A stretch of DNA of 64,000 nt from Cellulomonas marina (lineage in GTDB: Bacteria > Actinomycetota > Actinomycetes > Actinomycetales > Cellulomonadaceae), in the NCBI RefSeq assembly GCF_900111925.1, contig NZ_FOKA01000002.1:62001-126000 (forward strand). Direction: 5' to 3'. The number at the start of each line of letters is the position of its first letter. The first letter of the stretch is position 1. Shown in pieces: positions 1 through 64,000 of the stretch. A program made the translations under genes and the position numbers. Under the pieces are notes generated by a model. It was not told where the DNA came from. It did not search any database and saw nothing but the letters and a program-made list of their open reading frames with translations.

Positions 1-135
1 GAGCGGTGGGTCCGGGGGACGGGGCCGGTGCCGGTCGACCCGTGGGACGCGGTGGCCACGGCGCGGGTCCTCGACGCGGCCGTCGTGTCGGCCGGGGAGG
101 ACCGGCCCGTCCGGCTGTCGCCCGAGGCCCGCTGA
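1..135 (+). CDS. Gfo/Idh/MocA-family oxidoreductase, C-terminal end only
   Basis: Frame 1 is open from the window edge to TGA at 133-135 and gives 44 residues. The end GTGPVPVDPWDAVATARVLD followed by AAVVSAGEDRPVRL resembles the C-terminal helix of Gfo/Idh/MocA NAD(P)-dependent sugar or inositol oxidoreductases, where the 'V.PWDA..T.RVLDAA..SA..G..V.L' pattern is common. The Rossmann domain lies outside the window, so the substrate cannot be inferred. Strand and codon usage agree with the next gene, 48 bases downstream. Confidence 0.6.
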   Translation, partial: ERWVRGTGPVPVDPWDAVATARVLDAAVVSAGEDRPVRLSPEAR

Positions 136-183
136 CCGTCGGCTCCGCCCGGGGCGCGCCCACCGACGGCTCCCCACGGGGTT

Positions 184-1977
184 GTGGACAGCGCGCGGCA
201 CGGGTTGGGGCAGGTGCGGTTGGCTGCGCCCGTGGACGACGAGCGCGCGGTACCGGGGGAGCCGGCTGGCCCGACGGACGTGGCGGCCCTGGCGGCGCAC
301 TGGGGGGTCGAGCTCCTCGGGCCGCACGCCGCGCAGGAGCCCCCGGCCGTGCGCGGCCGGCCGACCCGCACCGCCGGCGGCTCGTGGGCGGCGCGGTCGA
401 CGACGGGCGAGCGGCTCGTGCTCCATCTCGTGCCGGTGCCACCACCGGCGCACGGGGAGGAGGACAGGGCGCTGGGAGCGGCCCAGGCGCTCGTCGGCGT
501 CGTCCACGAGGACGTCGTCGACGTGCGGGCGGCGGCCCGGCTGGGGCCGACGCACGTCGCGCTGCTCACCGCACAGGTCGCCGGGCCGGACCTGACGTCC
601 CTGCTCGACGCCCGCGCACCCCTGGACCCGGGGGAGGCGGCCACGGTCGCGCTCCGCCTGGCCCTGGCGCTGGCGGTGCTCCACGGGCGCGGCCTCACCG
701 TGGGCGACCTGACGGGCGCGGCGGTCGTCGTCCGGCCCGACGGCCTTCCGGTGCTGGCGGACCTCCGCGGGTGCCTGAGCAGCGCCGCGAGCGCGGCCGA
801 CGACGTGCGGGCCCTCGTCCGGACGGTGCTGACGCACGCCGCGCCCGCGACGGGGGAGGACGCCGCCCTGGCGTCGGCGCTGCGGCAGGTCGGGGCCGCC
901 GCGGCACCGAGCACCGGGGCGGTGGCCGCCGCCTGCGGTCGCCTCGGTGCCGGCACCGCCGTGCGGCTCCCGGACCCGGCGCTGCTCGCGCGCGAGGCGC
1001 TGCGGTCGGCGGCGGGACCCAGCGGGCCGGGTCCGGCGGCGCCCGGTCGGGCGGCGGTCGGACGCCGGCGTCGTGCGGTGCGGCCACGGTGGTCGGCGGG
1101 CCCTGGTGCCACGCCGCCGACGACCCCGCTGCGCGACCTGCCGCGCGACCTGCCGCACGACCTGCCGCACGGCCTGCCGTACGACCTGCCGCACGACCTG
1201 CAACGCGATAGGCCGCACGGCCTGCCGCGGGACCCGCGGCGCGGTCTGCCGGGCGCGCTCCCCGCGAGGGGCAGCCGACGTCCCGGGCCGGGCGGGACCG
1301 GATCCACCCCTCGCGGGGACGTCCGACGGAGCCGGCGGCGTGGTCGTCTCCTCGGGCTCCGGGTGCCGACGATCGGCGTGGCGCTGGTGACGGGCCTGGC
1401 GGTCGTGCTGGCCGCCTCCACGGGCTCCGTCCTCGCCGCCCGGGATGCAGTCCCCGCGCGCGCGGCGGCAGGGGCCCACGCCGCGACCCCCGACGGGACC
1501 CGGACGGCGCCGGGCGGCGCGGACGGGGCCGTCACGCCCGTCGACGAGGGTGCCGTCGAGGCAGCCGACGTCGGTGCCGTGGCGGCCGCACGTGACCTCA
1601 CCCTGCGTCGTGCCGCCGTCCTGGCCGGGTCGGCCGGGAGCGGTACGGCGGTGCTGGACGCCCTCGCCGAGGTGGAGGTGCGTGACGGCCCGGCGTGGTC
1701 GTCGGACGCCGACCTGCTGCGCCGGCTCGAGGGCGTGGTGCTGCGGGGGTACGGCGTCGACGTGCTGGAGGCCACGGCCGTGCCGCCGGGGACGACCGTG
1801 GTGGGGCCCGTCGACGCGTCCGTCCTCGTCCGGGCACGCACCGACGCCTACGAGCGGGTCGTGGGGGGCGTGGTCGAGGCGGTGGCGGCGCCGCCCGACA
1901 GCGCCGTCGTGCTCGACCTGGTGCGGACGGACGACGGGTGGCGCGTGTGGTCGGTGCGCGAGGACACCGCGGGCTGA
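184..1977 (+). CDS. lysine-free pseudokinase-like membrane protein
   Basis: This 597-residue protein has a kinase-like N-terminal half: an N-lobe-like stretch at about 60-135, a catalytic-loop relic VGDLTGAAVVV at 173-183 in place of HRDLKPxNVL, and LADLRG at 191-196 in place of the DFG segment. The protein contains no lysine, so the ATP-anchoring lysine is absent and kinase activity is unlikely. An Arg/Pro-rich linker contains ten four-residue repeats of RDLP/HDLP type (residues about 317-356). One transmembrane segment lies at about 394-419, followed by an extracytoplasmic domain of about 175 residues. The topology resembles MviN/PknB-type membrane kinases with an external sensor, but the ligand is unknown. 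The start is uncertain: GTG 184 or GTG 214, neither with a good ribosome binding site. Confidence 0.7.
   Translation: MDSARHGLGQVRLAAPVDDERAVPGEPAGPTDVAALAAHWGVELLGPHAAQEPPAVRGRPTRTAGGSWAARSTTGERLVLHLVPVPPPAHGEEDRALGAAQALVGVVHEDVVDVRAAARLGPTHVALLTAQVAGPDLTSLLDARAPLDPGEAATVALRLALALAVLHGRGLTVGDLTGAAVVVRPDGLPVLADLRGCLSSAASAADDVRALVRTVLTHAAPATGEDAALASALRQVGAAAAPSTGAVAAACGRLGAGTAVRLPDPALLAREALRSAAGPSGPGPAAPGRAAVGRRRRAVRPRWSAGPGATPPTTPLRDLPRDLPHDLPHGLPYDLPHDLQRDRPHGLPRDPRRGLPGALPARGSRRPGPGGTGSTPRGDVRRSRRRGRLLGLRVPTIGVALVTGLAVVLAASTGSVLAARDAVPARAAAGAHAATPDGTRTAPGGADGAVTPVDEGAVEAADVGAVAAARDLTLRRAAVLAGSAGSGTAVLDALAEVEVRDGPAWSSDADLLRRLEGVVLRGYGVDVLEATAVPPGTTVVGPVDASVLVRARTDAYERVVGGVVEAVAAPPDSAVVLDLVRTDDGWRVWSVREDTAG
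1132..1251 (+). repeat. ten in-frame 12-bp tandem repeats
   Basis: Ten consecutive 12-bp units of the type CRCGACCTGCCG are in exact register and encode RDLP, RDLP, HDLP, HGLP, YDLP, HDLQ, RDRP, HGLP, RDPR and RGLP in the pseudokinase linker. Units 1-6 are nearly identical and units 7-10 are diverged, so the array looks as if it grew at its 5' end. The multiple-of-three length keeps the frame open under copy-number change. Confidence 0.9.
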
Positions 1978-1984
1978 GGCGCGG

Positions 1985-2875
1985 TCAGCGGTTGCGCACG
2001 AGCCAGGCGGCGGCCGCGGCGGGATCGGCGTGCGCGGGCACGAAGCCGCTCGCCCGCAGCGCGGCGGGGTCGGCGCGGATGGACCCGAGGACCTCCGGCG
2101 CGAAGTCGCCCAGGGCCAGCCGCAGCGCCACCGCGGGGGCCCGGACGACGGCCGGCCGGTGCAGCGCCCTCGCCAGCGCACGGGTGAGGTCCTCGTTGCG
2201 CGTCGCCTGCGTGACGAGGTTGACGGGTCCCGAGACGTCCGCCTCCAGCAGGTGGGCGATCGCGCGCACCTCGTCGACGAGCGTGATCCAGCTCCACCAC
2301 TGCCGGCCGGACCCGAGCGGTCCGCCCACGCCGAGCCGCAGGAGGGGGAGCAGCCTGCCCAGCGCGCCGCCGCGCGGGCTGAGGACGATCCCCGTCCGCA
2401 GGAACGCCACCCGGACGCCCGCCGCGACGGCCGGTGCGGAGGCCGCCTCCCACTGCCGCACGACGTCGGCGAAGAACGTGGAGCCGAGCGGCTCGTGCTC
2501 GTCGAGCAGGTCGTCGCCCCGCTCGCCGTACGCCCCGATGCCGGACGCCTGCAGCAGCACGCGCGGGCCGTCGTCCATCCCGGCGAGCGTGCGCGCGACG
2601 AGCCCTGCGGTGTCGACCCGCGAGGACACCACGACGCGCTTGCGGGCGGGCGTGAGGTAGCGGTCGGCCACCCCGGCCCCGGACAGGCAGACGACGGCGT
2701 CGGCCCCGACGAGGTCCCGCGCGTCGAGCCGACCGGCGGTGGGGTCCCAGGAGACCTCGTCCGGCCCCGACGCGGGCCGGCGGACGAGCACCTGCACCCG
2801 GTGCCCCTCCCGCCGCAGCAGGGCGACGAGGTCGCCGCCGATGAGTCCGTGCGATCCCGCCACCACCACGCGCAT
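1985..2875 (-). CDS. TIGR01777-family NAD(P)-dependent epimerase
   Basis: This 296-residue protein begins MRVVVAGSHGLIGGDLVALL, a Rossmann dinucleotide-binding motif (GxxGxxG variant) of the extended SDR family. LSGAGVADR and the ASGIGAYG segment followed by a glutamate/leucine-rich stretch are typical of the TIGR01777 (YfcH/SulA-homologue) group. The length matches the family. The substrate of the family is not established. In mycobacteria the same family member (Rv2216, from memory) is next to the dlaT E2 gene, as here. The gene has its own leaderless-type promoter. Confidence 0.85.
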   Translation of the reverse strand: MRVVVAGSHGLIGGDLVALLRREGHRVQVLVRRPASGPDEVSWDPTAGRLDARDLVGADAVVCLSGAGVADRYLTPARKRVVVSSRVDTAGLVARTLAGMDDGPRVLLQASGIGAYGERGDDLLDEHEPLGSTFFADVVRQWEAASAPAVAAGVRVAFLRTGIVLSPRGGALGRLLPLLRLGVGGPLGSGRQWWSWITLVDEVRAIAHLLEADVSGPVNLVTQATRNEDLTRALARALHRPAVVRAPAVALRLALGDFAPEVLGSIRADPAALRASGFVPAHADPAAAAAWLVRNR

Positions 2876-2881
2876 GGCGCC

Positions 2882-2887
2882 ACCCTA
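2882..2887 (-). promoter_or_regulatory. -10 element TAGGGT, leaderless start of the epimerase
   Basis: On the minus strand TAGGGT ends 6 nt before the ATG at 2875. There is no Shine-Dalgarno sequence, so transcription probably begins at or next to the start codon. Confidence 0.6.
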
Positions 2888-2984
2888 GGAGCGCGGCACC
2901 GCCCGTGCGCGGACGGCGGCCCACCGCCTCTCAGGGGACGCGGTCGACGCGGGCGAGAGGTCGCCGGCGCCGTCGCCGGCAGTG

Positions 2985-3021
2985 GACGAGCCCCGCACGC
3001 GCGGGGCGTGCGGGGCTCGTC
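2985..3021 (-). terminator. hairpin terminator after sucB
   Basis: A perfect 16-bp stem (2985-3000 with 3006-3021) and a 5-nt loop lie 25 bases past the sucB stop, on the side where leftward lpdA-sucB transcription ends. There is no strong U tract, as is usual at this GC content. Confidence 0.75.
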
Positions 3022-3045
3022 GGGCAGGCGGGTGGTGCAGGGGTG

Positions 3046-4899
3046 TCAGAGACCGACCTCGGCCTCGAACGCGCCCTCCTCGATCCGCTTCTTCACGGCG
3101 GTGAGGTACCGCGACGCGTCGGCGCCGTCGACGAGGCGGTGGTCGTAGGAGAGGCTCAGGTAGCACATCGACCGGATGGCGATGACCTCCTGGCCGTCCG
3201 CCGTGATGACCACCGGACGCTTGACGATCGCGCCGGTGCCCAGGATCGCCGACGTCCCGCCCGGCACGATGGGCGTGTCGATGAGGGCACCGCCGGACCC
3301 CGTGTTCGTCACGGTGAACGTCGCACCGCTCAGCTCGTCGGGCCCGACCTTGTTGCTGCGCGTGCGGCCCGCGAGGTCCGCGATCTTGCGCGCGATGCCG
3401 GCGAGGTTGAGGTCGCCGGCGTCGCGGATCACGGGGGTCAGCAGCCCGCGCTCGGTGTCGACGGCGATCGCCACGTTCTCCTGGCCGTGGTACGTGATCT
3501 GGTTCCCCTCGAGCACGCCGTTGACCTTCGGGTGGGCCTTGAGCGCCTCGACCGCGGCGAGCACGAAGAACGGCAGGAACGTGAGGTTGACGCCCTCGCG
3601 GGCCTTGAACCCGTCCTTGGCGCGACCGCGCAGCTGCGCCACCTTGGTGACGTCGACCTCGACCACCGTGGTGAGCTGCGCCTGCGAGTGCAGGGCCTCG
3701 ACCATGCGCTCGGCGATGATCTGCCGCAGCCGGCTGGCCTTCTCCGTCGTGCCGCGCAGCGGCGAGACGGCGGGGATCGCGGCCGGTGCCGCCGCGGCGG
3801 CGGGCGCGGACGCCGCGGGTGCGGCGGCCACGGCGGGGGCGGCCTGCGCGGCCTTCGCCTCCTCGGCCTTGCGGGCGGCCTCGAGGACGTCCTCCTTGCG
3901 GATGCGGCCGCCGACCCCGGTGCCGGTCAGGCTCGCGACGTCCACGCCCTTCTCGGCCGCGAGCTTGCGGACGAGCGGGGTGAGGTAGCTGCCGCCACCG
4001 GCGGGGGCCGCCGGGGCCGAGGGAGCGGGGGCCGGGGTCGAGGGGGCGGGCGCCGGGGTCGAGGGGACGGGCGCCGACGCCGCAGCGGCCGGTGCGGGAG
4101 CCGCGGCCGGCGCGGGGGCGGGCTGCGCGGGGGCGGCCGGGGCCTCCGTCGAGGCGGCGGGCTCGGGGACGGCCGCCGGCGCCGGGTCCGGGGCCGGAGC
4201 GGCGTCGCCGGAGCCGACGATCGCCAGGACCGCGCCGACCTGGGCGGTCTCGTCCTCGCCGACGAGGATCTGCTGGAGGGTGCCCGCCACGGGCGAGGGC
4301 ACCTCGGTGTCGACCTTGTCGGTCGAGATCTCCAGGAGCGGCTCGTCGACCTCGACGGTGTCGCCCACGGCCTTCAGCCAGCGCGTGACGGTGCCCTCGG
4401 TGACGGACTCGCCCAGCGCGGGCAGCGTGACCTCCTGGCCACCGGCGGCGCCGCCGCCGGAGCCGGACCCGCCCGTACCGGACGACGCGTCGGGCGACGA
4501 CGAGGGCGCCGGCTCCTCGTGCTGCTCGACCGGCTGCTGCGCGACGGCGGCGTCGGCGGCCGGCTGCTCGGCCGGCGCGGGCTGCTCGTCCTGGCCGGAC
4601 GCCTGGTCACCGGCCTGCTCACCGGCCTGGTCACCGGCGCCGTCGGAGCCGCCGGCACCGCTGCCGTCCCCGATGACGGCGAGGGTGGCGCCGACCTCGA
4701 CGGTCTCGTCCTCCTCGACGAGGATCTTCTCGAGGACGCCCGCGAACGGCGAGGGGACCTCCGTGTCGACCTTGTCGGTCGAGATCTCGAGCAGCGGCTC
4801 GTCGACCTCGACGGTGTCGCCGACGCTCTTGAGCCAACGGGTGACGGTGCCCTCGGTGACGGACTCGCCGAGGGCGGGGAGCTGCACGTTCTGCGACAT
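3046..4899 (-). CDS. sucB: 2-oxoacid dehydrogenase E2, dihydrolipoamide acyltransferase
   Basis: This 617-residue E2 has two lipoyl domains (about 3-76 and 155-230), each with the lipoylation motif [14 protein letters not shown] (first lipoyl-lysine is K43). Ala/Pro-rich linkers follow, then a peripheral subunit-binding domain ([17 protein letters not shown], about 302-340) and a catalytic domain ending with the HxxxDG active site [11 protein letters not shown]. It transfers acyl groups from lipoyl to CoA. It lies 75 bases downstream of lpdA (E3) on the same strand with an AAGGAG ribosome binding site. The name sucB follows usual annotation, but the mycobacterial homologue DlaT serves pyruvate dehydrogenase, so substrate specificity is open. 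No E1 gene is in the window. Confidence 0.93.
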
Positions 4900-4974
4900 G
4901 ACCGGTGGTGTCTCCTTGCAGGTCGGTGCGCCGCCCGCCGGTGCCCGAGGGCGGGCCGGCGGACGGCGGCGGGG

Positions 4975-6360
4975 TCAGTTGTGGGCGTGCAGCGGCTTGC
5001 CGGCCAGCGCGAGGAACGCCTCGCCGATGGCCTCGTTCTGGGTCGGGTGCGCGTGCACCAGCTGCGCGACGTCCTCCGGGTAGGCCTCCCAGTTGACGAT
5101 GAGCTGGCCCTCGCCGATCAGCTCGCCCACGCGGGCGCCGATCATGTGCACCCCGACGACGGGCCCGTCCTTCTGGCGCACGAGCTTGACGAAGCCCTGG
5201 GTGGCGAGGATCTGGCTCTTGCCGTTGCCGCCCAGGTTGTACTCGAGCACCTGCACGGCGTCGGCGCCGTACGTCTCCTTGGCCTTGGCCTCGGTGAGCC
5301 CCACGGAGGCGACCTCCGGGTCGGAGTACGTCACGCGCGGGATCCCGGACTCGACGATCACCGGCGGGTTGAGGCCCGCGATCTCCTCCGCGACGAAGAT
5401 GCCCTGCTGGAACCCGCGGTGCGCGAGCTGCAGGCCGGGGACGATGTCGCCGACCGCGTAGATGTTCCCCACGCCGGTGTGCAGGCGCTCGTTCGTGAGG
5501 ACGAACCCGCGGTCCATCGGGACGCCCTGCTCCTCGTAGCCGAGGTCCTTCGTGCTCGGGCCGCGCCCGACGGCGACGAGCAGGAGCTCGGCGTCGAAGG
5601 TCTTGCCGTCCTCGAGCGTGACGTGCACGCCCGACTCGTCCTGGGTCACGCCGGCGAAGCGGACACCGAGGTTGAACTTGATCCCGCGCTTGCGGTACGC
5701 CCGCTCGAACGCCTTGGACAGCGCCTCGTCCTCGTTGGGGACGAGGTGGGGGAGCGCCTCGATGATCGTGACGTCGACCCCGAAGCCCTTCCAGGCGGAG
5801 GCGAACTCCGACCCGATGACGCCGCCGCCGAGGATGATGGCCGAGGACGGCACGTGGTCCAGGTCGAGTGCCTGGTCGGAGGTGATGACCCGGCCGCCGA
5901 TCTCCAGCCCGGGCAGGGACCGGGCGTAGGAGCCGGTGCCGAGCACGATGTTCTTGCCGGTCAGCCGACGGCCGTCGACCTCGACGGTGTCCGGCGCGAC
6001 GAGGCGGCCCCAGCCGTTGACGACCTCGATCTTGCGCGACTTGATCAGACCCTGCAGGCCCTTGTAGAGCCGCCCGATGACGCCGTCCTTGTACGCGTTG
6101 ACGCCGGCCATGTCGATCTTCTCGAGCGTCATGTGGACGCCGAACTGCTCGCTCTCGCGCGCCCCCTGGGCCAGCTCCGAGGAGTGCAGGATGGCCTTGG
6201 TCGGGATGCACCCGCGGTGCAGGCAGGTCCCGCCCACCTTGTCGGCCTCGACCAGGGCGACGGTCATGCCCAGCTCGGCGGCGCGGAGCGCGGCCGCGTA
6301 GCCGCCGCTCCCCCCGCCCAGGACGACGACGTCGAAAGCGGTGCCGGTGGTGTCGGCCAC
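4975..6360 (-). CDS. lpdA: dihydrolipoyl dehydrogenase (E3)
   Basis: This 461-residue flavoprotein disulfide reductase reoxidises dihydrolipoamide on the E2 partner, using FAD and NAD. It shows an N-terminal FAD-binding GGGSGGYAAALRAAELG, the redox-active disulfide GGTCLHRGCIPTK (residues about 43-55), a central NAD-binding GGGVIGSEFASAWKGFG and the C-terminal catalytic His-Glu pair in HPTQNEAIGEAF. The length is normal. The GTG start follows GAGGAG with about 7 nt spacing. It is first in a two-gene unit with sucB. A weak CAAGAT hexamer at 6403-6408 could be its -10 element. Confidence 0.95.
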   Translation of the reverse strand: MADTTGTAFDVVVLGGGSGGYAAALRAAELGMTVALVEADKVGGTCLHRGCIPTKAILHSSELAQGARESEQFGVHMTLEKIDMAGVNAYKDGVIGRLYKGLQGLIKSRKIEVVNGWGRLVAPDTVEVDGRRLTGKNIVLGTGSYARSLPGLEIGGRVITSDQALDLDHVPSSAIILGGGVIGSEFASAWKGFGVDVTIIEALPHLVPNEDEALSKAFERAYRKRGIKFNLGVRFAGVTQDESGVHVTLEDGKTFDAELLLVAVGRGPSTKDLGYEEQGVPMDRGFVLTNERLHTGVGNIYAVGDIVPGLQLAHRGFQQGIFVAEEIAGLNPPVIVESGIPRVTYSDPEVASVGLTEAKAKETYGADAVQVLEYNLGGNGKSQILATQGFVKLVRQKDGPVVGVHMIGARVGELIGEGQLIVNWEAYPEDVAQLVHAHPTQNEAIGEAFLALAGKPLHAHN

Positions 6361-6558
6361 GTGCGGACTCCTCGCAGGGTGCGGTGGTGGGACTCGCCGA
6401 CCATCTTGTCACCCCCTCCGACGTGCGACGAACCCGTCCCCGCCGTGCATCGGTGTCACAGACGACACACACATCCCATGACTTCCCGCCGGGACGCACG
6501 GCCGTCGTCGTCCGGGCGGCGCACCCGGCGCTCCCAGCCCGCACCCAGCCGCCGTCGC

Positions 6559-6564
6559 TAGCCT
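6559..6564 (+). promoter_or_regulatory. -10 element TAGCCT, leaderless start
   Basis: TAGCCT ends 7 nt before the ATG at 6572, with no ribosome binding site between. This fits a leaderless mRNA. Confidence 0.6.
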
Positions 6565-6571
6565 GCCCCGC

Positions 6572-6961
6572 ATGGGTCTGTTCGATCGGCTGCGGGGGCG
6601 TCGTCGGGTGCCGGCACCGGCGGCCGGCGGCGGTGACGGCCGCGCCGCGCGCGCGGAGACGACCGCCCACCTGGCCGAGTTCGCGCGGTCCCGGGTGGGC
6701 GTCGAGGGCTACGTCGAGCCGGCCACGGCGCAGAACCCGGTGACGCTCATGCTCGTGGCGACCGACGGGGAGTGGACGCGCCGCCGCGTGCCCGACGAGC
6801 GCGCCGGCCACGCCCTCGCCCGCGAGCTCGGCATCCCCGTGTACGACGTGCAGCGCGTGGGCTACCCGCAGCGCGTCCGGGACTGGAACAGCCGGCAGCG
6901 CATCCTGGCCCGGCGCACCGCGGCCGAGCGCGCCGCCCGCCGGGCCGCCGAGCGCTCCTGA
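6572..6961 (+). CDS. small basic conserved hypothetical protein
   Basis: This 129-residue protein has no transmembrane segment. A short basic N-terminus (MGLFDRLRGRRRV) precedes a compact middle with NPVTLMLVATDGEWTRRRVP and ends in an Arg/Ala-rich helix (about 100-129). Similar small proteins lie between lpdA or sucB and pepA in related actinobacteria (from memory). The fold and role are not recognised. The start is supported by the upstream TAGCCT. The gene is convergent with pepA. Confidence 0.7.
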   Translation: MGLFDRLRGRRRVPAPAAGGGDGRAARAETTAHLAEFARSRVGVEGYVEPATAQNPVTLMLVATDGEWTRRRVPDERAGHALARELGIPVYDVQRVGYPQRVRDWNSRQRILARRTAAERAARRAAERS

Positions 6962-7033
6962 ACGCTCCCGTCGACGTCGGTCCGGCGTGCACGGGTGCGG
7001 CCGGACGGGCGGCCGACCCGACGACGGTGCCCG

Positions 7034-8533
7034 CTACCGGGCCGCGGTCGCCGCGGCGGCGCGGGCCTCGACGAGCGCCAGCAGCGTCCGCACGGCGACA
7101 CCCGTCCCGCCGGCGGGCGTGTAGCCCCAGGGCGCCTTCTCGTTGAAGGCCGGCCCCGCGACGTCGAGGTGCGCCCAGGCGGCGTCGCCGACGAACCGCT
7201 GGAGGAACAGCCCCGCCGTGAGCATGCCGCCCGCGCGGTCGGCGACGTTGGCGAGGTCGGCCACCTTGCTCTTGAGGCCCTCGGCGAGCTCGGCCGGGAG
7301 CGGCATGGGCCAGAACTCCTCGCCGGCGGCCTGCGCGGCGGCGACCACCTCGGCGCGGACGTCGTCGCGACCCATGACCGCGGACACCCGCGGACCGAGC
7401 GCGACGACCTGCGCGCCGGTGAGGGTCGCGACGTCCACGACGACGTCGGGGTGGTGCTCGAGCGCCGTGACGAGCCCGTCGGCCAGCACCAGGCGGCCCT
7501 CGGCGTCCGTGTTGAGGACCTCGACCGTCGTGCCGCCCTTGATGGTGATGACGTCGGAGGGCCGCTGCGCGGAGCCCGACGGCATGTTCTCGGCGAGGCA
7601 GAGGTACCCGGTGACGGTCACGGGCAGGCCCAGCCGCGCCGCGGCGACGACCGTGTGCAGCACGGCTGCGGCGCCGGCCATGTCGGACTTCATCGCGTCC
7701 ATGCCGGCGGGCGGCTTGAGGGAGATGCCGCCCGAGTCGAACGTGATGCCCTTCCCGACGAGGGCCACCGACGCGCGCGCCTTCGGCGGCGCCCAGGTCA
7801 CGGTGACGAGGCGTGGGGGCCGCACGGAGCCCTGCCCGACGGCGACGAGCCCCCCGTAGCCGCCCGCGGCCAGCGCCTTCTCGTCGAGCACGGACACCTT
7901 CAGGCCCCGGGTGCCGGTCTCCTTGACGAGCGCCTTGGCCGCGTCCGCGACCGCCTCGGGGTACAGGTCGTTGGGCGCGGCGTTGACGAGGTCGCGGACG
8001 CCGTGCACGGCCTGAGCCAGCACGGTCGCGCGCTCCGCGGCCGCCACGGCCGCCGCGTCCTGCGCCAGCGGCGTGACGACCTGCACGGCGGCGACGGGGG
8101 CCGGGGCCGCCGGGCGGTAGGTGCGGAAGGCGTAGGCGCCGAGGAGCGCGCCCTCGGCCACCGCCGCGACGGCCTCGACGGTCGTCGCCGGCAGGGCGAG
8201 CGCGACGCTGCCCGTGCCGGCGAGCTCGCGCGTCGCGGCCCCTGCCGCCCGTCGCAGCCGCTCGAGGCCCGGCTCGCCGGCGCCGACGCCGACGAGGACG
8301 AGCACCGCTGCGGCCAGCCCCGTCGCGGGGACGCGGCGCACCTCGTCGGCGGCGCCCGTGACGCCGAGGGCCACGGCGTCGCGCACGAGCGCCTCGGCCA
8401 GCGGGGCGGGCAGCCAGGGCGCGTCGAGCACGGCGGGCGCCGTGCCGTCGGCGCCGGCGGCGACCGCCACGACGAGGGCGTCCACGTCGAGCAGGGCGGG
8501 GTCGGTGGCGGTCAGCGCGCAGGTCGTGGTCAC
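7034..8533 (-). CDS. pepA: leucyl aminopeptidase, M17 family
   Basis: This 499-residue two-metal aminopeptidase removes N-terminal residues from peptides. Metal-binding and catalytic motifs of family M17 are present: VGKGITFDSGGISLKP (lysine and aspartate ligands), SDMAGAAAVL, and the signature NTDAEGRLVLADGL. The N-terminal 170 residues form the less conserved regulatory domain. The length matches the family. The mycobacterial relative is PepB (Rv2213, from memory). The GTG start is set by TAGCAT, 6 nt upstream. Confidence 0.95.
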   Translation of the reverse strand: MTTTCALTATDPALLDVDALVVAVAAGADGTAPAVLDAPWLPAPLAEALVRDAVALGVTGAADEVRRVPATGLAAAVLVLVGVGAGEPGLERLRRAAGAATRELAGTGSVALALPATTVEAVAAVAEGALLGAYAFRTYRPAAPAPVAAVQVVTPLAQDAAAVAAAERATVLAQAVHGVRDLVNAAPNDLYPEAVADAAKALVKETGTRGLKVSVLDEKALAAGGYGGLVAVGQGSVRPPRLVTVTWAPPKARASVALVGKGITFDSGGISLKPPAGMDAMKSDMAGAAAVLHTVVAAARLGLPVTVTGYLCLAENMPSGSAQRPSDVITIKGGTTVEVLNTDAEGRLVLADGLVTALEHHPDVVVDVATLTGAQVVALGPRVSAVMGRDDVRAEVVAAAQAAGEEFWPMPLPAELAEGLKSKVADLANVADRAGGMLTAGLFLQRFVGDAAWAHLDVAGPAFNEKAPWGYTPAGGTGVAVRTLLALVEARAAAATAAR

Positions 8534-8539
8534 CCGGCG

Positions 8540-8545
8540 ATGCTA
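8540..8545 (-). promoter_or_regulatory. -10 element TAGCAT, leaderless start of pepA
   Basis: On the minus strand TAGCAT ends 6 nt before the GTG at 8533, with no Shine-Dalgarno sequence. Confidence 0.6.
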
Positions 8546-8652
8546 ACCAACGCGCACGTGCCGCCCGGCCCGGGCTGTGAGGGCCGGTCATCCCCCTGAC
8601 GGCTCGTCGCGGCTCGTCGGCGCCCGCCCGGTCGGTGCCGGCCGGCATCGCC

Positions 8653-8658
8653 TACCGT
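8653..8658 (+). promoter_or_regulatory. -10 element TACCGT, leaderless start at 8665
   Basis: TACCGT ends 6 nt before GTG 8665. This spacing favours 8665 over the in-frame upstream GTGs at 8635 and 8659. Confidence 0.55.
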
Positions 8659-8664
8659 GTGCCG

Positions 8665-9024
8665 GTGCTCGTGCCCGCCGTCGTCCTCGTGGTCCTCGCG
8701 GCGCTCGCCCTGGCGGGGTGGGCGGCGGTGTTCGTCGCGCGTGACCGCGCGGTGGTGCTGCGGCAGCTCTGGGGCGGCGCCGTCGTCGAGGGGCTGCTCG
8801 TCGTGCAGGCCGTGCTGGCGGGCGTGCTGTCGGCGACGCGTGGCGCGCCGCCGGAGCCGTGGGAGTTCTGGGGCTACGTCCTCACCCAGCTGCTCGTCCT
8901 GCCGCTGGCGGCGGCGTGGGCGTTCGCGGAGCGCACCCGCTGGAGCTCCGTGGTCCTGCTCGTGGCCGCCGTGACGGTGGCGTTCCTCGAGTACCGTCTG
9001 CTCGTGCTCTGGGGCCCGGCGTGA
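8665..9024 (+). CDS. small integral membrane protein
   Basis: This 119-residue protein has about four hydrophobic helices (VLVPAVVLVVLAALALAGWAAV, a second around GGAVVEGLLVVQAVLAGVL, a third around WGYVLTQLLVLPLAAAWAF and a C-terminal one). No catalytic motif is visible. The family is not named here with confidence. Its stop overlaps the GTG of the next membrane protein (GTGA), so the two are probably translated together and may form one complex. Confidence 0.7.
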   Translation: MLVPAVVLVVLAALALAGWAAVFVARDRAVVLRQLWGGAVVEGLLVVQAVLAGVLSATRGAPPEPWEFWGYVLTQLLVLPLAAAWAFAERTRWSSVVLLVAAVTVAFLEYRLLVLWGPA

Positions 9025-9440
9025 CGCGCGCGGGGGGTGCCGGCGGCGCCACGTCGACCGCGACGGGTCCGGGCCGGGTGCTCGTGCTCGTGTACGGCAT
9101 CTTCGCGCTGGCGGCGACGGCGCGTGCCGGGTACCAGATCGCGACGCAGCTCGACGAGGCCCCGCTCGCGTACGCCCTGTCCGCGCTGGCGGGGCTCGTG
9201 TACGTGCTGGCGACGGTCGCGCTGGCCACCGACCGGCGGCGGCTGGCCCTCGGGGCGGTGCTCGTCGAGCTCGTCGGGGTCGTCGCCGTGGGCGTCGTCT
9301 CCCTCGTCGCACCGCAGGACTTCCCCGACGAGACCGTCTGGAGCGGGTTCGGGCAGGGCTACGGCTACGTCCCGCTGGTGCTGCCGGTGCTCGGCCTGCT
9401 GTGGCTGCGCCGCTCGTCGCGCGCCGCGTCCGGGCGGTAG
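9021..9440 (+). CDS. small integral membrane protein
   Basis: This 139-residue protein has about four transmembrane helices: VLVLVYGIFALAATARAGY, LAYALSALAGLVYVLATVAL, ALGAVLVELVGVVAVGVVSL and YVPLVLPVLGLLWL. It is coupled to the preceding membrane protein by a 4-bp stop/start overlap. A conserved-looking DFPDETVWSGFGQGYGYVPL loop sits before the last helix. Similar uncharacterised proteins are common in Actinobacteria. The function is unknown. Confidence 0.75.
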   Translation: MTRAGGAGGATSTATGPGRVLVLVYGIFALAATARAGYQIATQLDEAPLAYALSALAGLVYVLATVALATDRRRLALGAVLVELVGVVAVGVVSLVAPQDFPDETVWSGFGQGYGYVPLVLPVLGLLWLRRSSRAASGR

Positions 9441-9450
9441 CGGCCGGCGG

Positions 9451-10926
9451 TCAGACGACGGCGCGCCAGGGCGGGGCCTCCACCGCGCCCGCCGGCTCGC
9501 CGAGGGCGGACCAGGCCGCGGCGACGCGGCGCAGACCGTCGTCGAGCACGGCCGCCGGCTCGCTGAAGGTGAGGCGCAGGCGGTCGTCGAACGAGCCGTC
9601 GGTGCCGAAGGCCGTGCCGGGCACGAGCCGCACGCCGTGCCGCGGGGCGATCGCCGCCAGGGCCGTCGAGCGCGCGGCGCCCAGGTCCACCCAGACCGAC
9701 AGCCCGCCGGCGGGCACGTCGTACCGCCAGGACGGCAGCCGCTCGCCCAGGAGGCGCACGAGCAGGTCGCGACGCTCCCGCAGGGCCGCACGACGCCGCT
9801 CGAGGAGCTCCGTGCGGGCGGCGAGCAGGCGCGCGACCACGAGCTGCTCGAGCACCGGGGTCGCGATGTCGACCCGGCCGCGCAGGACGGCCAGGCGGGC
9901 GACGAGCTCGGGGTGCGCGCGCACCCAGCCGACCCGCAGGCCGCCCCAGAACGACTTCGAGGCGGAGCCGACGCCGACGAGCTCCCGTCCCGGCACGCGT
10001 GTGCCGAGGAACGGCACGGGAGCCGGCCCCTCGACCGTCAGGTCGCTGAGCACCTCGTCGGCCACGACGACCGTGCCGGTGCGGCGCGCCAGCTCGCGGA
10101 CCCGGGCGCGCGCGTCGTCACCCACGCTCGTCCCCGTCGGGTTGTGGTGGTCGGGGACGAGGTACACGAGCCGCGGCGCCGCCTGCCGGAGCGTCGAGGC
10201 GAGGAGGTCCACGTCCAGGCCGTCGCGACCGACCGGCACCGGGACGGGGCGGGCCCCGGCACCCCGCACGGCGTCGATGGCGTGCAGGTAGGTCGGGTGC
10301 TCGACGACGACCCGGTCGCCCGGTCCCGCGTGCGCCGCGACGAGCAGGTGCAGCGCGTGCTGGGCCCCCGTCGTGACGAGCACGTGGTCGGGGCTCGTCG
10401 GCACCCCGCGCTCCTCGTACCACCCGGCCACGGCGGCGCGCAGCACCGGCAGGCCGAGCGGCTCGTACCCGCGTCCGCCGGTGTGGTGCGCCAGGTCCTC
10501 GACCGCACCGGCGACGTGCGCGGCGAGGTCGCCCGAGGCGGAGGGGGCCGCCATCGACAGGTCGACGAGGCCCTCGGCGGCGGGGCCGCCGAACGCCGGG
10601 GAGCGGTCGGCGCGCGACCCGTCGGCCGGCAGCGCCGTCACGGTCCCCGAGCCGCGCCGGCTGACGAGGTAGCCCTCCGCGCGCAGGACGTCGTAGACCG
10701 CGGTCGCGGTGGTGCGCGAGACGCCCAGGTGCTCGGCGAGCTCGCGCTCGCTCGGCACGCGCGTGCGCAGCGGCAGCGCCCCGCTGAGGACGGCCGCCCG
10801 CAGGGCGTCGGCGAGGGCGGTGTAGGCGGCGCCGGGGCGCTGCCACGTACCGAGGAGCAGGCGCAGGCGGGCGCCGGACACCCGACGCTCGGCGAGCGGC
10901 GGTGCGGGCTGCGGTCGCGTCGGCAC
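9451..10926 (-). CDS. MocR-type transcriptional regulator (GntR HTH + aminotransferase fold)
   Basis: This protein of about 491 residues has an N-terminal GntR winged helix (RVPSERELAEHLGVSRTTATAV) joined to a fold-type I aminotransferase domain with PLP-binding lysine in VGSASKSFWGGLRVGW and the NPTG motif DHHNPTGTSVG. MocR proteins use PLP or an amine ligand to switch DNA binding. The start is taken as GTG 10926 because GACAGT ends 6 nt upstream; an upstream in-frame start would read through the operator. The gene is divergent from a YczE-like membrane protein, a classic MocR target. An iterated inverted-repeat operator lies between them and overlaps the -10, which suggests autoregulation. 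Confidence 0.88.
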   Translation of the reverse strand: MPTRPQPAPPLAERRVSGARLRLLLGTWQRPGAAYTALADALRAAVLSGALPLRTRVPSERELAEHLGVSRTTATAVYDVLRAEGYLVSRRGSGTVTALPADGSRADRSPAFGGPAAEGLVDLSMAAPSASGDLAAHVAGAVEDLAHHTGGRGYEPLGLPVLRAAVAGWYEERGVPTSPDHVLVTTGAQHALHLLVAAHAGPGDRVVVEHPTYLHAIDAVRGAGARPVPVPVGRDGLDVDLLASTLRQAAPRLVYLVPDHHNPTGTSVGDDARARVRELARRTGTVVVADEVLSDLTVEGPAPVPFLGTRVPGRELVGVGSASKSFWGGLRVGWVRAHPELVARLAVLRGRVDIATPVLEQLVVARLLAARTELLERRRAALRERRDLLVRLLGERLPSWRYDVPAGGLSVWVDLGAARSTALAAIAPRHGVRLVPGTAFGTDGSFDDRLRLTFSEPAAVLDDGLRRVAAAWSALGEPAGAVEAPPWRAVV

Positions 10927-10969
10927 AGGGCCACTGTCCCCGAAGTGGCCCTGGGCGACAAGGCCACCA
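10927..10969. promoter_or_regulatory. iterated half-site operator, MocR / membrane-protein divergent promoter
   Basis: There are three half-sites with constant spacing: AGGGCCACT (10927-10935), 8 nt, AGTGGCCCT (10944-10952, the exact reverse complement), 8 nt, AGGCCACCA (10961-10969, first orientation, imperfect). The first arm starts directly at the regulator start codon and overlaps the regulator -10 GACAGT (10933-10938, minus strand). The third lies 18 nt before the divergent gene's ATG. Confidence 0.75.
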
Positions 10970-10987
10970 GTGCAACACCCTGGACAC

Positions 10988-11680
10988 ATGACGTCACGCA
11001 CGAGCCCCGCGAGCCCGCCGGCCGAGGTCGGCGCGGCGCGCTCAGACGCCCGTCCCGACGCCCGGGTCGCCAGCTGGCGCACCGACGCGCGCGGCTCGGC
11101 GCAGCTCGTCGTCGGGCTCCTGCTCTACGCCCTGTCGATGGCCGTCATGGTGCGCGCGGGCCTCGGCGCCCTGCCGTGGGACGTGCTCACGCAGGGCCTC
11201 ACCCACCGGCTGCCCCTGTCGTTCGGCGCGATCACCGCCCTGACGAGCCTCGTCGTGCTGCTGTGCTGGTGGCCCCTGCGCCAGCGCCCGGGGCTGGGCA
11301 CGGTGGCCAACGTCGTCGTCATCGCCCTCGCGGTCGACCCCGCGCTGGCCCTCGTCGGGCTGCTGCCGCCGCTGGGGCTCCCGGCGCGCGTGGCGCTCGT
11401 CGTCGTCGGGATCGTGCTCAACGCCGTGGCGACGGCCCTCTACATCGGCGTGGGCCTCGGGCCGGGTCCGCGCGACGGTCTCATGACGGGGCTCGTCGGG
11501 CGCACGGGCTGGCCGCTGGCCCCCGTCCGCATCGGCATCGAGGTCGCCGTGGTCGGCGTCGGCGCGCTGCTCGGCGGCACGCTCGGCCTCGCGACGCTCG
11601 CCTACGCGCTCGGCGTCGGGCCGCTCGTGCACGTCCTGCTGCCGCGCCTCACCCGCCCCGGGGTGCGCGCCCGGCACTGA
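10988..11680 (+). CDS. YczE/YitT-like integral membrane protein
   Basis: This protein of about 230 residues has five or so hydrophobic helices (LVVGLLLYALSMAVMVRAGLG, FGAITALTSLVVLLCWW, VANVVVIALAVDPALALVGLL, VALVVVGIVLNAVATALYIG, VAVVGVGALLGGTLGLATLAY). The repeated pattern 'ALPWDVLTQGL' and 'GLGPGPRDGLMTGL' is typical of YczE/DUF6198-like membrane proteins. The transported solute is unknown. The protein sits divergently next to a MocR regulator, the usual arrangement for this family, and probably answers to it through the shared operator. The ATG at 10988 is chosen over the GTG at 10970. Confidence 0.8.
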   Translation: MTSRTSPASPPAEVGAARSDARPDARVASWRTDARGSAQLVVGLLLYALSMAVMVRAGLGALPWDVLTQGLTHRLPLSFGAITALTSLVVLLCWWPLRQRPGLGTVANVVVIALAVDPALALVGLLPPLGLPARVALVVVGIVLNAVATALYIGVGLGPGPRDGLMTGLVGRTGWPLAPVRIGIEVAVVGVGALLGGTLGLATLAYALGVGPLVHVLLPRLTRPGVRARH

Positions 11681-11747
11681 GGGGCGCGAGGGCGCCGGGA
11701 GGCCCCGATGGGCTCGGACCCGTCCTCGGCCCTCCGCGGCGTGGCGG

Positions 11748-11753
11748 TAGGTT
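11748..11753 (+). promoter_or_regulatory. -10 element TAGGTT, leaderless start of pyrD
   Basis: TAGGTT ends 7 nt before GTG 11761, with no ribosome binding site. Confidence 0.6.
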
Positions 11754-11760
11754 GACGGCC

Positions 11761-12804
11761 GTGTACCGCCTGCTGTTCGACCTGGTCCTGCGCCGCACGG
11801 GGCCGGAGCGCGCGCACGCGCTCGCCTCCGGCGCGATCCGTGCCGTGGCGGCCGTGCCGGTGCTGTCCGACGCCGTCGCCCGGGTCCTCGCGCCGCCGCC
11901 GGAGGGCGCCGTCGAGGTGTGGGGGCGCCGCTTCCCGTCCCGGTTCGGCCTGGCGGCCGGGTTCGACAAGGACGCGCACGGCGTCCGCGGCCTCGCGATG
12001 CTCGGGTTCGGCTTCGTCGAGGTCGGCACGATCACCGCGCAGGGCCAGCCCGGCAACGAGCGGCCGCGGCTGTGGCGCGAGCTCGACGAGCGCGCGCTGC
12101 GCAACCGCATGGGCTTCAACAACGAGGGGTCCGCCGCCGTGGCCGCGCGGCTGCGGCGGCTGCGCGCCACGCCGGCCGGGCGGCGGCTCGTGGTCGGCGT
12201 GAACATCGGCAAGACGAAGAGCACGGCGCCGCAGGACGCGGCAGCCGACTACGCCACCTCCGCCGGCCGCCTGGCGCCCTGGGCCGACTACCTCGTCGTC
12301 AACGTGTCGTCGCCCAACACGCCCGGGCTGCGGGACCTGCAGGCCGTCGAGGTGCTGCGGCCGGTCCTCGAGGCGACGCGCGTCGCCGCCGACGAGGCGA
12401 CGGCCGCCGCCGGGCGGCCCCCCGTCCCGCTCCTGGTGAAGATCGCCCCCGACCTGTCCGACGAGGACGTCGACGCGGTGGCCGACCTCGTCGCCGAGCT
12501 GGGCCTCGACGGCGTCGTCGCGGTCAACACGACGGTCGGGCACGACCGCGGGCCTGGGGGGCTGTCGGGACCGCCGCTGCGCGAGCGCGGCCTCGACGTC
12601 GTCGCCCGCCTGCGCGACCGCCTGGGCGACGAGGTCGTCCTCGTCGGCGTCGGCGGGATCACCACCGGGGCGGACGCCCGCGAGTACGTCGCGAACGGGG
12701 CCACGCTCGTGCAGGGCTACACCGGTTTCGTCTACGAGGGCCCGTTCTGGGCCCGTCGCATCACCCGCGCGCTGGCGCGGGACGCCCGAGGGGGGGAGCG
12801 GTGA
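11761..12804 (+). CDS. pyrD: dihydroorotate dehydrogenase (quinone), class 2
   Basis: This 347-residue FMN enzyme oxidises dihydroorotate to orotate in pyrimidine synthesis and passes electrons to quinone. The class 2 N-terminal membrane-associating helix (MYRLLFDLVLRRTGPERAH) is present. FGLAAGFDKDAHGV binds FMN, NRMGFNNEG binds substrate, VNVSSPNTPGLRDLQ carries the class 2 catalytic serine, and GVGGITTGADAREYV is the FMN phosphate loop. The length is normal. Its stop overlaps the ATG of the next small gene. Confidence 0.96.
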   Translation: MYRLLFDLVLRRTGPERAHALASGAIRAVAAVPVLSDAVARVLAPPPEGAVEVWGRRFPSRFGLAAGFDKDAHGVRGLAMLGFGFVEVGTITAQGQPGNERPRLWRELDERALRNRMGFNNEGSAAVAARLRRLRATPAGRRLVVGVNIGKTKSTAPQDAAADYATSAGRLAPWADYLVVNVSSPNTPGLRDLQAVEVLRPVLEATRVAADEATAAAGRPPVPLLVKIAPDLSDEDVDAVADLVAELGLDGVVAVNTTVGHDRGPGGLSGPPLRERGLDVVARLRDRLGDEVVLVGVGGITTGADAREYVANGATLVQGYTGFVYEGPFWARRITRALARDARGGER

Positions 12805-13019
12805 TGGTCGCCCGGCCGCAGTGGGAGTGGCACCTGCACGACGCCGAGGGGCGGCTGCTGGAGCGACCCGTCAGCCCCATCTTCACGACGCAGTACGACG
12901 CCGAGGTCTGGCTGGGCGAGCACTGGCGCGCCCTGTCAGAGCAGGGCGTGGTGGACGCGCGGCTGGTGCATGAGGGACGCCAGGCGAGCCCGACCGTGCA
13001 GCTCCCGTCCCTGGCCTGA
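12804..13019 (+). CDS. small conserved hypothetical protein
   Basis: This 71-residue acidic soluble protein (WEWHLHDAEGRLLERPVSPIFTTQYDAEVWLGEHW) has no transmembrane segment. ATG 12804 overlaps the pyrD stop (TGATG) and is preceded by GGGGGAG, so it is translated with pyrD. The Trp- and acid-rich character resembles small uncharacterised actinobacterial proteins. The role is unknown. Confidence 0.7.
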   Translation: MVARPQWEWHLHDAEGRLLERPVSPIFTTQYDAEVWLGEHWRALSEQGVVDARLVHEGRQASPTVQLPSLA

Positions 13020-13044
13020 CGGCCGTCGGCGCGGCCTCGCTGCG

Positions 13045-13743
13045 TCAGCGCGGCTGCTGGCCGCGCTGGACCTGCGGCTTGGGCATCCGCAGCCGGCGCA
13101 GCTGGAAGATGCGGGTGACGGCGTACATCGTCAGGCCCCGGGGGAGCGCCTCGGCGCCGAAGCGCGCGACGAGCTTCTTCTTCAGCCCGCGCCACAGGAT
13201 GATCGCGTCGACGACCGTGCCGAGGATGAACAGGTAGAGCACGAGCGTGAGGACCAGCACGACCTCGGGCGCCGTCGCCGCCAGCAGCGTCTGCGCGATG
13301 AGCAGCACGAACGCCACGGGCAGGAAGTACTCGCCGAGGCTGCGCCGCGCGTCGATGCTGTCGCGCACGAAGCGCCGGACCGGGCCGCGGTCGCGCACAG
13401 GCAGGAAGCGCTCGTCGCCGGACTGCATGGCGCGGTACTCCTGGTCGCGCTGGACGCGGCGGCGGGCGCGCTCCTCGCGCGCCGCGGCCTTGCGGTCCAG
13501 CGGGACGAGCGGGCGCCGGTTGGCGGCCTGCGCCACCTTGCGCTTGGGCGTCGGACGCCCCTTGCCCGTGCCGGTCGACGTGCCGGTCGACGTGCCGGTC
13601 GCAGGCTCGCCCGTCGCGGGCGGCGCGGTCACCGGCGCGGCGGCCGCGGGCGTCGTCGCCCGCACGGCGGTGGCGCCACCGGGGGTGCGACGGCGGAGGG
13701 GTCGCACCTGCGACGGGGGTGTGCTGCTGCTGCGTCCGAACAC
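13045..13743 (-). CDS. DUF3043-family membrane protein
   Basis: This 232-residue protein has a disordered Ala/Pro/Thr-rich N-terminus, then a basic segment with the DUF3043 core KRKVAQAANRRPLVPLDRK and RRRVQRDQEYRAMQSGDERFLPVRDRGPVRRFVRDSIDARRSLGEYF (given as two pieces: to residue 100, then about 105-150). Two transmembrane helices follow (FLPVAFVLLIAQTLL and VLVLTLVLYLFILGTVVDAI). The function of the family is unknown. The mycobacterial counterpart is probably Rv2206 (from memory). Leaderless start: TACCCT lies 6 nt before GTG 13743. Confidence 0.85.
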   Translation of the reverse strand: MFGRSSSTPPSQVRPLRRRTPGGATAVRATTPAAAAPVTAPPATGEPATGTSTGTSTGTGKGRPTPKRKVAQAANRRPLVPLDRKAAAREERARRRVQRDQEYRAMQSGDERFLPVRDRGPVRRFVRDSIDARRSLGEYFLPVAFVLLIAQTLLAATAPEVVLVLTLVLYLFILGTVVDAIILWRGLKKKLVARFGAEALPRGLTMYAVTRIFQLRRLRMPKPQVQRGQQPR

Positions 13744-13749
13744 CCCGCC

Positions 13750-13767
13750 AGGGTAGTCGAGTAGCGT
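13750..13767. promoter_or_regulatory. divergent leaderless -10 pair (TACCCT minus, TAGCGT plus)
   Basis: Minus-strand TACCCT (13750-13755) ends 6 nt before GTG 13743, and plus-strand TAGCGT (13762-13767) ends 8 nt before GTG 13776. Only 32 nt separate the two start codons, so the two polymerase footprints must overlap and the promoters should compete. Confidence 0.6.
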
Positions 13768-13775
13768 GGCGGGCC

Positions 13776-15230
13776 GTGACGCCGACCGAGCCCGCCGTGC
13801 CCGACCCCACCGAGCCCGACCCCACCCCCGCGACCGCTCACCCGACCCCGACGGCCCTCCCCGGCACCCTGCCCGGCACCGCGGAGCTGCGCCGGCGCAC
13901 CGCAGGGGTCTTCCCGGGCGTCCGGGCGGACCTCGAGGCGCTCGTGCGGATCCCGTCGGTGTCCAACGCGGACTTCGACGCGGCGCACGTGGAGGCCAGC
14001 GCGGCGGCCGTGGCGGACCTCCTGCGCGGCGTGGGGATGGACGACGTGCAGGTGCTGCGCGCGCGGCGCCCCGACGGCCGCGAGGGCGCGCCGGCGGTCG
14101 TCGCCCGTCGGCCGGGCCCGGCCGGTGCCCCCACCGTCCTGCTCTACGCGCACCACGACGTCCAGCCCCCCGGCGACGACGCGGCCTGGTCGACGCCGCC
14201 GTTCGAGCCGACCCTCGTCGGCGAGCGCCTGCACGGCCGCGGCGCCGCCGACGACAAGGCGGGCGTCGTCGCCCACGTCGGGGCGCTGCGCGTCCTCGCC
14301 GACGACCTCGGCGTCGGCGTGACGGTCTTCGTCGAGGGCGAGGAGGAGGTCGGGTCGCCGACCTTCGTGCCGTTCCTGCAGGCCCACCGGGAGCTGCTGG
14401 CGGCCGACGTCATCGTCGTGGCCGACTCCTCCAACTGGCGGATCGGCGTGCCGGGGCTGACCACGTCGCTGCGGGGCCTCGTGGACTGCACGGTCGAGGT
14501 CGCGGTCCTCGACCACGCCGTCCACTCCGGCATGTACGGCGGGCCCGTGCTCGACGCCCCGACCCTGCTCGCGCGCCTCCTGGCCACGCTGCACGACGAG
14601 GCGGGGGACGTCGCCGTCGCGGGCCTGGTGCACGCGCCGGACCCGGCGGTCGACCTCGACGAGGACCAGCTGCGCGCCGACGCCGGCGTGCTGCCCGGCG
14701 TGCGGCTGGCCGGCACCGGCCCGCTGACCGCGGGCATGTGGACGCGGCCGGCGATCTCCGTCATCGGCCTGGACGCCCCCCGGGTGGCGACGGCGTCCAA
14801 CACGCTGACCCCCCGCGCCACGGCCAAGCTGTCGGTGCGGATCGCCCCCGGCCAGGACCCCGCGGCGGCCATGGCGGCGCTGCGCGCGCACCTCGAGGGG
14901 CACGCGCCCTTCGGCGCGCACGTGCACGTCGTCGAGGGCGAGCAGGGCAAGCCCTTCCGCGCGCCGGAGGACTCGACGGCCATGCGGGCGGCCCGGTGGG
15001 CCTTCGCCGAGGCGTGGGGCACCGAGCCGGTCGACATCGGGATCGGCGGGTCCATCCCCTTCATCGCCGACCTGCTCGAGGCCTACCCGTCGGCGGCGAT
15101 CCTCGTCACCGGGGTCGAGGACCCGGACAGCCGCGCGCACGGCGCGGACGAGAGCGTCCACCTCGGCGAGCTCGAGAAGGTCGTCCTGGCGGAGGCCCTG
15201 CTCCTCGCGCGGCTCGCGGCCGAGCGCTGA
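13776..15230 (+). CDS. M20-family dipeptidase
   Basis: This 484-residue metallopeptidase carries the M20 metal-site motifs: LLYAHHDVQPPGDD (first His ligand and Asp), GRGAADDKAGVVAHV (bridging Asp), EGEEEVGSPTF (catalytic general base Glu), VADSSNW, and a late His ligand in the GADESVHL segment. The Pro/Thr-rich N-terminus (about 30 residues) is not conserved. The interposed dimerisation domain is present, and the length fits the dipeptidase branch. It probably hydrolyses cytosolic dipeptides, with no signal peptide. Start GTG 13776 was chosen for the upstream TAGCGT. Confidence 0.92.
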   Translation: MTPTEPAVPDPTEPDPTPATAHPTPTALPGTLPGTAELRRRTAGVFPGVRADLEALVRIPSVSNADFDAAHVEASAAAVADLLRGVGMDDVQVLRARRPDGREGAPAVVARRPGPAGAPTVLLYAHHDVQPPGDDAAWSTPPFEPTLVGERLHGRGAADDKAGVVAHVGALRVLADDLGVGVTVFVEGEEEVGSPTFVPFLQAHRELLAADVIVVADSSNWRIGVPGLTTSLRGLVDCTVEVAVLDHAVHSGMYGGPVLDAPTLLARLLATLHDEAGDVAVAGLVHAPDPAVDLDEDQLRADAGVLPGVRLAGTGPLTAGMWTRPAISVIGLDAPRVATASNTLTPRATAKLSVRIAPGQDPAAAMAALRAHLEGHAPFGAHVHVVEGEQGKPFRAPEDSTAMRAARWAFAEAWGTEPVDIGIGGSIPFIADLLEAYPSAAILVTGVEDPDSRAHGADESVHLGELEKVVLAEALLLARLAAER

Positions 15231-15263
15231 CGGCCCGGGGCGACCACGCCGGGCCGGACGCCC

Positions 15264-15863
15264 TCAGACGGGCGGGGCGGGGTCGTACTGGATCGCGCGC
15301 CGCACCTCGGCCGCCGCGTCCGGCCCGTCCAGCCGGGCGACGAGGTGCAGCGCCATGTCGATCCCCGCGGACACGCCGGCCGACGTGACGACGTCGCCGT
15401 CGTCGACGAACCGGGCCTCCGTGTCCACGAGGACGCTCGGGTCGAGCGCGACGAGCTCGTCGACCGCGGCGTGGTGCGTGGCCGCCGGCCGCCCGGCCAG
15501 CAGGCCGGCGGCGGCGAGGACCAGCGCGCCGGTGCAGACGCTCGTCACGAGCGGCACGGTCGCGCGCAGCGAGCGGACCCACCGCAGGTGCGCCGGGTCC
15601 GCGGCCAGCGCCCGCGTGCCCCGGCCGCCCGGGTAGACGAGCACGTGCAGGGGCAGCGCCTCGTCGGCGTCGCAGTCGGGCAGCAGGCGCAGCCCCTTGG
15701 CGCAGCGGACGCCGCGGCCGTCGGCGGAGAAGGTGCAGACCTGGGGGCGGAGAGGGCTGTGCTGCGCCCAGGCGGCGAGCACGTCGTACGGCCCGACGAC
15801 GTCGAGCTCCTCGGCCCCGTCGAAGACGAAGACCCCCACCCGCAGCGCGCTGCCCGTGCCCAT
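15264..15863 (-). CDS. DJ-1/PfpI-superfamily protein
   Basis: This 199-residue single-domain protein begins RVGVFVFDGAEELDVVGPYDVL and has the nucleophile elbow TSVCTGALVLAAAGLLAGR with a cysteine at the conserved position. This pattern matches the GlxA-type/isonitrile-hydratase-like branch of the DJ-1/PfpI superfamily without an attached AraC domain. The THHAAVDEL histidine follows. Substrate is unknown. The start ATG has GGAGAGG about 10 nt upstream. It is convergent with the dipeptidase gene. Confidence 0.85.
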   Translation of the reverse strand: MGTGSALRVGVFVFDGAEELDVVGPYDVLAAWAQHSPLRPQVCTFSADGRGVRCAKGLRLLPDCDADEALPLHVLVYPGGRGTRALAADPAHLRWVRSLRATVPLVTSVCTGALVLAAAGLLAGRPAATHHAAVDELVALDPSVLVDTEARFVDDGDVVTSAGVSAGIDMALHLVARLDGPDAAAEVRRAIQYDPAPPV

Positions 15864-15946
15864 CCGGTCCGCCCCTCTCCCGGCGGGCCCCCGCCCGTCG
15901 TCCGGTCCGCCGGCGCCCTCGCCCGGCGGCGTCGCGGCGCCGCCCG

Positions 15947-17185
15947 TCAGGTGCCGGGCAGCGCGAGCATGCGGTCGAGGGCCACGCGCGCCCAGTGGGC
16001 GACCTCCGGGTCCACGACGATGCGGTTGACCGTCCGCCCGGCGACGAGGGACTCCAGGGTCCACACGAGGTGCGGCAGGTCGATGCGGTTCATGGTGGAG
16101 CAGAAGCACACCGTGTCGTCGAGGTAGCGCACGGTGAGGTCGGGGTGCGCCGCGGCGAGCCGGCGGACGAGGTTGAGCTCCGTCCCCACGGCCCACGAGG
16201 AGCCGGGCGCGGCCGCGTCCAGCGCGCGGATGATGTACTCCGTCGAGCCGACCATGTCGGCCGCCGTGACGACCTCGTGGCGGCACTCGGGGTGGACGAG
16301 GACCGTCACGGCCGGGTCGGCCGCGCGGTGGTCGGCCACGTTCTTCGCGGTGAAGCGCCCGTGCACCGAGCAGTGCCCCCGCCACAGGATCATGCGGGCG
16401 GCCCGCAGGGCCTCGGGCGTGACGCCGCCGCCGGGCCGGTGCGGGTCGAGGACGACGCAGGCCTCCAGCGGCAGCCCCAGGGCGCGCACCGCGGTGTTCC
16501 GGCCCAGGTGCTGGTCCGGCATGAAGAGCACCTTGCCCGTGCCCTGGAGCCCGCCCACCTGGTCGAACGCCCAGCGCAGCGCCGTCTCGGCGTTGGAGGA
16601 CGTGCAGACCGTGCCGCCGTGCCGACCCGTGAAGGCCTTGATGGCGGCGGAGGAGTTCATGTACGTGACCGGCACCGTCGAGGCCGCCACGCCGGCGTCG
16701 GCCAGCACGTCCCACGCCTCCTCCACCTGGTCGAGCGTCGCCATGTCCGCCATGGAGCACCCGGCGGCGAGGTCCGGCAGGACCACGGCCTGGGCGTCGG
16801 AGGTGAGGATGTCGGCTGACTCGGCCATGAAGTGCACGCCGCAGAACACGACGAACTCGGCGTCCGGACGCGCCGCGGCCTCCCGCGCGAGCTTGAAGGA
16901 GTCGCCCGTGACGTCGGCGAAGGCGATGACCTCGTCGCGCTGGTAGTGGTGGCCGAGGACGAACGCGCGGTCGCCCAGGGCGGCCCGCGCGGCCCGGGCG
17001 CGCTCGACGAGGCCCGGGTCGCCGGGGGCGGGCAGCGCCCCCGTGCACTCCACGCCGCGCTCGGAGGCGAGGTCGCTCCGCCGGCCGAGGAGGAGCAGCG
17101 CCGAGCCCGCGGGCTCGGCGAATCCCGTCACGGTGGCCGTCGGGGTCACGGTGGCGGTGACGGTGCCGGTGACGGTGGCGGTCAT
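15947..17185 (-). CDS. nadA: quinolinate synthase
   Basis: This protein of about 412 residues condenses iminoaspartate with dihydroxyacetone phosphate to quinolinate for NAD synthesis. The three 4Fe-4S cysteines are seen in VFCGVHFMAESADIL, HPECRHEV and CFCSTMNRIDLPHL. LGHHYQRDEVI, GDSFKLA and the MPDQHLGRNT motif are also conserved. No nadB or nadC is adjacent. The first 20 residues are a low-complexity Thr/Val repeat not expected in the family. ATG 17185 is preferred because GATGAT ends 7 nt upstream; ATG 17197 is the alternative. Confidence 0.93.
   Translation of the reverse strand: MTATVTGTVTATVTPTATVTGFAEPAGSALLLLGRRSDLASERGVECTGALPAPGDPGLVERARAARAALGDRAFVLGHHYQRDEVIAFADVTGDSFKLAREAAARPDAEFVVFCGVHFMAESADILTSDAQAVVLPDLAAGCSMADMATLDQVEEAWDVLADAGVAASTVPVTYMNSSAAIKAFTGRHGGTVCTSSNAETALRWAFDQVGGLQGTGKVLFMPDQHLGRNTAVRALGLPLEACVVLDPHRPGGGVTPEALRAARMILWRGHCSVHGRFTAKNVADHRAADPAVTVLVHPECRHEVVTAADMVGSTEYIIRALDAAAPGSSWAVGTELNLVRRLAAAHPDLTVRYLDDTVCFCSTMNRIDLPHLVWTLESLVAGRTVNRIVVDPEVAHWARVALDRMLALPGT
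17123..17185 (-). repeat. Thr-Val coding microrepeat at the nadA 5' end
   Basis: Alternating ACC/GTC-type codons encode TATVTGTVTATVTPTATVTG. A matching GTGACGGGGACGG-type array lies inside the divergent gene at 17367-17412. The two arrays flank the shared intergenic region. Confidence 0.75.
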
Positions 17186-17217
17186 GCGCGCGATCATCCC
17201 ACAGCCCGCGCACGTGC

Positions 17218-17223
17218 CAGGAT
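17218..17223 (+). promoter_or_regulatory. -10 element CAGGAT, probable leaderless start
   Basis: CAGGAT ends 6 nt before GTG 17230 and no ribosome binding site is present. Only 44 nt separate this start from the divergent nadA start. Confidence 0.45.
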
Positions 17224-17229
17224 CGCCCG

Positions 17230-18399
17230 GTGCACGTCCTCGTCGTCCCTGACCGCGTGCCCCGTGCCGCCGCCGACGCCGTCGTCACCGGCTGGCGGGA
17301 CGCGGCTCCGCACGACGACGCGACCGTGCTCGTGGTGCCGGACGGCGGCCCCGGGTGGGCCGACGCGGTGACGGGGACGGGGACGGTGACGGGGACGGTG
17401 ACGGTGACGGGGCCCGGCGTCCACGTCGAGCTGCCCGCCGCGGACCCGGCGGAGCCGTCCGGCGGCGCCGCCGACGCCGCCGTCGTGCTCGACGGGCTGT
17501 CGCGCGCGAGGGCCGGCGACGACGGTCGGGCGCGGTCGACGGAGGGCCGCGCGCGGTCCCTGACCGTGGCGCTCGGCACCCCGGGGACCCCCGACGCCGG
17601 GGCCGGGCTGCTGACGGGCCTGGCCGACGCCCTCCTGCCCGGGGGCGGGTCGGCCCGGCCGTCGGCAGGGTCCCCGACGGGGGCGCCGACGTGGCTGCCC
17701 GCGCTGGCCCGGGCGTTGGCCGACGTCGACCTCGTGGCGGTCGCCCCGGCGCCGACGCCGCTGCTCGGGCTCCGGGGGACCGCCGCCGGCCTGGCGGCGG
17801 ACGGCGTCCTCGACCCGGGGGCGGCCCAGGCGCTGGAGCAGCGGCTCTCGGTGCAGGCGCACGCCTGGGTCGCCGCGCTGGGCGACGCCGCGCGGCCCGA
17901 CCTCCTCGTCGGTCCGGGGGCACGCACCGCGAGCCGGTTCACCCGGGCGCCGGGCGCCGGGTCGCACGGTGGCGCCGGCTTCGCGCTCGCCCTCGTCGGG
18001 GCGCGGCTCCTGCCGGGACCCGCGCACGGGGCGCACCTCGTCGGGCTCGCGGGTGCGGCCGCGGCGGCGGACCTCGTCGTCGTCGTCCGGGAGGGGCTGG
18101 AGCACGTGGACCTCGACGGGACCGTGCTGGCGCAGGCCCTGGCGGCGGCGGGCGCGCAGGGGGTGCCGCTCGTCGTGCTCGCGCCACGGGTGCCGCCGCT
18201 CGCGGGCGGGCTGCGCGGCACCGGCGTCGCCGCGGCCTACGCCCCGCTCGGGGGCGGCACGCCACCGGACGGGGGCGTGGCGGGCGCGGGCACGTGGGCG
18301 GCGCTGGCGGCGAGGGTCGCCCGCACGTGGTCGCCCGCGTCCTGGGCGGGTGCGTACGCTGGAGGACGGCAGCACCCGCGCACCCGGGAACATCCGTGA
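17230..18399 (+). CDS. degenerate glycerate kinase-like protein
   Basis: This 389-residue protein is related to GlxK-type glycerate kinases: overall length, VLVVPDRVP at the start, LGTPGTPDAGAGLLTGLADALLPGG for the usual GGSATNDGGxG(M/L) loop, and VSVQAHAWV/DLVVVVREGLEHVDLDGT towards the end. The key motifs are eroded: the conserved DSFKGSL is replaced by DRVPRAA, the GGSATNDGG loop is altered, the GRTDxQT loop is GPGARTASRF, and there is no lysine in the protein. It may be a non-catalytic paralogue. M. tuberculosis has a glycerate kinase-like gene (Rv2205c, from memory) next to the erpA homologue, as here. An internal TVTGTVTVTG repeat is unusual. Confidence 0.7.
   Translation: MHVLVVPDRVPRAAADAVVTGWRDAAPHDDATVLVVPDGGPGWADAVTGTGTVTGTVTVTGPGVHVELPAADPAEPSGGAADAAVVLDGLSRARAGDDGRARSTEGRARSLTVALGTPGTPDAGAGLLTGLADALLPGGGSARPSAGSPTGAPTWLPALARALADVDLVAVAPAPTPLLGLRGTAAGLAADGVLDPGAAQALEQRLSVQAHAWVAALGDAARPDLLVGPGARTASRFTRAPGAGSHGGAGFALALVGARLLPGPAHGAHLVGLAGAAAAADLVVVVREGLEHVDLDGTVLAQALAAAGAQGVPLVVLAPRVPPLAGGLRGTGVAAAYAPLGGGTPPDGGVAGAGTWAALAARVARTWSPASWAGAYAGGRQHPRTREHP
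18355..18360 (+). promoter_or_regulatory. -10 element TACGCT for erpA
   Basis: TACGCT within the 3' end of the preceding gene would start an erpA transcript near 18367 with a leader of about 124 nt. Confidence 0.4.
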
Positions 18400-18490
18400 C
18401 GCGGGGCTGGTTGCACGTCGCGGCGCGCCGTGCGTGCCGCCCCGGCGGCACCCGGACCGCGTGCCCGCACGGCTCACGAGGGAGACACGG

Positions 18491-18865
18491 ATGACCGAGA
18501 CCACCCAGGCCCCGCAGACGACCACCACGAAGCCGGACACCCACGGGGTCCTGCTCACGGACGTGGCGGCCGGCAAGGTGCGCAGCCTGCTCGAGCAGGA
18601 GGGTCGGGACGACCTGCGCCTGCGCGTGGCGGTGCAGCCCGGCGGCTGCTCCGGCCTGATCTACCAGCTCTACTTCGACGAGCGCCTGCTCGACGGCGAC
18701 GTCACGAAGGACTACGACGGTGTCGAGGTCGTCGTGGACCGCATGAGCGTGCCCTACCTCGAGGGGGCGACGATCGACTTCGCCGACACCATCGAGAAGC
18801 AGGGGTTCACCATCGACAACCCCAACGCCGGCTCCTCCTGCGCCTGCGGCGGCTCCTTCAGCTGA
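18491..18865 (+). CDS. erpA: iron-sulfur cluster insertion protein ErpA (A-type carrier)
   Basis: This 124-residue A-type carrier has the three cluster-binding cysteines GGCSGL and SSCACGGSF. The conserved core LLTDVAAGKVRSLLEQEG to NPNAGSSCACGGSF is full length after a short Thr-rich head. It carries Fe-S clusters to apo-targets; nadA and the Rieske protein nearby are plausible clients. ATG 18491 follows GAGGGAG. A long leader makes control by an iron- or cluster-sensing factor possible, but no such site is evident. Confidence 0.94.
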   Translation: MTETTQAPQTTTTKPDTHGVLLTDVAAGKVRSLLEQEGRDDLRLRVAVQPGGCSGLIYQLYFDERLLDGDVTKDYDGVEVVVDRMSVPYLEGATIDFADTIEKQGFTIDNPNAGSSCACGGSFS

Positions 18866-18896
18866 CCCGGTCGCCGCGGCACGCGGCGCACCACGC

Positions 18897-18945
18897 ACGA
18901 CGCCCGACGACGGCCCGAGGAACGGGCACGGCCGTCGGGCGTCGT
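18897..18945. terminator. bidirectional hairpin between erpA and the tusA-like gene
   Basis: A 13-bp perfect outer stem (18897-18909 with 18933-18945) and a shorter inner CCCG/CGGG stem lie between two convergent genes and can stop transcription from both sides. Confidence 0.7.
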
Positions 18946-18964
18946 CGTGCCCGGGGCGGTGCCG

Positions 18965-19300
18965 TCACGAGGGGGCGTCCGGGTCGGTCGTCCGCACGGT
19001 GAGCCGTGCGCTGCCGTCGGGCTCGTCGGTCCGGGCGACGAGGGCGTGCCCGCGCATCCGCGCCCACGCGGGCACGTCGGACAGCGCGGCGGGGTCGGTG
19101 GTCAGCACCTGCAGGAGCGACCCGGGCGGCGCCGCCGCCGCGGCCCGCGCGAGGTGCACGACGGGCAGCGGGCAGAGCAGGCCGCGCGCGTCGACGACCT
19201 CGACGACGCCGTCTGGAGCCCCGCTCACGGGTCCGGCCACGGGTCCGGCCCCCGGTCGGCCCGCAGGTCCGGCCACGGGTCCGGTCGTGGGTCCGGTCAC
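18965..19300 (-). CDS. TusA/SirA-family sulfur carrier-like protein
   Basis: This protein of about 111 residues has a C-terminal TusA fold (about residues 32-108) with the sulfur-accepting motif RGLLCPLPVV (C43; CPxP consensus). Family members accept persulfide from a cysteine desulfurase. Here the start GTG 19300 overlaps the stop of the desulfurase-like gene, so the two are translationally coupled. The first 28 residues are a Gly/Pro/Val repeat of seven 12-bp units, not part of the fold; a later GTG (residue 25) could be the true start. It is the second gene of a two-gene leftward unit. Confidence 0.8.
   Translation of the reverse strand: MTGPTTGPVAGPAGRPGAGPVAGPVSGAPDGVVEVVDARGLLCPLPVVHLARAAAAAPPGSLLQVLTTDPAALSDVPAWARMRGHALVARTDEPDGSARLTVRTTDPDAPS
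19217..19300 (-). repeat. seven 12-bp tandem units at the tusA-like 5' end
   Basis: Units of the GTGGCCGGACCC type encode VTGP, TTGP, VAGP, AGRP, GAGP, VAGP and VSGA in exact 12-bp register from the start codon. Confidence 0.85.
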
Positions 19301-20460
19301 AGGTGCGACGCCCCGAGGGACCCCCGCACCTCGCGGACCAGCCCGGGGAGCACGTCGGCGAAGCGCTCCACGTCCGCCGTGGCGGTGCCCGGCGGGAGCG
19401 CGAGCCGCACGTTGCCGTGCGTGAGGACGCCCATGGCGGTCAGCACGTGGCTCGGCTCGAGCGTGCTCGACGAGCAGGCGGAGCCCGAGCCCACGGCGAA
19501 CCCGGCGGCGTCGAGCCGCCCGACGAGGGCCTCCCCGTCGACGTAGAGGCAGGAGAAGGTCAGCACGTGGGGGAGGCGGTCCTGCGGGTCGCCGACGACC
19601 TCGACGTCCGGCACCTCGGCGGCCACGCGCGCCCTCAGGCGCGCGACGAGGGCGCGGCGGGCGGCGTCGTCGGCGTCCCGGGCGGCCAGCCGCTCCTCCA
19701 GCGCGACGGCGGCGGCCAGCGCGACCGGCACGACGACCCCGCCGGGGAACCCGCCGGTCAGCGGCGCGTCCTCGTCGGACGGCCCGACGGGCGCACGCCG
19801 CACGCCCGCGCGCACGGCGAGGACGCCGAGGGGAGCCGGGGCGCCCCAGTCGCCGGCGTCCGCCGTGAGCAGGTCCCACCCGTCCGGCAGGGCCACGTGC
19901 CCCGCCGCCGCGCCGGCGTCCACGAGGAGCGGCACGCCCGCCGCCCGTGCCGCGGACGCGGCCGCGTCGACCGGCTGGCGCGTCCCCACCTCGCCGTTCG
20001 CGACCTGCAGGGCCGCCAGGGCGACGCCCGGCGCCCCCGCCGCGGCGGCGAACGCGTCGGCGTCGACCCGCCCGAGCCGGTCCACGGGGACGGTGCGGCG
20101 GGTGCCGGCCGCGTCCGCCGCGTGCAGCACGGCGGCACGCTCGACGGCCGGCACGACGACGTCCGCGCCGACCCGCCGCCGGCCGCGCGCGACCGTCAGC
20201 ACGGCGGCGTGCAGGGCCTGCGTGTGCGACGGGGCCAGCGCGATTTCCTCCGTCCGCGCGCCGAGCCCGGCCGCGAGGGACTCACGGGCACCGTCGAGCA
20301 GCGCGCGGGCGCGCCGGCCCTCGGCGTGCAGCCGGCGGGGGTCGCCCCACCCCTCGTCGAGGGCCGCCAGCAGGGCGTCCCGCACGCGGGGGGAGGGCGG
20401 GGCGTGCCCCGCCGCGTCGAGGACCACGCGGGGGGTCGCGACGGGCGCGGACGGCGGCAC
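19297..20460 (-). CDS. cysteine desulfurase-like protein with no lysine (PLP site lost)
   Basis: This 387-residue protein aligns along its length with class V/NifS-IscS desulfurases. It keeps the active-site cysteine loop GSGSACSSSTLEPSHVL (C329), ANGEVGTRQPV (N155), LLVDAGAAAGH (D181) and the C-terminal VRLALPPGTATADVERF. The PLP lysine segment, normally S-x-H-K-x-x-G-P, reads TADAGDWGAP with D204 at the lysine position, and the whole protein contains no lysine. The PLP-stacking His (VERAAVL), the Gln after D181 and the GGxExxxRxGT segment are also lost. Ordinary PLP desulfurase chemistry is therefore not possible. The gene is divergent from ctaC and overlaps the tusA-like gene. Leaderless start: TAGCGT lies 6 nt before GTG 20460. 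Confidence 0.85.
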   Translation of the reverse strand: MPPSAPVATPRVVLDAAGHAPPSPRVRDALLAALDEGWGDPRRLHAEGRRARALLDGARESLAAGLGARTEEIALAPSHTQALHAAVLTVARGRRRVGADVVVPAVERAAVLHAADAAGTRRTVPVDRLGRVDADAFAAAAGAPGVALAALQVANGEVGTRQPVDAAASAARAAGVPLLVDAGAAAGHVALPDGWDLLTADAGDWGAPAPLGVLAVRAGVRRAPVGPSDEDAPLTGGFPGGVVVPVALAAAVALEERLAARDADDAARRALVARLRARVAAEVPDVEVVGDPQDRLPHVLTFSCLYVDGEALVGRLDAAGFAVGSGSACSSSTLEPSHVLTAMGVLTHGNVRLALPPGTATADVERFADVLPGLVREVRGSLGASHL

Positions 20461-20466
20461 GGGGCC

Positions 20467-20472
20467 ACGCTA
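20467..20472 (-). promoter_or_regulatory. -10 element TAGCGT, leaderless start of desulfurase-like gene
   Basis: On the minus strand TAGCGT ends 6 nt before GTG 20460 with no ribosome binding site. Together with the lack of frameshifts, it indicates the gene is still expressed. Confidence 0.6.
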
Positions 20473-20554
20473 ACGACCCGTGACGACCTGTGGTGGACCT
20501 GACGCGCCGTCGTCAACCGGTGCGAGGCAGCACGTGGACGGCCCCTCGGCGCGC

Positions 20555-20560
20555 TAGGCT
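20555..20560 (+). promoter_or_regulatory. -10 element TAGGCT of the ctaCDF operon
   Basis: TAGGCT would place the transcript start near 20567, giving a leader of about 100 nt before ctaC. The leader shows no recognisable riboswitch. Confidence 0.45.
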
Positions 20561-20667
20561 GCGCGGGTCGAGGACGTAGGTCCCAGGTGTCACCACGACC
20601 CCGCACAGGCGCAGCACGCAGCCGACGGGTCGTCGACGGCCGGGGCCACCAGAACGAGAGGTCCCCC

Positions 20668-21576
20668 GTGCACCTGCAGAACCCCCGCCGGCGGCGCCGT
20701 GCGGCCGGCCTCCGGGCGTCCGCCCTGGGCCTCGCCGTGCTGGTGCTGGCCGGCTGCTCGTCGGACCAGCTGGCACGCGGCTACCTCCCGGGCGACTCCG
20801 CGAACGAGGTCACGAACCAGACCGGTCGCATCATGAGCCTCTGGGTGGGCTCCTGGATCGCGGCGCTCATCGTCGGCGTCATCACCTGGGGCCTCATGCT
20901 CTGGTGCGTCGCGGTGTACCGGAAGCGCAAGAACGACGACGTCCTGCCGGTGCAGCTGCGCTACCACGTGCCGCTCGAGATCATGTACGTGATCCTGCCG
21001 ATCCTCATGGTCGGCGTGCTCTTCTACTACACGGCGCGCGACCAGCACGAGATCCAGACGGTCAGCGGCGACCCGGACCTGCGGGTGCAGGTCATCGGCA
21101 AGCAGTGGAGCTGGGACTTCAACTACCTCGACGACGACGTGTACGACTCCGGCGTGCAGGCGGAGGGCGTCGGCCAGGAGGGCACGCTGGCCGAGCAGAT
21201 CACGCTGTACCTGCCCGTCGACGAGACGGTCGAGTTCACGCTGAACTCCCGCGACGTCATCCACTCGTTCTGGGTCCCGGCGTTCCTCTACAAGATGGAC
21301 GTCATCCCCGGGCAGACGACGAACACCTTCGAGGTCACGCCGACCAAGGAGGGCACGTACGTGGGCAAGTGCGCCGAGCTGTGCGGCGAGTACCACGCGT
21401 CGATGCTGTTCAACGTCAAGGTCGTCTCCCGCGAGGAGTACGACGAGCACATCGAGGCGCTCCGCGACGCGGGGCAGACCGGGCAGCTGGGCATCGACGC
21501 CAGCAAGCTGCAGGACCTGGACAGCGTGCGCCGGCAGGGTGAGCCCGCCGGGGCGTCGCAGGGGAGCGAGGACTGA
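20668..21576 (+). CDS. ctaC: cytochrome c oxidase subunit II (lipoprotein)
   Basis: This 302-residue protein has a basic N-terminus, a hydrophobic signal and lipobox VLVLAGCS (lipidated Cys about residue 29), two transmembrane helices ([25 protein letters not shown] and the [17 protein letters not shown] region) and a periplasmic cupredoxin domain. CuA ligands are present in [13 protein letters not shown] and [12 protein letters not shown]. It receives electrons from the cytochrome bc1 di-haem subunit. GTG 20668 follows GAGAGG. Its stop overlaps the ctaD ATG. Confidence 0.96.
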
Positions 21577-23402
21577 TGGCCGCGACGATCGAGCGCGTGC
21601 CGGGGCTGGCGCCCAGCCGCCAGACCCTCGGCCGGACGGTGGTCAAGTGGGTGACCTCCACCGACCACAAGGTGATCGGGTACCTGTACCTCATCACCTC
21701 GTTCGTCTGGTTCTGCATCGGCGGCGTGATCGCGCTGCTCATCCGTGCGGAGCTGTTCACGCCGGCGCTGGACGTGTTCCAGACGGCCGAGCAGTACAAC
21801 CAGGCCTTCACGATGCACGGCACCGTCATGCTGCTGCTGTTCGCGACGCCGCTGTTCGCCGGCTTCGCGAACGTGCTGATGCCGCTGCAGATCGGCGCAC
21901 CGGACGTGGCGTTCCCGCGGCTGAACATGTTCGCGTACTGGCTCTACCTGTTCGGCGGCCTCATCGCCGCCGCCGGGTTCCTGCTGCCGCAGGGCGCGGC
22001 GTCCTTCGGGTGGACGGCCTACGCGCCGCTGTCGGACACGGTCTACAGCCCGGGTCTCGGCGGTGACCTGTGGGTCTTCGGCCTCGCGCTGACCGGTTTC
22101 GGCACGATCCTCGGCTCGGTCAACTTCATCACCACGATCGTGACGATGCGCGCGCCCGGCATGACCATGTTCCGGATGCCGATCTTCACCTGGAACATCC
22201 TCATCACCAGCGTGCTCGTCATCATGGCGTTCCCGCCGCTGGCGGCCGCGCTGTTCGCCCTCGGGGCGGACCGGCGGCTGGACGCTCAGGTGTTCAACCC
22301 GGAGAACGGCGGGGCGCTGCTGTGGCAGCACCTGTTCTGGTTCTTCGGCCACCCCGAGGTCTACATCATCGCGCTGCCGTTCTTCGGCATCATCACGGAG
22401 ATCCTGCCCGTCTTCAGCCGCAAGCCGATCTTCGGCTACAAGGGCCTGGTCTACGCGACGATCGCGATCGCGGCGCTCTCCGTGACGGTGTGGGCGCACC
22501 ACATGTACGTCACCGGCCAGGTGCTGCTGCCGTTCTTCGCACTGATGACGATGCTCATCGCGGTGCCGACCGGCGTGAAGTTCTTCAACTGGATCGGCAC
22601 GATGTGGCGGGGGAAGATCACCTTCGAGACGCCCATGCTGTGGGCGATCGGCTTCCTCGTGACGTTCCTCTTCGGCGGCCTGACGGGGGTCATCCTGTCC
22701 AGCCCGGCCCTCGACTTCCACCTCTCGGACTCGTACTTCGTGGTGGCGCACTTCCACTACGTGGTGTTCGGGACCGTCGTCTTCGCGATGTTCGCCGGGT
22801 TCTACTTCTGGTGGCCGAAGATGACGGGCAAGATGCTCGACGAGCGTCTGGGCAAGATCCACTTCTGGCTCCTGTTCCTCAGCTTCCACACGACGTTCCT
22901 CGTGCAGCACTGGCTGGGCGTCGAGGGCATGCCGCGGCGCTACGCGGAGTACTCGCCCGACGACGGCTTCACGTTCCTCAACGAGGTCTCGACCGTCGGC
23001 GCCATGGTGCTCGGCATCTCGATCCTCCCGTTCCTGTGGAACGTCTACGTCACCTGGCGCAAGGCGCCGCGCGTCGCCGTGGACGACCCCTGGGGCTACG
23101 GCAACTCCCTCGAGTGGGCGACGAGCTGCCCGCCGCCGCGGCACAACTTCACCTCGCTGCCGCGCATCCGCTCGGAGCGCCCGGCGTTCGACCTGCACCA
23201 CCCCGAGGTCGCCGCGATGGACCACGTGGAGCCCGACTCCGGTGGCGTCTTCGACTGGGAGGCCGAGCGCGTGGGCCAGCCCGAGGTGGGCAAGGACCGC
23301 GTGCGCAAGGGCACGGGCCGGTCCGAGCAGAGCAGCACGACGGTCGTCGACGACCCGGACGTCGACGGCGACCACCCGACGCGGGACGGTGAGCAGCGAT
23401 GA
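21576..23402 (+). CDS. ctaD: cytochrome c oxidase subunit I
   Basis: This 608-residue aa3-type haem-copper oxidase subunit has 12 membrane helices. Haem a and the binuclear centre ligands are seen in [31 protein letters not shown] (His-Tyr cross-link), WAHHMYVTG and [12 protein letters not shown]. The proton-channel motif around [22 protein letters not shown] is present. An acidic C-terminal tail of about 60 residues ends the protein. Start and stop overlap with ctaC and ctaF respectively. Confidence 0.97.
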
Positions 23403-23797
23403 AGTTCGAGGCCAAGCTCTTCCTCTACGGGGTGCTGTTCTTCATCCCCGTGGGGATCGTCTACGCCGTCTGGAGCGGCGGCGAGCCCGTCGGGACCTAC
23501 GGGATCCCGCTCGTCGGCGGCATGGCGGGCATGATCGGCGGGTACCTGTACCTCGTCGGCAAGCGGATCGACGCCCGTCCCGAGGACGACCCGCTGGGCG
23601 AGATCGAGCAGGGCGCCGGCGACCAGGGCGTGTTCAGCCCGTGGAGCTGGTGGCCCCTCGTGCTCGGGCTCGCCGGTACCGTGGTGTTCCTGGCGCTGGC
23701 CGTCGGCTGGTGGCTGCTCCTCCCGGGGCTGCTCATCGGTGCCGTGGGTCTCGTGGGTTGGGTCTTCGAGTTCTCGCGCGGTCAGCACGCCCACTGA
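23399..23797 (+). CDS. ctaF: cytochrome c oxidase subunit 4 (actinobacterial CtaF)
   Basis: This 132-residue actinobacterial subunit IV starts [20 protein letters not shown] and has about four hydrophobic segments (including [20 protein letters not shown] and [26 protein letters not shown]), the pattern of the CtaF family found in the bc1-aa3 supercomplex. ATGA overlap with ctaD and a strong hairpin terminator after it make it the last gene of ctaCDF. Confidence 0.93.
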
Positions 23798-23819
23798 GGC
23801 ACCTGCACCAGATCGGCCA

Positions 23820-23855
23820 CAGCGGCCCTCCCCGGGCTTCCGGGGAGGGCCGCTG
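23820..23855 (+). terminator. hairpin terminator of ctaCDF
   Basis: A perfect 16-bp stem (23820-23835 with 23840-23855) with loop GCTT is followed by TCGTCGTCG. It starts 23 nt after the ctaF stop. Confidence 0.85.
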
Positions 23856-24093
23856 TCGTCGTCGCGGTGAACACGGCGCGCAGACCCAGCGGTCCCCCCG
23901 GGGAGTCGTCCCCGAGGTCGTGGAACGGCCGGCACGGCGCAGGAGGACCAGGAGAGCGTCCAGGGGAGCTCCCGAGGAGCTCCAGGAGCTCCTGAGCACC
24001 TCCAGCGCCTTCGAAGGCCGCCCTGAGGACCTCCAGGACGTCCGGGACGCAGGAGGGCCCCTGGGACCGCCCGACGGCCTCTCGGGCGAGGAC
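23856..24093. other. noncoding spacer with GGAGCTCC palindromes
   Basis: No plausible gene is present. The stretch is rich in GGAG/CTCC and holds three GGAGCTCC palindromes at 23965-23972, 23976-23983 and 23985-23992. It lies between two terminators, so it may not be transcribed. Confidence 0.5.
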
Positions 24094-24137
24094 GCACGGA
24101 GGCCCGGCGACGCGGTGGCGTCGCCGGGCCTCCGTGC
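24094..24137 (-). terminator. hairpin terminator of sodA
   Basis: A perfect 19-bp stem (24094-24112 with 24119-24137) with a 6-nt loop lies 16 nt past the sodA stop on the leftward side. Confidence 0.85.
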
Positions 24138-24153
24138 TACCCGGAGCGGGCCG

Positions 24154-24780
24154 TCAGGCGGGGACGATGAGCCCGGCCGTCTGCGTCCGCGCACGCGTGA
24201 AACGCTGCGCGGCGTCGGCCCAGTTCACGATGTTCCACCACGCCTTGACGTAGTCGGCCTTGACGTTGACGTAGTCGAGGTAGAAGGCGTGCTCCCACAT
24301 GTCGAGCACGACGACCGGCACGAGGCCGAGGGCGATGTTCGACTGCTGGTCGTAGAGCTGCACGATGACGAGCTTCTGGCCGATGGAGTCCCACGCGAGG
24401 ATCGACCAGCCGGAGCCCTGGATGCCGACGGCGTTGGCCGCGAAGTGCTTCTGGAAGGCCTCGAACGAGCCGAAGAACTCGTCGATCGCCGCCGCCAGCT
24501 CACCCTCGGGCTTGTCGCCGCCGGCGGGGGAGAGGTTGGCCCAGAACACCGAGTGGTTGACGTGCCCGCCGAGGTTGAACGCGAGGTTCTTCTCGTGCAG
24601 GTTCACCGCGGCCAGGTCGTCGGCCTCGCGCGCCGCGGCCAGCTTCTCGAGGGCCGTGTTCGCGCCGGCCACGTAGGTCGCGTGGTGCTTGTCGTGGTGC
24701 AGCTCCATGATGCGCCCCGAGATGTGCGGCTCGAGCGCCGCGTAGTCGTAGGGCAGGTCGGGGAGCGTGTAGTCAGCCAT
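24154..24780 (-). CDS. sodA: superoxide dismutase, Fe/Mn family
   Basis: This 208-residue enzyme disproportionates superoxide. Metal ligands lie in [13 protein letters not shown] (first His), [10 protein letters not shown] (second His) and [13 protein letters not shown] (Asp and third His). [13 protein letters not shown] is the family signature near the active site; Mn or Fe preference cannot be settled by eye, although HHDKHH/QGSGW is typical of Mn or cambialistic types. There is no signal peptide. GAGAGG precedes the ATG. The gene lies between the two respiratory operons, a source of superoxide. Confidence 0.95.
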
Positions 24781-24906
24781 GCGTGCATGCCTCTCAGGGT
24801 CGAGACCGCGACGTGGGTGCCGCGGTCGTCCGTCCGGTGGCCTCCGTCGTGACGCGCGGGCGCGGGTCACGGCAGGCCCACGGGGTCCACTCTGGCCCAT
24901 ACGACG

Positions 24907-24960
24907 ACGACGCGCGCGCCGTTCCCCCTGCGTGTTGCGGGGGAACGGCGCGCGCGTCGT
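24907..24960 (-). terminator. hairpin terminator of ctaE-qcrCAB
   Basis: A perfect 22-bp stem (24907-24928 with 24939-24960) and a 10-nt loop lie 27 nt past the qcrB stop. This is the longest perfect hairpin in the window. Confidence 0.85.
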
Positions 24961-24987
24961 CAGGTGCTGCGGCCCGTCCGGGCGGGA

Positions 24988-26778
24988 TCAGCCGCGGCGG
25001 TCGGTGCCGTCCGGGTCCGTCGGCTCGACGAGGTTGCGGCCACCACCGGTGGGGCGGCGCTCGCCGTCCTGGACGTCGGGCTCGACGAGGTGGCGTCCGC
25101 CACCGGTGAGCTGCGGCGCCTGCGTGGCGGCGGGCGCCTCGAGGGCGTCGTGCTCACCGTGCGACTGGGCGGCGAGCCACTCGGCCGGCGTGACGGGCTC
25201 GACGCGGTCCTCGTAGAAGACCCGCGACACACGGGCCCGCAGAGCGTCGAGACGGTGGCCCTTGCGGCGGACACCACGGGCGTCCTCGGCCGGGCCGATC
25301 TCCAGCGGACGCAGCGGGTCGTGCTGGACGCGCAGCCACCGCTCGTGCTCGTCGAGGGGCTTGTGCACCTCGATGTACTCGCCGGACGCGAAGCGGACGA
25401 TGCGGGCCGACTCGTGACCGTGCAGCACGAGCTCGCGGTCCTTGCGCTGCAGGCTCAGGCAGAACCGCTTCGTGAACCAGAAGGCCAGCGCCGGCCCGAC
25501 GAAGATCAGGACCCGGAACACGTAGGTGATGTCGTTGATCGACAGCAGGAAGTGCGTCGCGATGATGTCGTTCGACCCGGCGAGCACGAGGATGAAGAAC
25601 GCGACCAGGATCGCGACGCCGAACGCGGTCCGGAAGGGCCGGTTCCGCGGGCGGTCCAGGACGTGGTGCTCACGGCGGTCGTCGGTGACGGCCGCCTCGA
25701 TGAACGGGTAGAGCGCCAGGGCCGAGAAGAGGATGCCCGGGACGACGACCGCCGGGATGAGGACGTTCAGCGTCAGGGTGTACTGACCGATCACGAACTC
25801 CGTGGGACCGCCCGGCATGAGGCGCAGCGCACCCTCCAGGAACAGCATGTACCAGTCGGGCTGCGCGCCCGCCCCGACGGGGGACGGGTCGTACGGGCCG
25901 TAGTTCCAGACCGGGTTGATGGTCATCGTCGCCGCCATGAGGGCGATGACGCCGAACACCACGAAGAAGAACCCGCCGGCCTTCGCGACGTACACCGGGA
26001 AGAGCGGGTAGCCGACGACGTTCTTGTCCGTGCGGCCCGAGCCCGGGTACTGGGTGTGCTTGTGCAGCACGACGAAGAGCAGGTGCAGGCCGATGAGCGC
26101 GAGGATCAGCGCCGGCACGAGCAGCACGTGGACCGTGTACAGGCGCGGGATGAGGTCGGTGCCGGGGAACTCGCCGCCGAAGATGAAGTACGACAGGTAG
26201 CTGCCGATGACCGGGATCGACCGGACGACGCCGTCGGTGATGCGCAGGCCGTTGCCGGACAGCACGTCGTCGGGCAGCGAGTAGCCGGAGAACCCGGCCA
26301 GCAGGCTCAGGACCAGCAGCACGAAGCCGACGACCCAGTTGAGCTCGCGCGGCTTGCGGAACGCGCCCGTGAAGAACACGCGCATCATGTGCACGACGAT
26401 CGACGCGACGAAGATGAGCGCCGCCCAGTGGTGGATCTGCCGCATGAGCAGCCCGCCGCGGACCTCGAACGACAGGCGCAGCGTCGAGGCGTACGCCTCG
26501 GTCATGTGCAGGCCCTGCTGCGTCACCCACGGTCCCGTGTACTCGACCTCGTTCATCGAGGGCACGTAGAACATCGTGAGGAAGACGCCCGAGATCAGGA
26601 TCGTCACGAAGCTGTAGAGCGCGATCTCGCCGAGCAGGAACGACCAGTGGTCGGGGAAGACCTTGCGGGCGAACTCCTTGACGGCACCGCCGACGGAGGT
26701 CCGCTGGTCGAGGTAGTCGGCCGTCGCGCCCGCGGCGCGCCCGGTCCGGGTGGGTGTGGCGGTGGTGGCGGTGCTCAT
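24988..26778 (-). CDS. qcrB: cytochrome bc1 complex cytochrome b subunit
   Basis: This 596-residue protein binds two b haems: RQIHHWAALIFVASIVVHMM and YTVHVLLVPALILALIGLHLL carry the paired histidines. The quinol-site PDWY motif (GAQPDWYMLF) replaces PEWY, as in other actinobacteria. It has about nine helices plus a long cytosolic C-terminal extension of more than 120 residues. The tail contains a duplicated 19-residue unit with TGGGRHLVEP and TGGGRNLVEP. ATGA overlap with qcrA. Confidence 0.96.
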   Translation of the reverse strand: MSTATTATPTRTGRAAGATADYLDQRTSVGGAVKEFARKVFPDHWSFLLGEIALYSFVTILISGVFLTMFYVPSMNEVEYTGPWVTQQGLHMTEAYASTLRLSFEVRGGLLMRQIHHWAALIFVASIVVHMMRVFFTGAFRKPRELNWVVGFVLLVLSLLAGFSGYSLPDDVLSGNGLRITDGVVRSIPVIGSYLSYFIFGGEFPGTDLIPRLYTVHVLLVPALILALIGLHLLFVVLHKHTQYPGSGRTDKNVVGYPLFPVYVAKAGGFFFVVFGVIALMAATMTINPVWNYGPYDPSPVGAGAQPDWYMLFLEGALRLMPGGPTEFVIGQYTLTLNVLIPAVVVPGILFSALALYPFIEAAVTDDRREHHVLDRPRNRPFRTAFGVAILVAFFILVLAGSNDIIATHFLLSINDITYVFRVLIFVGPALAFWFTKRFCLSLQRKDRELVLHGHESARIVRFASGEYIEVHKPLDEHERWLRVQHDPLRPLEIGPAEDARGVRRKGHRLDALRARVSRVFYEDRVEPVTPAEWLAAQSHGEHDALEAPAATQAPQLTGGGRHLVEPDVQDGERRPTGGGRNLVEPTDPDGTDRRG

Positions 26779-27812
26779 GTGAGTCGCTCCCAGAAGCTCG
26801 GGCCGACGGGTTCGTGGAAGTCGCTCTGAGCGACCAGGTAGCCTTCGCTGTCGACCTCGATCGGCAGCTGCGGCAGCGGGCGGCTCGCGGGTCCGAAGAC
26901 GATCCGGGCCCCGTCGGAGATGTCGAACGTCGACTGGTGGCAGGGGCACAGCAGGTGGTGCGTCTGCTGCTCGTACAGCGCGACCGGGCAGCCGACGTGG
27001 GTGCAGACCTTGGAGTAGGCGACGATCCCGTCGTACGACCAGCTCTTGCGCTCCTCGGTCTCCTTGAGGTCGCGCGGGTCCATGCGGACGACGAGCACGA
27101 CGGCCTTGGCCTTCTCGTCGAGCGGGTGCTCCGCCTCCTCGAGGTTCTCGGGGATGACGTGGAACACGGAGCCGATCGTCACGTCGGACGCCTTGATGGG
27201 ACGCCCGTCGGGGTCCTTGACGAGGCGGACGCCCCGAGCCCAGATCGTGCGCTTGAACTTGCCGACGTTCCAGTCCTCGCCGACCTCGCCCACGAGCGGG
27301 ACGACGATGGCCAGCGGGAACAGGGCGAGGGCGGAGACCATCGCGCCCTTGAGGACCCCGCGGCGGCCGATCTTCGAGTCCTCGGCGCCGTCCTTGAGGG
27401 CCTGCACGGCCGCCTCGCGCACCTCCGGGGAGGACTGCACGGGATGCCGCTCGTCGACGACCTCGTGGTCGTTCATGAGCGCCTTGGCCCAGTGGACCGC
27501 GGCCGTGCCGATGCCCAGGAGGGCGAACGCGAGCCCGAGCCCGAGCGTGAGATTCGAGACCTTGATGTCCGCCGGCGTGCCGACGGGCAGCGTGAAGTAC
27601 GCGACGAGGAAGACGAGCGTGCCGATGACCGACACCGCGAAGAGGGCGACGACCTGGCGCTCGACCTTCTTGGCGTGCTTCTCGTCGAGGTCCGACTTGC
27701 GGGAGCGGTGCGGCTCCATGCCCGGGTCCGGGAAGCGCTCGGGGAGCGTCCCGTCGGGACGGACGACGAGGTCCTGGTGGCCGCCGTGCGGCTGGTCAGG
27801 GGTGGTGCTCAC
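26775..27812 (-). CDS. qcrA: cytochrome bc1 complex Rieske iron-sulfur subunit
   Basis: This 345-residue actinobacterial Rieske protein has three transmembrane helices (VVALFAVSVIGTLVFLVAYF, LTLGLGLAFALLGIGTAAV, AMVSALALFPLAIVVPLVG), preceded by a twin-Arg-like IGRRGVLKG before the third. The 2Fe-2S ligands are in CTHVGCPVAL and CPCHQSTFD. GTG 27812 overlaps the qcrC stop (GTGA). Confidence 0.96.
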   Translation of the reverse strand: MSTTPDQPHGGHQDLVVRPDGTLPERFPDPGMEPHRSRKSDLDEKHAKKVERQVVALFAVSVIGTLVFLVAYFTLPVGTPADIKVSNLTLGLGLAFALLGIGTAAVHWAKALMNDHEVVDERHPVQSSPEVREAAVQALKDGAEDSKIGRRGVLKGAMVSALALFPLAIVVPLVGEVGEDWNVGKFKRTIWARGVRLVKDPDGRPIKASDVTIGSVFHVIPENLEEAEHPLDEKAKAVVLVVRMDPRDLKETEERKSWSYDGIVAYSKVCTHVGCPVALYEQQTHHLLCPCHQSTFDISDGARIVFGPASRPLPQLPIEVDSEGYLVAQSDFHEPVGPSFWERLT

Positions 27813-28594
27813 GAGGACTTCGCTCCGATCCAGACAGAGAACGCGATCAGCAGGCCGATGCCGACGACCCAGGCCCACAGGCCCTCGGCCACGGGGCCCA
27901 CGCTGCCGAGGGCGAACCCGCCGGGCTGGGGCTGCTGCTGCTCGGCGACGTAGGCGATGATGTCGCGCTTCTCCTCGGGGGTGAGGTTGGCGTCGTTGAA
28001 CACCGGCATGGACTGCGGACCGGTGAGCATCGCCTCGTAGATGTGCTCGGGCGCGGTCTCCAGCAGCGAGGGCGCGAACTTGCCCTCCGAGAGGGCGCCG
28101 CCCGCGCCGACGGCGTTGTGGCACATGGAGCAGTTCGTGCGGAACAGCGCGAGGCCGTTGGCCGCGTCGCCCAGCGTGGCGTCGACCTGCTCCGCGGTGG
28201 GGATGGCCGGCCCTGCGCCGAGGCTGGCGACGTACGCCGCGAGCTGGGCGATCTGCTCGTCCGTGAACTGCACGTCCTTCGCGATGACCTGCGGGCCGGT
28301 GTTCTGCATCGGCATGCGGCCCGTGCCGACCTGGAAGTCCACGGAGGCGGCGCCGACGCCGACGAGCGACGGGGCGCGGTCGCTGCCCTCGGCCGAGGTC
28401 CCGTGGCAGGTCGAGCAGTTGGCCATGAACAGCGCCCGCCCGGCCTCCACGTCGTCCGTGGTGGCCGTCAGGCGGCTCGCGTCCGCCCTCGCGGGCGTGG
28501 CCACCGCGTACACGGCGCCGGTGAGCAGCAGGGCCAGCAGGAGCAGCACGAGCGGGGCTCGGCGGTCCTGCCTGCGGGCTGCGAGTGCCTTCAC
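27809..28594 (-). CDS. qcrC: cytochrome bc1 complex di-haem cytochrome c subunit
   Basis: This 261-residue protein has an N-terminal signal/anchor (RRAPLVLLLLALLLTGAVYAVA), two class I cytochrome c domains with CSTCH and CSMCH haem motifs and axial methionines in MPMQNTG and MPVFND, and a C-terminal helix (WAWVVGIGLLIAFSVWIG). It links bc1 to the CuA centre without soluble cytochrome c. GTG 28594 has GAGGAA upstream; an upstream GTG (28621) would start inside an inverted repeat. Confidence 0.95.
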   Translation of the reverse strand: MKALAARRQDRRAPLVLLLLALLLTGAVYAVATPARADASRLTATTDDVEAGRALFMANCSTCHGTSAEGSDRAPSLVGVGAASVDFQVGTGRMPMQNTGPQVIAKDVQFTDEQIAQLAAYVASLGAGPAIPTAEQVDATLGDAANGLALFRTNCSMCHNAVGAGGALSEGKFAPSLLETAPEHIYEAMLTGPQSMPVFNDANLTPEEKRDIIAYVAEQQQPQPGGFALGSVGPVAEGLWAWVVGIGLLIAFSVWIGAKSS

Positions 28595-28620
28595 TGGACG
28601 TTCCTCGTCTCGCTGTCGCA

Positions 28621-28636
28621 CACCTGGGTCCAGGTG
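28621..28636. promoter_or_regulatory. inverted repeat upstream of qcrC
   Basis: CACCTGG-GT-CCAGGTG is a perfect 7-2-7 dyad centred about 35 nt upstream of the qcrC start, in the 158-bp gap after ctaE. It could be an operator or the base of a small hairpin that processes the ctaE-qcrCAB transcript. Confidence 0.45.
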
Positions 28637-28752
28637 CTGGTGCGGGGGGACGGCGCAGGCGCCGGCCCCGATTGCGTGCCGGACCCCGTGGTCCTGGCCA
28701 TCGTCCCCGTCGGTCCCTGGGGGGTCGCTGAGAGCCTCATCGGGTCGTCACC

Positions 28753-29391
28753 TCACCGCAGCAGGTAGACGACCGAGAACAGGGCGATCCACACGACGTC
28801 GACGAAGTGCCAGTAGTACGACACGACGATCGCCGTGGTGGCCTCGTGGTGCCCGAACCGCTTCGCCGCGAAGGAGCGCCCGAGGAGGAAGAGGAAGGCC
28901 AGCAGGCCGCCCACGACGTGCAGGCCGTGGAAGCCCGTCGCCAGGTAGAAGACGGAGCCGTAGGGGCTCGAGGAGATCGTCAGGCCCTCCTGGACGAGCT
29001 CCGCGTACTCGTACACCTGGCCGGCGACGAAGATCGCGCCCATGACGAAGGTCAGGGTCATCCACTCGTGCATGCCCCAGCGGTTGACCTGCAGCAGCGA
29101 GCCGCTGCGCGAGGGCTGGAACCGCTCGGCCGCCCACACCCCGTACTGGCACGTCACGGACGAGAGCACGAGGATCGTGGTGTTCGTGATGGACAAGGGG
29201 ATGTTGAGCTTCTCCGTCTGGATCGCCCACTGGTCCGGCACCGCGACGCGCACCGTGAAGTACATGGCGAACAGGGCGGCGAAGAACATGAGCTCGCTCG
29301 CCAGCCAGACGATCGTGCCGACCGACACGGGGTTCGGGCGGTTGACGCTCGCGTGAGGGGTGGTGCGCGGGGCAGCCGTTGCAGCAGACAC
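28753..29391 (-). CDS. ctaE: cytochrome c oxidase subunit III
   Basis: This 212-residue protein has five transmembrane helices ([101 protein letters not shown]). The conserved Glu in ASELMFF and the HFVDVVW segment are typical. It is the first gene of ctaE-qcrCAB, the usual actinobacterial order. GTG start; CATACT 6 nt upstream suggests a leaderless mRNA. Confidence 0.96.
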
Positions 29392-29397
29392 GTCGTC

Positions 29398-29403
29398 AGT
29401 ATG
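29398..29403 (-). promoter_or_regulatory. -10 element CATACT, probable leaderless start of ctaE
   Basis: On the minus strand CATACT ends 6 nt before GTG 29391. No ribosome binding site is present. Confidence 0.45.
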
Positions 29404-29563
29404 GCGGAACAGTGGAGGTCATGGGTCCTTCGACCCACCGGTGGGACCCCTGATCTGTCACACCGTCACCTCCCGGGGCTCAGTGCGACCTCAGCCCGGG
29501 GCCCGCGGGAGGGCCGCGAGCCGCGTCGCCCGCGCCTGCCCCGCGCCGTGCCACCATGTCGCC

Positions 29564-30001
29564 ATGAGCAGCGCCGACGCCGGGCTCGCACGGGGCCCGC
29601 AGATCCTCCTCTACAGCGACGACGTCGACGTGCGGGCCCAGGTCCGCCTGGCGGTGGGACGGCGCGTGGGGCGCGGGACGCCGGAGATCGGCTGGGTGGA
29701 GGTGGCCACGGCGGCCGCGGTGCTGGCGAGCGTGGAGCGCGGCGGCCTGGACCTGCTCGTCCTCGACGGGGAGGCCGACAAGGTGGGCGGCCTGGGCCTG
29801 TGCCGGCAGCTCAAGGACGAGGTGTTCGACTGCCCGCCGGTGCTGGTGCTCACCGGACGGCCGCAGGACGCCTGGCTCGCCGCGTGGTCCGAGGCCGACG
29901 AGGTGGTGTCCCGCCCGCTGGACCCGCAGCGGCTGCACGAGGCGGTGGCGGGGCTGCTGCGCGGCCCGGAACCGGCGACGACCCCCGTCGCGGCGCCGTG
30001 A
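29564..30001 (+). CDS. receiver-like protein with degenerate site
   Basis: This 145-residue single domain has a response-regulator receiver layout: acidic YSDDVDVR at the start, [11 protein letters not shown] with the candidate phospho-acceptor Asp, PPVLVLTG for the Thr switch strand, and [15 protein letters not shown] where the invariant lysine of the 'KP' motif is Arg. There is no output domain. It may be a pseudo-receiver acting by protein contact. It overlaps trpD by GTGA, so it is co-translated. CACCAT 6 nt before the ATG suggests a leaderless start. Confidence 0.75.
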
Positions 30002-31071
30002 GCGCGCCAGGCACGGGTACCCCTTCGCCCACGTGGCCGGACCTCCTCGCGGCGCTCGTGCGCGGCGAGGACCTGTCCGCCGAGCGCACCGCCTGGGCCA
30101 TGGACGAGATCATGGCGGGGGAGGTCCCACCGGCACGCGTCGCGGGCTTCCTCGTGGCGCTGCGGGCCAAGGGCGAGACGGTCGCCGAGCTGACCGGCCT
30201 GGCCGACGCCATGCTGGCGCACGCGCGTCGCATCACGGTCCCCGGCCCGACCGTCGACGTCGTCGGCAGCGGCGGCGACCGGGCGCACACGGTGAACATC
30301 TCCACCATGGCCTCGCTCGTCGTCGCCGGCGCCGGCGTGCGGGTGGTCAAGCACGGCAACCGCGCCTCCTCCTCGTCGTCGGGTTCGGCGGACGTGCTCG
30401 AGGCGCTGGGCATCCGGCTGGACCAGGAGGTCGACCGCGTGCAGGCGCTGGCGACGGAGGTGGGCATCACCTTCTGCTTCGCGCTGACCTTCCACCCGGC
30501 CATGCGTCACGCCGGCGTCGCCCGGCGCGACCTCGGGATCGCGACGGCGTTCAACTTCCTCGGGCCGCTGACGAACCCGGCCTCGCCGCGCGCCGCGGCC
30601 ATCGGGGTGGCCGACGCCCGGATGGCCCCGCTGATGGCCGGCGTGCTGGCCGCCCGCGGGACCAGGGCGCTCGTGTTCCGGGGCGAGGACGGGCTCGACG
30701 AGATCGCGCCGACGGCTCCCACGCGGTTCTGGGAGGTGGTCGACGGGCAGGTCCGCGAGGAGCTCGTCGACACGGTCGCCGACCTCGGCACGCCGGCGAC
30801 GACGCTCGCCGACCTGCGGGGCGCCGACGCGGCGCACAACGCCGAGGTCGCCCGGCGCTTCCTCGCGGGCGAGCGCGGTCCCGTCCGCGACACGGTGCTG
30901 CTCAACGCCGCGGCCGCCCTCGTGGCCGACGGCTCCTCGCCCGGAACGGGCACGGGCACGCTCGTGGAGCGCCTGGCGGCCGGTCGTGAGGTCGCGGCGC
31001 GGACGGTCGACTCCGGTGCCGCAGCGGACCTGCTCGACCGCTGGCGCGCGGCGGTCGGCACCACGGCCTGA
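29998..31071 (+). CDS. trpD: anthranilate phosphoribosyltransferase
   Basis: This 357-residue enzyme transfers phosphoribosyl from PRPP to anthranilate in tryptophan synthesis. The PRPP-binding [20 protein letters not shown], the [18 protein letters not shown] loop and the metal-binding [15 protein letters not shown] are all present. The length is normal. No other trp gene is in the window. The location beside ctaE matches mycobacteria (Rv2192c next to ctaE, from memory). GTG 29998 overlaps the receiver-like gene. Confidence 0.95.
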
Positions 31072-31151
31072 CCCGACGGCCAGATCCCCGGCGGCCTGGA
31101 CCGGCAGGCTCGGCCCCGCGGACCGGCCCGGCGGGCCCTCCCCGTCGACCG

Positions 31152-31433
31152 TCAGTCGTCGAGGCCCAGGGCGAAGGCCTGGTCCAGGTCGTGCCGGGAG
31201 TACGTGCGGAAGGCGATGAACGTCTGCGTGCGCACGACGCCGCGCACCTTCGAGATGCGGTCGGCGATGACGTCGGCCAGCTCCTCGTGCTCGCGCACGC
31301 GCACCATCGCGACGAGGTCGACGCCGCCGGTGACGGAGTAGACCTCGCTCACGCCGGGCAGGTCGGCGACGACGGCCGCCACCTCGGGGATGCGGGCGGC
31401 CTCGGTGTCGATGTGCACGATGGCGGTGATCAT
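31152..31433 (-). CDS. Lrp/AsnC ligand-binding (RAM) domain protein
   Basis: This 93-residue protein consists only of the Lrp/AsnC C-terminal effector domain (MITAIVHIDTEAARIPEVAA, VSEVYSVTGGVDLVAMVRV, VRGVVRTQTFIAFRTYSRHD), without a helix-turn-helix. Such stand-alone RAM proteins bind amino acids and may oligomerise with full-length regulators. It is the second gene of a leftward pair after the exonuclease gene, with 7 nt between them. Confidence 0.88.
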   Translation of the reverse strand: MITAIVHIDTEAARIPEVAAVVADLPGVSEVYSVTGGVDLVAMVRVREHEELADVIADRISKVRGVVRTQTFIAFRTYSRHDLDQAFALGLDD

Positions 31434-31440
31434 GGGCCCA

Positions 31441-33336
31441 TCATGCCGACCGGCCGCGCAGCACGGGACCCGCGACGGTGACGGGGCGCGCCACGTCCCC
31501 TGCCGGGACGTCGTCGTCGTCGGTGCGGGTCGCGAGGAGCACGGCGGTCGTGACCGCGGCCGCCACGTCGGACACCGACTGCGCGCCGCGCACGGGGGAG
31601 GCCCAGCCGTCCGGCGCGTGCACCAGACGGACCCCGGGACGGTCGAGCCAGGCGAGCACGAGGTCGGTCTCCTCCGGGTGGCACGCCGGGGCCGGCGCAC
31701 CGGGCGCGGCCACGTGCTCGGCCGAGGCCCGCAGCGCCTCGACCACCGGACGCGGATCGGTGCGGCGGTCGACACGCGCGGTGGCGGCCAGCCGGCCGTG
31801 CCGCACGACGACGAGCTCCCACCCGCCCCCCTCGACGGGGGCGGCCGCGACGAGCTCGGGGGTGCGGGCGAGCGGGCCGATCCGCTGCGTCCGGGCCGCA
31901 CCGCGCAGGTACGCCTGCAGGCGGTCCCGCACGGTCGTCGCCTCCTCGTAGCGGTGCTGCGCCGCCAGCGCCGTGATCCTGCGGGCGTGCGCGGACACGA
32001 CGGGCCACGGGTCCCCCGTCATCGCGGCGCGCATCCCATCGACGACCGTCGCGTAGGACGCCAGGTCCTGGCCGCCGGTGCACGGTGCGCCGCAGCGGCC
32101 GACCTCGGCCAGCACGCACGCCGACGCCCCGGCGGGCGCGACGGCGGGCAGGCGCCGGGTGCACTGCCGGACGGGGAAGGCGGCGTGCAGGGCCTCGACC
32201 GCCAGGGTGGCGGCGCCCGTGGACGGGAACGGCCCGATCCACGCGGCGCCCGGCTCGTCGCGCACCTGGCGGACGACCGACAGCCGGGGGAAGGGTTCGA
32301 CGGTCAGCCGCACCCACGGCATCCGCTCGGGGAAGCGGGAGCGCCGGTTGTACCGCGGGGAGTGCTCCGTGATGAGCCGCAGCTCGCGCACGCGGGCCTC
32401 CAGCGGCGTCGCACACACGACCGCGTCGACCCGCGTGGCGAGCCGCACCATCTCGGTCATCCGGCCGCGCTTCTCCCCCGCGGTGAAGTAGGTGCGCACG
32501 CGCGTGCGCAACGACGTGGTGGAGGTGCCGACGTAGAGCACCTCGTCGCGCGGGCCGCGGAAGAGGTAGACGCCGGGCGCGTGCGGCAGGCCGTCGGCCA
32601 GGGTGCGCTTGCGGCGCACGTCGGCCGGCACGGGGTCGGCCGCCGTGGCCAGGTCCTCGAGGTGCGTGACGCCCAGCGGGGCCAGCCGTGCGAGGAGCGC
32701 GTGCAGGACGTCGACGGTCGCCTGCGCGTCCCCCAGGGCCCGGTGCTCGGGGACCACGGAGGCGTGGAACAGCGCCGCGAGCGTGGCCAGCCGGTGGTTC
32801 GGCGCCTCGTCGCGCGTCACGACGCGCCGGGCGAGCCGGACCGTGTCGACCACGGGGAAGCCCGGCCAGGGGTGGCCCGTGCGGCGAGCGGCGGCGGTGA
32901 GGAAGCCGACGTCGAACGGTGCGTTGTGCGCGACGAGGACGCAGCCGCGCGCGAACTCGAGGAACGCGGGCAGCACCTCCTCGATGCGCGGCGCCCCGAC
33001 GAGCATCGCCGTCGTGATGCCCGTGAGCACCTGGATCTGCGGCGGGACCGGCTCGCCCGGGTCGACGAGGGTGGCGAACTCGCCCAGCACCTGGCCGCCC
33101 CGGACCTTGACCGCGCCGATCTCGGTGATCCCGCACTCGGCGGCGGACCCGCCCGTCGTCTCGAGGTCGACGACGACGAAGGTCACCTCGTGCAGGGGGG
33201 TGCCGAGGTCGTCGAACCCGACCTGCAGGCCCGGCGCCAGGTGCGTGCCCACGCCCGCGACCACCGCCTGCGCCGACGCCGCGGCGGCGCGGGCGCCCCG
33301 GTCGGTCGGCACGCGCGGGGGGAGGGGGTCGGGCAT
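31441..33336 (-). CDS. DEDDh 3'-5' exonuclease fused to UvrC-like GIY-YIG endonuclease
   Basis: This protein of about 631 residues has an N-terminal DnaQ-type exonuclease (VVVDLETTGGSAAECGITEIG; HNAPFDVGFL; HRALGDAQATVDVL, the DEDDh set) followed by a GIY-YIG nuclease (APGVYLFRGPRDEVLYVGTS) and UvrC-like segments (ARVRELRLITEHSPRYN; a Cys cluster CVLAEVGRCGAPC). The architecture matches actinobacterial Cho-like repair nucleases (Rv2191 type, from memory). It probably acts in nucleotide excision repair or DNA end processing. ATG 33336 was chosen because TACCGT ends 7 nt upstream. Confidence 0.88.
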   Translation of the reverse strand: MPDPLPPRVPTDRGARAAAASAQAVVAGVGTHLAPGLQVGFDDLGTPLHEVTFVVVDLETTGGSAAECGITEIGAVKVRGGQVLGEFATLVDPGEPVPPQIQVLTGITTAMLVGAPRIEEVLPAFLEFARGCVLVAHNAPFDVGFLTAAARRTGHPWPGFPVVDTVRLARRVVTRDEAPNHRLATLAALFHASVVPEHRALGDAQATVDVLHALLARLAPLGVTHLEDLATAADPVPADVRRKRTLADGLPHAPGVYLFRGPRDEVLYVGTSTTSLRTRVRTYFTAGEKRGRMTEMVRLATRVDAVVCATPLEARVRELRLITEHSPRYNRRSRFPERMPWVRLTVEPFPRLSVVRQVRDEPGAAWIGPFPSTGAATLAVEALHAAFPVRQCTRRLPAVAPAGASACVLAEVGRCGAPCTGGQDLASYATVVDGMRAAMTGDPWPVVSAHARRITALAAQHRYEEATTVRDRLQAYLRGAARTQRIGPLARTPELVAAAPVEGGGWELVVVRHGRLAATARVDRRTDPRPVVEALRASAEHVAAPGAPAPACHPEETDLVLAWLDRPGVRLVHAPDGWASPVRGAQSVSDVAAAVTTAVLLATRTDDDDVPAGDVARPVTVAGPVLRGRSA

Positions 33337-33343
33337 GGCGGGG

Positions 33344-33349
33344 ACGGTA
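33344..33349 (-). promoter_or_regulatory. -10 element TACCGT, leaderless start of exonuclease gene
   Basis: On the minus strand TACCGT ends 7 nt before the ATG at 33336, which supports this start over an in-frame GTG about 30 nt upstream. Confidence 0.6.
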
Positions 33350-33412
33350 GCCCGGGCCACCGACACGGCGGCCCGGACACGCCTGCCCGGGCGCGCCGGG
33401 GCGGGACCGGCA

Positions 33413-35224
33413 TCAGGGCGCGGAGGTCCCCGGGGTGCCGTCGTACAGCGCGTCCACGTCCGCGGCGAAGTCCTTGAGGACCTCCGCCCGGCGGATGCTG
33501 AGCTTGGGCGTCAGGTGCCCGCCGGCGATGGTGAGGTCGGTGGCGAGGACCCGGTAGCGGCGGATGGACTCCGCGCGCGAGACCTCCTCGTTGGCGGCGG
33601 CGACGGCGGCGTCGAGCGCGGCGACCACCTCGGGGTCGGTGGCCGCCTCGGCGGGCGTCATCGCCGGGCGCCCGTGCGTGGCCAGCCACCCGGGCAGCCC
33701 CTCCGCGTCGAGGGTGACGAGCGCGCCGATGTACGGCCGCTGGTCCCCGACGACGACCACCTGGCTGATGAGCGGGTGCGCGCGCAGCCGGTCCTCGAGG
33801 ACCGTCGGGGCGACGTTCTTGCCGCCGGCCGTCACGATGATCTCCTTCTTGCGGCCGGTGATGCGCAGGTAGCCGTCCTCGTCGAGCGCGCCGAGGTCGC
33901 CCGTGCGGAACCACCCGTCGTCGAACGCCTCCGCGGTGGCCGCCTCGTTGCGGTGGTAGCGGGGGAACACGCCGACGCCGCGCACCTGGATCTCGCCGTC
34001 GGCCGCGATGCGCAGGGAGGTGCCGGGCATCGCGGGCCCGACGGTGCCGATCTTGGCGCGCTCCGGCCGGTTGACCGTGGCCGGTGCCGTCGTCTCCGTC
34101 AGGCCGTAGCCCTCGAGGACCGTCAGGCCGCACCCGCGGTAGAAGTGGCCCAGGCGCTCGCCCAGCGGGGCGCCGCCCGAGATGGCCCACTGCGCCCGCC
34201 CGCCGAGCGCCCGCCGGATCTTCGACAGCACGAGCGCGTCGAGCACCCGGTGCTGCAGGCGCAGGACGAGCCCCGGGCCCCCCGGCGTGTCCAGGGCACG
34301 GGACCACGCGACGGCGGTGTCCGCGGCGCGGTGGAAGATCGCGGCGCGGCCGGCGGCGGCGGCCTTCTGCTCCGAGCTGTTGTAGACCTTCTCGAACACG
34401 CGCGGGACCGCCAGGACGAACGTCGGGTGGAACGCCCCGAGGTCGCGCAGGAGGTCCGTTGTGTCGGCGGTGTGCCCCAGCACCGCCCCCGACGCCACGC
34501 ACAGCACCTCGATGAACCGGGCGAAGACGTGCGCGAGCGGCATGAACAGCAGCGTCCGCGCGCCGGGCGCGCTGATGACGACGCCGAGCTGCTCGACGGC
34601 GTTGGCCGAGAGCTCGGCGAAGTTGCCGTGCGTGAGCGGCACGCCCTTCGGCCGGCCGGTGGTGCCGGAGGTGTAGATGATCGTGGCGGTGTCGTCCAGG
34701 GTCGCCAGGGACGCCCGGCGCGCCATCTCCTCGTCGGGCACGTCGGCCCCGGCGGCGACGAGGGTCGCGACGGCGCCCTCGTCGAGCACGAGCACCGTGC
34801 GCAGCGAGGGCGTCCGGTCGCGCACCCGCTCCACCGTGGCGGCGTGCTGCGGGGTCTCGACGACCATGAGCCCCACCTCCGCGTCGCCGACGATCCACGC
34901 GACCTGCTCCGCCGCCGACGTCTCGTAGAGCGGCACGGGCACGGCGCCGGCGGCCCACGCGGCGAAGTCGAGGAGGGTCCACTCGTAGCGGGTGCGCGAC
35001 ATGAGGCCGACCCGGTCGCCCGGCCCGACGCCGAGGGCGACGAGGCCCCGCGCGACGGCGAGCACCTCGTCCGCGAAGGCGCGCGCGGTGACGGGCTGCC
35101 AGTCGGGGTGGCCGCGCTCGGCGAGGACGCTGCCCGGCGTCCCCGCGACGCGGCGCGCGAGCAGGTCGTTCAGGTTGCTCGCGCGGTCGAGCTCCACGAG
35201 CAGGGGGGCGTGCGACTCGTCCAT
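33413..35224 (-). CDS. long-chain acyl-CoA/acyl-adenylate synthetase (FadD15-like)
   Basis: This 603-residue ANL-superfamily ligase activates a fatty acid with ATP and CoA. Motifs: P-loop TIIYTSGTTGRPKGVPLTH, LEGYGLTETTAPATVN, FRTGDLGALDEDGYLRITGRKKE and the C-terminal catalytic region TAGGKNVAPTVLED. Length and motifs fit the long-chain FadD15 group, and the position matches Rv2187 (from memory). GAGGGAG precedes the ATG. A TAAAGT hexamer 34-40 nt upstream is a likely -10. Confidence 0.93.
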   Translation of the reverse strand: MDESHAPLLVELDRASNLNDLLARRVAGTPGSVLAERGHPDWQPVTARAFADEVLAVARGLVALGVGPGDRVGLMSRTRYEWTLLDFAAWAAGAVPVPLYETSAAEQVAWIVGDAEVGLMVVETPQHAATVERVRDRTPSLRTVLVLDEGAVATLVAAGADVPDEEMARRASLATLDDTATIIYTSGTTGRPKGVPLTHGNFAELSANAVEQLGVVISAPGARTLLFMPLAHVFARFIEVLCVASGAVLGHTADTTDLLRDLGAFHPTFVLAVPRVFEKVYNSSEQKAAAAGRAAIFHRAADTAVAWSRALDTPGGPGLVLRLQHRVLDALVLSKIRRALGGRAQWAISGGAPLGERLGHFYRGCGLTVLEGYGLTETTAPATVNRPERAKIGTVGPAMPGTSLRIAADGEIQVRGVGVFPRYHRNEAATAEAFDDGWFRTGDLGALDEDGYLRITGRKKEIIVTAGGKNVAPTVLEDRLRAHPLISQVVVVGDQRPYIGALVTLDAEGLPGWLATHGRPAMTPAEAATDPEVVAALDAAVAAANEEVSRAESIRRYRVLATDLTIAGGHLTPKLSIRRAEVLKDFAADVDALYDGTPGTSAP

Positions 35225-35258
35225 GCTGACTCCCTCGGCAGGCGTGACGGGTCCCACG

Positions 35259-35264
35259 ACTTTA
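35259..35264 (-). promoter_or_regulatory. -10 element TAAAGT of the fadD-like gene
   Basis: On the minus strand TAAAGT would start a transcript near 35252 with a leader of about 27 nt that contains the GAGGGAG ribosome binding site. Confidence 0.5.
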
Positions 35265-35302
35265 CGGGACGGACGTCGCGCACGGCGGCCCAGGACGGCC
35301 GG

Positions 35303-35308
35303 TAGCGT
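35303..35308 (+). promoter_or_regulatory. -10 element TAGCGT of the glucokinase gene
   Basis: TAGCGT places the start near 35315 and gives a leader of about 59 nt. It is divergent from the fadD-like promoter 40 nt away. Confidence 0.45.
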
Positions 35309-35373
35309 GTCGGCGCGCCCGGTGCCCGGACGCCAGGGGACGAAGGACCGACGGACAGGGAGCCAACGGACGC

Positions 35374-36318
35374 ATGCACGCCATCGGGGTCGACATCGGC
35401 GGGACCAAGATCGCGGCGGGCGTCGTGTCCGCGGACGGCGAGCTGCTGGCCTCGACGCGCCGCCCGACCGACCCCACGGACGCGGCGAGCGTCGACGCCG
35501 GCGTCGTGGACGCGTGCCGTGAGCTCATGGGCTCCTACGAGGTCGGGGCGATCGGCCTGGCGGCGCCGGGCTTCATCGGCACCGACCGCGCGACGGTGCG
35601 GTTCACGCCGAACCTGCCGTGGCGTGACCACCCGCTGCGGGACAACGTCGCCCGCGAGCTGGGGGAGGGGCTGCGCATCGTCGTCGAGAACGACGCCAAC
35701 GCGGCGGGCTGGGCCGAGTTCCGGTTCGGCGCCGCGCGCGACGCGGACGACATGCTGCTGCTGACCATCGGCACGGGTCTGGGCGGCGCGGTCGTCGTCG
35801 ACGGCCACCTCGTGCGCGGCGCCTGGGGCGTCGCGGCCGAGGTCGGGCACATGCGCGTCGTCCCCGGCGGGCACTACTGCGGCTGCGGCCACGAGGGCTG
35901 CTGGGAGCAGTACGCGTCGGGCTCCGCGCTGGTGCGCGAGGCGCAGGCGCACATGGTGACCTTCCCCGAGCGGTCCGAGCGGCTGCTCGAGCTCGCGGGC
36001 GGCCGGCCCAAGAAGCTCAAGGGCCAGCACGTCACCCAGGCGGCGCAGGAGGGCGACCCCCTGGCGGTGGAGCTGCTGGCGACGCTCGGCCGGTGGATCG
36101 GCGAGGGGAGCGCGTCCGTGGCGGCGCTGCTCGACCCGGCGCTCATCGTCGTGGGCGGTGGCGTGGCGGAGGCCGGGGACCTGCTGCTGGGCCCGGTGCG
36201 CCAGGGGTTCACCGAGCAGCTGTCGGCGCGCGGGCACCGGCCCGAGGCCCGCATCGTCGCGGCGGAGATGGGCAACGACGCCGGCATGGTCGGCGCCGCG
36301 GAGCTGGCGCGGCACTGA
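35374..36318 (+). CDS. glk: ROK-family glucokinase
   Basis: This 314-residue sugar kinase phosphorylates glucose with ATP or possibly polyphosphate. ROK motifs are DIGGTKIAAGVVS (phosphate loop), ENDANAAGWAEF (catalytic Asp), IGTGLGGAVVVDG and the zinc motif CGCGHEGCWEQYASGSAL. There is no N-terminal helix-turn-helix, so it is an enzyme and not a ROK repressor. The length fits actinobacterial GlkA. It is located between fadD15-like and plsC genes. Confidence 0.92.
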   Translation: MHAIGVDIGGTKIAAGVVSADGELLASTRRPTDPTDAASVDAGVVDACRELMGSYEVGAIGLAAPGFIGTDRATVRFTPNLPWRDHPLRDNVARELGEGLRIVVENDANAAGWAEFRFGAARDADDMLLLTIGTGLGGAVVVDGHLVRGAWGVAAEVGHMRVVPGGHYCGCGHEGCWEQYASGSALVREAQAHMVTFPERSERLLELAGGRPKKLKGQHVTQAAQEGDPLAVELLATLGRWIGEGSASVAALLDPALIVVGGGVAEAGDLLLGPVRQGFTEQLSARGHRPEARIVAAEMGNDAGMVGAAELARH

Positions 36319-36353
36319 CGTCGCACCCGTCCGACAGCAGGCCGGGCACCGGC

Positions 36354-36398
36354 GACGGCCGTCGTCGTGACGGCCGTCGTCGTGACGGCCGTCGTCGC
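36354..36398. repeat. three 15-bp repeats, each with a GACGGCCGTC palindrome
   Basis: Three exact or near-exact copies of GACGGCCGTCGTCGT (36354-36368, 36369-36383, 36384-36398; the last base of the third differs) fill the gap between the convergent glucokinase and membrane-protein genes. Each unit contains a perfect 10-bp palindrome. Confidence 0.85.
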
Positions 36399-36409
36399 GC
36401 CGCCCGCCG

Positions 36410-37081
36410 TCAGACGACCGCGCCGTCGTCGGGGTCGTCGGGGTCCCGCCGGTGCGGCATCCGCCACACGAGCACGGCGATGCCCAGCAGGAAGACGACC
36501 CCGGCCGCCTGCAGCACCGAGGCGGGCGCCCCGGGCCACGCGACGAGCGCGACGACCACGAGCAGCGGCGCACCGACCACGGCCAGCCACGCGGCGGTGC
36601 GCAGCGGCTCGCCACCGAGGACCGGTCCGGGGTCCGGCGGGACGAAGCGCTCGGCCTCGTCGACGCGGCGCTCCGCCGCGTCCATCCGGTCGGTGGCGTC
36701 CCAGGACCGGCCGTCCGCCCCGGGCAGCGGGGCGGGGACGGGCGCGTCGGCGGTGCCGCGACCGCCCGCACCCGCCGCGTCGTCCCCCGGGGCGCGCCGC
36801 GCGGGACGCACCGTGCGGGGCTGCAGCCCCGCGGGACCGACGGCGGGCGGCGTGCCGGCCGCGTCGTCGCCGCGCGCGCCGTCCGACGCCTCGTCGGGGG
36901 ACGTCGCGGCCGGACCGCCGGACGACGCCCCCGCGGGGGCCGTGCCGGCACCCCCACCCGTCGCGCCCGGTGCCCCGTCCATGCCGCCCATGCCACGCAG
37001 GCGCGCGACGAGGTCCTCCCAGACGTCGTCCGCCGCGTGGCCGGAGGCGTCGGCGGCGGGGTCATCGGGGCGCTGCGGCAT
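36410..37081 (-). CDS. hypothetical protein with disordered N-terminus and two membrane helices
   Basis: This 223-residue protein begins with an acidic region (VWEDLVARLRGMGGMDG) that resembles a short interaction helix. About 100 residues rich in Ala/Gly/Pro/Asp follow, then two transmembrane helices (TAAWLAVVGAPLLVVVALVAW, VLQAAGVVFLLGIAVLVWRM) and a short acidic tail. The function is unknown; similar membrane proteins occur near plsC in related genera. Leaderless start: TAGAGT 6 nt before the ATG. Confidence 0.75.
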   Translation of the reverse strand: MPQRPDDPAADASGHAADDVWEDLVARLRGMGGMDGAPGATGGGAGTAPAGASSGGPAATSPDEASDGARGDDAAGTPPAVGPAGLQPRTVRPARRAPGDDAAGAGGRGTADAPVPAPLPGADGRSWDATDRMDAAERRVDEAERFVPPDPGPVLGGEPLRTAAWLAVVGAPLLVVVALVAWPGAPASVLQAAGVVFLLGIAVLVWRMPHRRDPDDPDDGAVV

Positions 37082-37087
37082 GGATGC

Positions 37088-37097
37088 ACTCTAGAGT
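37088..37097. promoter_or_regulatory. bidirectional -10 (TAGAGT on both strands)
   Basis: ACTCTAGAGT is a perfect palindrome. The minus-strand TAGAGT (37088-37093) ends 6 nt before the ATG at 37081, and the plus-strand TAGAGT (37092-37097) could serve the acyltransferase with a leader of about 120 nt. Confidence 0.5.
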
Positions 37098-37222
37098 CGT
37101 CCCCTGACGCCGGGCACGGCGGCGGTTCCCGGCGCGGTCCCCGGCGCGGCCCGCCCGACGCGCCGGCGCCGGACGGGTGCTGCCGGAGGACCGGCGGGAC
37201 GGGCGGGACGAGAGGCGGGGCG

Positions 37223-38023
37223 TTGTTCTACTGGCTGATGAAGCGGGTCTTCGTGGGTCCGCTCCTGCGCCTCGTGTACCGCCCGTGGGTGCGCGGCGCC
37301 GGGAACGTGCCGACGGACGGCCCGGCCATCTTCGCCAGCAACCACCTCGCCGTCATCGACTCCTTCTTCCTCCCGCTCGTCATCGACCGCGAGCTCGTGT
37401 TCATCGGCAAGCAGGAGTACTTCACGGGCAGCGGCCTCAAGGGCCGGCTCACCGCGGGCTTCATGAAGGGCGTGGGCACCATCCCGGTCGACCGCGGCGG
37501 CGGCAAGGCCAGCGAGGCGGCGCTGCACACGGGCCTGCGGCGCCTGGGCGAGGGCAAGCTGTTCGGCATCTACCCCGAGGGCACGCGCAGCCCCGACGGC
37601 CGCCTCTACCGGGGGAAGACGGGCATCGCGCGCCTGGCGCTGGAGTCCGGGGCGCCGGTCGTGCCGGTCGCGATGGTCGGCACGGACGTGGCGCAGCCCG
37701 TCGGCCGCCGCATCCCCAAGGTCATGCGCATCGGCATCGTCATCGGCGAGCCGCTCGACTTCAGCCGCTACCAGGGCATGGAGAACGACCGCTTCATCCT
37801 GCGCTCGGTCACCGACGAGATCATGTACGCGATCATGAGCCTGTCGGGGCAGGAGTACGTCGACGTGTACGCCGCCACCCAGAAGGCGCGCATCGCCTCG
37901 GGGCACCCCGCGGCCGCGGGCGACACCGCCGCCGGTCCCGCGGTGGCCCCCGGCGGTCGACCGGCGCCCGACGTCCAGGTACCGGTCCCCCCGCAGGACG
38001 AGGGCGGCTCCTCAGTAGGATGA
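37223..38023 (+). CDS. plsC: 1-acyl-sn-glycerol-3-phosphate acyltransferase
   Basis: This protein of about 266 residues belongs to the PlsC family. Motif I is SNHLAVIDSFF (HX4D), motif II-like FIGKQEYF, motif III YPEGTRSPDG, and motif IV VPVAMVGTD. It acylates lysophosphatidic acid at the membrane; the first 20 residues are amphipathic. TTG 37223 is proposed as start because GAGAGG lies 7 nt upstream and homologues begin (M/L)FYW; ATG 37238 is the alternative. The C-terminal 40 residues are disordered. The position fits Rv2182c (from memory). Confidence 0.9.
   Translation: MFYWLMKRVFVGPLLRLVYRPWVRGAGNVPTDGPAIFASNHLAVIDSFFLPLVIDRELVFIGKQEYFTGSGLKGRLTAGFMKGVGTIPVDRGGGKASEAALHTGLRRLGEGKLFGIYPEGTRSPDGRLYRGKTGIARLALESGAPVVPVAMVGTDVAQPVGRRIPKVMRIGIVIGEPLDFSRYQGMENDRFILRSVTDEIMYAIMSLSGQEYVDVYAATQKARIASGHPAAAGDTAAGPAVAPGGRPAPDVQVPVPPQDEGGSSVG
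38016..38021 (+). promoter_or_regulatory. -10 element TAGGAT of pfp-aroG
   Basis: TAGGAT overlaps the last codons and stop of plsC. It would start a transcript near 38028, leaving a leader of about 150 nt before the phosphofructokinase. Confidence 0.45.
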
Positions 38024-38180
38024 CCGCGGCCCCCGCGGCGGGACCGGCCGGCGTGCGCCCGCGCGCGTCCCCGGCCGGGACCAGCAGCCCGGGTGGCCAC
38101 GTCCCCGGACCGCACCCCGGCACCGGGGGCCGTCCGTCGCAGAGCCCGTGCCGCGGGCTCGCCTACGAGAGGTGTGTCCC

Positions 38181-39401
38181 ATGTCGGTCCGTCGCGTCGC
38201 CCTCCTCACCGCGGGTGGCTTCGCTCCGTGCCTGTCCTCGGCCGTCGGGGGGCTGATCGAGCGCTACACCGAGATCGCGCCCGAGGTCGAGATCATCGCG
38301 TACCAGCACGGCTACCACGGCCTGCTGCTCGGGGACAAGGTCGTCGTGTCCGACGAGGTGCGGGCGAACGCCGGCATCCTGCACCGGTTCGGCGGCTCGC
38401 CCATCGGCAACTCGCGGGTCAAGCTCACCAACGTCGCCGACTGCGTGAAGCGCGGCCTCGTGCAGGAGGGGCAGGACCCGCTGCAGGTGGCGGCCGACCA
38501 GCTCAAGGCGGACGGCGTCGACGTGCTGCACACCATCGGCGGCGACGACACGAACACCACGGCCGCGGACCTCGCCGCCTACCTCGCCGACAACGGCTAC
38601 GGCCTGACGGTCGTGGGGCTGCCCAAGACCATCGACAACGACGTCGTGCCGATCAAGCAGTCCCTCGGTGCCTGGACGGCGGCCGAGGAGGCCGCCGGCT
38701 TCGCCGCGAACATCATCGGCGAGCACCGCTCCGGGCCCCGCATGCTCATCGTCCACGAGGTCATGGGCCGGCACTGCGGCTGGCTGACGGCGGCCTCCGC
38801 CGTGGCGTACCGCAAGTGGCTCGACCAGCAGGAGTGGGTGCCGGGCATCGGCCTGGCGCGCGAGCGCTGGGACGTCCACGCCGTGTTCCTCCCCGAGCTG
38901 GCGCTCGACATCGACGCGGAGGCCGCGCGGCTCAAGGGCATCATGGACGCCCAGGGCAACGTGAACGTCTTCCTGTCCGAGGGCGCCGGCATGCACGAGA
39001 TCGTCGAGCAGCTCGAGGCCTCCGGCCAGGAGGTCGGGCGCGACGCGTTCGGCCACGTCAAGCTCGACACCATCAACCCGGGCCAGTGGTTCGCCAAGCA
39101 GTTCGCGGAGAAGCTCGGCGCCGAGAAGGTCATGGTGCAGAAGTCCGGGTACTTCTCGCGTGCCGCGGCGGCCAACGCCGAGGACCTGCGCCTCATCAAG
39201 TCCATGACCGACCTGGCGGTGGAGTGCGCGCTGCGCGGCGAGGCCGGGGTCATCGGGCACGACGAGGAGGACGGCGACCGGCTCAAGGCCATCGCGTTCC
39301 CGCGCATCGCCGGCGGCAAGCCGTTCGACGTGCAGCAGCCGTGGTTCGGCGCGCTCCTGGCGGACATCGGGCAGGACCTCGTCCCGGCGGACCACGCGTG
39401 A
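38181..39401 (+). CDS. pfp: pyrophosphate-dependent 6-phosphofructokinase
   Basis: This 406-residue PFK-family enzyme interconverts fructose 6-phosphate and fructose 1,6-bisphosphate. The donor-site signature is GGDDTNT with LPKTIDNDV (Asp and Lys), the PPi type, instead of the GGDG/Gly pair of ATP enzymes. Conserved VMGRHCGWLT and the substrate-binding HEV..GRHC follow. GAGAGG precedes the ATG. The gene overlaps the next gene (DAHP synthase) by GTGA, so both are made together. Confidence 0.92.
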   Translation: MSVRRVALLTAGGFAPCLSSAVGGLIERYTEIAPEVEIIAYQHGYHGLLLGDKVVVSDEVRANAGILHRFGGSPIGNSRVKLTNVADCVKRGLVQEGQDPLQVAADQLKADGVDVLHTIGGDDTNTTAADLAAYLADNGYGLTVVGLPKTIDNDVVPIKQSLGAWTAAEEAAGFAANIIGEHRSGPRMLIVHEVMGRHCGWLTAASAVAYRKWLDQQEWVPGIGLARERWDVHAVFLPELALDIDAEAARLKGIMDAQGNVNVFLSEGAGMHEIVEQLEASGQEVGRDAFGHVKLDTINPGQWFAKQFAEKLGAEKVMVQKSGYFSRAAAANAEDLRLIKSMTDLAVECALRGEAGVIGHDEEDGDRLKAIAFPRIAGGKPFDVQQPWFGALLADIGQDLVPADHA

Positions 39402-40750
39402 GCGTCGAGGCCGACCCGCGGGTCCTCGAGGGCCTCGACGCCTGGCGCGCCCTGCCGGCCGTGCAGCAGCCGGCCTGGCCGGACGCGGGACGGCTCGCGC
39501 AGGTGACCGGGCGCCTCGCGTCGCTGCCGCCGCTCGTCTTCGCCGGGGAGGCCGACGACCTGCGCGCACGCCTGGCGGCGGCGGGCCGGGGCGAGGCCTT
39601 CCTGCTGCAGGGCGGGGACTGCGCGGAGACCTTCGCGGAGGCGACGGGGGACCGCATCCGGCACAAGATCATGACGATCCTGCAGATGGCGGTCGTGCTC
39701 ACGTACGGCGCCAGCCTGCCGGTCATCAAGATGGGCCGCATGGCGGGGCAGTACGCCAAGCCCCGCAGCGCCGACACCGAGACGCGCGACGGCGTCACGC
39801 TCCCGGCGTTCCGCGGCGACATCATCAACGGGTACGACTTCACGGCGCAGGCGCGCACGCCCGACCCGCAGCGCCTCCTCGAGGCGTACCACACCTCCGC
39901 GGCGACGCTGAACCTCGTGCGCGCCTTCACCACCGGCGGCTTCGCGTCGCTGCAGCGGGTGCACGAGTGGAACCGCGGGTTCATGCAGAACCCGGCCTAC
40001 AGCCGGTACGAGGAGATCGCGGCGGAGATCGACCGGGCCATCCGGTTCATGGCGGCCTGCGGGGCGGACTTCGACGCCCTGCGCACGGTCGACTTCTTCG
40101 CCAGCCACGAGGGGTTGCTGCTGGACTACGAGCGGCCGCTCACGCGGATCGACTCCCGGACGGGCCGGCCGTACGACTGCTCGGGCCACTTCCTGTGGAT
40201 CGGCGAGCGGACCCGCCAGCTCGACGGGGCGCACGTCGACTACTTCTCCCGCGTGCACAACCCGCTGGGGATCAAGCTCGGCCCCACGGCGACGGGCGAC
40301 GACGCGCTGGCCCTCATGGACCGGCTCAACCCCACGGCCGAGCCGGGCCGCATCACCTTCATCACCCGTATGGGTGCCGGCCGCGTGCGCGACCTGCTCC
40401 CGTCGCTGGTGGAGAAGGTGGCGGCCGACGGGCGGCCCGTCACCTGGGTGTGCGACCCCATGCACGGCAACGGCATCACGTCCGCCAGCGGCTACAAGAC
40501 GCGCCGGTTCAGCGACGTCATGGACGAGGTCGCGGGCTTCTTCGAGGTGCACCGTGCGCTCGGCACCGTGCCGGGCGGGTTGCACATCGAGCTGACCGGC
40601 GACGACGTGACGGAGGTGCTCGGCGGCTCGGAGGAGATCGACGAGGAGGGCCTCGCGCGGCGGTACGAGACGCTCGTCGACCCGCGGCTGAACCACCAGC
40701 AGTCGCTGGAGATGGCGTTCCAGGTGGTGGAGCTGCTGCGCCAGCACTGA
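39398..40750 (+). CDS. aroG: class II 3-deoxy-7-phosphoheptulonate (DAHP) synthase
   Basis: This 450-residue plant-type class II enzyme condenses PEP and erythrose 4-phosphate, the first step of the shikimate pathway. Motifs: LLQGGDCAETFAEA (metal Cys), RMAGQYAKPRS, INGYDF, DFFASHEGLLLDYE, IGERTRQLDGAHVDYF, NPLGIKLGPTA, CDPMHGNGI and GGLHIELTGDDVTEVLGG. The order matches Rv2178c next to pknL (from memory). The gene is translationally coupled to the PPi-PFK and ends with a strong hairpin. Confidence 0.96.
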   Translation: MSVEADPRVLEGLDAWRALPAVQQPAWPDAGRLAQVTGRLASLPPLVFAGEADDLRARLAAAGRGEAFLLQGGDCAETFAEATGDRIRHKIMTILQMAVVLTYGASLPVIKMGRMAGQYAKPRSADTETRDGVTLPAFRGDIINGYDFTAQARTPDPQRLLEAYHTSAATLNLVRAFTTGGFASLQRVHEWNRGFMQNPAYSRYEEIAAEIDRAIRFMAACGADFDALRTVDFFASHEGLLLDYERPLTRIDSRTGRPYDCSGHFLWIGERTRQLDGAHVDYFSRVHNPLGIKLGPTATGDDALALMDRLNPTAEPGRITFITRMGAGRVRDLLPSLVEKVAADGRPVTWVCDPMHGNGITSASGYKTRRFSDVMDEVAGFFEVHRALGTVPGGLHIELTGDDVTEVLGGSEEIDEEGLARRYETLVDPRLNHQQSLEMAFQVVELLRQH

Positions 40751-40772
40751 GGCGCACGAGCACGACCGGCAC

Positions 40773-40814
40773 GCACGCAGGGCCGGCCCCGGGCACGGGG
40801 CCGGCCCTGCGTGC
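40773..40814 (+). terminator. hairpin terminator of pfp-aroG
   Basis: A perfect 19-bp stem (40773-40791 with 40796-40814) with loop GGCA lies 22 nt after the aroG stop. Confidence 0.85.
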
Positions 40815-40849
40815 CGTCGGCCCGGCGCAGGGCGAGGCCCGCGGCCGCG

Positions 40850-42832
40850 CTAGACGACGGTCAGCGTGACGGTGGTGCCCTTGCGCACCTGGTCACCCGG
40901 GTCGACGCTCTGCGACCGGACGGTCCCGAAGATGCCCCCGAGGACGTTCGTCCGGTCGGCGCGCAGCCCGAGGGCCTCGAGCGCCGCGGCCGCGTCGTCG
41001 TACTGCCGGCCGGTCAGGTCGGGCACCTCGACGAGCTCGGGCCCCTTCGAGACGACGACGGTCACCGTGTCCCGGCGGTGGCCGGCGGTCCCGGAGGCGG
41101 GGTCCTGCGAGACGACCCGGCCGGCGTCGACGGTGTCCGAGAAGGCCTCCTCGACCACCACCTCCAGCGCGTCCTGCGACAGCGCCGCACGGGCAGCGTC
41201 CAGCGTCTGCCCGACGACCGAGATGATCGTCACGGGCGCGGGCCCCTGCGAGACGGTCAGCGTCACCACCGAGCCGCGCTCGAGCTGGCCGCCCTCGAGC
41301 GGTGCGCCGTCGGGCCGTGCGGCGCCGAGGACGAAGCCCGGGCCGGCGGCGTCGTCGTACGCCTGCTCGTACGCCACCTGGAGGTCGGCGGCGGCCAGCA
41401 CGGCGGCGGCGTCGGCCTGCAGCGCGCCGACCACCCCCTCGGTCGGCACGTCGACGAGGTCCGGCCCGAGGGACACGGTGTAGCCGACGACGGCGTCGAG
41501 GGGGACCGACGTCCCCGGTGCGGGGTCGCTGGCGACGACGCTGCCGACGGGCTCGTCGCTGAAGGTCTCGCCCCGCTCGCCCCGCAAGCCCGCGTCCTGC
41601 AGCAGCGCGACCGCGGCCGCCTCCTCGCGCCCGACGAGGGCCGGCACCGCCACGCGGGCGCCCGGTCCGGCGGCGAACCACCAGGCGGCGACGCCGCCGC
41701 CGCCGAGGAGCAGGAGCACGGCGAGGACCGCGAGCAGCGCGCCCCGCCGACGGCGTCGTCCGTGCGGGGGCGGGACCTCGTCGTCGTCGAACGCGGCGGC
41801 GCCGATGGGCAGGGCCACCGTCGTCCCGGGACCCGAGGCGAGTCGGGTCGTCGCCCCGTCGTCGTCGGCGCGGGGGTCGTCGTCCCACCCCTCCCCGGTG
41901 CCGTCGCCGCCGCCCGATCCCGCACCCGGAGCCGGGAGCGAAGGGGGGACGTCGGGGCGCCGGGACAGCACGGCCGCGTCCAGCGCGCCCCGTGTGCGGC
42001 GCAGCAGCGCGAGCGCCGCGCCCGCGTGCTCGGGCCGCTCGTCCGCGTCGGGGGCGGTCAGCGCGGCGACGAGCTCGTCGAGCTCGACCGGCAGCCACGG
42101 CACGAGGGCCGACGGTGCCGGGACGCGCTCCTTGACGTGCTGCAGCGCCACCATGAGCGGCGTCTCGCCCGTGAAGGGCTGCCGCCCGGTGAGCATCTCG
42201 TACAGCAGGATCCCGCACGCGTACACGTCGGTGCGCGCGTCGCTCGCGCCGTGCGCGACGAGCTCCGGCGCCAGGTACGCCACGGTGCCGAGCATCGTCC
42301 CCGTGGAGGTGGACGTCACCTCCGTGACGGCGCGCGCGAGCCCGAAGTCGGCGAGCTTGACGCGGCCGTCGGCGGCGAGCAGGACGTTCTCCGGCTTGAT
42401 GTCCCGGTGCACGAGGCCCTGGCGGTGGGCGGTCGCGAGCGCGTCGAGCACGTCCTCCGCGACGCCCAGCGCCTCGCCCGGCGTCAGCGCCCCGAGCTCC
42501 CCGAGCCGCCGGCGCAGGTTCGACCCGTCGACGTACTCCATCGTCAGGTAGGAGGTGTCGCCGTCGAGGCCCTGGTCGTAGACGGCCACGAGCCCCGGGT
42601 GCGTGAGCCGGGCCGCGGTCCGCGCCTCCCGGCGGAACCGGGCCACGAACTCGCTGCCCGAGGCGCCCTCCGCCAGGTGCGGGTGCATGACCTTCACGGC
42701 GACCTCGCGGTCGAGCCGCCGGTCGACGCCGAGGTACACCGTGGCCATGCCGCCGCGGGCGATGCGCGCCACGACGGCGTACCGGCCGTCGACGAGACGG
42801 CCGATCATCGGGTCGGCGGCGGGTGCCCTCAC
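40850..42832 (-). CDS. PASTA-domain Ser/Thr protein kinase (PknL-type)
   Basis: This protein of about 660 residues has a Hanks-type kinase domain (GRYAVVARIARGGMATVYLG; Lys in VAVKVM; HRDIKPENVLL; ADFGLA; APE), a Pro/Asp-rich juxtamembrane linker, one transmembrane helix (ALLAVLAVLLLLGGGGVAAWW) and four PASTA repeats that bind peptidoglycan or muropeptides. The neighbourhood (aroG, Rv2175c-type regulator, prenyl synthase) matches mycobacterial pknL, though PknL itself lacks PASTA repeats (from memory), so orthology is by synteny. Start GTG 42832 follows TAGACT by 7 nt. Confidence 0.93.
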   Translation of the reverse strand: MRAPAADPMIGRLVDGRYAVVARIARGGMATVYLGVDRRLDREVAVKVMHPHLAEGASGSEFVARFRREARTAARLTHPGLVAVYDQGLDGDTSYLTMEYVDGSNLRRRLGELGALTPGEALGVAEDVLDALATAHRQGLVHRDIKPENVLLAADGRVKLADFGLARAVTEVTSTSTGTMLGTVAYLAPELVAHGASDARTDVYACGILLYEMLTGRQPFTGETPLMVALQHVKERVPAPSALVPWLPVELDELVAALTAPDADERPEHAGAALALLRRTRGALDAAVLSRRPDVPPSLPAPGAGSGGGDGTGEGWDDDPRADDDGATTRLASGPGTTVALPIGAAAFDDDEVPPPHGRRRRRGALLAVLAVLLLLGGGGVAAWWFAAGPGARVAVPALVGREEAAAVALLQDAGLRGERGETFSDEPVGSVVASDPAPGTSVPLDAVVGYTVSLGPDLVDVPTEGVVGALQADAAAVLAAADLQVAYEQAYDDAAGPGFVLGAARPDGAPLEGGQLERGSVVTLTVSQGPAPVTIISVVGQTLDAARAALSQDALEVVVEEAFSDTVDAGRVVSQDPASGTAGHRRDTVTVVVSKGPELVEVPDLTGRQYDDAAAALEALGLRADRTNVLGGIFGTVRSQSVDPGDQVRKGTTVTLTVV

Positions 42833-42839
42833 GGCGCGC

Positions 42840-42845
42840 AGTCTA
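42840..42845 (-). promoter_or_regulatory. -10 element TAGACT, leaderless start of the kinase
   Basis: On the minus strand TAGACT ends 7 nt before GTG 42832, which adds eight residues before the usual MIGRLVDGRY start. Confidence 0.6.
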
Positions 42846-42882
42846 CGGTCGGCCCCGGTCGGGGACCGGGAGGCGCCGACCG

Positions 42883-44064
42883 TCAGCCGAACCGCGTCAT
42901 GAGCGTCTGCACGCTCGCGACGTACCGGCGGGTGTCGGCGTACATCCCGTTCTTCCGCACGGACGCGGCGCCCTGGTAGTAGCCGGCGATGGCGCTGGGC
43001 AGGTCGGCCGACGTGCGCACCAGCGAGCGCAGGATCGCCACGCCGGCCACGACGTTGTCGTCCGGGTGCAGCAGGTCCAGCGGGCGCCCCACGAGCTGCG
43101 AGGCCCACTCGCCGGAGGACGGGATCACCTGCATCGTCCCGATCGCGTTGGCGGGGGAGACGGCCGTGTGGTTGAAGCCCGACTCCTGGAAGGCGACGGC
43201 CTGCGCGAGGGCGGGGTCGACGCCCATGGCGCGGGCCGTGGCGGCGACCTTGGCCTGCATGTCCGCCTTCGACGGTACGCCGGCGCGCACGAGCGCGGCC
43301 TTGTTGGCGTTGGCCGCGGCGACCACGTCGTCGGCGTAGGTCCTCCCCGCGAACGTGTTGCCGACGCTCGCGGGGGCGGGTGCGGCGGGGGTGGCTGCCG
43401 CGGCCACGGGCACGGTCAGCACCTGCCCCTCACGGATGAAGGCCCGGGCGTCCAGGCCGTTCGCGGCGACGACCGCGGCGACGGTGGTGCCGGTCCGGGC
43501 GGCGATGGCGCCCACGGTGTCGCCGCGGCGGACCGTGACGGAGGTCGTGGCGGTGCTCACGGCCGCCGCGGCGACCGCGGGCGCCGGTGCCGCGGCCGCT
43601 CCCGCGCCGGGGATCTGCAGCGTCTGGCCCGCGCGGATGAAGGCCCGGGAGTCCAGCCCGTTGGCGGCGACGATGGCGGCGACGGAGCTGCCCGTCCGGG
43701 CGGCGATGGCGCCGACGGTGTCGCCGGTGACGACGGTGTAGGCGGTGGCGGCCGGCGCCGGGGGAGCGGCAGGAGCCGCTGCGGCGGCGCGCGGGGCGGA
43801 CGGTGCGCCGGTCGGGACGGTGAGCACCTGGCCCTCGCGGATCCGGTGCACGTCGGCGAGGCGGTTGGCGTCCGCGATCGCGCGGACGCTGCTGCCGGTG
43901 CGGGCGGCGATGGCGCTGACCGTGTCGCCAGAGCGCACCCTCACCTGCTCGTCGGCGTGCGCGGGCGCCGCGCCGCCCGCCACGGCGGCGGCGGCGATGA
44001 CGAGGGTGGCGCCGGTGCTGGGACCGACGCGGCGCATCGCGCCGGTCCGGGTGCTGGACGTCAT
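42883..44064 (-). CDS. LysM-domain lytic transglycosylase, secreted
   Basis: This 393-residue protein has a signal peptide (about 1-37, cleavage near PAHADEQ) and three LysM repeats of the pattern VRSGDTVSAIAARTGSSVRAI, each followed by Ala/Pro-rich linkers. The C-terminal SLT-type domain has the catalytic Glu in AVAFQESGFNHTAVSPANAIG and MQVIPSSGEWA. It binds and cleaves peptidoglycan outside the cell. GGAGAG precedes the ATG. It lies upstream of the PASTA kinase on the same strand, linking wall turnover with sensing. A 16-bp direct repeat lies upstream. Confidence 0.92.
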   Translation of the reverse strand: MTSSTRTGAMRRVGPSTGATLVIAAAAVAGGAAPAHADEQVRVRSGDTVSAIAARTGSSVRAIADANRLADVHRIREGQVLTVPTGAPSAPRAAAAAPAAPPAPAATAYTVVTGDTVGAIAARTGSSVAAIVAANGLDSRAFIRAGQTLQIPGAGAAAAPAPAVAAAAVSTATTSVTVRRGDTVGAIAARTGTTVAAVVAANGLDARAFIREGQVLTVPVAAAATPAAPAPASVGNTFAGRTYADDVVAAANANKAALVRAGVPSKADMQAKVAATARAMGVDPALAQAVAFQESGFNHTAVSPANAIGTMQVIPSSGEWASQLVGRPLDLLHPDDNVVAGVAILRSLVRTSADLPSAIAGYYQGAASVRKNGMYADTRRYVASVQTLMTRFG

Positions 44065-44143
44065 GGGTGCTCTCCAGGGTGCCGTCGCTCCCCACCACGG
44101 GGCGGACGGACGTGCTCGGCGCGGCGGCCGGGATGGCACCGCG

Positions 44144-44186
44144 GTGGGACTGCTGTGACTGCCGTGAACAGTGGGACTGCTGTGAC
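44144..44186. repeat. 16-bp direct repeat upstream of the LysM gene
   Basis: GTGGGACTGCTGTGAC occurs at 44144-44159 and 44171-44186, separated by 11 bp (27-bp period). A minus-strand TACGGT just beyond it could be the LysM gene -10, placing the repeats in the leader. Confidence 0.7.
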
Positions 44187-44284
44187 GGATCGACCGTAGA
44201 CGACGTCGGATGAGCGCGGGTAGTCGGACGGCGGAGTTCCACGGGTGTGATTCGGCGCGGCGTCCTGGAGCGCCGCCGCCTCGT

Positions 44285-44290
44285 TACGCT
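44285..44290 (+). promoter_or_regulatory. -10 element TACGCT, leaderless start of Rv2175c-type gene
   Basis: TACGCT ends 6 nt before GTG 44297. No ribosome binding site is present. Confidence 0.6.
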
Positions 44291-44296
44291 GCCGCC

Positions 44297-44722
44297 GTGG
44301 ACCCGCAGCAGACCCCCGCCGCCGACCCCCTCGACTCCCTCGTCGGGGAGTGGCTGACCGTCCCCGACGTCGCCGAGCGTCTGGGCACCGACCCGGGCAA
44401 GGTCCGCCGGATCCTCCAGGAGGGCCGGCTCGTCGGCGTCCGCCGCGGGACGCCGCCCGTGCTGCAGGTGCCGGCCGACTTCCTGGTGCCGGGCCACCTG
44501 GCCAACCCGGCGGCCCCGTCCCGCGCGGAGGACCTCCCGCGCTGGACGGTGCTCGCGGCCCTGCAGGGCACGCTCACCGTCCTGTCGGACGCCGGGTTCT
44601 CCGCCGAGGAGGCGGTGACCTGGCTCTTCACGCCCGACGAGAGCCTGCCGGGCACGCCCATGTCCGCCCTGCGCGAGGGCCGCAAGACCGAGGTGCGCCG
44701 CCGAGCGCAGGCCGAGCTCTAG
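44297..44722 (+). CDS. Rv2175c-family DNA-binding protein
   Basis: This 141-residue protein has an N-terminal helix-turn-helix (WLTVPDVAERLGTDPGKVRRILQEGRLVGVRRG), then PADFLVPG and a C-terminal helical domain (LQGTLTVLSDAGFSAEEAVTWLFTPDESLPGTPMSALREGR, shown as about residues 89-130). This is the Rv2175c family layout. In M. tuberculosis Rv2175c is a PknL substrate (from memory); here the kinase is two genes away. Thr-rich N-terminal residues could be phosphorylated. Confidence 0.88.
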   Translation: MDPQQTPAADPLDSLVGEWLTVPDVAERLGTDPGKVRRILQEGRLVGVRRGTPPVLQVPADFLVPGHLANPAAPSRAEDLPRWTVLAALQGTLTVLSDAGFSAEEAVTWLFTPDESLPGTPMSALREGRKTEVRRRAQAEL

Positions 44723-44755
44723 GTAGACGTCTAGGCCCGACGGTCAGGCCCGGGG

Positions 44756-45868
44756 TCAGGCTCGGCGGTCCACCGCGGCGCGGGCGAGGCCCAGCAGGCG
44801 CGAGCGCCCGGGCTCCGCCCAGTCGGCGGCCTCCGCCGCGTCGAGGGCCTGGCGGGCGAGCGCGTCGATGAGGGCCTCGACCTCGTCCACCGCGCCGCTC
44901 GCCTGGATGGCGGCGGCCAGCTCCGCGACCTGGACGGGCGACATGGACCGGTCCCCGAGTCGCCTCCGCACGAGCGCCTCGGTCGCGGTGTCCCCGGCCG
45001 CACGGGCCGCGGCCACCGCGCGGGCCACGAGCACGGTGCGCTTGCCCTCGAGCAGGTCGTCACCGGCCGGCTTGCCCGTCGTCGTCGGGTCCCCGAAGAC
45101 CCCCAGCAGGTCGTCGCGGAGCTGGAACGCCTCGCCGAGGGGCAGCCCCACCGCCCGGAGCGCGGCGAGCTGCACCGTCGACGCGTCCGCGAGGCACGCC
45201 CCCAGCACGAGGGGGTGCTCCACGGAGTAGCGGGCGGCCTTGGCACGGACCACCTGCCGCGCGCGGCGCTCGTCGGCGGCAGGCTCCTCGCCCCACGGCA
45301 GGACCTGGGCGAGCACGTCGAGGTACTGCCCCACGGTCACCTCCGTGCGCATGAGGTCGAAGACCGCGCGCGCCGACCGGGCGCGCGGCGCCGGCGCGTC
45401 CGCGAGCGCCGCGGCGAACTCCTGCTCGCTGGCGACGAGAGCCAGGTCGCCGAGGAGGATCGCGGCCGAGGTGCCGAACTGGTCGGCGCGGCCCGACCAG
45501 CCGTGAGCGGTGTGCCGGGCGGCGAAGGCCCGGTGCGCGGCGGGCCGGCCGCGGCGCGTGTCCGACTCGTCCATCACGTCGTCGTGGAAGAGCGCGGCGG
45601 CCTGGAACAGCTCGAGCGACGCCCCCACGCGCAGCGCCGCCTCGGCCTCCGGCGTCCCCGGACGCCCGCCGTGCGCGCGGAAGGACCAGTAGCAGAAGGC
45701 CGCGCGCAGCCGCTTGCCGCCCCGCAGCATCTCCTCGAGGGCGTCGGCGACGGGTCCGTCGTCGCCGGCCTGCGCCAGCACCGGCCGGAGGCGCACGAGG
45801 TGCTCCTCCACGCGCTGCCCGACGAGGGCGCGCACGTCCTCGACGCCCAGGACCTCCGTGTCGCTCAC
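44756..45868 (-). CDS. polyprenyl diphosphate synthase (IdsA/GrcC-type)
   Basis: This 370-residue trans-prenyltransferase condenses isopentenyl diphosphate onto allylic diphosphates. First Asp-rich motif: FHDDVMDESDTRRGRPAAH; second: LRDDLLGVFGDPTTTGKPAG with DDLLEGKRT. GGKRLRAAF binds the substrate diphosphate. The chain length cannot be read by eye; C20-C45 products are possible (menaquinone side chain or geranylgeranyl donors). Start GTG 45868 is 6 nt after TAGAGT. The position matches idsA2 (from memory). Confidence 0.93.
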   Translation of the reverse strand: MSDTEVLGVEDVRALVGQRVEEHLVRLRPVLAQAGDDGPVADALEEMLRGGKRLRAAFCYWSFRAHGGRPGTPEAEAALRVGASLELFQAAALFHDDVMDESDTRRGRPAAHRAFAARHTAHGWSGRADQFGTSAAILLGDLALVASEQEFAAALADAPAPRARSARAVFDLMRTEVTVGQYLDVLAQVLPWGEEPAADERRARQVVRAKAARYSVEHPLVLGACLADASTVQLAALRAVGLPLGEAFQLRDDLLGVFGDPTTTGKPAGDDLLEGKRTVLVARAVAAARAAGDTATEALVRRRLGDRSMSPVQVAELAAAIQASGAVDEVEALIDALARQALDAAEAADWAEPGRSRLLGLARAAVDRRA

Positions 45869-45874
45869 GCGGGC

Positions 45875-45880
45875 ACTCTA
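45875..45880 (-). promoter_or_regulatory. -10 element TAGAGT, sharing the upstream gene's stop codon
   Basis: On the minus strand TAGAGT ends 6 nt before GTG 45868, and its first three bases (45878-45880) are the TAG stop of the lipoprotein gene. Confidence 0.6.
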
Positions 45881-46423
45881 GGTGCCGGTCGCGCGGACGG
45901 TGCCGCCCAGCGTCGCCGTGCGCGTGTCCCCGTCGTCGACGACGCCGAGCACGAGCAGCTCGCCGCCCTCGGAGCGCGCGAAGGTGCTCTGGGCCGCCAG
46001 CCCGGCCGGCGGTGCCGTCGACGTCTCCGTGAACCCGGCGGCCAGCAGGGGGTCCCGCAGGGCGGCGACGAGGGCCGCGACGTCCGCCGGCGACCGCAGG
46101 TTGAGGCTGATGCTCGTCAGGTCGGTGCCCTCGACGGGCTGCGCGGACGACACCAGCACCTCCGCACCCTCGGGCACGGGGACCAGGTCCGCCGGGAAGC
46201 CCTCGGCGAGAGCGCCGACGGTGCCGGCCGACGGGTCCGTCGAGGGCAGCACGCCCGTCGGGGCGGCCGTCGGCGTCAGCAGCGCGGTCGCGCCCGCCGG
46301 CGGGTCGAGCCGGGCCGGCGCGCTCGTGCTGCACCCGGCGACCCCGGCGCCCGCGGCGGCCACCAGCAGGGTGGCGACGACCCGACGGGGTGCGCGAACG
46401 GTCGGGACGGCGGGGCGCGGCAC
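45878..46423 (-). CDS. secreted lipoprotein, unknown function
   Basis: This 181-residue protein has a signal sequence with lipobox: VVATLLVAAAGAGVAGCSTS (lipidated Cys about residue 31). The mature part has a disordered Ala/Pro/Thr stretch and a compact beta-rich domain (VPEGAEVLVSSAQPVEGTDLTSISLNL; RSPADVAALVAALRDPLLAAGFTET). The alternation resembles small actinobacterial sensor or carrier lipoproteins. Role unknown. TACAGT 6 nt before GTG 46423 supports the start. Confidence 0.8.
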   Translation of the reverse strand: MPRPAVPTVRAPRRVVATLLVAAAGAGVAGCSTSAPARLDPPAGATALLTPTAAPTGVLPSTDPSAGTVGALAEGFPADLVPVPEGAEVLVSSAQPVEGTDLTSISLNLRSPADVAALVAALRDPLLAAGFTETSTAPPAGLAAQSTFARSEGGELLVLGVVDDGDTRTATLGGTVRATGT

Positions 46424-46429
46424 GCCGTC

Positions 46430-46435
46430 ACTGTA
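46430..46435 (-). promoter_or_regulatory. -10 element TACAGT, leaderless start of the lipoprotein gene
   Basis: On the minus strand TACAGT ends 6 nt before GTG 46423. Confidence 0.55.
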
Positions 46436-46560
46436 GGTGAGCCACCCGCGGCGCGGCGCGGCGCCGCCGAGCCGTCCCCAGCCCGGTCGACCCACCTCCC
46501 CGTCCACCTCCGGTCCGCGCGGGACCCGCGACGGGGCCTCCGTCGGGTGGGCTGCGCGGC

Positions 46561-47709
46561 ATGGAACCCGTGACCCTCCGCGTGGCCGAGGCCCGCGAGC
46601 TGCTGTCCCTCCTGCCGCACCGGCTCGGCTTCGCGCCCGAGGAGAGTGCCGTGGTCGTGAGCTTGCGCCCGCCGCGCGGGGAGGTGGGCCTGGTCGCGCG
46701 GGTGGACCTGGCGGGCCTCGGGCGGCCCGAGGAGGGCGGGCGGCTCGCGCGCACGCTCGTCGGGCACCTGGGCCGGGACGGGGCGGCGCACGCCCTCCTC
46801 GTCCTCTACGTGCCCGAGGACCCGCGCACGCACCGCCGCCCCGACGTCGTCGCCGCCGTGGCCGTGCTGCGCGGCGCGGCGGAGCCCGTGCTCGGGGAGG
46901 TGCCGTGCTGGGTCGTCGCGGGGACGGGGTACCTGTCCCTCGACTGCACGGACCCCGCGTGCTGCCCACCGGGCGGGAGGCCGCTGCGCGAGCTCGAGTC
47001 GACGCAGGTCGGCGCCACGATGGTGGTCGCCGGCAGCGTCGTCCTCGCCTCTCGCGACGAGGTGGGCGTGGTGCGCCCCGCACCGGGGGAGGCGCGACGT
47101 GCGACCGCCCGGGCGCGGCGGCGGGCGGAGGACCGTCGCGCGGCCGCGCTCGCCGCACCGGGCACCGCCGCGCACGCGGTGTGGCGGTCCGACACGCTCG
47201 CCGCCTGGCGCCGTCTCGTGGACGCGACGGAGGCGGGACGGACGCCCGCCCCGCCGGACCTCGGCCGGGTGGAGGCGGGCCTGACGGACGCGACGGTGCG
47301 GGACGCGGTCCTGGTCACCTTCGTGCCCGGCACCGGGGACCTCGCCGAGCGCACGCTGGCGCCGGCCGGCCCCGCGCGGGACCGCGGCGAGGACGACGAG
47401 CTCGGCCGCGCGTTGTCCGCCCTGGTCGACCCGGTCGCCGGCGTCCGCCCGCCGGGCGCCGCCGCGGCCCTGGTGCGTGCCCTGGAGGCGGTCGTCGCGC
47501 ACGGGCGGAGGGGCGCGCAGGCACCGGCCCGGACGCTCCTGGCGCTCCTGGCGTGGTGGCACGGCGACGGGGTGCGGGCCGCGGCGCACGTGGACGCCGC
47601 CCTGGCCGACGACCCCGCGCACGGGTTGGCGCTCCTCCTGCGCGACGTGGGCGAGGCAGGGCTGCCGCCGGGGTGGGCACGGCGCGAGCGGTCGGCGCGT
47701 GTCCCCTAG
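46561..47709 (+). CDS. DUF4192 domain-containing protein
   Basis: This 382-residue lysine-free protein matches the DUF4192 pattern: LSLLPHRLGFAPEESAVVVSL at the start, DGAAHALLVLYVP, DCTDPACCPPGGRPL and a C-terminal helical part with LLALLAWWHGDGVRAAAHVDAAL and ALLLRDV. The family is actinobacterial and of unknown function. There is no signal or transmembrane segment. Upstream promoter not evident. Confidence 0.88.
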   Translation: MEPVTLRVAEARELLSLLPHRLGFAPEESAVVVSLRPPRGEVGLVARVDLAGLGRPEEGGRLARTLVGHLGRDGAAHALLVLYVPEDPRTHRRPDVVAAVAVLRGAAEPVLGEVPCWVVAGTGYLSLDCTDPACCPPGGRPLRELESTQVGATMVVAGSVVLASRDEVGVVRPAPGEARRATARARRRAEDRRAAALAAPGTAAHAVWRSDTLAAWRRLVDATEAGRTPAPPDLGRVEAGLTDATVRDAVLVTFVPGTGDLAERTLAPAGPARDRGEDDELGRALSALVDPVAGVRPPGAAAALVRALEAVVAHGRRGAQAPARTLLALLAWWHGDGVRAAAHVDAALADDPAHGLALLLRDVGEAGLPPGWARRERSARVP

Positions 47710-47870
47710 GTGCCGGGGGGCCCGCCCGGCCGGCCCGGGCGCTCGCGGCGTGCGGCCGTCGCCCCTCGGGTACGGTCGCACCTACGACGGCGGCGCCGGC
47801 GACGGGGCCCCTCCGGTGCCCGGCCGGCCCGCGACCAGTCCTGCACGCGGCCGGGCGGAGGGGAGAGCTG

Positions 47871-48263
47871 ATGAGCATCGTCGTGGGGTACGTCGCGACG
47901 CCCGAGGGCCGGGCGGCGTTGGACGCCGCCGTGGCCGAGTCGCGGATGCGCTCCCTGCCGGTGCTGCTCGTCGCCAGCCTGGGGCCCGACGGGGACGCGG
48001 GCGGGCGCGCCGCCCTGGAGGACGAGCTGGCGGAGGTCGGCCGGCGGCTCGAGGCCGAGGGGGTGCCGCACGAGGTCCGGGTGATGGAGGGCGGCGATGT
48101 GGCCGACGACCTCATCTCCACCGCGGAGAGCACCGGGGCCGCCCTCGTCGTCCTGGGCCTGCGCCGCCGCAGCCCGGTCGGCAAGCTCATCCTCGGCGTC
48201 AACGCCCAGCGGGTGCTGTTCGACGCGCCCTGCCCGGTCCTGACGGCCAAACCTTCCGCCTGA
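47871..48263 (+). CDS. universal stress protein, UspA family
   Basis: This 130-residue single Usp domain starts MSIVVGYVATPEGRAALDAA and includes DDLISTAESTGAALVVLGLRRRSPVGKLILGVNAQRVLFDAPCPVL, described here as residues about 83-127. The ATP-loop G-x2-G-x9-G pattern is partly altered (LILGVNAQ), so nucleotide binding is uncertain. GGAGAG precedes the ATG. TACGGT near 47777 may be its -10. Confidence 0.88.
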   Translation: MSIVVGYVATPEGRAALDAAVAESRMRSLPVLLVASLGPDGDAGGRAALEDELAEVGRRLEAEGVPHEVRVMEGGDVADDLISTAESTGAALVVLGLRRRSPVGKLILGVNAQRVLFDAPCPVLTAKPSA

Positions 48264-48439
48264 CCGGCGACGCCGGTCGCCGCCGTCGGTCGGCGACGGG
48301 AATACGGCGCGCCGGGGGTCCGTTGTGGCGTGGGTCCGACCCCGTCCCCACCCGTCGGGTCGCCCGACCGGGTGCTGGGGGTCGTCCGAGCACCCGCCGT
48401 CCCCCGTGCGGGGCTCCTCGCCGGTCCGCAGGTGGTCGG

Positions 48440-48445
48440 TACAAT
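48440..48445 (+). promoter_or_regulatory. -10 element TACAAT of sigA
   Basis: TACAAT in the AT-richest stretch of this region would start a transcript near 48452 with a leader of about 46 nt before GTG 48498. Confidence 0.55.
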
Positions 48446-48497
48446 ATCCACCACCCCTTCCGGACGCCCTCCGGTTCGTGCTGCCGAAAGGTCCTCT

Positions 48498-50102
<1,605 letters not shown>

Positions 50103-50122
50103 CCCGGCCTGCGGTCGCACGA

Positions 50123-50159
50123 CACGACGGCCCCGTCCCTCAGGGACGGGGCCGTCGTG
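50123..50159 (+). terminator. hairpin terminator of sigA
   Basis: A perfect 17-bp stem (50123-50139 with 50143-50159) with a 3-nt loop begins 20 nt after the sigA stop. Confidence 0.85.
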
Positions 50160-50322
50160 CTGCCCGGACGCAGGCGGAGGACGAAGGTCCCGCGGGCGTG
50201 GGGCCGTGCGCCCCTAGCGTGGGCGGCACGACCGGGGGTGGGGCAGCCACCGTCCCCCTCCCGTCGTGCGCGGCGCGCCGCGCGGCAGGGGGTGCCGTCG
50301 ACGGCCGGGGGGCCGGGGACGA
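50160..50322. other. noncoding interval between convergent terminators
   Basis: This interval lies between the sigA terminator and the DUF7455 terminator and holds no gene that can be supported. Confidence 0.5.
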
Positions 50323-50358
50323 CGACGGGCCCGGACCGTGGTCGGTCCGGGCCCGTCG
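50323..50358 (-). terminator. hairpin terminator of the DUF7455 gene
   Basis: A perfect 15-bp stem (50323-50337 with 50344-50358) with a 6-nt loop lies about 50 nt past the stop of the leftward gene. Confidence 0.75.
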
Positions 50359-50410
50359 GCCCTGCGGCGTCCTGCTCGACGCGCAGCGAGGTCGGTGTCG
50401 GGAGGTCAGG

Positions 50411-50623
50411 TCAGCGTGCGGCCGCACCCGCGCCGGCACCGTGCTCGGCGTGGAGGCGGTCGGTCTCGTCCTGGACGTGGGTGGCCACGTCCGCGAACTT
50501 GGGGGCGTGCTCGCGCGCGTGGTGCGCGCAGAACAACAGGTCTCCGGCGTCCAGCACCACCCGGACGTACGCCTGCGCGCCGCAACGGTCGCAGCGGTCG
50601 GCCACGGTCAGAGGTGCGCTCAT
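50411..50623 (-). CDS. DUF7455-family small zinc-ribbon-like protein
   Basis: This protein of about 70 residues has the core LTVADRCDRCGAQAYVRVVL...LLFCAHHAREHAPKF, with a CxxC pair and a C-A-H-H segment that together look like a four-ligand zinc site. Family members sit between hrdB/sigA and parE in many actinobacteria. The role is unknown. The start may be ATG 50623 or GTG 50635, which adds four residues; neither has an obvious ribosome binding site. Confidence 0.85.
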   Translation of the reverse strand: MSAPLTVADRCDRCGAQAYVRVVLDAGDLLFCAHHAREHAPKFADVATHVQDETDRLHAEHGAGAGAAAR

Positions 50624-50850
50624 CGTGGTGTTCACGATGTCAGTCAACCATCCGAGGTCGGCATCCATGCCGTGAGGATCGACCGGTTCGCCCCCGGCGT
50701 ACAGGTTTCCACCCGGTCGTCTCCGGACCGCAACACGGCGGTGACCTGGCCGTCACACCCCGTCGCGCCGTCGGCGGCGGCCCCTGCCGGCGCCCCCACC
50801 CGCTCCACCTGCGCCGCGCCCCGTCCCCGCGGTCGTCGGACGGCGGCCGG

Positions 50851-50887
50851 GACCACCCCTCCGGGTGGTCTGTGGTGCTGACCACCC
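50851..50887. promoter_or_regulatory. three GACCACCC/GGGTGGTC half-sites upstream of parE
   Basis: GACCACCC (50851-50858), GGGTGGTC (50863-50870) and GACCACCC (50880-50887) can pair in two mutually exclusive ways (1 with 2, or 2 with 3). They lie about 95-130 nt upstream of parE in a 346-bp divergent gap that holds no supported gene. Confidence 0.5.
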
Positions 50888-50969
50888 GTCCGAGGGATGG
50901 ACGCGCCCGGTGGAGCACCGTGGTGCAGCACGTCGGCGCGGTGCCCGAAGGGGGTCGGGGCCGACCACC

Positions 50970-50975
50970 TACGAT
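50970..50975 (+). promoter_or_regulatory. -10 element TACGAT, leaderless start of parE
   Basis: TACGAT ends 6 nt before GTG 50982, with no ribosome binding site. Confidence 0.6.
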
Positions 50976-50981
50976 CAGGGG

Positions 50982-53108
50982 GTGACCGCCACGTCCTCCC
51001 CGTCCTCCTACACCGCCCGGCACCTGTCGGTGCTGGAGGGGCTGGAGGCGGTGCGCAAGCGCCCCGGCATGTACATCGGCACCACCGACAGCCGCGGCCT
51101 CATGCACTGCCTCTGGGAGATCATCGACAACTCCGTCGACGAGGCGCTCGGCGGGCACGGTGACCGCATCGAGGTCGTGCTGCACGCCGACCAGTCCGTC
51201 GAGGTGCGCGACAACGGCCGCGGCGTCCCGGTCGACACCGAACCGAAGACGGGCCTGACGGGGGTCGAGGTCGTCTTCACCAAGCTCCACGCGGGCGGCA
51301 AGTTCGGCGGCGGCTCGTACGCGGCCTCGGGCGGCCTGCACGGCGTCGGTGCCTCCGTGGTGAACGCGCTGTCGGCGCGGCTCGACGTCGAGGTCGAGCG
51401 GCACGGCCGCACGCACCGCATGACGTTCCACCGTGGCGAGCCCGGGACGTTCGACGACTCCGCGGGCCGCGGCCCCGACTCCCCGTTCGAGCCGTTCGTG
51501 TCCGGGTCCGAGCTCGCGGTGGTCGGCAAGGTCGCCCGCGCGAGGACCGGGACGCGCGTGCGCTACTGGGCCGACCGGCAGGTCTTCCCCGCGACCGCGG
51601 TCTTCGGGTACGACGAGCTCGTCACCCGCGCGCGGCAGACGGCGTTCCTCGTGCCGGGCCTGACGATCGTCGTGCGCGACGAGCGCGGTCTCGCCGGCAC
51701 GCCCGGTGCGGACGGCCCGCACGAGGAGACGTTCCGGTTCGACGGCGGCGTCGTCGACTTCGTCGAGCACCTGGCACCCGACGCGGCCGAGACGCCGACG
51801 TGGCACCTGACCGGCGCGGGCGACTTCACCGAGACCGTCCCCGTGCTCGACGAGCGGGGCCACATGACGCCGCAGGAGGTGCGGCGCACCTGCGAGGTGG
51901 ACGTGGCGCTGCGCTGGGGCACCGGCTACGACACGGAGCTGCGCAGCTTCGTCAACATCATCGCCACCCCCAAGGGTGGCACCCACCAGGCGGGCTTCGA
52001 GCAGGGCCTGCTGCGCACGGTGCGCAAGGCGGTCGAGGCCAACGCGCGGCGGCTGAAGGTGTCGGGCAAGGACGCCGAGGAGCGCATCGAGAAGGAGGAC
52101 GTTCTCGCCGGCCTCACGGCCGTCGTGACGGTCCGCCTCGCCGAACCGCAGTTCGAGGGCCAGACGAAGGAGGTCCTCGGCACGGCACCGGTCCGCGCGA
52201 TCGTCGCCCGGGTGCTCGACACCCAGCTCGGTGCGGTGCTCGGGGCGACCGACCGGGCGGGCAAGGAGCACGCCACCCGCCTGCTGGAGAAGGTCGTCGG
52301 GGAGATGCGCGCGCGGCTGTCGGCGCGCAAGCAGAAGGAGATCTCCCGCCGCAAGAACGCGCTGGAGAGCTCGTCGCTGCCCCCGAAGCTGGCCGACTGC
52401 CGCAGCGACGACGTCTCGCGCAGCGAGCTGTTCATCGTCGAGGGGGACAGCGCGCTCGGCACCGCGAAGCTGGCGCGCAGCTCGGAGTTCCAGGCCCTGC
52501 TGCCCATCCGCGGCAAGATCCTCAACGTCCAGAAGGCGTCCGTCACGGACATGCTGAAGAACGCCGAGTGCGCGGCGATCATCCAGGTCGTCGGCGCCGG
52601 CTCCGGCCGCACCTTCGACCTCGAGGCCGCGCGCTACGGGAAGATCGTGCTCATGACGGACGCCGACGTGGACGGCGCCCACATCCGCACGCTCCTGCTC
52701 ACGCTGTTCTTCCGGTACATGCGGCCCCTCGTCGAGGCGGGACGGGTGTTCGCCGCCGTCCCCCCGCTGCACCGGATCGAGGTGGTCGGCTCGGGCGGCC
52801 GCAAGGGCGAGTACCTCTACACGTACTCGGAGGCCGAGCTGGCCGCGACGCTGAAGAAGCTCGACCGGGCCGGTCGGCGCTACAAGGACGACATCCAGCG
52901 CTACAAGGGGCTGGGGGAGATGGACGCGGACCAGCTCGCGGAGACGACGATGGACCCGCGGCACCGGACCCTGCGGCGCGTGACGGCCGAGGCCGCGCAG
53001 CGCGCGGAGGAGGTCTTCGAGCTGCTCATGGGCTCCGACGTGGCACCCCGCAAGGACTTCATCGTCGCGGGGGCGACGGCGCTGGACCGCAGCCGCATCG
53101 ACGTCTGA
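50982..53108 (+). CDS. parE: DNA topoisomerase IV (or gyrase-like) subunit B
   Basis: This 708-residue GHKL ATPase subunit carries RKRPGMYIGTTDSRGLMHCL, EIIDNSVDEA (ATP base Asp), DNGRGVPVD and GGLHGVGASVVNALS, followed by the TOPRIM domain with FIVEGDSALGTAK, PIRGKILNVQKAS and DADVDGAHIRTLLL, and the C-terminal YKGLGEMDADQLAETTMDP. It powers strand passage with the A subunit encoded nearby. The usual oriC gyrB is elsewhere in such genomes, so this is the second pair (ParE by convention). Confidence 0.94.
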   Translation: MTATSSPSSYTARHLSVLEGLEAVRKRPGMYIGTTDSRGLMHCLWEIIDNSVDEALGGHGDRIEVVLHADQSVEVRDNGRGVPVDTEPKTGLTGVEVVFTKLHAGGKFGGGSYAASGGLHGVGASVVNALSARLDVEVERHGRTHRMTFHRGEPGTFDDSAGRGPDSPFEPFVSGSELAVVGKVARARTGTRVRYWADRQVFPATAVFGYDELVTRARQTAFLVPGLTIVVRDERGLAGTPGADGPHEETFRFDGGVVDFVEHLAPDAAETPTWHLTGAGDFTETVPVLDERGHMTPQEVRRTCEVDVALRWGTGYDTELRSFVNIIATPKGGTHQAGFEQGLLRTVRKAVEANARRLKVSGKDAEERIEKEDVLAGLTAVVTVRLAEPQFEGQTKEVLGTAPVRAIVARVLDTQLGAVLGATDRAGKEHATRLLEKVVGEMRARLSARKQKEISRRKNALESSSLPPKLADCRSDDVSRSELFIVEGDSALGTAKLARSSEFQALLPIRGKILNVQKASVTDMLKNAECAAIIQVVGAGSGRTFDLEAARYGKIVLMTDADVDGAHIRTLLLTLFFRYMRPLVEAGRVFAAVPPLHRIEVVGSGGRKGEYLYTYSEAELAATLKKLDRAGRRYKDDIQRYKGLGEMDADQLAETTMDPRHRTLRRVTAEAAQRAEEVFELLMGSDVAPRKDFIVAGATALDRSRIDV

Positions 53109-53143
53109 GCGCAAAGGGCTGGCCCCCCGCGCGTGCCGCGCGC

Positions 53144-53149
53144 CAGGGT
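53144..53149 (+). promoter_or_regulatory. -10 element CAGGGT, possible leaderless start
   Basis: CAGGGT ends 6 nt before the ATG at 53156. No ribosome binding site is present. Confidence 0.4.
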
Positions 53150-53155
53150 GGGGGC

Positions 53156-54226
53156 ATGGCCGGCACGACGACCTCGACGACAACAACCGACCCGACGACC
53201 GCGACGACCCTGGCGCCCATCGCCGAGCGGGCCGCGCCGCCCGCCGCCCTGCCCGTGCCGGACGCCGCGCTGGGTCTCGCATGGCGCCCGCTGGCCCGGG
53301 CGGACGCGCCCGCGCTGCACGGCCTCGTCGAGGCGGTGGAGGTCGCCGACGGCGCGCCGGCGCGCACCGCTCCGGAGGAGGTCGAGGAGTACTTCGACGG
53401 GGAGTGGCGCGACCTGGACCGCGACACGCTCGGCGGGTTCGACCCCGACGGCGTGCTGCGGGCGTTCGCCGACGTCTCGACGGCACCCGGCGACCGCACG
53501 GTCGTGCGGGCGTTCCTGCGCGGCGGCGTGCACCCGGACGTGCGCGGGCGCGGGATCGGCCGCGCGGTGCTCGACTGGTCGGTCGGCCGGGGGCGCCAGC
53601 TCCTCGCGGCGTCCGGCAAGGAGCTGCCGGGCCGGATCGCCGCCTACGTCGACGACGACGCCCACGCCACGGTTGCGCTGCTGCGCCGGTCCGCCCTCGC
53701 GCCCGTGCGCTACTACACCGAGATGCGCCGGTCGCTCGCCGACCCCCTGCCGCCCGTGCGCCAGGTGCCCGGGGTGCGGCTCGAGCCGTTCTCGGCCGAC
53801 CGGGACGAGCAGACGCGTCTGGCGCACAACGAGGCCTTCGCCGACCACTGGGGCAGCGAGCCGCGCACCGCGGAGCAGTGGTCGCAGGGCCGCAGCATGT
53901 TCGCGCCGGCCTGGAGCGTCCTGGCGGTGGACGAGGCGACCGACGAGGTCGTCGGCTACGCCCTGTCCGGCCGGTACGAGCAGGACTGGCCCGTGGCCGG
54001 CTACTCCTCGGGCTACACCGAGCTGCTGGGCGTGCGGCGCGCGTGGCGCGGGCGCGGTGTCGCCGTCGCGCTGCTCGGCGCCGTCATGGCCGCCTACCGC
54101 GCCGACGGCGTCGAGTACGCCGAGCTGGGCGTCGACACCGCCAACCCCTCGGGCGCGCACGGCCTGTACGCCTCCCTCGGGTACGAGGCGTTCCACAGCT
54201 CGACGATGTGGAGCATCGAGCTGTAG
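53156..54226 (+). CDS. GNAT-family N-acetyltransferase, tandem domains
   Basis: This 356-residue protein contains two GNAT domains. The first (about 40-200) has the acetyl-CoA loop HPDVRGRGIGRAVLDW; the second (about 205-356) has VRRAWRGRGVAVALLGAVMAAYRADG and the C-terminal NPSGAHGLYASLGYE. A Thr-rich head of about 20 residues is disordered. The acceptor substrate is unknown; the tandem arrangement resembles mycothiol synthase (MshD) and related enzymes. It is convergent with parC. Confidence 0.87.
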   Translation: MAGTTTSTTTTDPTTATTLAPIAERAAPPAALPVPDAALGLAWRPLARADAPALHGLVEAVEVADGAPARTAPEEVEEYFDGEWRDLDRDTLGGFDPDGVLRAFADVSTAPGDRTVVRAFLRGGVHPDVRGRGIGRAVLDWSVGRGRQLLAASGKELPGRIAAYVDDDAHATVALLRRSALAPVRYYTEMRRSLADPLPPVRQVPGVRLEPFSADRDEQTRLAHNEAFADHWGSEPRTAEQWSQGRSMFAPAWSVLAVDEATDEVVGYALSGRYEQDWPVAGYSSGYTELLGVRRAWRGRGVAVALLGAVMAAYRADGVEYAELGVDTANPSGAHGLYASLGYEAFHSSTMWSIEL

Positions 54227-54244
54227 GCCGCCGCGGACCGGTCG

Positions 54245-56731
54245 TCAGCCGACGGCGTGCACCGGGGCCGCGAGCGGCGTGCCGGACCCGTCCCGGCGCA
54301 CGTCGACGCCGGGCAGGTCGACGGCCTGCCCGCCCGCCGCGACGGCCAGCGCCGGCGCCGGCCCGACCCAGGCCAGCAGCAGCGCGTCCTCGCCGCGCAG
54401 GAACCGGTGCGAGCGCACGCCGCCCGTCGCCCGCCCCTTGGCGGGGAAGACCGCGAACGGCGTCACCTTCGCGCTGCCCGCCTGCGTCCCCGGCAGCGCG
54501 GACGACGAGCCCGCCACCGTCACGACCTGCGCCTCCGTGCCGGGCGGCACCGCGGCGAGCGCGACGACCCGCGCGCCGGCGGCCAGCGCGATGCCGGCCA
54601 TCCCGCCGGCGGGACGCCCCTGCGGCCGCACCGCCGACGCCGCGAACCGCAGCAGCGACGCGTCCGAGGAGACGAGGACGAGCTCGTCGTCGTCGCGCGC
54701 CTCCACCGCGCCGACGACCTCGTCGCCGGGCTTGAGGCCGATGACCTCCCAGGCGTCGCGGTTGGCCGGCACGTCCGCGCTGGCGACGCGCTTGACCACG
54801 CCGCCGGCGGTCGCCAGCGTCAGCGTCGGCGCGTCCGCCCCGAGGGCGCACAGCCCGACGACGCGCTCGCCGCGCTCGAGGGGCACGACCTCGGCCAGCG
54901 GCACCCCGCCGGACAGGCTCGGTGCGCCGGCGGCCGGCGCCAGGGCCGGCAGGTCGAGCACCGGCACCCGGACCACGCGGCCCGCCGACGTCACGGCGCC
55001 GACGTGCCCGCGCGCGGTGGCGAGCACCCCGCCGGCGAGCACGTCGTGGCGGGCGCGGTGCGCCGGGTCGGGGCGCGGCGGTGCCTCGGCGTCCGGGGTG
55101 CGCGCGAGCAGCCCCGTGGCCGACAGCAGCGCCCAGCACGGCGTGTCGGCGATCTCCAGCGGCGCGGCCGGGGCCCGTCCGCGCCCCCGCGCGGCGGCTG
55201 CCGCCGTGGCGCCCACGGCCGACCCGCCGGCGTGCTCCAGCAGCACCGTGCGCCGCGGCGTCCCGTACGTCTGCGCGACCTCGGCCATCTCGTCGCTGAC
55301 CAGCTCGCGCAGGAGCTGGTCGTCGCCCAGCACCTCCTCGAGCTCGGCGATCTCCGCCGCGAGGCGGTCCCGCTCGGCCTCGAGCTCGAGCACCGAGAAG
55401 CGCGTGAGGCGCCGCAGCCGCAGCTCGAGGATGTACTCCGCCTGCGGCTCGGACAGGTCGAAGACCTGGCGCAGCCGGGTGCGTGCCGTCTCCGCGTCCT
55501 CCGCGGAACGGATGACCTGGATGACCTCGTCGATGTCGAGGATGGCGACGAGCAGGCCCGCCACGAGGTGGGCCCGGTCCTTGCGCTGCGCGAGCCGGTG
55601 CTCCGAGCGCCGCCGCACCACGTCGATGCGGTGGTCCACCCACACCTGCAGCAGCTCGCGCAGGCCCAGCGTCCGCGGCTGCCCCTCGACGAGCACGACG
55701 CTGTTGACGCTGAACGCGTCCTCCAGCGGCGTGTACCGGTAGAGCTGCTCGAGGACGGCCTCGGGGTGGAACCCGGACTTCACCTCGATGACGAGGCGCA
55801 CGCCGTGGGTGCGGTCCGTGTGGTCGTCGAAGGAGGCGATGCCCTGCAGCCGCTTGGACTGCACGCCCTCCTTGATCTTCTCGCGGACCTTCTCCGGCCC
55901 GACGAGGTACGGCAGCTCCGTGACGACGATGCCCTGCCGCCGCGCCGTGACGTTCTCGATGCGGGCCGTGGCGCGCGTGCGGAACTGCCCGCGGCCCGTG
56001 CGGTACGCCTCGCGCACCCCGTCGAGCCCGACGATCTTGCCGCCCGTCGGCAGGTCCGGCCCCGGCACGAAGCGCAGGAGGTCCTCGAGGGTGGCGGCCG
56101 GGTGCGCGATGAGGTGGCGGGCGGCGGCCACGACCTCGACGAGGTTGTGCGGGACCATGTTCGTCGCCATGCCGACCGCGATCCCGCTCGCGCCGTTGAC
56201 CAGCAGGTTCGGGATCGCCGAGGGCAGCACCGCCGGCTGCTGCAGCCGGTTGTCGTAGTTCGGGACGAAGTCGACGGTGTCCTCGTCGAGGTCCCGCGTC
56301 ATCGCCGTGGCCGCCGGGGCCATCCGGGCCTCGGTGTACCGCGGGGCGGCGGGCCCGTCGTCGAGCGAGCCGAAGTTGCCGTGCCCGTCGATGAGCGGCA
56401 GGCGCAGCGAGAACGGCTGGGCGAGGCGGACCATCGCGTCGTAGATCGCCGCGTCGCCGTGGGGGTGGAGCTTGCCCATGACGTCGCCGACGACGCGCGC
56501 GCTCTTGACGTAGGGCCGGTCCGGGCGCAGGCCCATCTCGGACATCTGGAACAGGATGCGCCGCTGCACGGGCTTGAGGCCGTCGCGGGCGTCGGGCAGG
56601 GCGCGGGTGTAGATGACCGAGTAGGCGTACTCGAGGAACGACGCCTCCATCTCGGCGGCGACGTCGATGTCGACGATCCGCTCGGCGACGTCCGGTGGGG
56701 GGACGTCGGGGGAGGACGGGCGTCGCGCCAT
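54245..56731 (-). CDS. parC: DNA topoisomerase IV (or gyrase-like) subunit A
   Basis: This 828-residue breakage-reunion subunit has its active-site Tyr in [11 protein letters not shown], plus [35 protein letters not shown] and [19 protein letters not shown] coiled coil follows ([24 protein letters not shown]), then a C-terminal beta-pinwheel with repeats such as [17 protein letters not shown]. No GyrA box (QRRGG type) is seen, which favours a topo IV-like A subunit. GAGAGG precedes the ATG. Confidence 0.94.
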
Positions 56732-56848
56732 GGGCGGTGCCTCTCGGGACGGGGACGGGACTGCCGACCATTGTCGCCGCCCGCGCACCCGGGGACGGCA
56801 CGACGCGCTGCGGGGGCCGCCGGGCTGGGTGGGGCGCGAGGTGCTCGC

Positions 56849-56854
56849 TAGGGT
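56849..56854 (+). promoter_or_regulatory. -10 element TAGGGT, leaderless start of the PatA-like gene
   Basis: TAGGGT ends 7 nt before the ATG at 56862, with no ribosome binding site. Confidence 0.6.
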
Positions 56855-56861
56855 GGCGCGC

Positions 56862-59615
56862 ATGGCAGACGTCGCGGCGGACGGGGCCGGCGCCGCCGTG
56901 CCGCCCGCGGGTGCGCGCGCTCCCGGGCCCGGGGCGTACCCCGCCGCGTGGGAGGCGGACGTCGTGCTCTACGACGGCTCGACGACCCACGTGCGGCCGA
57001 TCCGGCCCGACGACGCCGAGGCCCTGCAGGCCTTCCACCTCGGGCAGTCCGAGCGCTCGACGTACATGCGCTGGTTCGCGCCGATGGAGCGGCTCTCGGA
57101 GCGAGACCTCACCCACCTGGTGACCGTCGACCACGACGACCGCGTCGCGCTGGTCGCGGTCACGGGTGGCGACGGGCCGGGCGACGACGAGCGCATCACC
57201 GCGGTGGCCCGCTACGACCGCATCGACCCCGACGTGGCCGAGGTGGCCTTCAACGTCTCCGACGCCCACCAGGGCAAGGGCCTGGGCTCGGCGCTGCTCG
57301 AGCACCTGGCCGCGGCGGCCCGCGAGCGCGGCGTGCGGCGGTTCGTCGCCGAGGTGCTGCCGCAGAACGGGCGCATGATCGCGACCTTCCGCGAGGCCGG
57401 GTACGCCGTGCGGCAGCACACGGAGGACGGCGTCGTCTCCGTGGAGTTCGACATCGACCCCACCGAGCGCTCGCTCGAGGTCATGGCGGACCGCGAGCAC
57501 CGCGCGGAGGCGCGGTCGGTCCGCGGCATGCTCGGCGCGCGGTCGGTCGTCGTCGTCGGGCCGGGCAGCGGTGCGACGGGCGTCACCGTCCGGCTGGCGC
57601 AGACCGTCACGGGCGCCCTGCGCGCGGGCGACCCGACGCTGCCGGTGCACACCGTCGGCGTGCCCGGCCGTCCGGGGGAGGCGGACCGTTGGGCCGCCCT
57701 GGCGGAGCTGCCGACGCCCGTGGACCTCGCGGTGCTGGCGGTGGAGGCGGCCGACGCCGAGGGGTTCGTCCGGGCGCTCGCGCGGCACGGCGTGCGGGCG
57801 TGCGTCCTGCTCTCGGCGGGCTTCGGCGAGACCGGCGCGCAGGGGCTCGACCTGCAGCGCCGGCTGCTGCGCGCCGCCCGGGGGACGGGCCTGCGCATCG
57901 TGGGGCCGGCGTCCTTCGGGCTCGTCGCGGTGCGGCCGGACGGCTCCGTCCTCGACGCCTCGCTCGTGCGCGAGACGCTGCCGCGGGGGCGCGTGGGCCT
58001 GTTCTGCCAGTCGGCGCAGGTGGCGGTCGGGCTGGCGGGCGCGGTGCGGCGGCGCGGCCTCGGCGTCGCGCAGTTCGTCTCGGCCGGGCACCGCGCCGAC
58101 GTGTCCGGCAACGACCTCATGCAGTTCTGGACCGACGACGAGAGCACCGACGTCGTGGCGCTCGCGCTGGAGAGCATCGGCAACCCTCGCAAGTTCCAGC
58201 GCATCGCGCGGCGGCTGTCCGCGACGAAGCCCGTCGTCGTCGTCACGGCCGGGCGGTCGGGACAGGTGGTGCCGCCCGGGCACCAGGTGCGCTCGACGTA
58301 CGCGCCGGCGCGCACGCTCGACGAGATGATGCGCCATGCCGGCGTCATCCGCGTCGAGAGCACCGGAGCGATGCTCGACCTCGTGCAGCTCCTCGCGCAC
58401 CAGCGGCTGCCCGCCGGTCGGCGCTGTGCGGTCCTGGCGGGGTCCGCGACGGTCGCCGCCGTGGTCGTGGAGGCCGCCGCGGGCGCGGGTCTCGTCGTCC
58501 GCCAGGACCCCGTCGTCGTCCCGGAGGACGCCGGGCCGGACGCCGTGGCCGCCGCGGTCGAGCAGGTCTACGCGCAGGACGCCGACGTCGTCGTGGCGGT
58601 GCGCGTGCCGACGGTGTACGGCCCCGACCCGGTGCTGCACCGGGCCGTGGCCGAGGCGGCGGCGCGCACGGGCCGCCCCACCGCGGCGTGCTTCACCGGG
58701 CTGAGCGGCATCACCGCCGACCTCACGGCGCCCGGACCCGACGGGCGGCCCTGCACGGTCCCGGCGTTCGGCACCGCCGAGGACGCGGCGCTCGCGCTCG
58801 GGCGGGCGGCGCGCTACGCCCGCCGGCGGGCGGAGGACCGCGGCCGGCCCGTCGCGCCGCCCGGCGTCGACGTGCGCGCCGCCCGGCGGCTCGTGCGCGC
58901 GTGGTCCGCGTCGGACGGCGCCCCCGTGGCCCTCGACGCCGCGCGCACGGCCACCCTGCTGTCGGCGGTCGGGATCGGCGTCGTGCCCGCCGTCCCGGCG
59001 CGCGACGCGGAGGAGGCCGTGCGCGCGGCCCGTGCCATGGGCTACCCGGTCGCGCTGAAGACGACCGTGCCCGCGCTGCGCCACCGCGCCGACCTCGGCG
59101 GCGTGCGCCTCGACCTCGAGGACGACGACGAGGTGCGCGCCGCGGCGGCCGCGCTCGCCGCCGTGACCCAGGGGCAGCGGCCCGCGGTCGACGAGGCGCC
59201 GCTGGAGGTGCAGGCGATGGTGGAGCAGGGCGTCTCGTGCGTCCTGCGCTCGACGGAGGACCCGCTCTTCGGGCCCGTGCTGAGCTTCGGGGTGGCGGGG
59301 GACGCCACGGACCTGCTGGGGGACGTGGCGCTCGCGATGCCGCCCCTCACGGACGCCGACGTCGCCGCCTTCGTGCGCTCCCCGCGCGCCGCCGCGCGGC
59401 TCTACGGGTACCGCGGCAGCCCCGCCCTGGACGCCGCCGCGCTGGAGGACCTCGTCGCGCGCGTGAGCCTGCTCGCCGACGGGCTGCCGGAGCTGCGCTC
59501 GCTCGAGCTCAACCCCGTCGTCGTCACGCTGGACGGCGTCCGGGTGCTCGGCGCCCGCGCCGGCATCGGCCCCGCGGACCGCTCCGACGCCCCCGCGAGG
59601 GCGCTCGGCCGCTGA
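56862..59615 (+). CDS. protein acetyltransferase, GNAT + ADP-forming acyl-CoA synthetase fusion (PatA-like)
   Basis: This 917-residue protein has an N-terminal GNAT domain (about 40-205; [31 protein letters not shown]), a CoA-binding Rossmann-like domain ([15 protein letters not shown], about 225-330), a succinyl-CoA-ligase-like domain ([41 protein letters not shown]) and an ATP-grasp domain at the end ([42 protein letters not shown]). The GNAT is at the N-terminus, the order known for Streptomyces PatA; in Salmonella Pat it is at the C-terminus. The usual SHTGALAGSD phospho-His motif is missing (see findings), so the ligase part is probably a sensor. Confidence 0.88.
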
Positions 59616-59637
59616 CCCGGCCGTGCGATCATGAGCC

Positions 59638-60210
59638 GTGCCTGCCGTTCCCGCCCACCTGCGCCACGACCTGCACCGGGCGGGGTACTACCCCGACCTC
59701 GTCGCCGACGTCCTCGACGTCGCGCTGGCCGAGGAGCCCGTGCTCGCCCACCTCGTGCACCCCGAGACGACGTTCGACGCCGACGAGGTGCGCCGGCACG
59801 TCACCGTGCTGGCGCTGACGCCGACGCGGCTGGTCGTCGCCCACGTCGACGACCACCCGGCGGACTCCGAGCACCCGTCCGCAAGCGCCTCGGCGACGAC
59901 GGAGGCCGTCCCCGTCACGAGCCTGCGGTCGGTCGCCGTCACGCACGTCGTCGACGCCCCGGCGGAGCACCGGCCCGGGCGCACGGCCACCGAGGTGACG
60001 CTCGCGGTGGGGTGGGGCGGCGTCTCCCGGGTCGACCTCGAGCCGGCCACGTGCGGCGACCCGGCGTGCGACGCGGACCACGGCCTCACCGGCACGCTCA
60101 GCCCCGACGACGTCGTCGTGCGCGTCAGCTCCGCGGCGGAGGGCGAGCACGCCGTGCGCGCCGCGCTCGACTTCGCCCGGCGCCTCTCGGCCGCCAGCGC
60201 CCGCGGCTGA
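59638..60210 (+). CDS. DUF5998-family protein
   Basis: This 190-residue cytosolic protein starts LRHDLHRAGYYPDLVADVLDVALAEEPVLAHLVHPETTFD and continues with LTPTRLVVAHVDDHP and TSLRSVAVTHVV, which is the DUF5998 layout, plus GDPACDADHGLTG with two cysteines. The function is unknown. The stop overlaps the ATG of the phosphatase-like gene, so the two are coupled. The gene order DUF5998, phosphatase, thymidine kinase is common in actinobacteria (from memory). Confidence 0.85.
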   Translation: MPAVPAHLRHDLHRAGYYPDLVADVLDVALAEEPVLAHLVHPETTFDADEVRRHVTVLALTPTRLVVAHVDDHPADSEHPSASASATTEAVPVTSLRSVAVTHVVDAPAEHRPGRTATEVTLAVGWGGVSRVDLEPATCGDPACDADHGLTGTLSPDDVVVRVSSAAEGEHAVRAALDFARRLSAASARG

Positions 60211-61397
60211 TGCCGGCGCGGCACGTCGCGACGTCACCCGTGGAGGAGGCCGCCGCCGCGGCCGGCTTCCTTCACCCCGGCGGCCCGCGCCGCCTGGGCC
60301 GCGTCCTGCCGGCGCTCGCCGACGTCCTGGGGGTCGCCGTGCACCCCGACGGCCCGGACGCGCGTGCGGCGCTCGGCCTGCCGACGGCCGAGCGCGTGTG
60401 CGTCGTCCTCGTCGACGGGCTCGGGCACCTCAACCTCGCCGAGCGGGCCGGGCACGCGCCGTTCCTCCGCTCGCTCCTGGCCGGCAGCGAGCCGCTGACG
60501 AGCCCCGTGCCGTCGACCACCGCCACCGCGATGGGCACGTTCGGCACGGGGGAGGGGCCGGGCCGGACCGCGATGCTCGGCTACACCGTGCGGGACCCCG
60601 CCACGGGGGCGCTCGGCAACCTCGTGTCCTGGACGGACCTGCCCGCGCCGCGCGCGTGGCAGCGCGTCCCCGGCCTCCTGGCCGCGCTGGCGGGGGCGGG
60701 CGTGGCGACGACGAGCATCGGTCCCGCGCGGTTCGCCGGCAGCGGCCTGACCGAGGCGGCGCTGGCCGGTGCCGCGTTCGTCGCCGCCGAGCCGCTGGGC
60801 GCCCGGGTGGACGCCGCCGTGCGCACGCTGCGCCGGCCGGGCCTGACCTACCTCTACTGGGGCGACGTCGACAAGGCCGGCCACCACCACGGCTTCGGGT
60901 CGGCCGCGTGGGGGGCCGCGCTCGAGGACGTCGACGCCGAGCTGCGGCGGCTGGCGCGCTCGCTGCCGGCGAGCACGCTGCTCGTCGTCACCGCCGACCA
61001 CGGCATGGTCGACGTCGACCGCGCGCGGCGGTGGGACGTGGCGGCCGACCCCGTGCTCGGCCGGGACGTGGCGCTGGTGGCGGGGGAGCCGCGCGCCCTG
61101 CACCTGCACCTGGCACCGGGCGCGGACGCCCCGGCCGTGGCCGGCCGGTGGCGCGACGTGCTGGGGGAGCACGCGGTCGTCGGCACGCGGGAGGAGGTCG
61201 TGGCGGCCGGGTGGTTCGGCCCCGTCGACCCGCACGTCCTGCCCGTCGTGGGGGACGTCGTCGTGGCGATGACGGGGCGGGCGACCGTCGTGGACTCCGC
61301 GACGCAGAGCGCGGCGTCGCTCGAGCTGGTCGGGGTGCACGGGTCGCGCACGCCCGCGGAGATGCTCGTGCCGCTGCTCGTCGCCGGGGGTGCGTGA
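60210..61397 (+). CDS. alkaline phosphatase-superfamily hydrolase (NPP-like)
   Basis: This 395-residue metallohydrolase carries the superfamily metal-site motifs: VVLVDGLGHLNL, the nucleophile Thr segment SPVPSTTATAMGTFGTG, WGDVDKAGHHHGFG (metal ligands Asp and His) and VTADHGMVDVD. It has no signal peptide, so it is probably cytosolic, unlike secreted nucleotide pyrophosphatases. The substrate is unknown. Start/stop overlap (TGATG) with the DUF5998 gene. Confidence 0.9.
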   Translation: MPARHVATSPVEEAAAAAGFLHPGGPRRLGRVLPALADVLGVAVHPDGPDARAALGLPTAERVCVVLVDGLGHLNLAERAGHAPFLRSLLAGSEPLTSPVPSTTATAMGTFGTGEGPGRTAMLGYTVRDPATGALGNLVSWTDLPAPRAWQRVPGLLAALAGAGVATTSIGPARFAGSGLTEAALAGAAFVAAEPLGARVDAAVRTLRRPGLTYLYWGDVDKAGHHHGFGSAAWGAALEDVDAELRRLARSLPASTLLVVTADHGMVDVDRARRWDVAADPVLGRDVALVAGEPRALHLHLAPGADAPAVAGRWRDVLGEHAVVGTREEVVAAGWFGPVDPHVLPVVGDVVVAMTGRATVVDSATQSAASLELVGVHGSRTPAEMLVPLLVAGGA

Positions 61398-61400
61398 GGC

Positions 61401-62036
61401 GTGGCCGAGCTCGTCTTCTTCTCCGGCACGATGGACTGCGGCAAGTCGACGCTGGCGCTGCAGATGCACCACAACCACGCGGCGCGCGGCCGCCACGGCC
61501 TGCTGTTCACGCAGCACGACCGGGCCGGGACGGCCGTCATCTCCTCGCGGCTGGGCCTGGCCCGCCGCGCCGACGAGGTGACGGCGGCGACCGACTTCTG
61601 GGAGCTCGTGCTCGCCCGGCGCGGGGCGGGGCACGCGGTGGACTACCTCGTGTGCGACGAGGCGCAGTTCTACGCGCCCGAGCAGGTGGAGGCGCTCGCG
61701 CGGGTCGTGGACGAGCTCGAGGTGGACGTCTTCGCCTTCGGCATCACGACCGACTTCCGCGCCCGGCTCTTCCCGGGGTCGGCACGGTTCGTCGAGCTGG
61801 CCGACCGGGTCGAGGTGCTGCAGGTCCGGGCGCTGTGCTGGTGCGGCGCCCGCGCCACGCACAACGCACGCACCGTCGGCGGTCGCATGGTCGTCGAGGG
61901 GGCGCAGGTCGTCGTCGGCGACGTCGACCCCTCCGCGGAGGACGTCGCCTACGAGGTGCTGTGCCGACGCCACCACGTGCGCCGCATGACGGCCGCGACG
62001 GCCCGCGCGCACGCGCCGGCCCCCGCCGGCGGCTGA
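61401..62036 (+). CDS. tdk: thymidine kinase, type II
   Basis: This 211-residue tetrameric-type kinase has P-loop SGTMDCGKSTLALQM, catalytic Glu in VCDEAQFY, the lasso-type loop around FFARV-like FRARLFPGSARFVELADRV, and a zinc site CWCGARATHNAR with a C-terminal CRRHH. It phosphorylates thymidine for salvage. GTG 61401 is 4 nt after the phosphatase stop, so it is part of the same operon. Confidence 0.93.
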   Translation: MAELVFFSGTMDCGKSTLALQMHHNHAARGRHGLLFTQHDRAGTAVISSRLGLARRADEVTAATDFWELVLARRGAGHAVDYLVCDEAQFYAPEQVEALARVVDELEVDVFAFGITTDFRARLFPGSARFVELADRVEVLQVRALCWCGARATHNARTVGGRMVVEGAQVVVGDVDPSAEDVAYEVLCRRHHVRRMTAATARAHAPAPAGG

Positions 62037-62039
62037 TGG

Positions 62040-62061
62040 TCGCGCGGCCCGGGCCGCGCGA
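62040..62061. terminator. 22-bp perfect palindrome between tdk and sepH
   Basis: The two 11-bp arms (62040-62050 and 62051-62061) are perfect reverse complements. Lying in the 42-nt gap between convergent genes, it can act as a terminator in both directions. Confidence 0.6.
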
Positions 62062-62078
62062 TCCGGGGCGACTCCGGG

Positions 62079-63323
62079 CTACTCGGGACGCGCCCCGAAG
62101 ACGATCTCGTCCCAGCTCGGCACCTTCGCGCGGCCGCGGCGCGCCGCCCGCGGCCGGTCCGCGGGCGACGAGCCTGCCGACCCCGTCGCCGCGAGCGGCT
62201 GCTCGGCGGACGCGGTCTGACCGCTCGTGGCCGGTGCCGCCGTGCCCGTCTCCGTGCCCGTCCCCGTGCCCGTCCCCGTGCCCGTCCCCGGCTCGGGCGA
62301 GCCCGGGGCCGGCGGGCGGGGCGCCTCGGCGTCCGTCGTGCTCGCGGTCTCGCGGACGACGGGCCCGACGGGAGTGCGCTGCCGACCGGTGAGGGCCAGG
62401 ACGCGCGCCTCGGTCCGCGGGTCGGCGTCCACCGGGTGCGCCCCGGGGACCTGGGCCTCGAGGTGCCCGAAGTCGAAGGTCCGCTGCGGCCCGAAGCCCT
62501 CGAACTCCTCGTCGTCGTCGCCGGGCGGCTCGTCGTCGAGGGGCTGGCGCACGCCGCGCCGGGCGCGCAGGTCGTCGAGCAGCGCGGCCGTCGGGTCGTC
62601 GACCGGGCCCGCCGCGTCCGGCCCGCCGTCGCCGGCGGGGACCTCGTCGTGCGGCGTGCCGTCACCGGCGGGGATTCCCCCGGCGGGCAGGTCGAACACG
62701 ACGTCGCGCACGGCGGCGAGGTGCCGGCGGCCCAGGAGGTCGGCGGGGATCTCGGTCTCCGACAGCCAGCGGGCCTCGTCCTCCTCGGCGGCCACCGTGC
62801 GGGCTGCGCCGTCGAAGGTCCAGCGGGCCTCCCGCCGGTCCTCCCCGACGACGAAGCGCGCCGCGACGGTCCACGGCCGCCCCACCTCGCGGAAGGCGTC
62901 CCACGACAGCGTGTCGGGGTCGACGCCGCGCGCGGCGAGCCGGTCGGTGACGAGGTCCCCGAGCACCGGGGCGTCGGCCTCGCGGCCGATGCGGGTGGCG
63001 CGCGCCTGGTCGGCGACGTACTCGCGCTCCGCCATGACGGGGCCCTCGTAGCGGCGGACGTGGTCCACGGAGGTGCCGGCAGCGGTCGCGACCTCCTGGG
63101 CCGTCGCCCCCGCCCGGATGCGGGCCTGGATCTCGCGCGGGCTCAGGCTCGCAGCACCGCCGGAGCGCAGCTGCTCCAGCTGCGGCCGGTCGCGCCGCAC
63201 CGCGGCCCGCAGGGCGTCGTCGATGCGGAGCCGGTAGCGCGGGGCGCCCGGTCCGGCGCCGGGTCCGGCCAGGACGACGTGCTCGCCGTCCTCGTGCAGC
63301 CCGACGAGCTCGAGCTCAGCCAT
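62079..63323 (-). CDS. sepH: septation protein SepH
   Basis: This 414-residue actinobacterial division protein has an N-terminal DUF3071 domain (MAELELVGLHEDGEHVVLAG to WTFDGAARTV, about 1-175) that contains a helix-turn-helix-like LSPREIQARIRAGATAQEVA. A disordered acidic region with a GTGTGTGT repeat (about 358-372) and a conserved C-terminal motif KVPSWDEIVFGARPE follow. SepH helps assemble FtsZ rings. GGGAGG precedes the ATG. The disordered repeat is encoded by 12-bp units. Confidence 0.93.
   Translation of the reverse strand: MAELELVGLHEDGEHVVLAGPGAGPGAPRYRLRIDDALRAAVRRDRPQLEQLRSGGAASLSPREIQARIRAGATAQEVATAAGTSVDHVRRYEGPVMAEREYVADQARATRIGREADAPVLGDLVTDRLAARGVDPDTLSWDAFREVGRPWTVAARFVVGEDRREARWTFDGAARTVAAEEDEARWLSETEIPADLLGRRHLAAVRDVVFDLPAGGIPAGDGTPHDEVPAGDGGPDAAGPVDDPTAALLDDLRARRGVRQPLDDEPPGDDDEEFEGFGPQRTFDFGHLEAQVPGAHPVDADPRTEARVLALTGRQRTPVGPVVRETASTTDAEAPRPPAPGSPEPGTGTGTGTGTGTETGTAAPATSGQTASAEQPLAATGSAGSSPADRPRAARRGRAKVPSWDEIVFGARPE
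62242..62289 (-). repeat. four 12-bp units in the sepH linker
   Basis: Four consecutive units of GTGCCCGTCCCC type (plus-strand reading; the first differs by one base) encode the GTGTGTGT and TETGT stretch of the disordered linker. Confidence 0.85.
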
Positions 63324-63417
63324 GGGTCCTCCCGTTCGTCTCCCCGCAGGGTGCCATCCCCAGGGGCGGGTGTCGGGGACCCGCGCCGGTGTGCCGTCGC
63401 CCGCCGGGCAGGACGGG

Positions 63418-63489
63418 GCAGAGGACGGAGGCAAGGACGGAGCAGAGGACGGGGCAGAGGACGGGGCGGAGGACGGGGCGGAGGACCCG
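63418..63489. repeat. six 12-bp units upstream of sepH
   Basis: Six units of the GCAGAGGACGGG type lie in the gap between the divergent sepH and inositol monophosphatase genes, 19 nt before the latter's start. The first two units are diverged. Confidence 0.85.
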
Positions 63490-63495
63490 GCAGGG

Positions 63496-63501
63496 GATAG
63501 T
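63496..63501 (+). promoter_or_regulatory. -10 element GATAGT of the inositol monophosphatase gene
   Basis: GATAGT ends 7 nt before GTG 63509, directly after the 12-bp repeats. No ribosome binding site is present. Confidence 0.5.
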
Positions 63502-63508
63502 GGCGGGT

Positions 63509-64000
63509 GTGAGCACCCCGACGCCCCCTCCGACCGCCCCGGACCGCCTCCCCCAGCAGCACGACCTCGACGCCCTCCTGGCGGTCGCGGAGACCGTGGC
63601 GCGGGAGGCCGGCGCGCTCGTCCACGAGGGCCGCCCCGAGCGGGTCACGGTCGCGGCGACGAAGTCGTCCCCGCAGGACGTGGTGACCGCGATGGACGTC
63701 GCCTCGGAGACGCTGCTGCGCCGGCGGCTGGCCGAGCTGCGGCCGGACGACGGCGTTCTCGGGGAGGAGGGCACCGACCACGCCGGCACCAGCGGGGTCA
63801 CGTGGGTCGTCGACCCCATCGACGGCACGGTGAACTACCTGTACGGCATCGACGACTACGCGGTGTCGGTCGCGGCGGTCGTCGGCGACCCGGACCCCGC
63901 GACGTGGACGGTCCTCGTCGGGTGCGTGCACGCGCCCGCCGTCGGCACCACGTACACCGCCGCCCGCGGCCGGGGCGCGTGGCGCGACGGCGTGCCCCTG
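63509..64000 (+). CDS. inositol monophosphatase family protein, N-terminal part
   Basis: The reading frame is open from GTG 63509 to the window edge (164 codons). The family metal motifs are GEEGT and DPIDGTVNYLYGIDDYAVSVA, preceded by DVVTAMDVASETLL. It hydrolyses inositol phosphate or related sugar phosphates (SuhB/ImpA type). A Pro-rich head of about 20 residues is not conserved. The C-terminal motif (WDxAAG) is outside the window. The location near sigA and sepH fits actinobacterial suhB. Confidence 0.9.
   Translation, partial: MSTPTPPPTAPDRLPQQHDLDALLAVAETVAREAGALVHEGRPERVTVAATKSSPQDVVTAMDVASETLLRRRLAELRPDDGVLGEEGTDHAGTSGVTWVVDPIDGTVNYLYGIDDYAVSVAAVVGDPDPATWTVLVGCVHAPAVGTTYTAARGRGAWRDGVPL

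Follow-up and report, generated by a model that had tools for sequence, protein, structure and literature searches.

A desulfurase-like protein lacks the PLP lysine and is encoded next to a TusA-like carrier

The window, a stretch of 64,000 nucleotides from Cellulomonas marina (contig NZ_FOKA01000002.1), contains on its reverse strand a gene for a protein of the NifS/IscS type, followed by a gene for a small TusA-like sulfur carrier. The features of this region are as follows.

15947..17158 (-): quinolinate synthase, presumably nadA, named from its sequence; part of a conserved block
18491..18865 (+): ErpA, A-type Fe-S carrier, convergent neighbour (NCBIfam PRK13623, 117.8 bits, cut-off 117)
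18965..19300 (-): TusA-like sulfur carrier with CPLP motif, Cys43 encoded by TGC 19174-19172 (PF01206, 67.7 bits, cut-off 28.6)
19297..20460 (-): desulfurase-like protein without the PLP lysine, 387 residues, GTG start, frame intact
19474..19476 (-): TGC codon of C329, at the place of the persulfide cysteine (C328 in E. coli), by codon check
19849..19851 (-): GAC codon of D204, at the Schiff-base lysine position (E. coli K206), by alignments and codon check
20467..20472 (-): TAGCGT, a -10-like box 6 nt ahead of the GTG start (leaderless pattern)
20671..21576 (+): cytochrome c oxidase subunit II, which we take to be ctaC from its sequence; divergent neighbour, start chosen by eye

The desulfurase-like protein scores 84.5 bits against Aminotran_5 (PF00266, cut-off 21.5). 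Against the NifS equivalog TIGR03402 it reaches 188.2 bits, far below the cut-off of 530.75, and a lysine-bearing orthologue, L150, likewise remains below it at 279.6 bits. A profile built from 20 lysine-less sequences matched solved desulfurase chains over positions 14-378, establishing whole-chain homology to NifS/IscS. In alignments, D204 falls opposite K206 of E. coli IscS and opposite the Asp that A. fulgidus IscS has there, and C329 lies in a normal Cys loop, GSGSACSSS. Both assignments, as well as the intact reading frame, had been made in the initial annotation and were borne out by the alignments and the codon check.

Measured against the E. coli IscS pocket, the stacking H104 has become R108, Gln183 Ala, the PLP-phosphate residue Ser203 D201, and His205 Gly; Thr76, D181 (E. 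coli D180) and R352 (E. coli R354) are retained. The stacking His, the Gln and a GGxExxxRxGT segment had been described as lost, and all are absent from the window protein. The missing segment (GGGHERG..SGT) is not specific to the loss of the lysine, since its canonical form is also missing in the lysine-bearing orthologues. Similarly, the complete absence of lysine from the 387 residues is correct as a count and is not in itself striking, because the neighbouring genes are poor in lysine (1.7% on average in eight of them) and two are also free of it, namely a glycerate-kinase-like gene (0/389) and the TusA-like gene (0/111). The term lysine-free thus reflects mostly high-GC composition; what stands out is the catalytic site.

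The glycerate-kinase-like gene (17230-18399, +) scores only 50.9 bits against a cut-off of 168.45. Its counterparts in five genomes share 36-41% identity with it, compared with 79-85% for NadA in those genomes, and it is possibly a non-enzymatic relative. Repeats of 6 bp (GGTGAC / CGGGGA) lie at 17144-17182 and 17366-17412, in the 5' parts of nadA and of this divergent gene.

A leaderless promoter had also been proposed, and the wider sample agrees: of 144 lysine-less loci, counted with near-duplicates, 103 have TANNNT 4-9 nt ahead of a start codon in frame, compared with 0.03 in shuffles. A scan for the sigma-70 consensus near the window locus gave no match, and neither a tRNA, an Rfam family nor a terminator was found there. 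The TusA-like ORF, which at 37.1 bits stays under the cut-off of the NCBIfam TusA equivalog (78), carries the only TusA domain found by a search of its own genome. The CPLP cysteine noted initially is present; the 4-bp overlap with the desulfurase-like ORF exists only if the start is GTG 19300. This start codon is a choice, because the frame is open up to 19879, and the first 30 residues are a 12-bp repeat (CACGGGTCCGGC, 19226-19304) of low complexity, which makes the real start uncertain.

A single, old loss explains the missing lysine

Orthologues were collected from 58 relatives, from 248 genomes of the order and 398 of the phylum (both drawn from more), from fetched regions and from a scan of named records, of which the best 80 of 545 were confirmed. 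Ten loci (L137, L139-L146 and L153), which were judged paralogous or too distant and all carry the lysine, were dropped, and matches in G013, G015, G017, G035 and G046 are left out of the count. Among the 191 distinct orthologues obtained, the lysine is absent from 125 and present in 66. It is replaced by Asp in 98, Ser in 16, Ala in seven, Thr in three and Glu in one, and 95 of the 125 have no lysine anywhere. The persulfide cysteine, C329 in the window, is present in 191/191.

The initial annotation had considered that close relatives might have the lysine, with the window copy decaying or mis-sequenced. None of the 91 orthologues from its own genome, genus, family and order has it, nor does any of the 125 in the clade. 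Outside the order it is present in all 31 (other orders of the class, 28/28; rest of the phylum, 3/3). The named records (best 80 of 545) comprise 34 sequences without the lysine, from Cellulomonadaceae (18), Promicromonosporaceae (10), Sanguibacteraceae (2) and Jonesiaceae (1), with two lacking a family and one labelled Sphaerisporangium (L170), and 35 with it, from Streptosporangiaceae (23), Kribbellaceae (8) and Micromonosporaceae (3), with one lacking a family. L170 shares 81% identity with a Cellulosimicrobium copy, and its label appears to be wrong. A 'Proteobacteria' MAG record (L164) is nearest to Cellulomonas copies, and an 'Acidobacteria' MAG record (L226) to Microbispora.

On a tree of 104 rows, from which six pocket columns and L126 were left out, one change suffices to account for the presence or absence of the lysine, with the 65 lysine-less rows in one clade (SH-aLRT 91); the residue that occupies the site has changed at least eight times. 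The missing lysine is real and old, and a single loss explains the pattern. Among close pairs, dN/dS (NG86) has a median of 0.144 in the lysine-less proteins (range 0.063-0.269, 139 non-independent pairs) and of 0.186 in the lysine-bearing ones (314 non-independent pairs). A value near 1, named initially as a refuting result, is far above this median, and the gene is therefore not decaying.

Much of the PLP pocket is lost and the Cys loop is kept

As a reference for conservation we took the 116 positions at which 23 lysine-bearing rows, some of which share a genome, show conservation of 95% or higher. Across the 65 lysine-less rows, 51 of these positions retain at least 90%, and 20 drop below 50%. 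The deepest pocket losses are at K206 (0% kept), S203 (5%), A75 (15%) and H104 (18%), with T76 at 43%; beyond the named pocket, E. coli positions 254 (5%) and 356 (8%) are also deeply affected. Q183 is absent from the losses listed, and some lysine-bearing copies also lack the Gln; the stacking His is kept by some lysine-less relatives. Retained positions include S324, G325, S326, C328, P335, S336, D180, E156 and R354, with C328 at 100% and S324-S326, D180 and R354 at 90% or more. Much of the pocket has thus been lost along with the lysine, and the Cys loop has been kept.

Work on E. coli IscS reports that H104Q, Q183E and K206A each abolish desulfurase activity, that R354K is active, that R354 binds the carboxylate of the cysteine substrate and that K206A still held some PLP (PMC9978102). 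Since mutation of H104, Q183 or K206 abolishes activity, PLP chemistry by the lysine-less proteins appears very unlikely; some pocket ligand may remain, because D180 and R354 are retained.

The gene block predates the loss of the lysine

We counted neighbours only at loci with room for them. The presumed ctaC is divergent next door in 83/85 lysine-less and 40/42 lysine-bearing loci, ErpA lies downstream in 80/83 and 33/43, NadA lies downstream in 70/78 and 30/42, and TusA is adjacent in 64/86 and 42/43, respectively. Since ctaC, ErpA and NadA are common neighbours of lysine-bearing genes as well, the block is older than the loss, which argues against a new role with the oxidase. The connection with oxidase assembly, drawn initially from the divergent ctaC gene, is consequently unsupported. 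The TusA-like neighbour, whose conservation had been raised as a question, is usual among lysine-less loci without being universal.

The lysine-bearing desulfurase-TusA orthologues of family f21 (L150, L066 and others), which we take to be Streptomyces, share the ctaC place, the Cys loop and the TusA partner, and differ in having the His-Lys pair and an intact-looking PLP site. The C. marina genome itself retains SufS, as well as a NifS encoded beside mnmA, each with a His-Lys pair; the only NifU_N/IscU-type protein found in this genome adjoins sufS on another contig. The identities of sufS and mnmA are our presumption from sequence.

TusA or a GCARLL protein usually accompanies the desulfurase-like protein

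Fusion to TusA (more than 440 residues, with CPxP in the tail) occurs in 23/66 copies that have the lysine and in a single copy without it (L059/L132 of G112), and Pfam confirmed both domains in the two fusions tested, L132 and L150. Some Cellulomonas genomes and several further lineages lack linked TusA. In the examined Cellulomonas genomes of this kind, a small and divergent TusA-like protein in which GCARLL replaces CPxP is encoded elsewhere (L245 and its kin, in G003 and others). It keeps a Cys and the DP..DLP aspartates and scores 27.2 bits, slightly less than the 28.6 that Pfam requires for TusA. Among 36 Cellulomonas genomes, C. marina included, 17 have linked TusA, 16 have GCARLL, none has both and three have neither (G004, G012 and G013). 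Both are present in one genome of f21 and in four of f15.

We searched the 58 relatives with E-value limits of 1e-13 (CPxP proteins) and 1e-28 (GCARLL proteins). One or the other was found in 37 of the 38 genomes with a long orthologue match, the exception being G043; in G046 TusA is on another contig, at the contig edge. At the same thresholds, neither was found in the 18 genomes without an orthologue, among which G041 has a weak match (1.6e-4) and G012 has matches in frames of more than 800 residues. Two genomes have only fragments of the orthologue; G035 has GCARLL and G013 has none. Across 90 genomes, 53 have linked TusA only, 18 GCARLL only, five both and 14 neither, one of the 14 being the paralogue L153. 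In a test of linked TusA against GCARLL that takes phylogeny into account, independent pairs agreed 5.5 to 0.3 of 8; with p at a median of 0.0625 (0.031-0.45), the association is then no more than suggestive. Given its adjacency and the lysine-less fusion, TusA is the likely partner of the desulfurase-like protein. Strict dependence on linked TusA is rejected by family f9 and by part of Cellulomonas.

A second lysine-less copy, L126 (G182:C6), has a Cys-rich loop, GCGCTC, with a Cys at the aligned place, and its TusA-like neighbour has NPTT, the CPxP cysteine being lost. Both proteins have therefore changed.

The loop tip diverges in f9 genomes with neither partner

In E. coli, the structural report places the tip of the Cys328 loop in contact with TusA, the loop coming from the other subunit of the dimer (PMC2854127). 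The window pair resembles this complex in its two protein families, its docking helix and its Cys loop. It differs in that E. coli IscS is PLP-dependent and in the W45 and E49 contacts, which are replaced in lysine-bearing and lysine-less copies alike.

We compared the loop tip (seven-residue segment 330-336) between partner groups, leaving out L126, L127 and five lysine-less rows that had no GCARLL assignment. The match to consensus is 0.84 in 81 TusA-linked and 0.87 in 17 GCARLL sequences. Within f9, a single lineage, it is 0.88 in eight sequences with TusA versus 0.31 in 12 with neither partner, and over the whole protein the latter match at 0.63 versus 0.69 in their TusA-bearing kin. Among 309 seven-residue segments (L125 left out), the twelve largest drops all fall in 296-309 or in the Cys loop (328-337); the largest, at 297-308, lies outside the loop.

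The 12 f9 orthologues nonetheless keep the Cys. TusA domains occur in seven of their genomes only within an open frame of more than 800 residues, and four genomes have none at all; L125, one of the 12, comes from G182, which also carries L126. Since these orthologues persist with their Cys, in four cases where no TusA domain exists, TusA cannot be the sole partner, and another partner must exist in f9.

A PLP-free persulfide relay is the preferred explanation

To our knowledge, inactive IscS proteins are known only from archaea, and the open PMC papers (subscription papers not covered), in the portions available, yielded neither a bacterial inactive IscS nor a TusA-linked lysine-less protein. 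In the PDB, the lysine-less set comes closest to A. fulgidus IscS (4eb5; 4r5f is the form with Lys at the site), which is alike in chain-wide homology, in its Asp for the lysine and in its Cys, and differs in being archaeal, in working with IscU and in having Leu where the window protein keeps the substrate Arg. NFS1 and other chains give better matches to a lysine-bearing orthologue. As this orthologue prefers active enzymes, the A. fulgidus and bacterial losses may have been separate events, and we do not regard close kinship as the likely reason for the match. A. fulgidus IscS is reported to be without desulfurase activity (PMC7585200) and its Cys ligates the [2Fe-2S] cluster on IscU (PMC7585200; PMC5176006); Methanosarcina acetivorans IscS1 is alike in its missing catalytic lysine and differs in being archaeal and encoded with IscU1 (PMC7585200).

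We hypothesize, at about an even balance of belief, that the window protein is a pseudo-desulfurase which, without PLP, relays persulfide to TusA-type sulfur carriers and serves them as a docking protein. By sequence it appears to retain the IscS framework and the mobile Cys loop, as well as most of the TusA-docking helix, and it could form no internal aldimine. C329 may be loaded with sulfane sulfur from SufS-SufU, from the NifS beside mnmA or from a small-molecule persulfide, and would hand it to Cys43 of TusA, which may pass it to a final target. Of the roles offered initially (relay, scaffold or regulator for TusA), relay or scaffold fits the comparative evidence best. More tentatively, a lineage at the rank of an order may have turned a desulfurase into a PLP-free transpersulfidase, with the pocket abandoned or re-used, the Cys loop becoming a dedicated TusA relay, and the carrier repeatedly swapped for the GCARLL protein while the loop stayed much alike.

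It is unlikely that the protein is instead an Fe-S scaffold ligand like A. fulgidus IscS, its C329 ligating a nascent cluster on ErpA or SufU and giving no sulfur. This would accord with the archaeal precedent, which has the same Lys-to-Asp change, and with ErpA downstream of nearly all lysine-less loci, also of f9 loci without TusA. However, ErpA is also present in most lysine-bearing loci, so its link predates the loss of the lysine; the loop tip follows TusA; the one NifU_N/IscU-type protein found in the genome is beside sufS, so that an IscU partner of the A. fulgidus type does not lie alongside the window locus; and the A. fulgidus protein looks convergent. We give still less weight to a regulatory or hetero-oligomeric subunit that binds the active NifS or SufS and steers sulfur to TusA. 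Both enzymes are retained with their His-Lys pairs, and the E. coli report assigns the TusA-contacting loop to the other dimer subunit (PMC2854127), but a pairing with NifS or SufS is purely putative.

The retained D181 and R352, the latter matching an IscS residue that is reported to bind the cysteine carboxylate (PMC9978102), could also indicate a pocket with a new ligand or chemistry, such as a carboxylate-bearing persulfide or a metal, with which C329 would work. Asp at the lysine site goes together with Arg at the His site in 98/98 cases, but this pairing is concentrated in related rows, Arg is also found in 8/27 lysine-less rows without Asp, and the retained residues may be structural; we see a slight chance of this reading. 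That the protein is still a PLP desulfurase with a non-covalent cofactor is very improbable. The PLP held by K206A, the conserved D180 and R354 and the Thr76 of the window protein would speak for it, and the inactivity of K206A, H104Q and Q183E, each taken singly, and the Asp in place of the phosphate-binding Ser speak against it. A decaying gene or a sequencing error, contradicted by 125 lysine-less orthologues, by dN/dS values of 0.06-0.27 and by the conserved place, has practically no chance of being the answer.

The history of the gene matters in that the loss was single and old, that the sulfur-bearing loop has stayed conserved for a long time since, and that lysine-bearing orthologues at the same chromosomal place serve as natural controls. 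It is therefore testable whether a desulfurase scaffold can transfer persulfide sulfur in the absence of PLP. If annotated by the name of their family, the lysine-less proteins would be labelled cysteine desulfurases, and the sulfur supply in these genomes would be misplaced.
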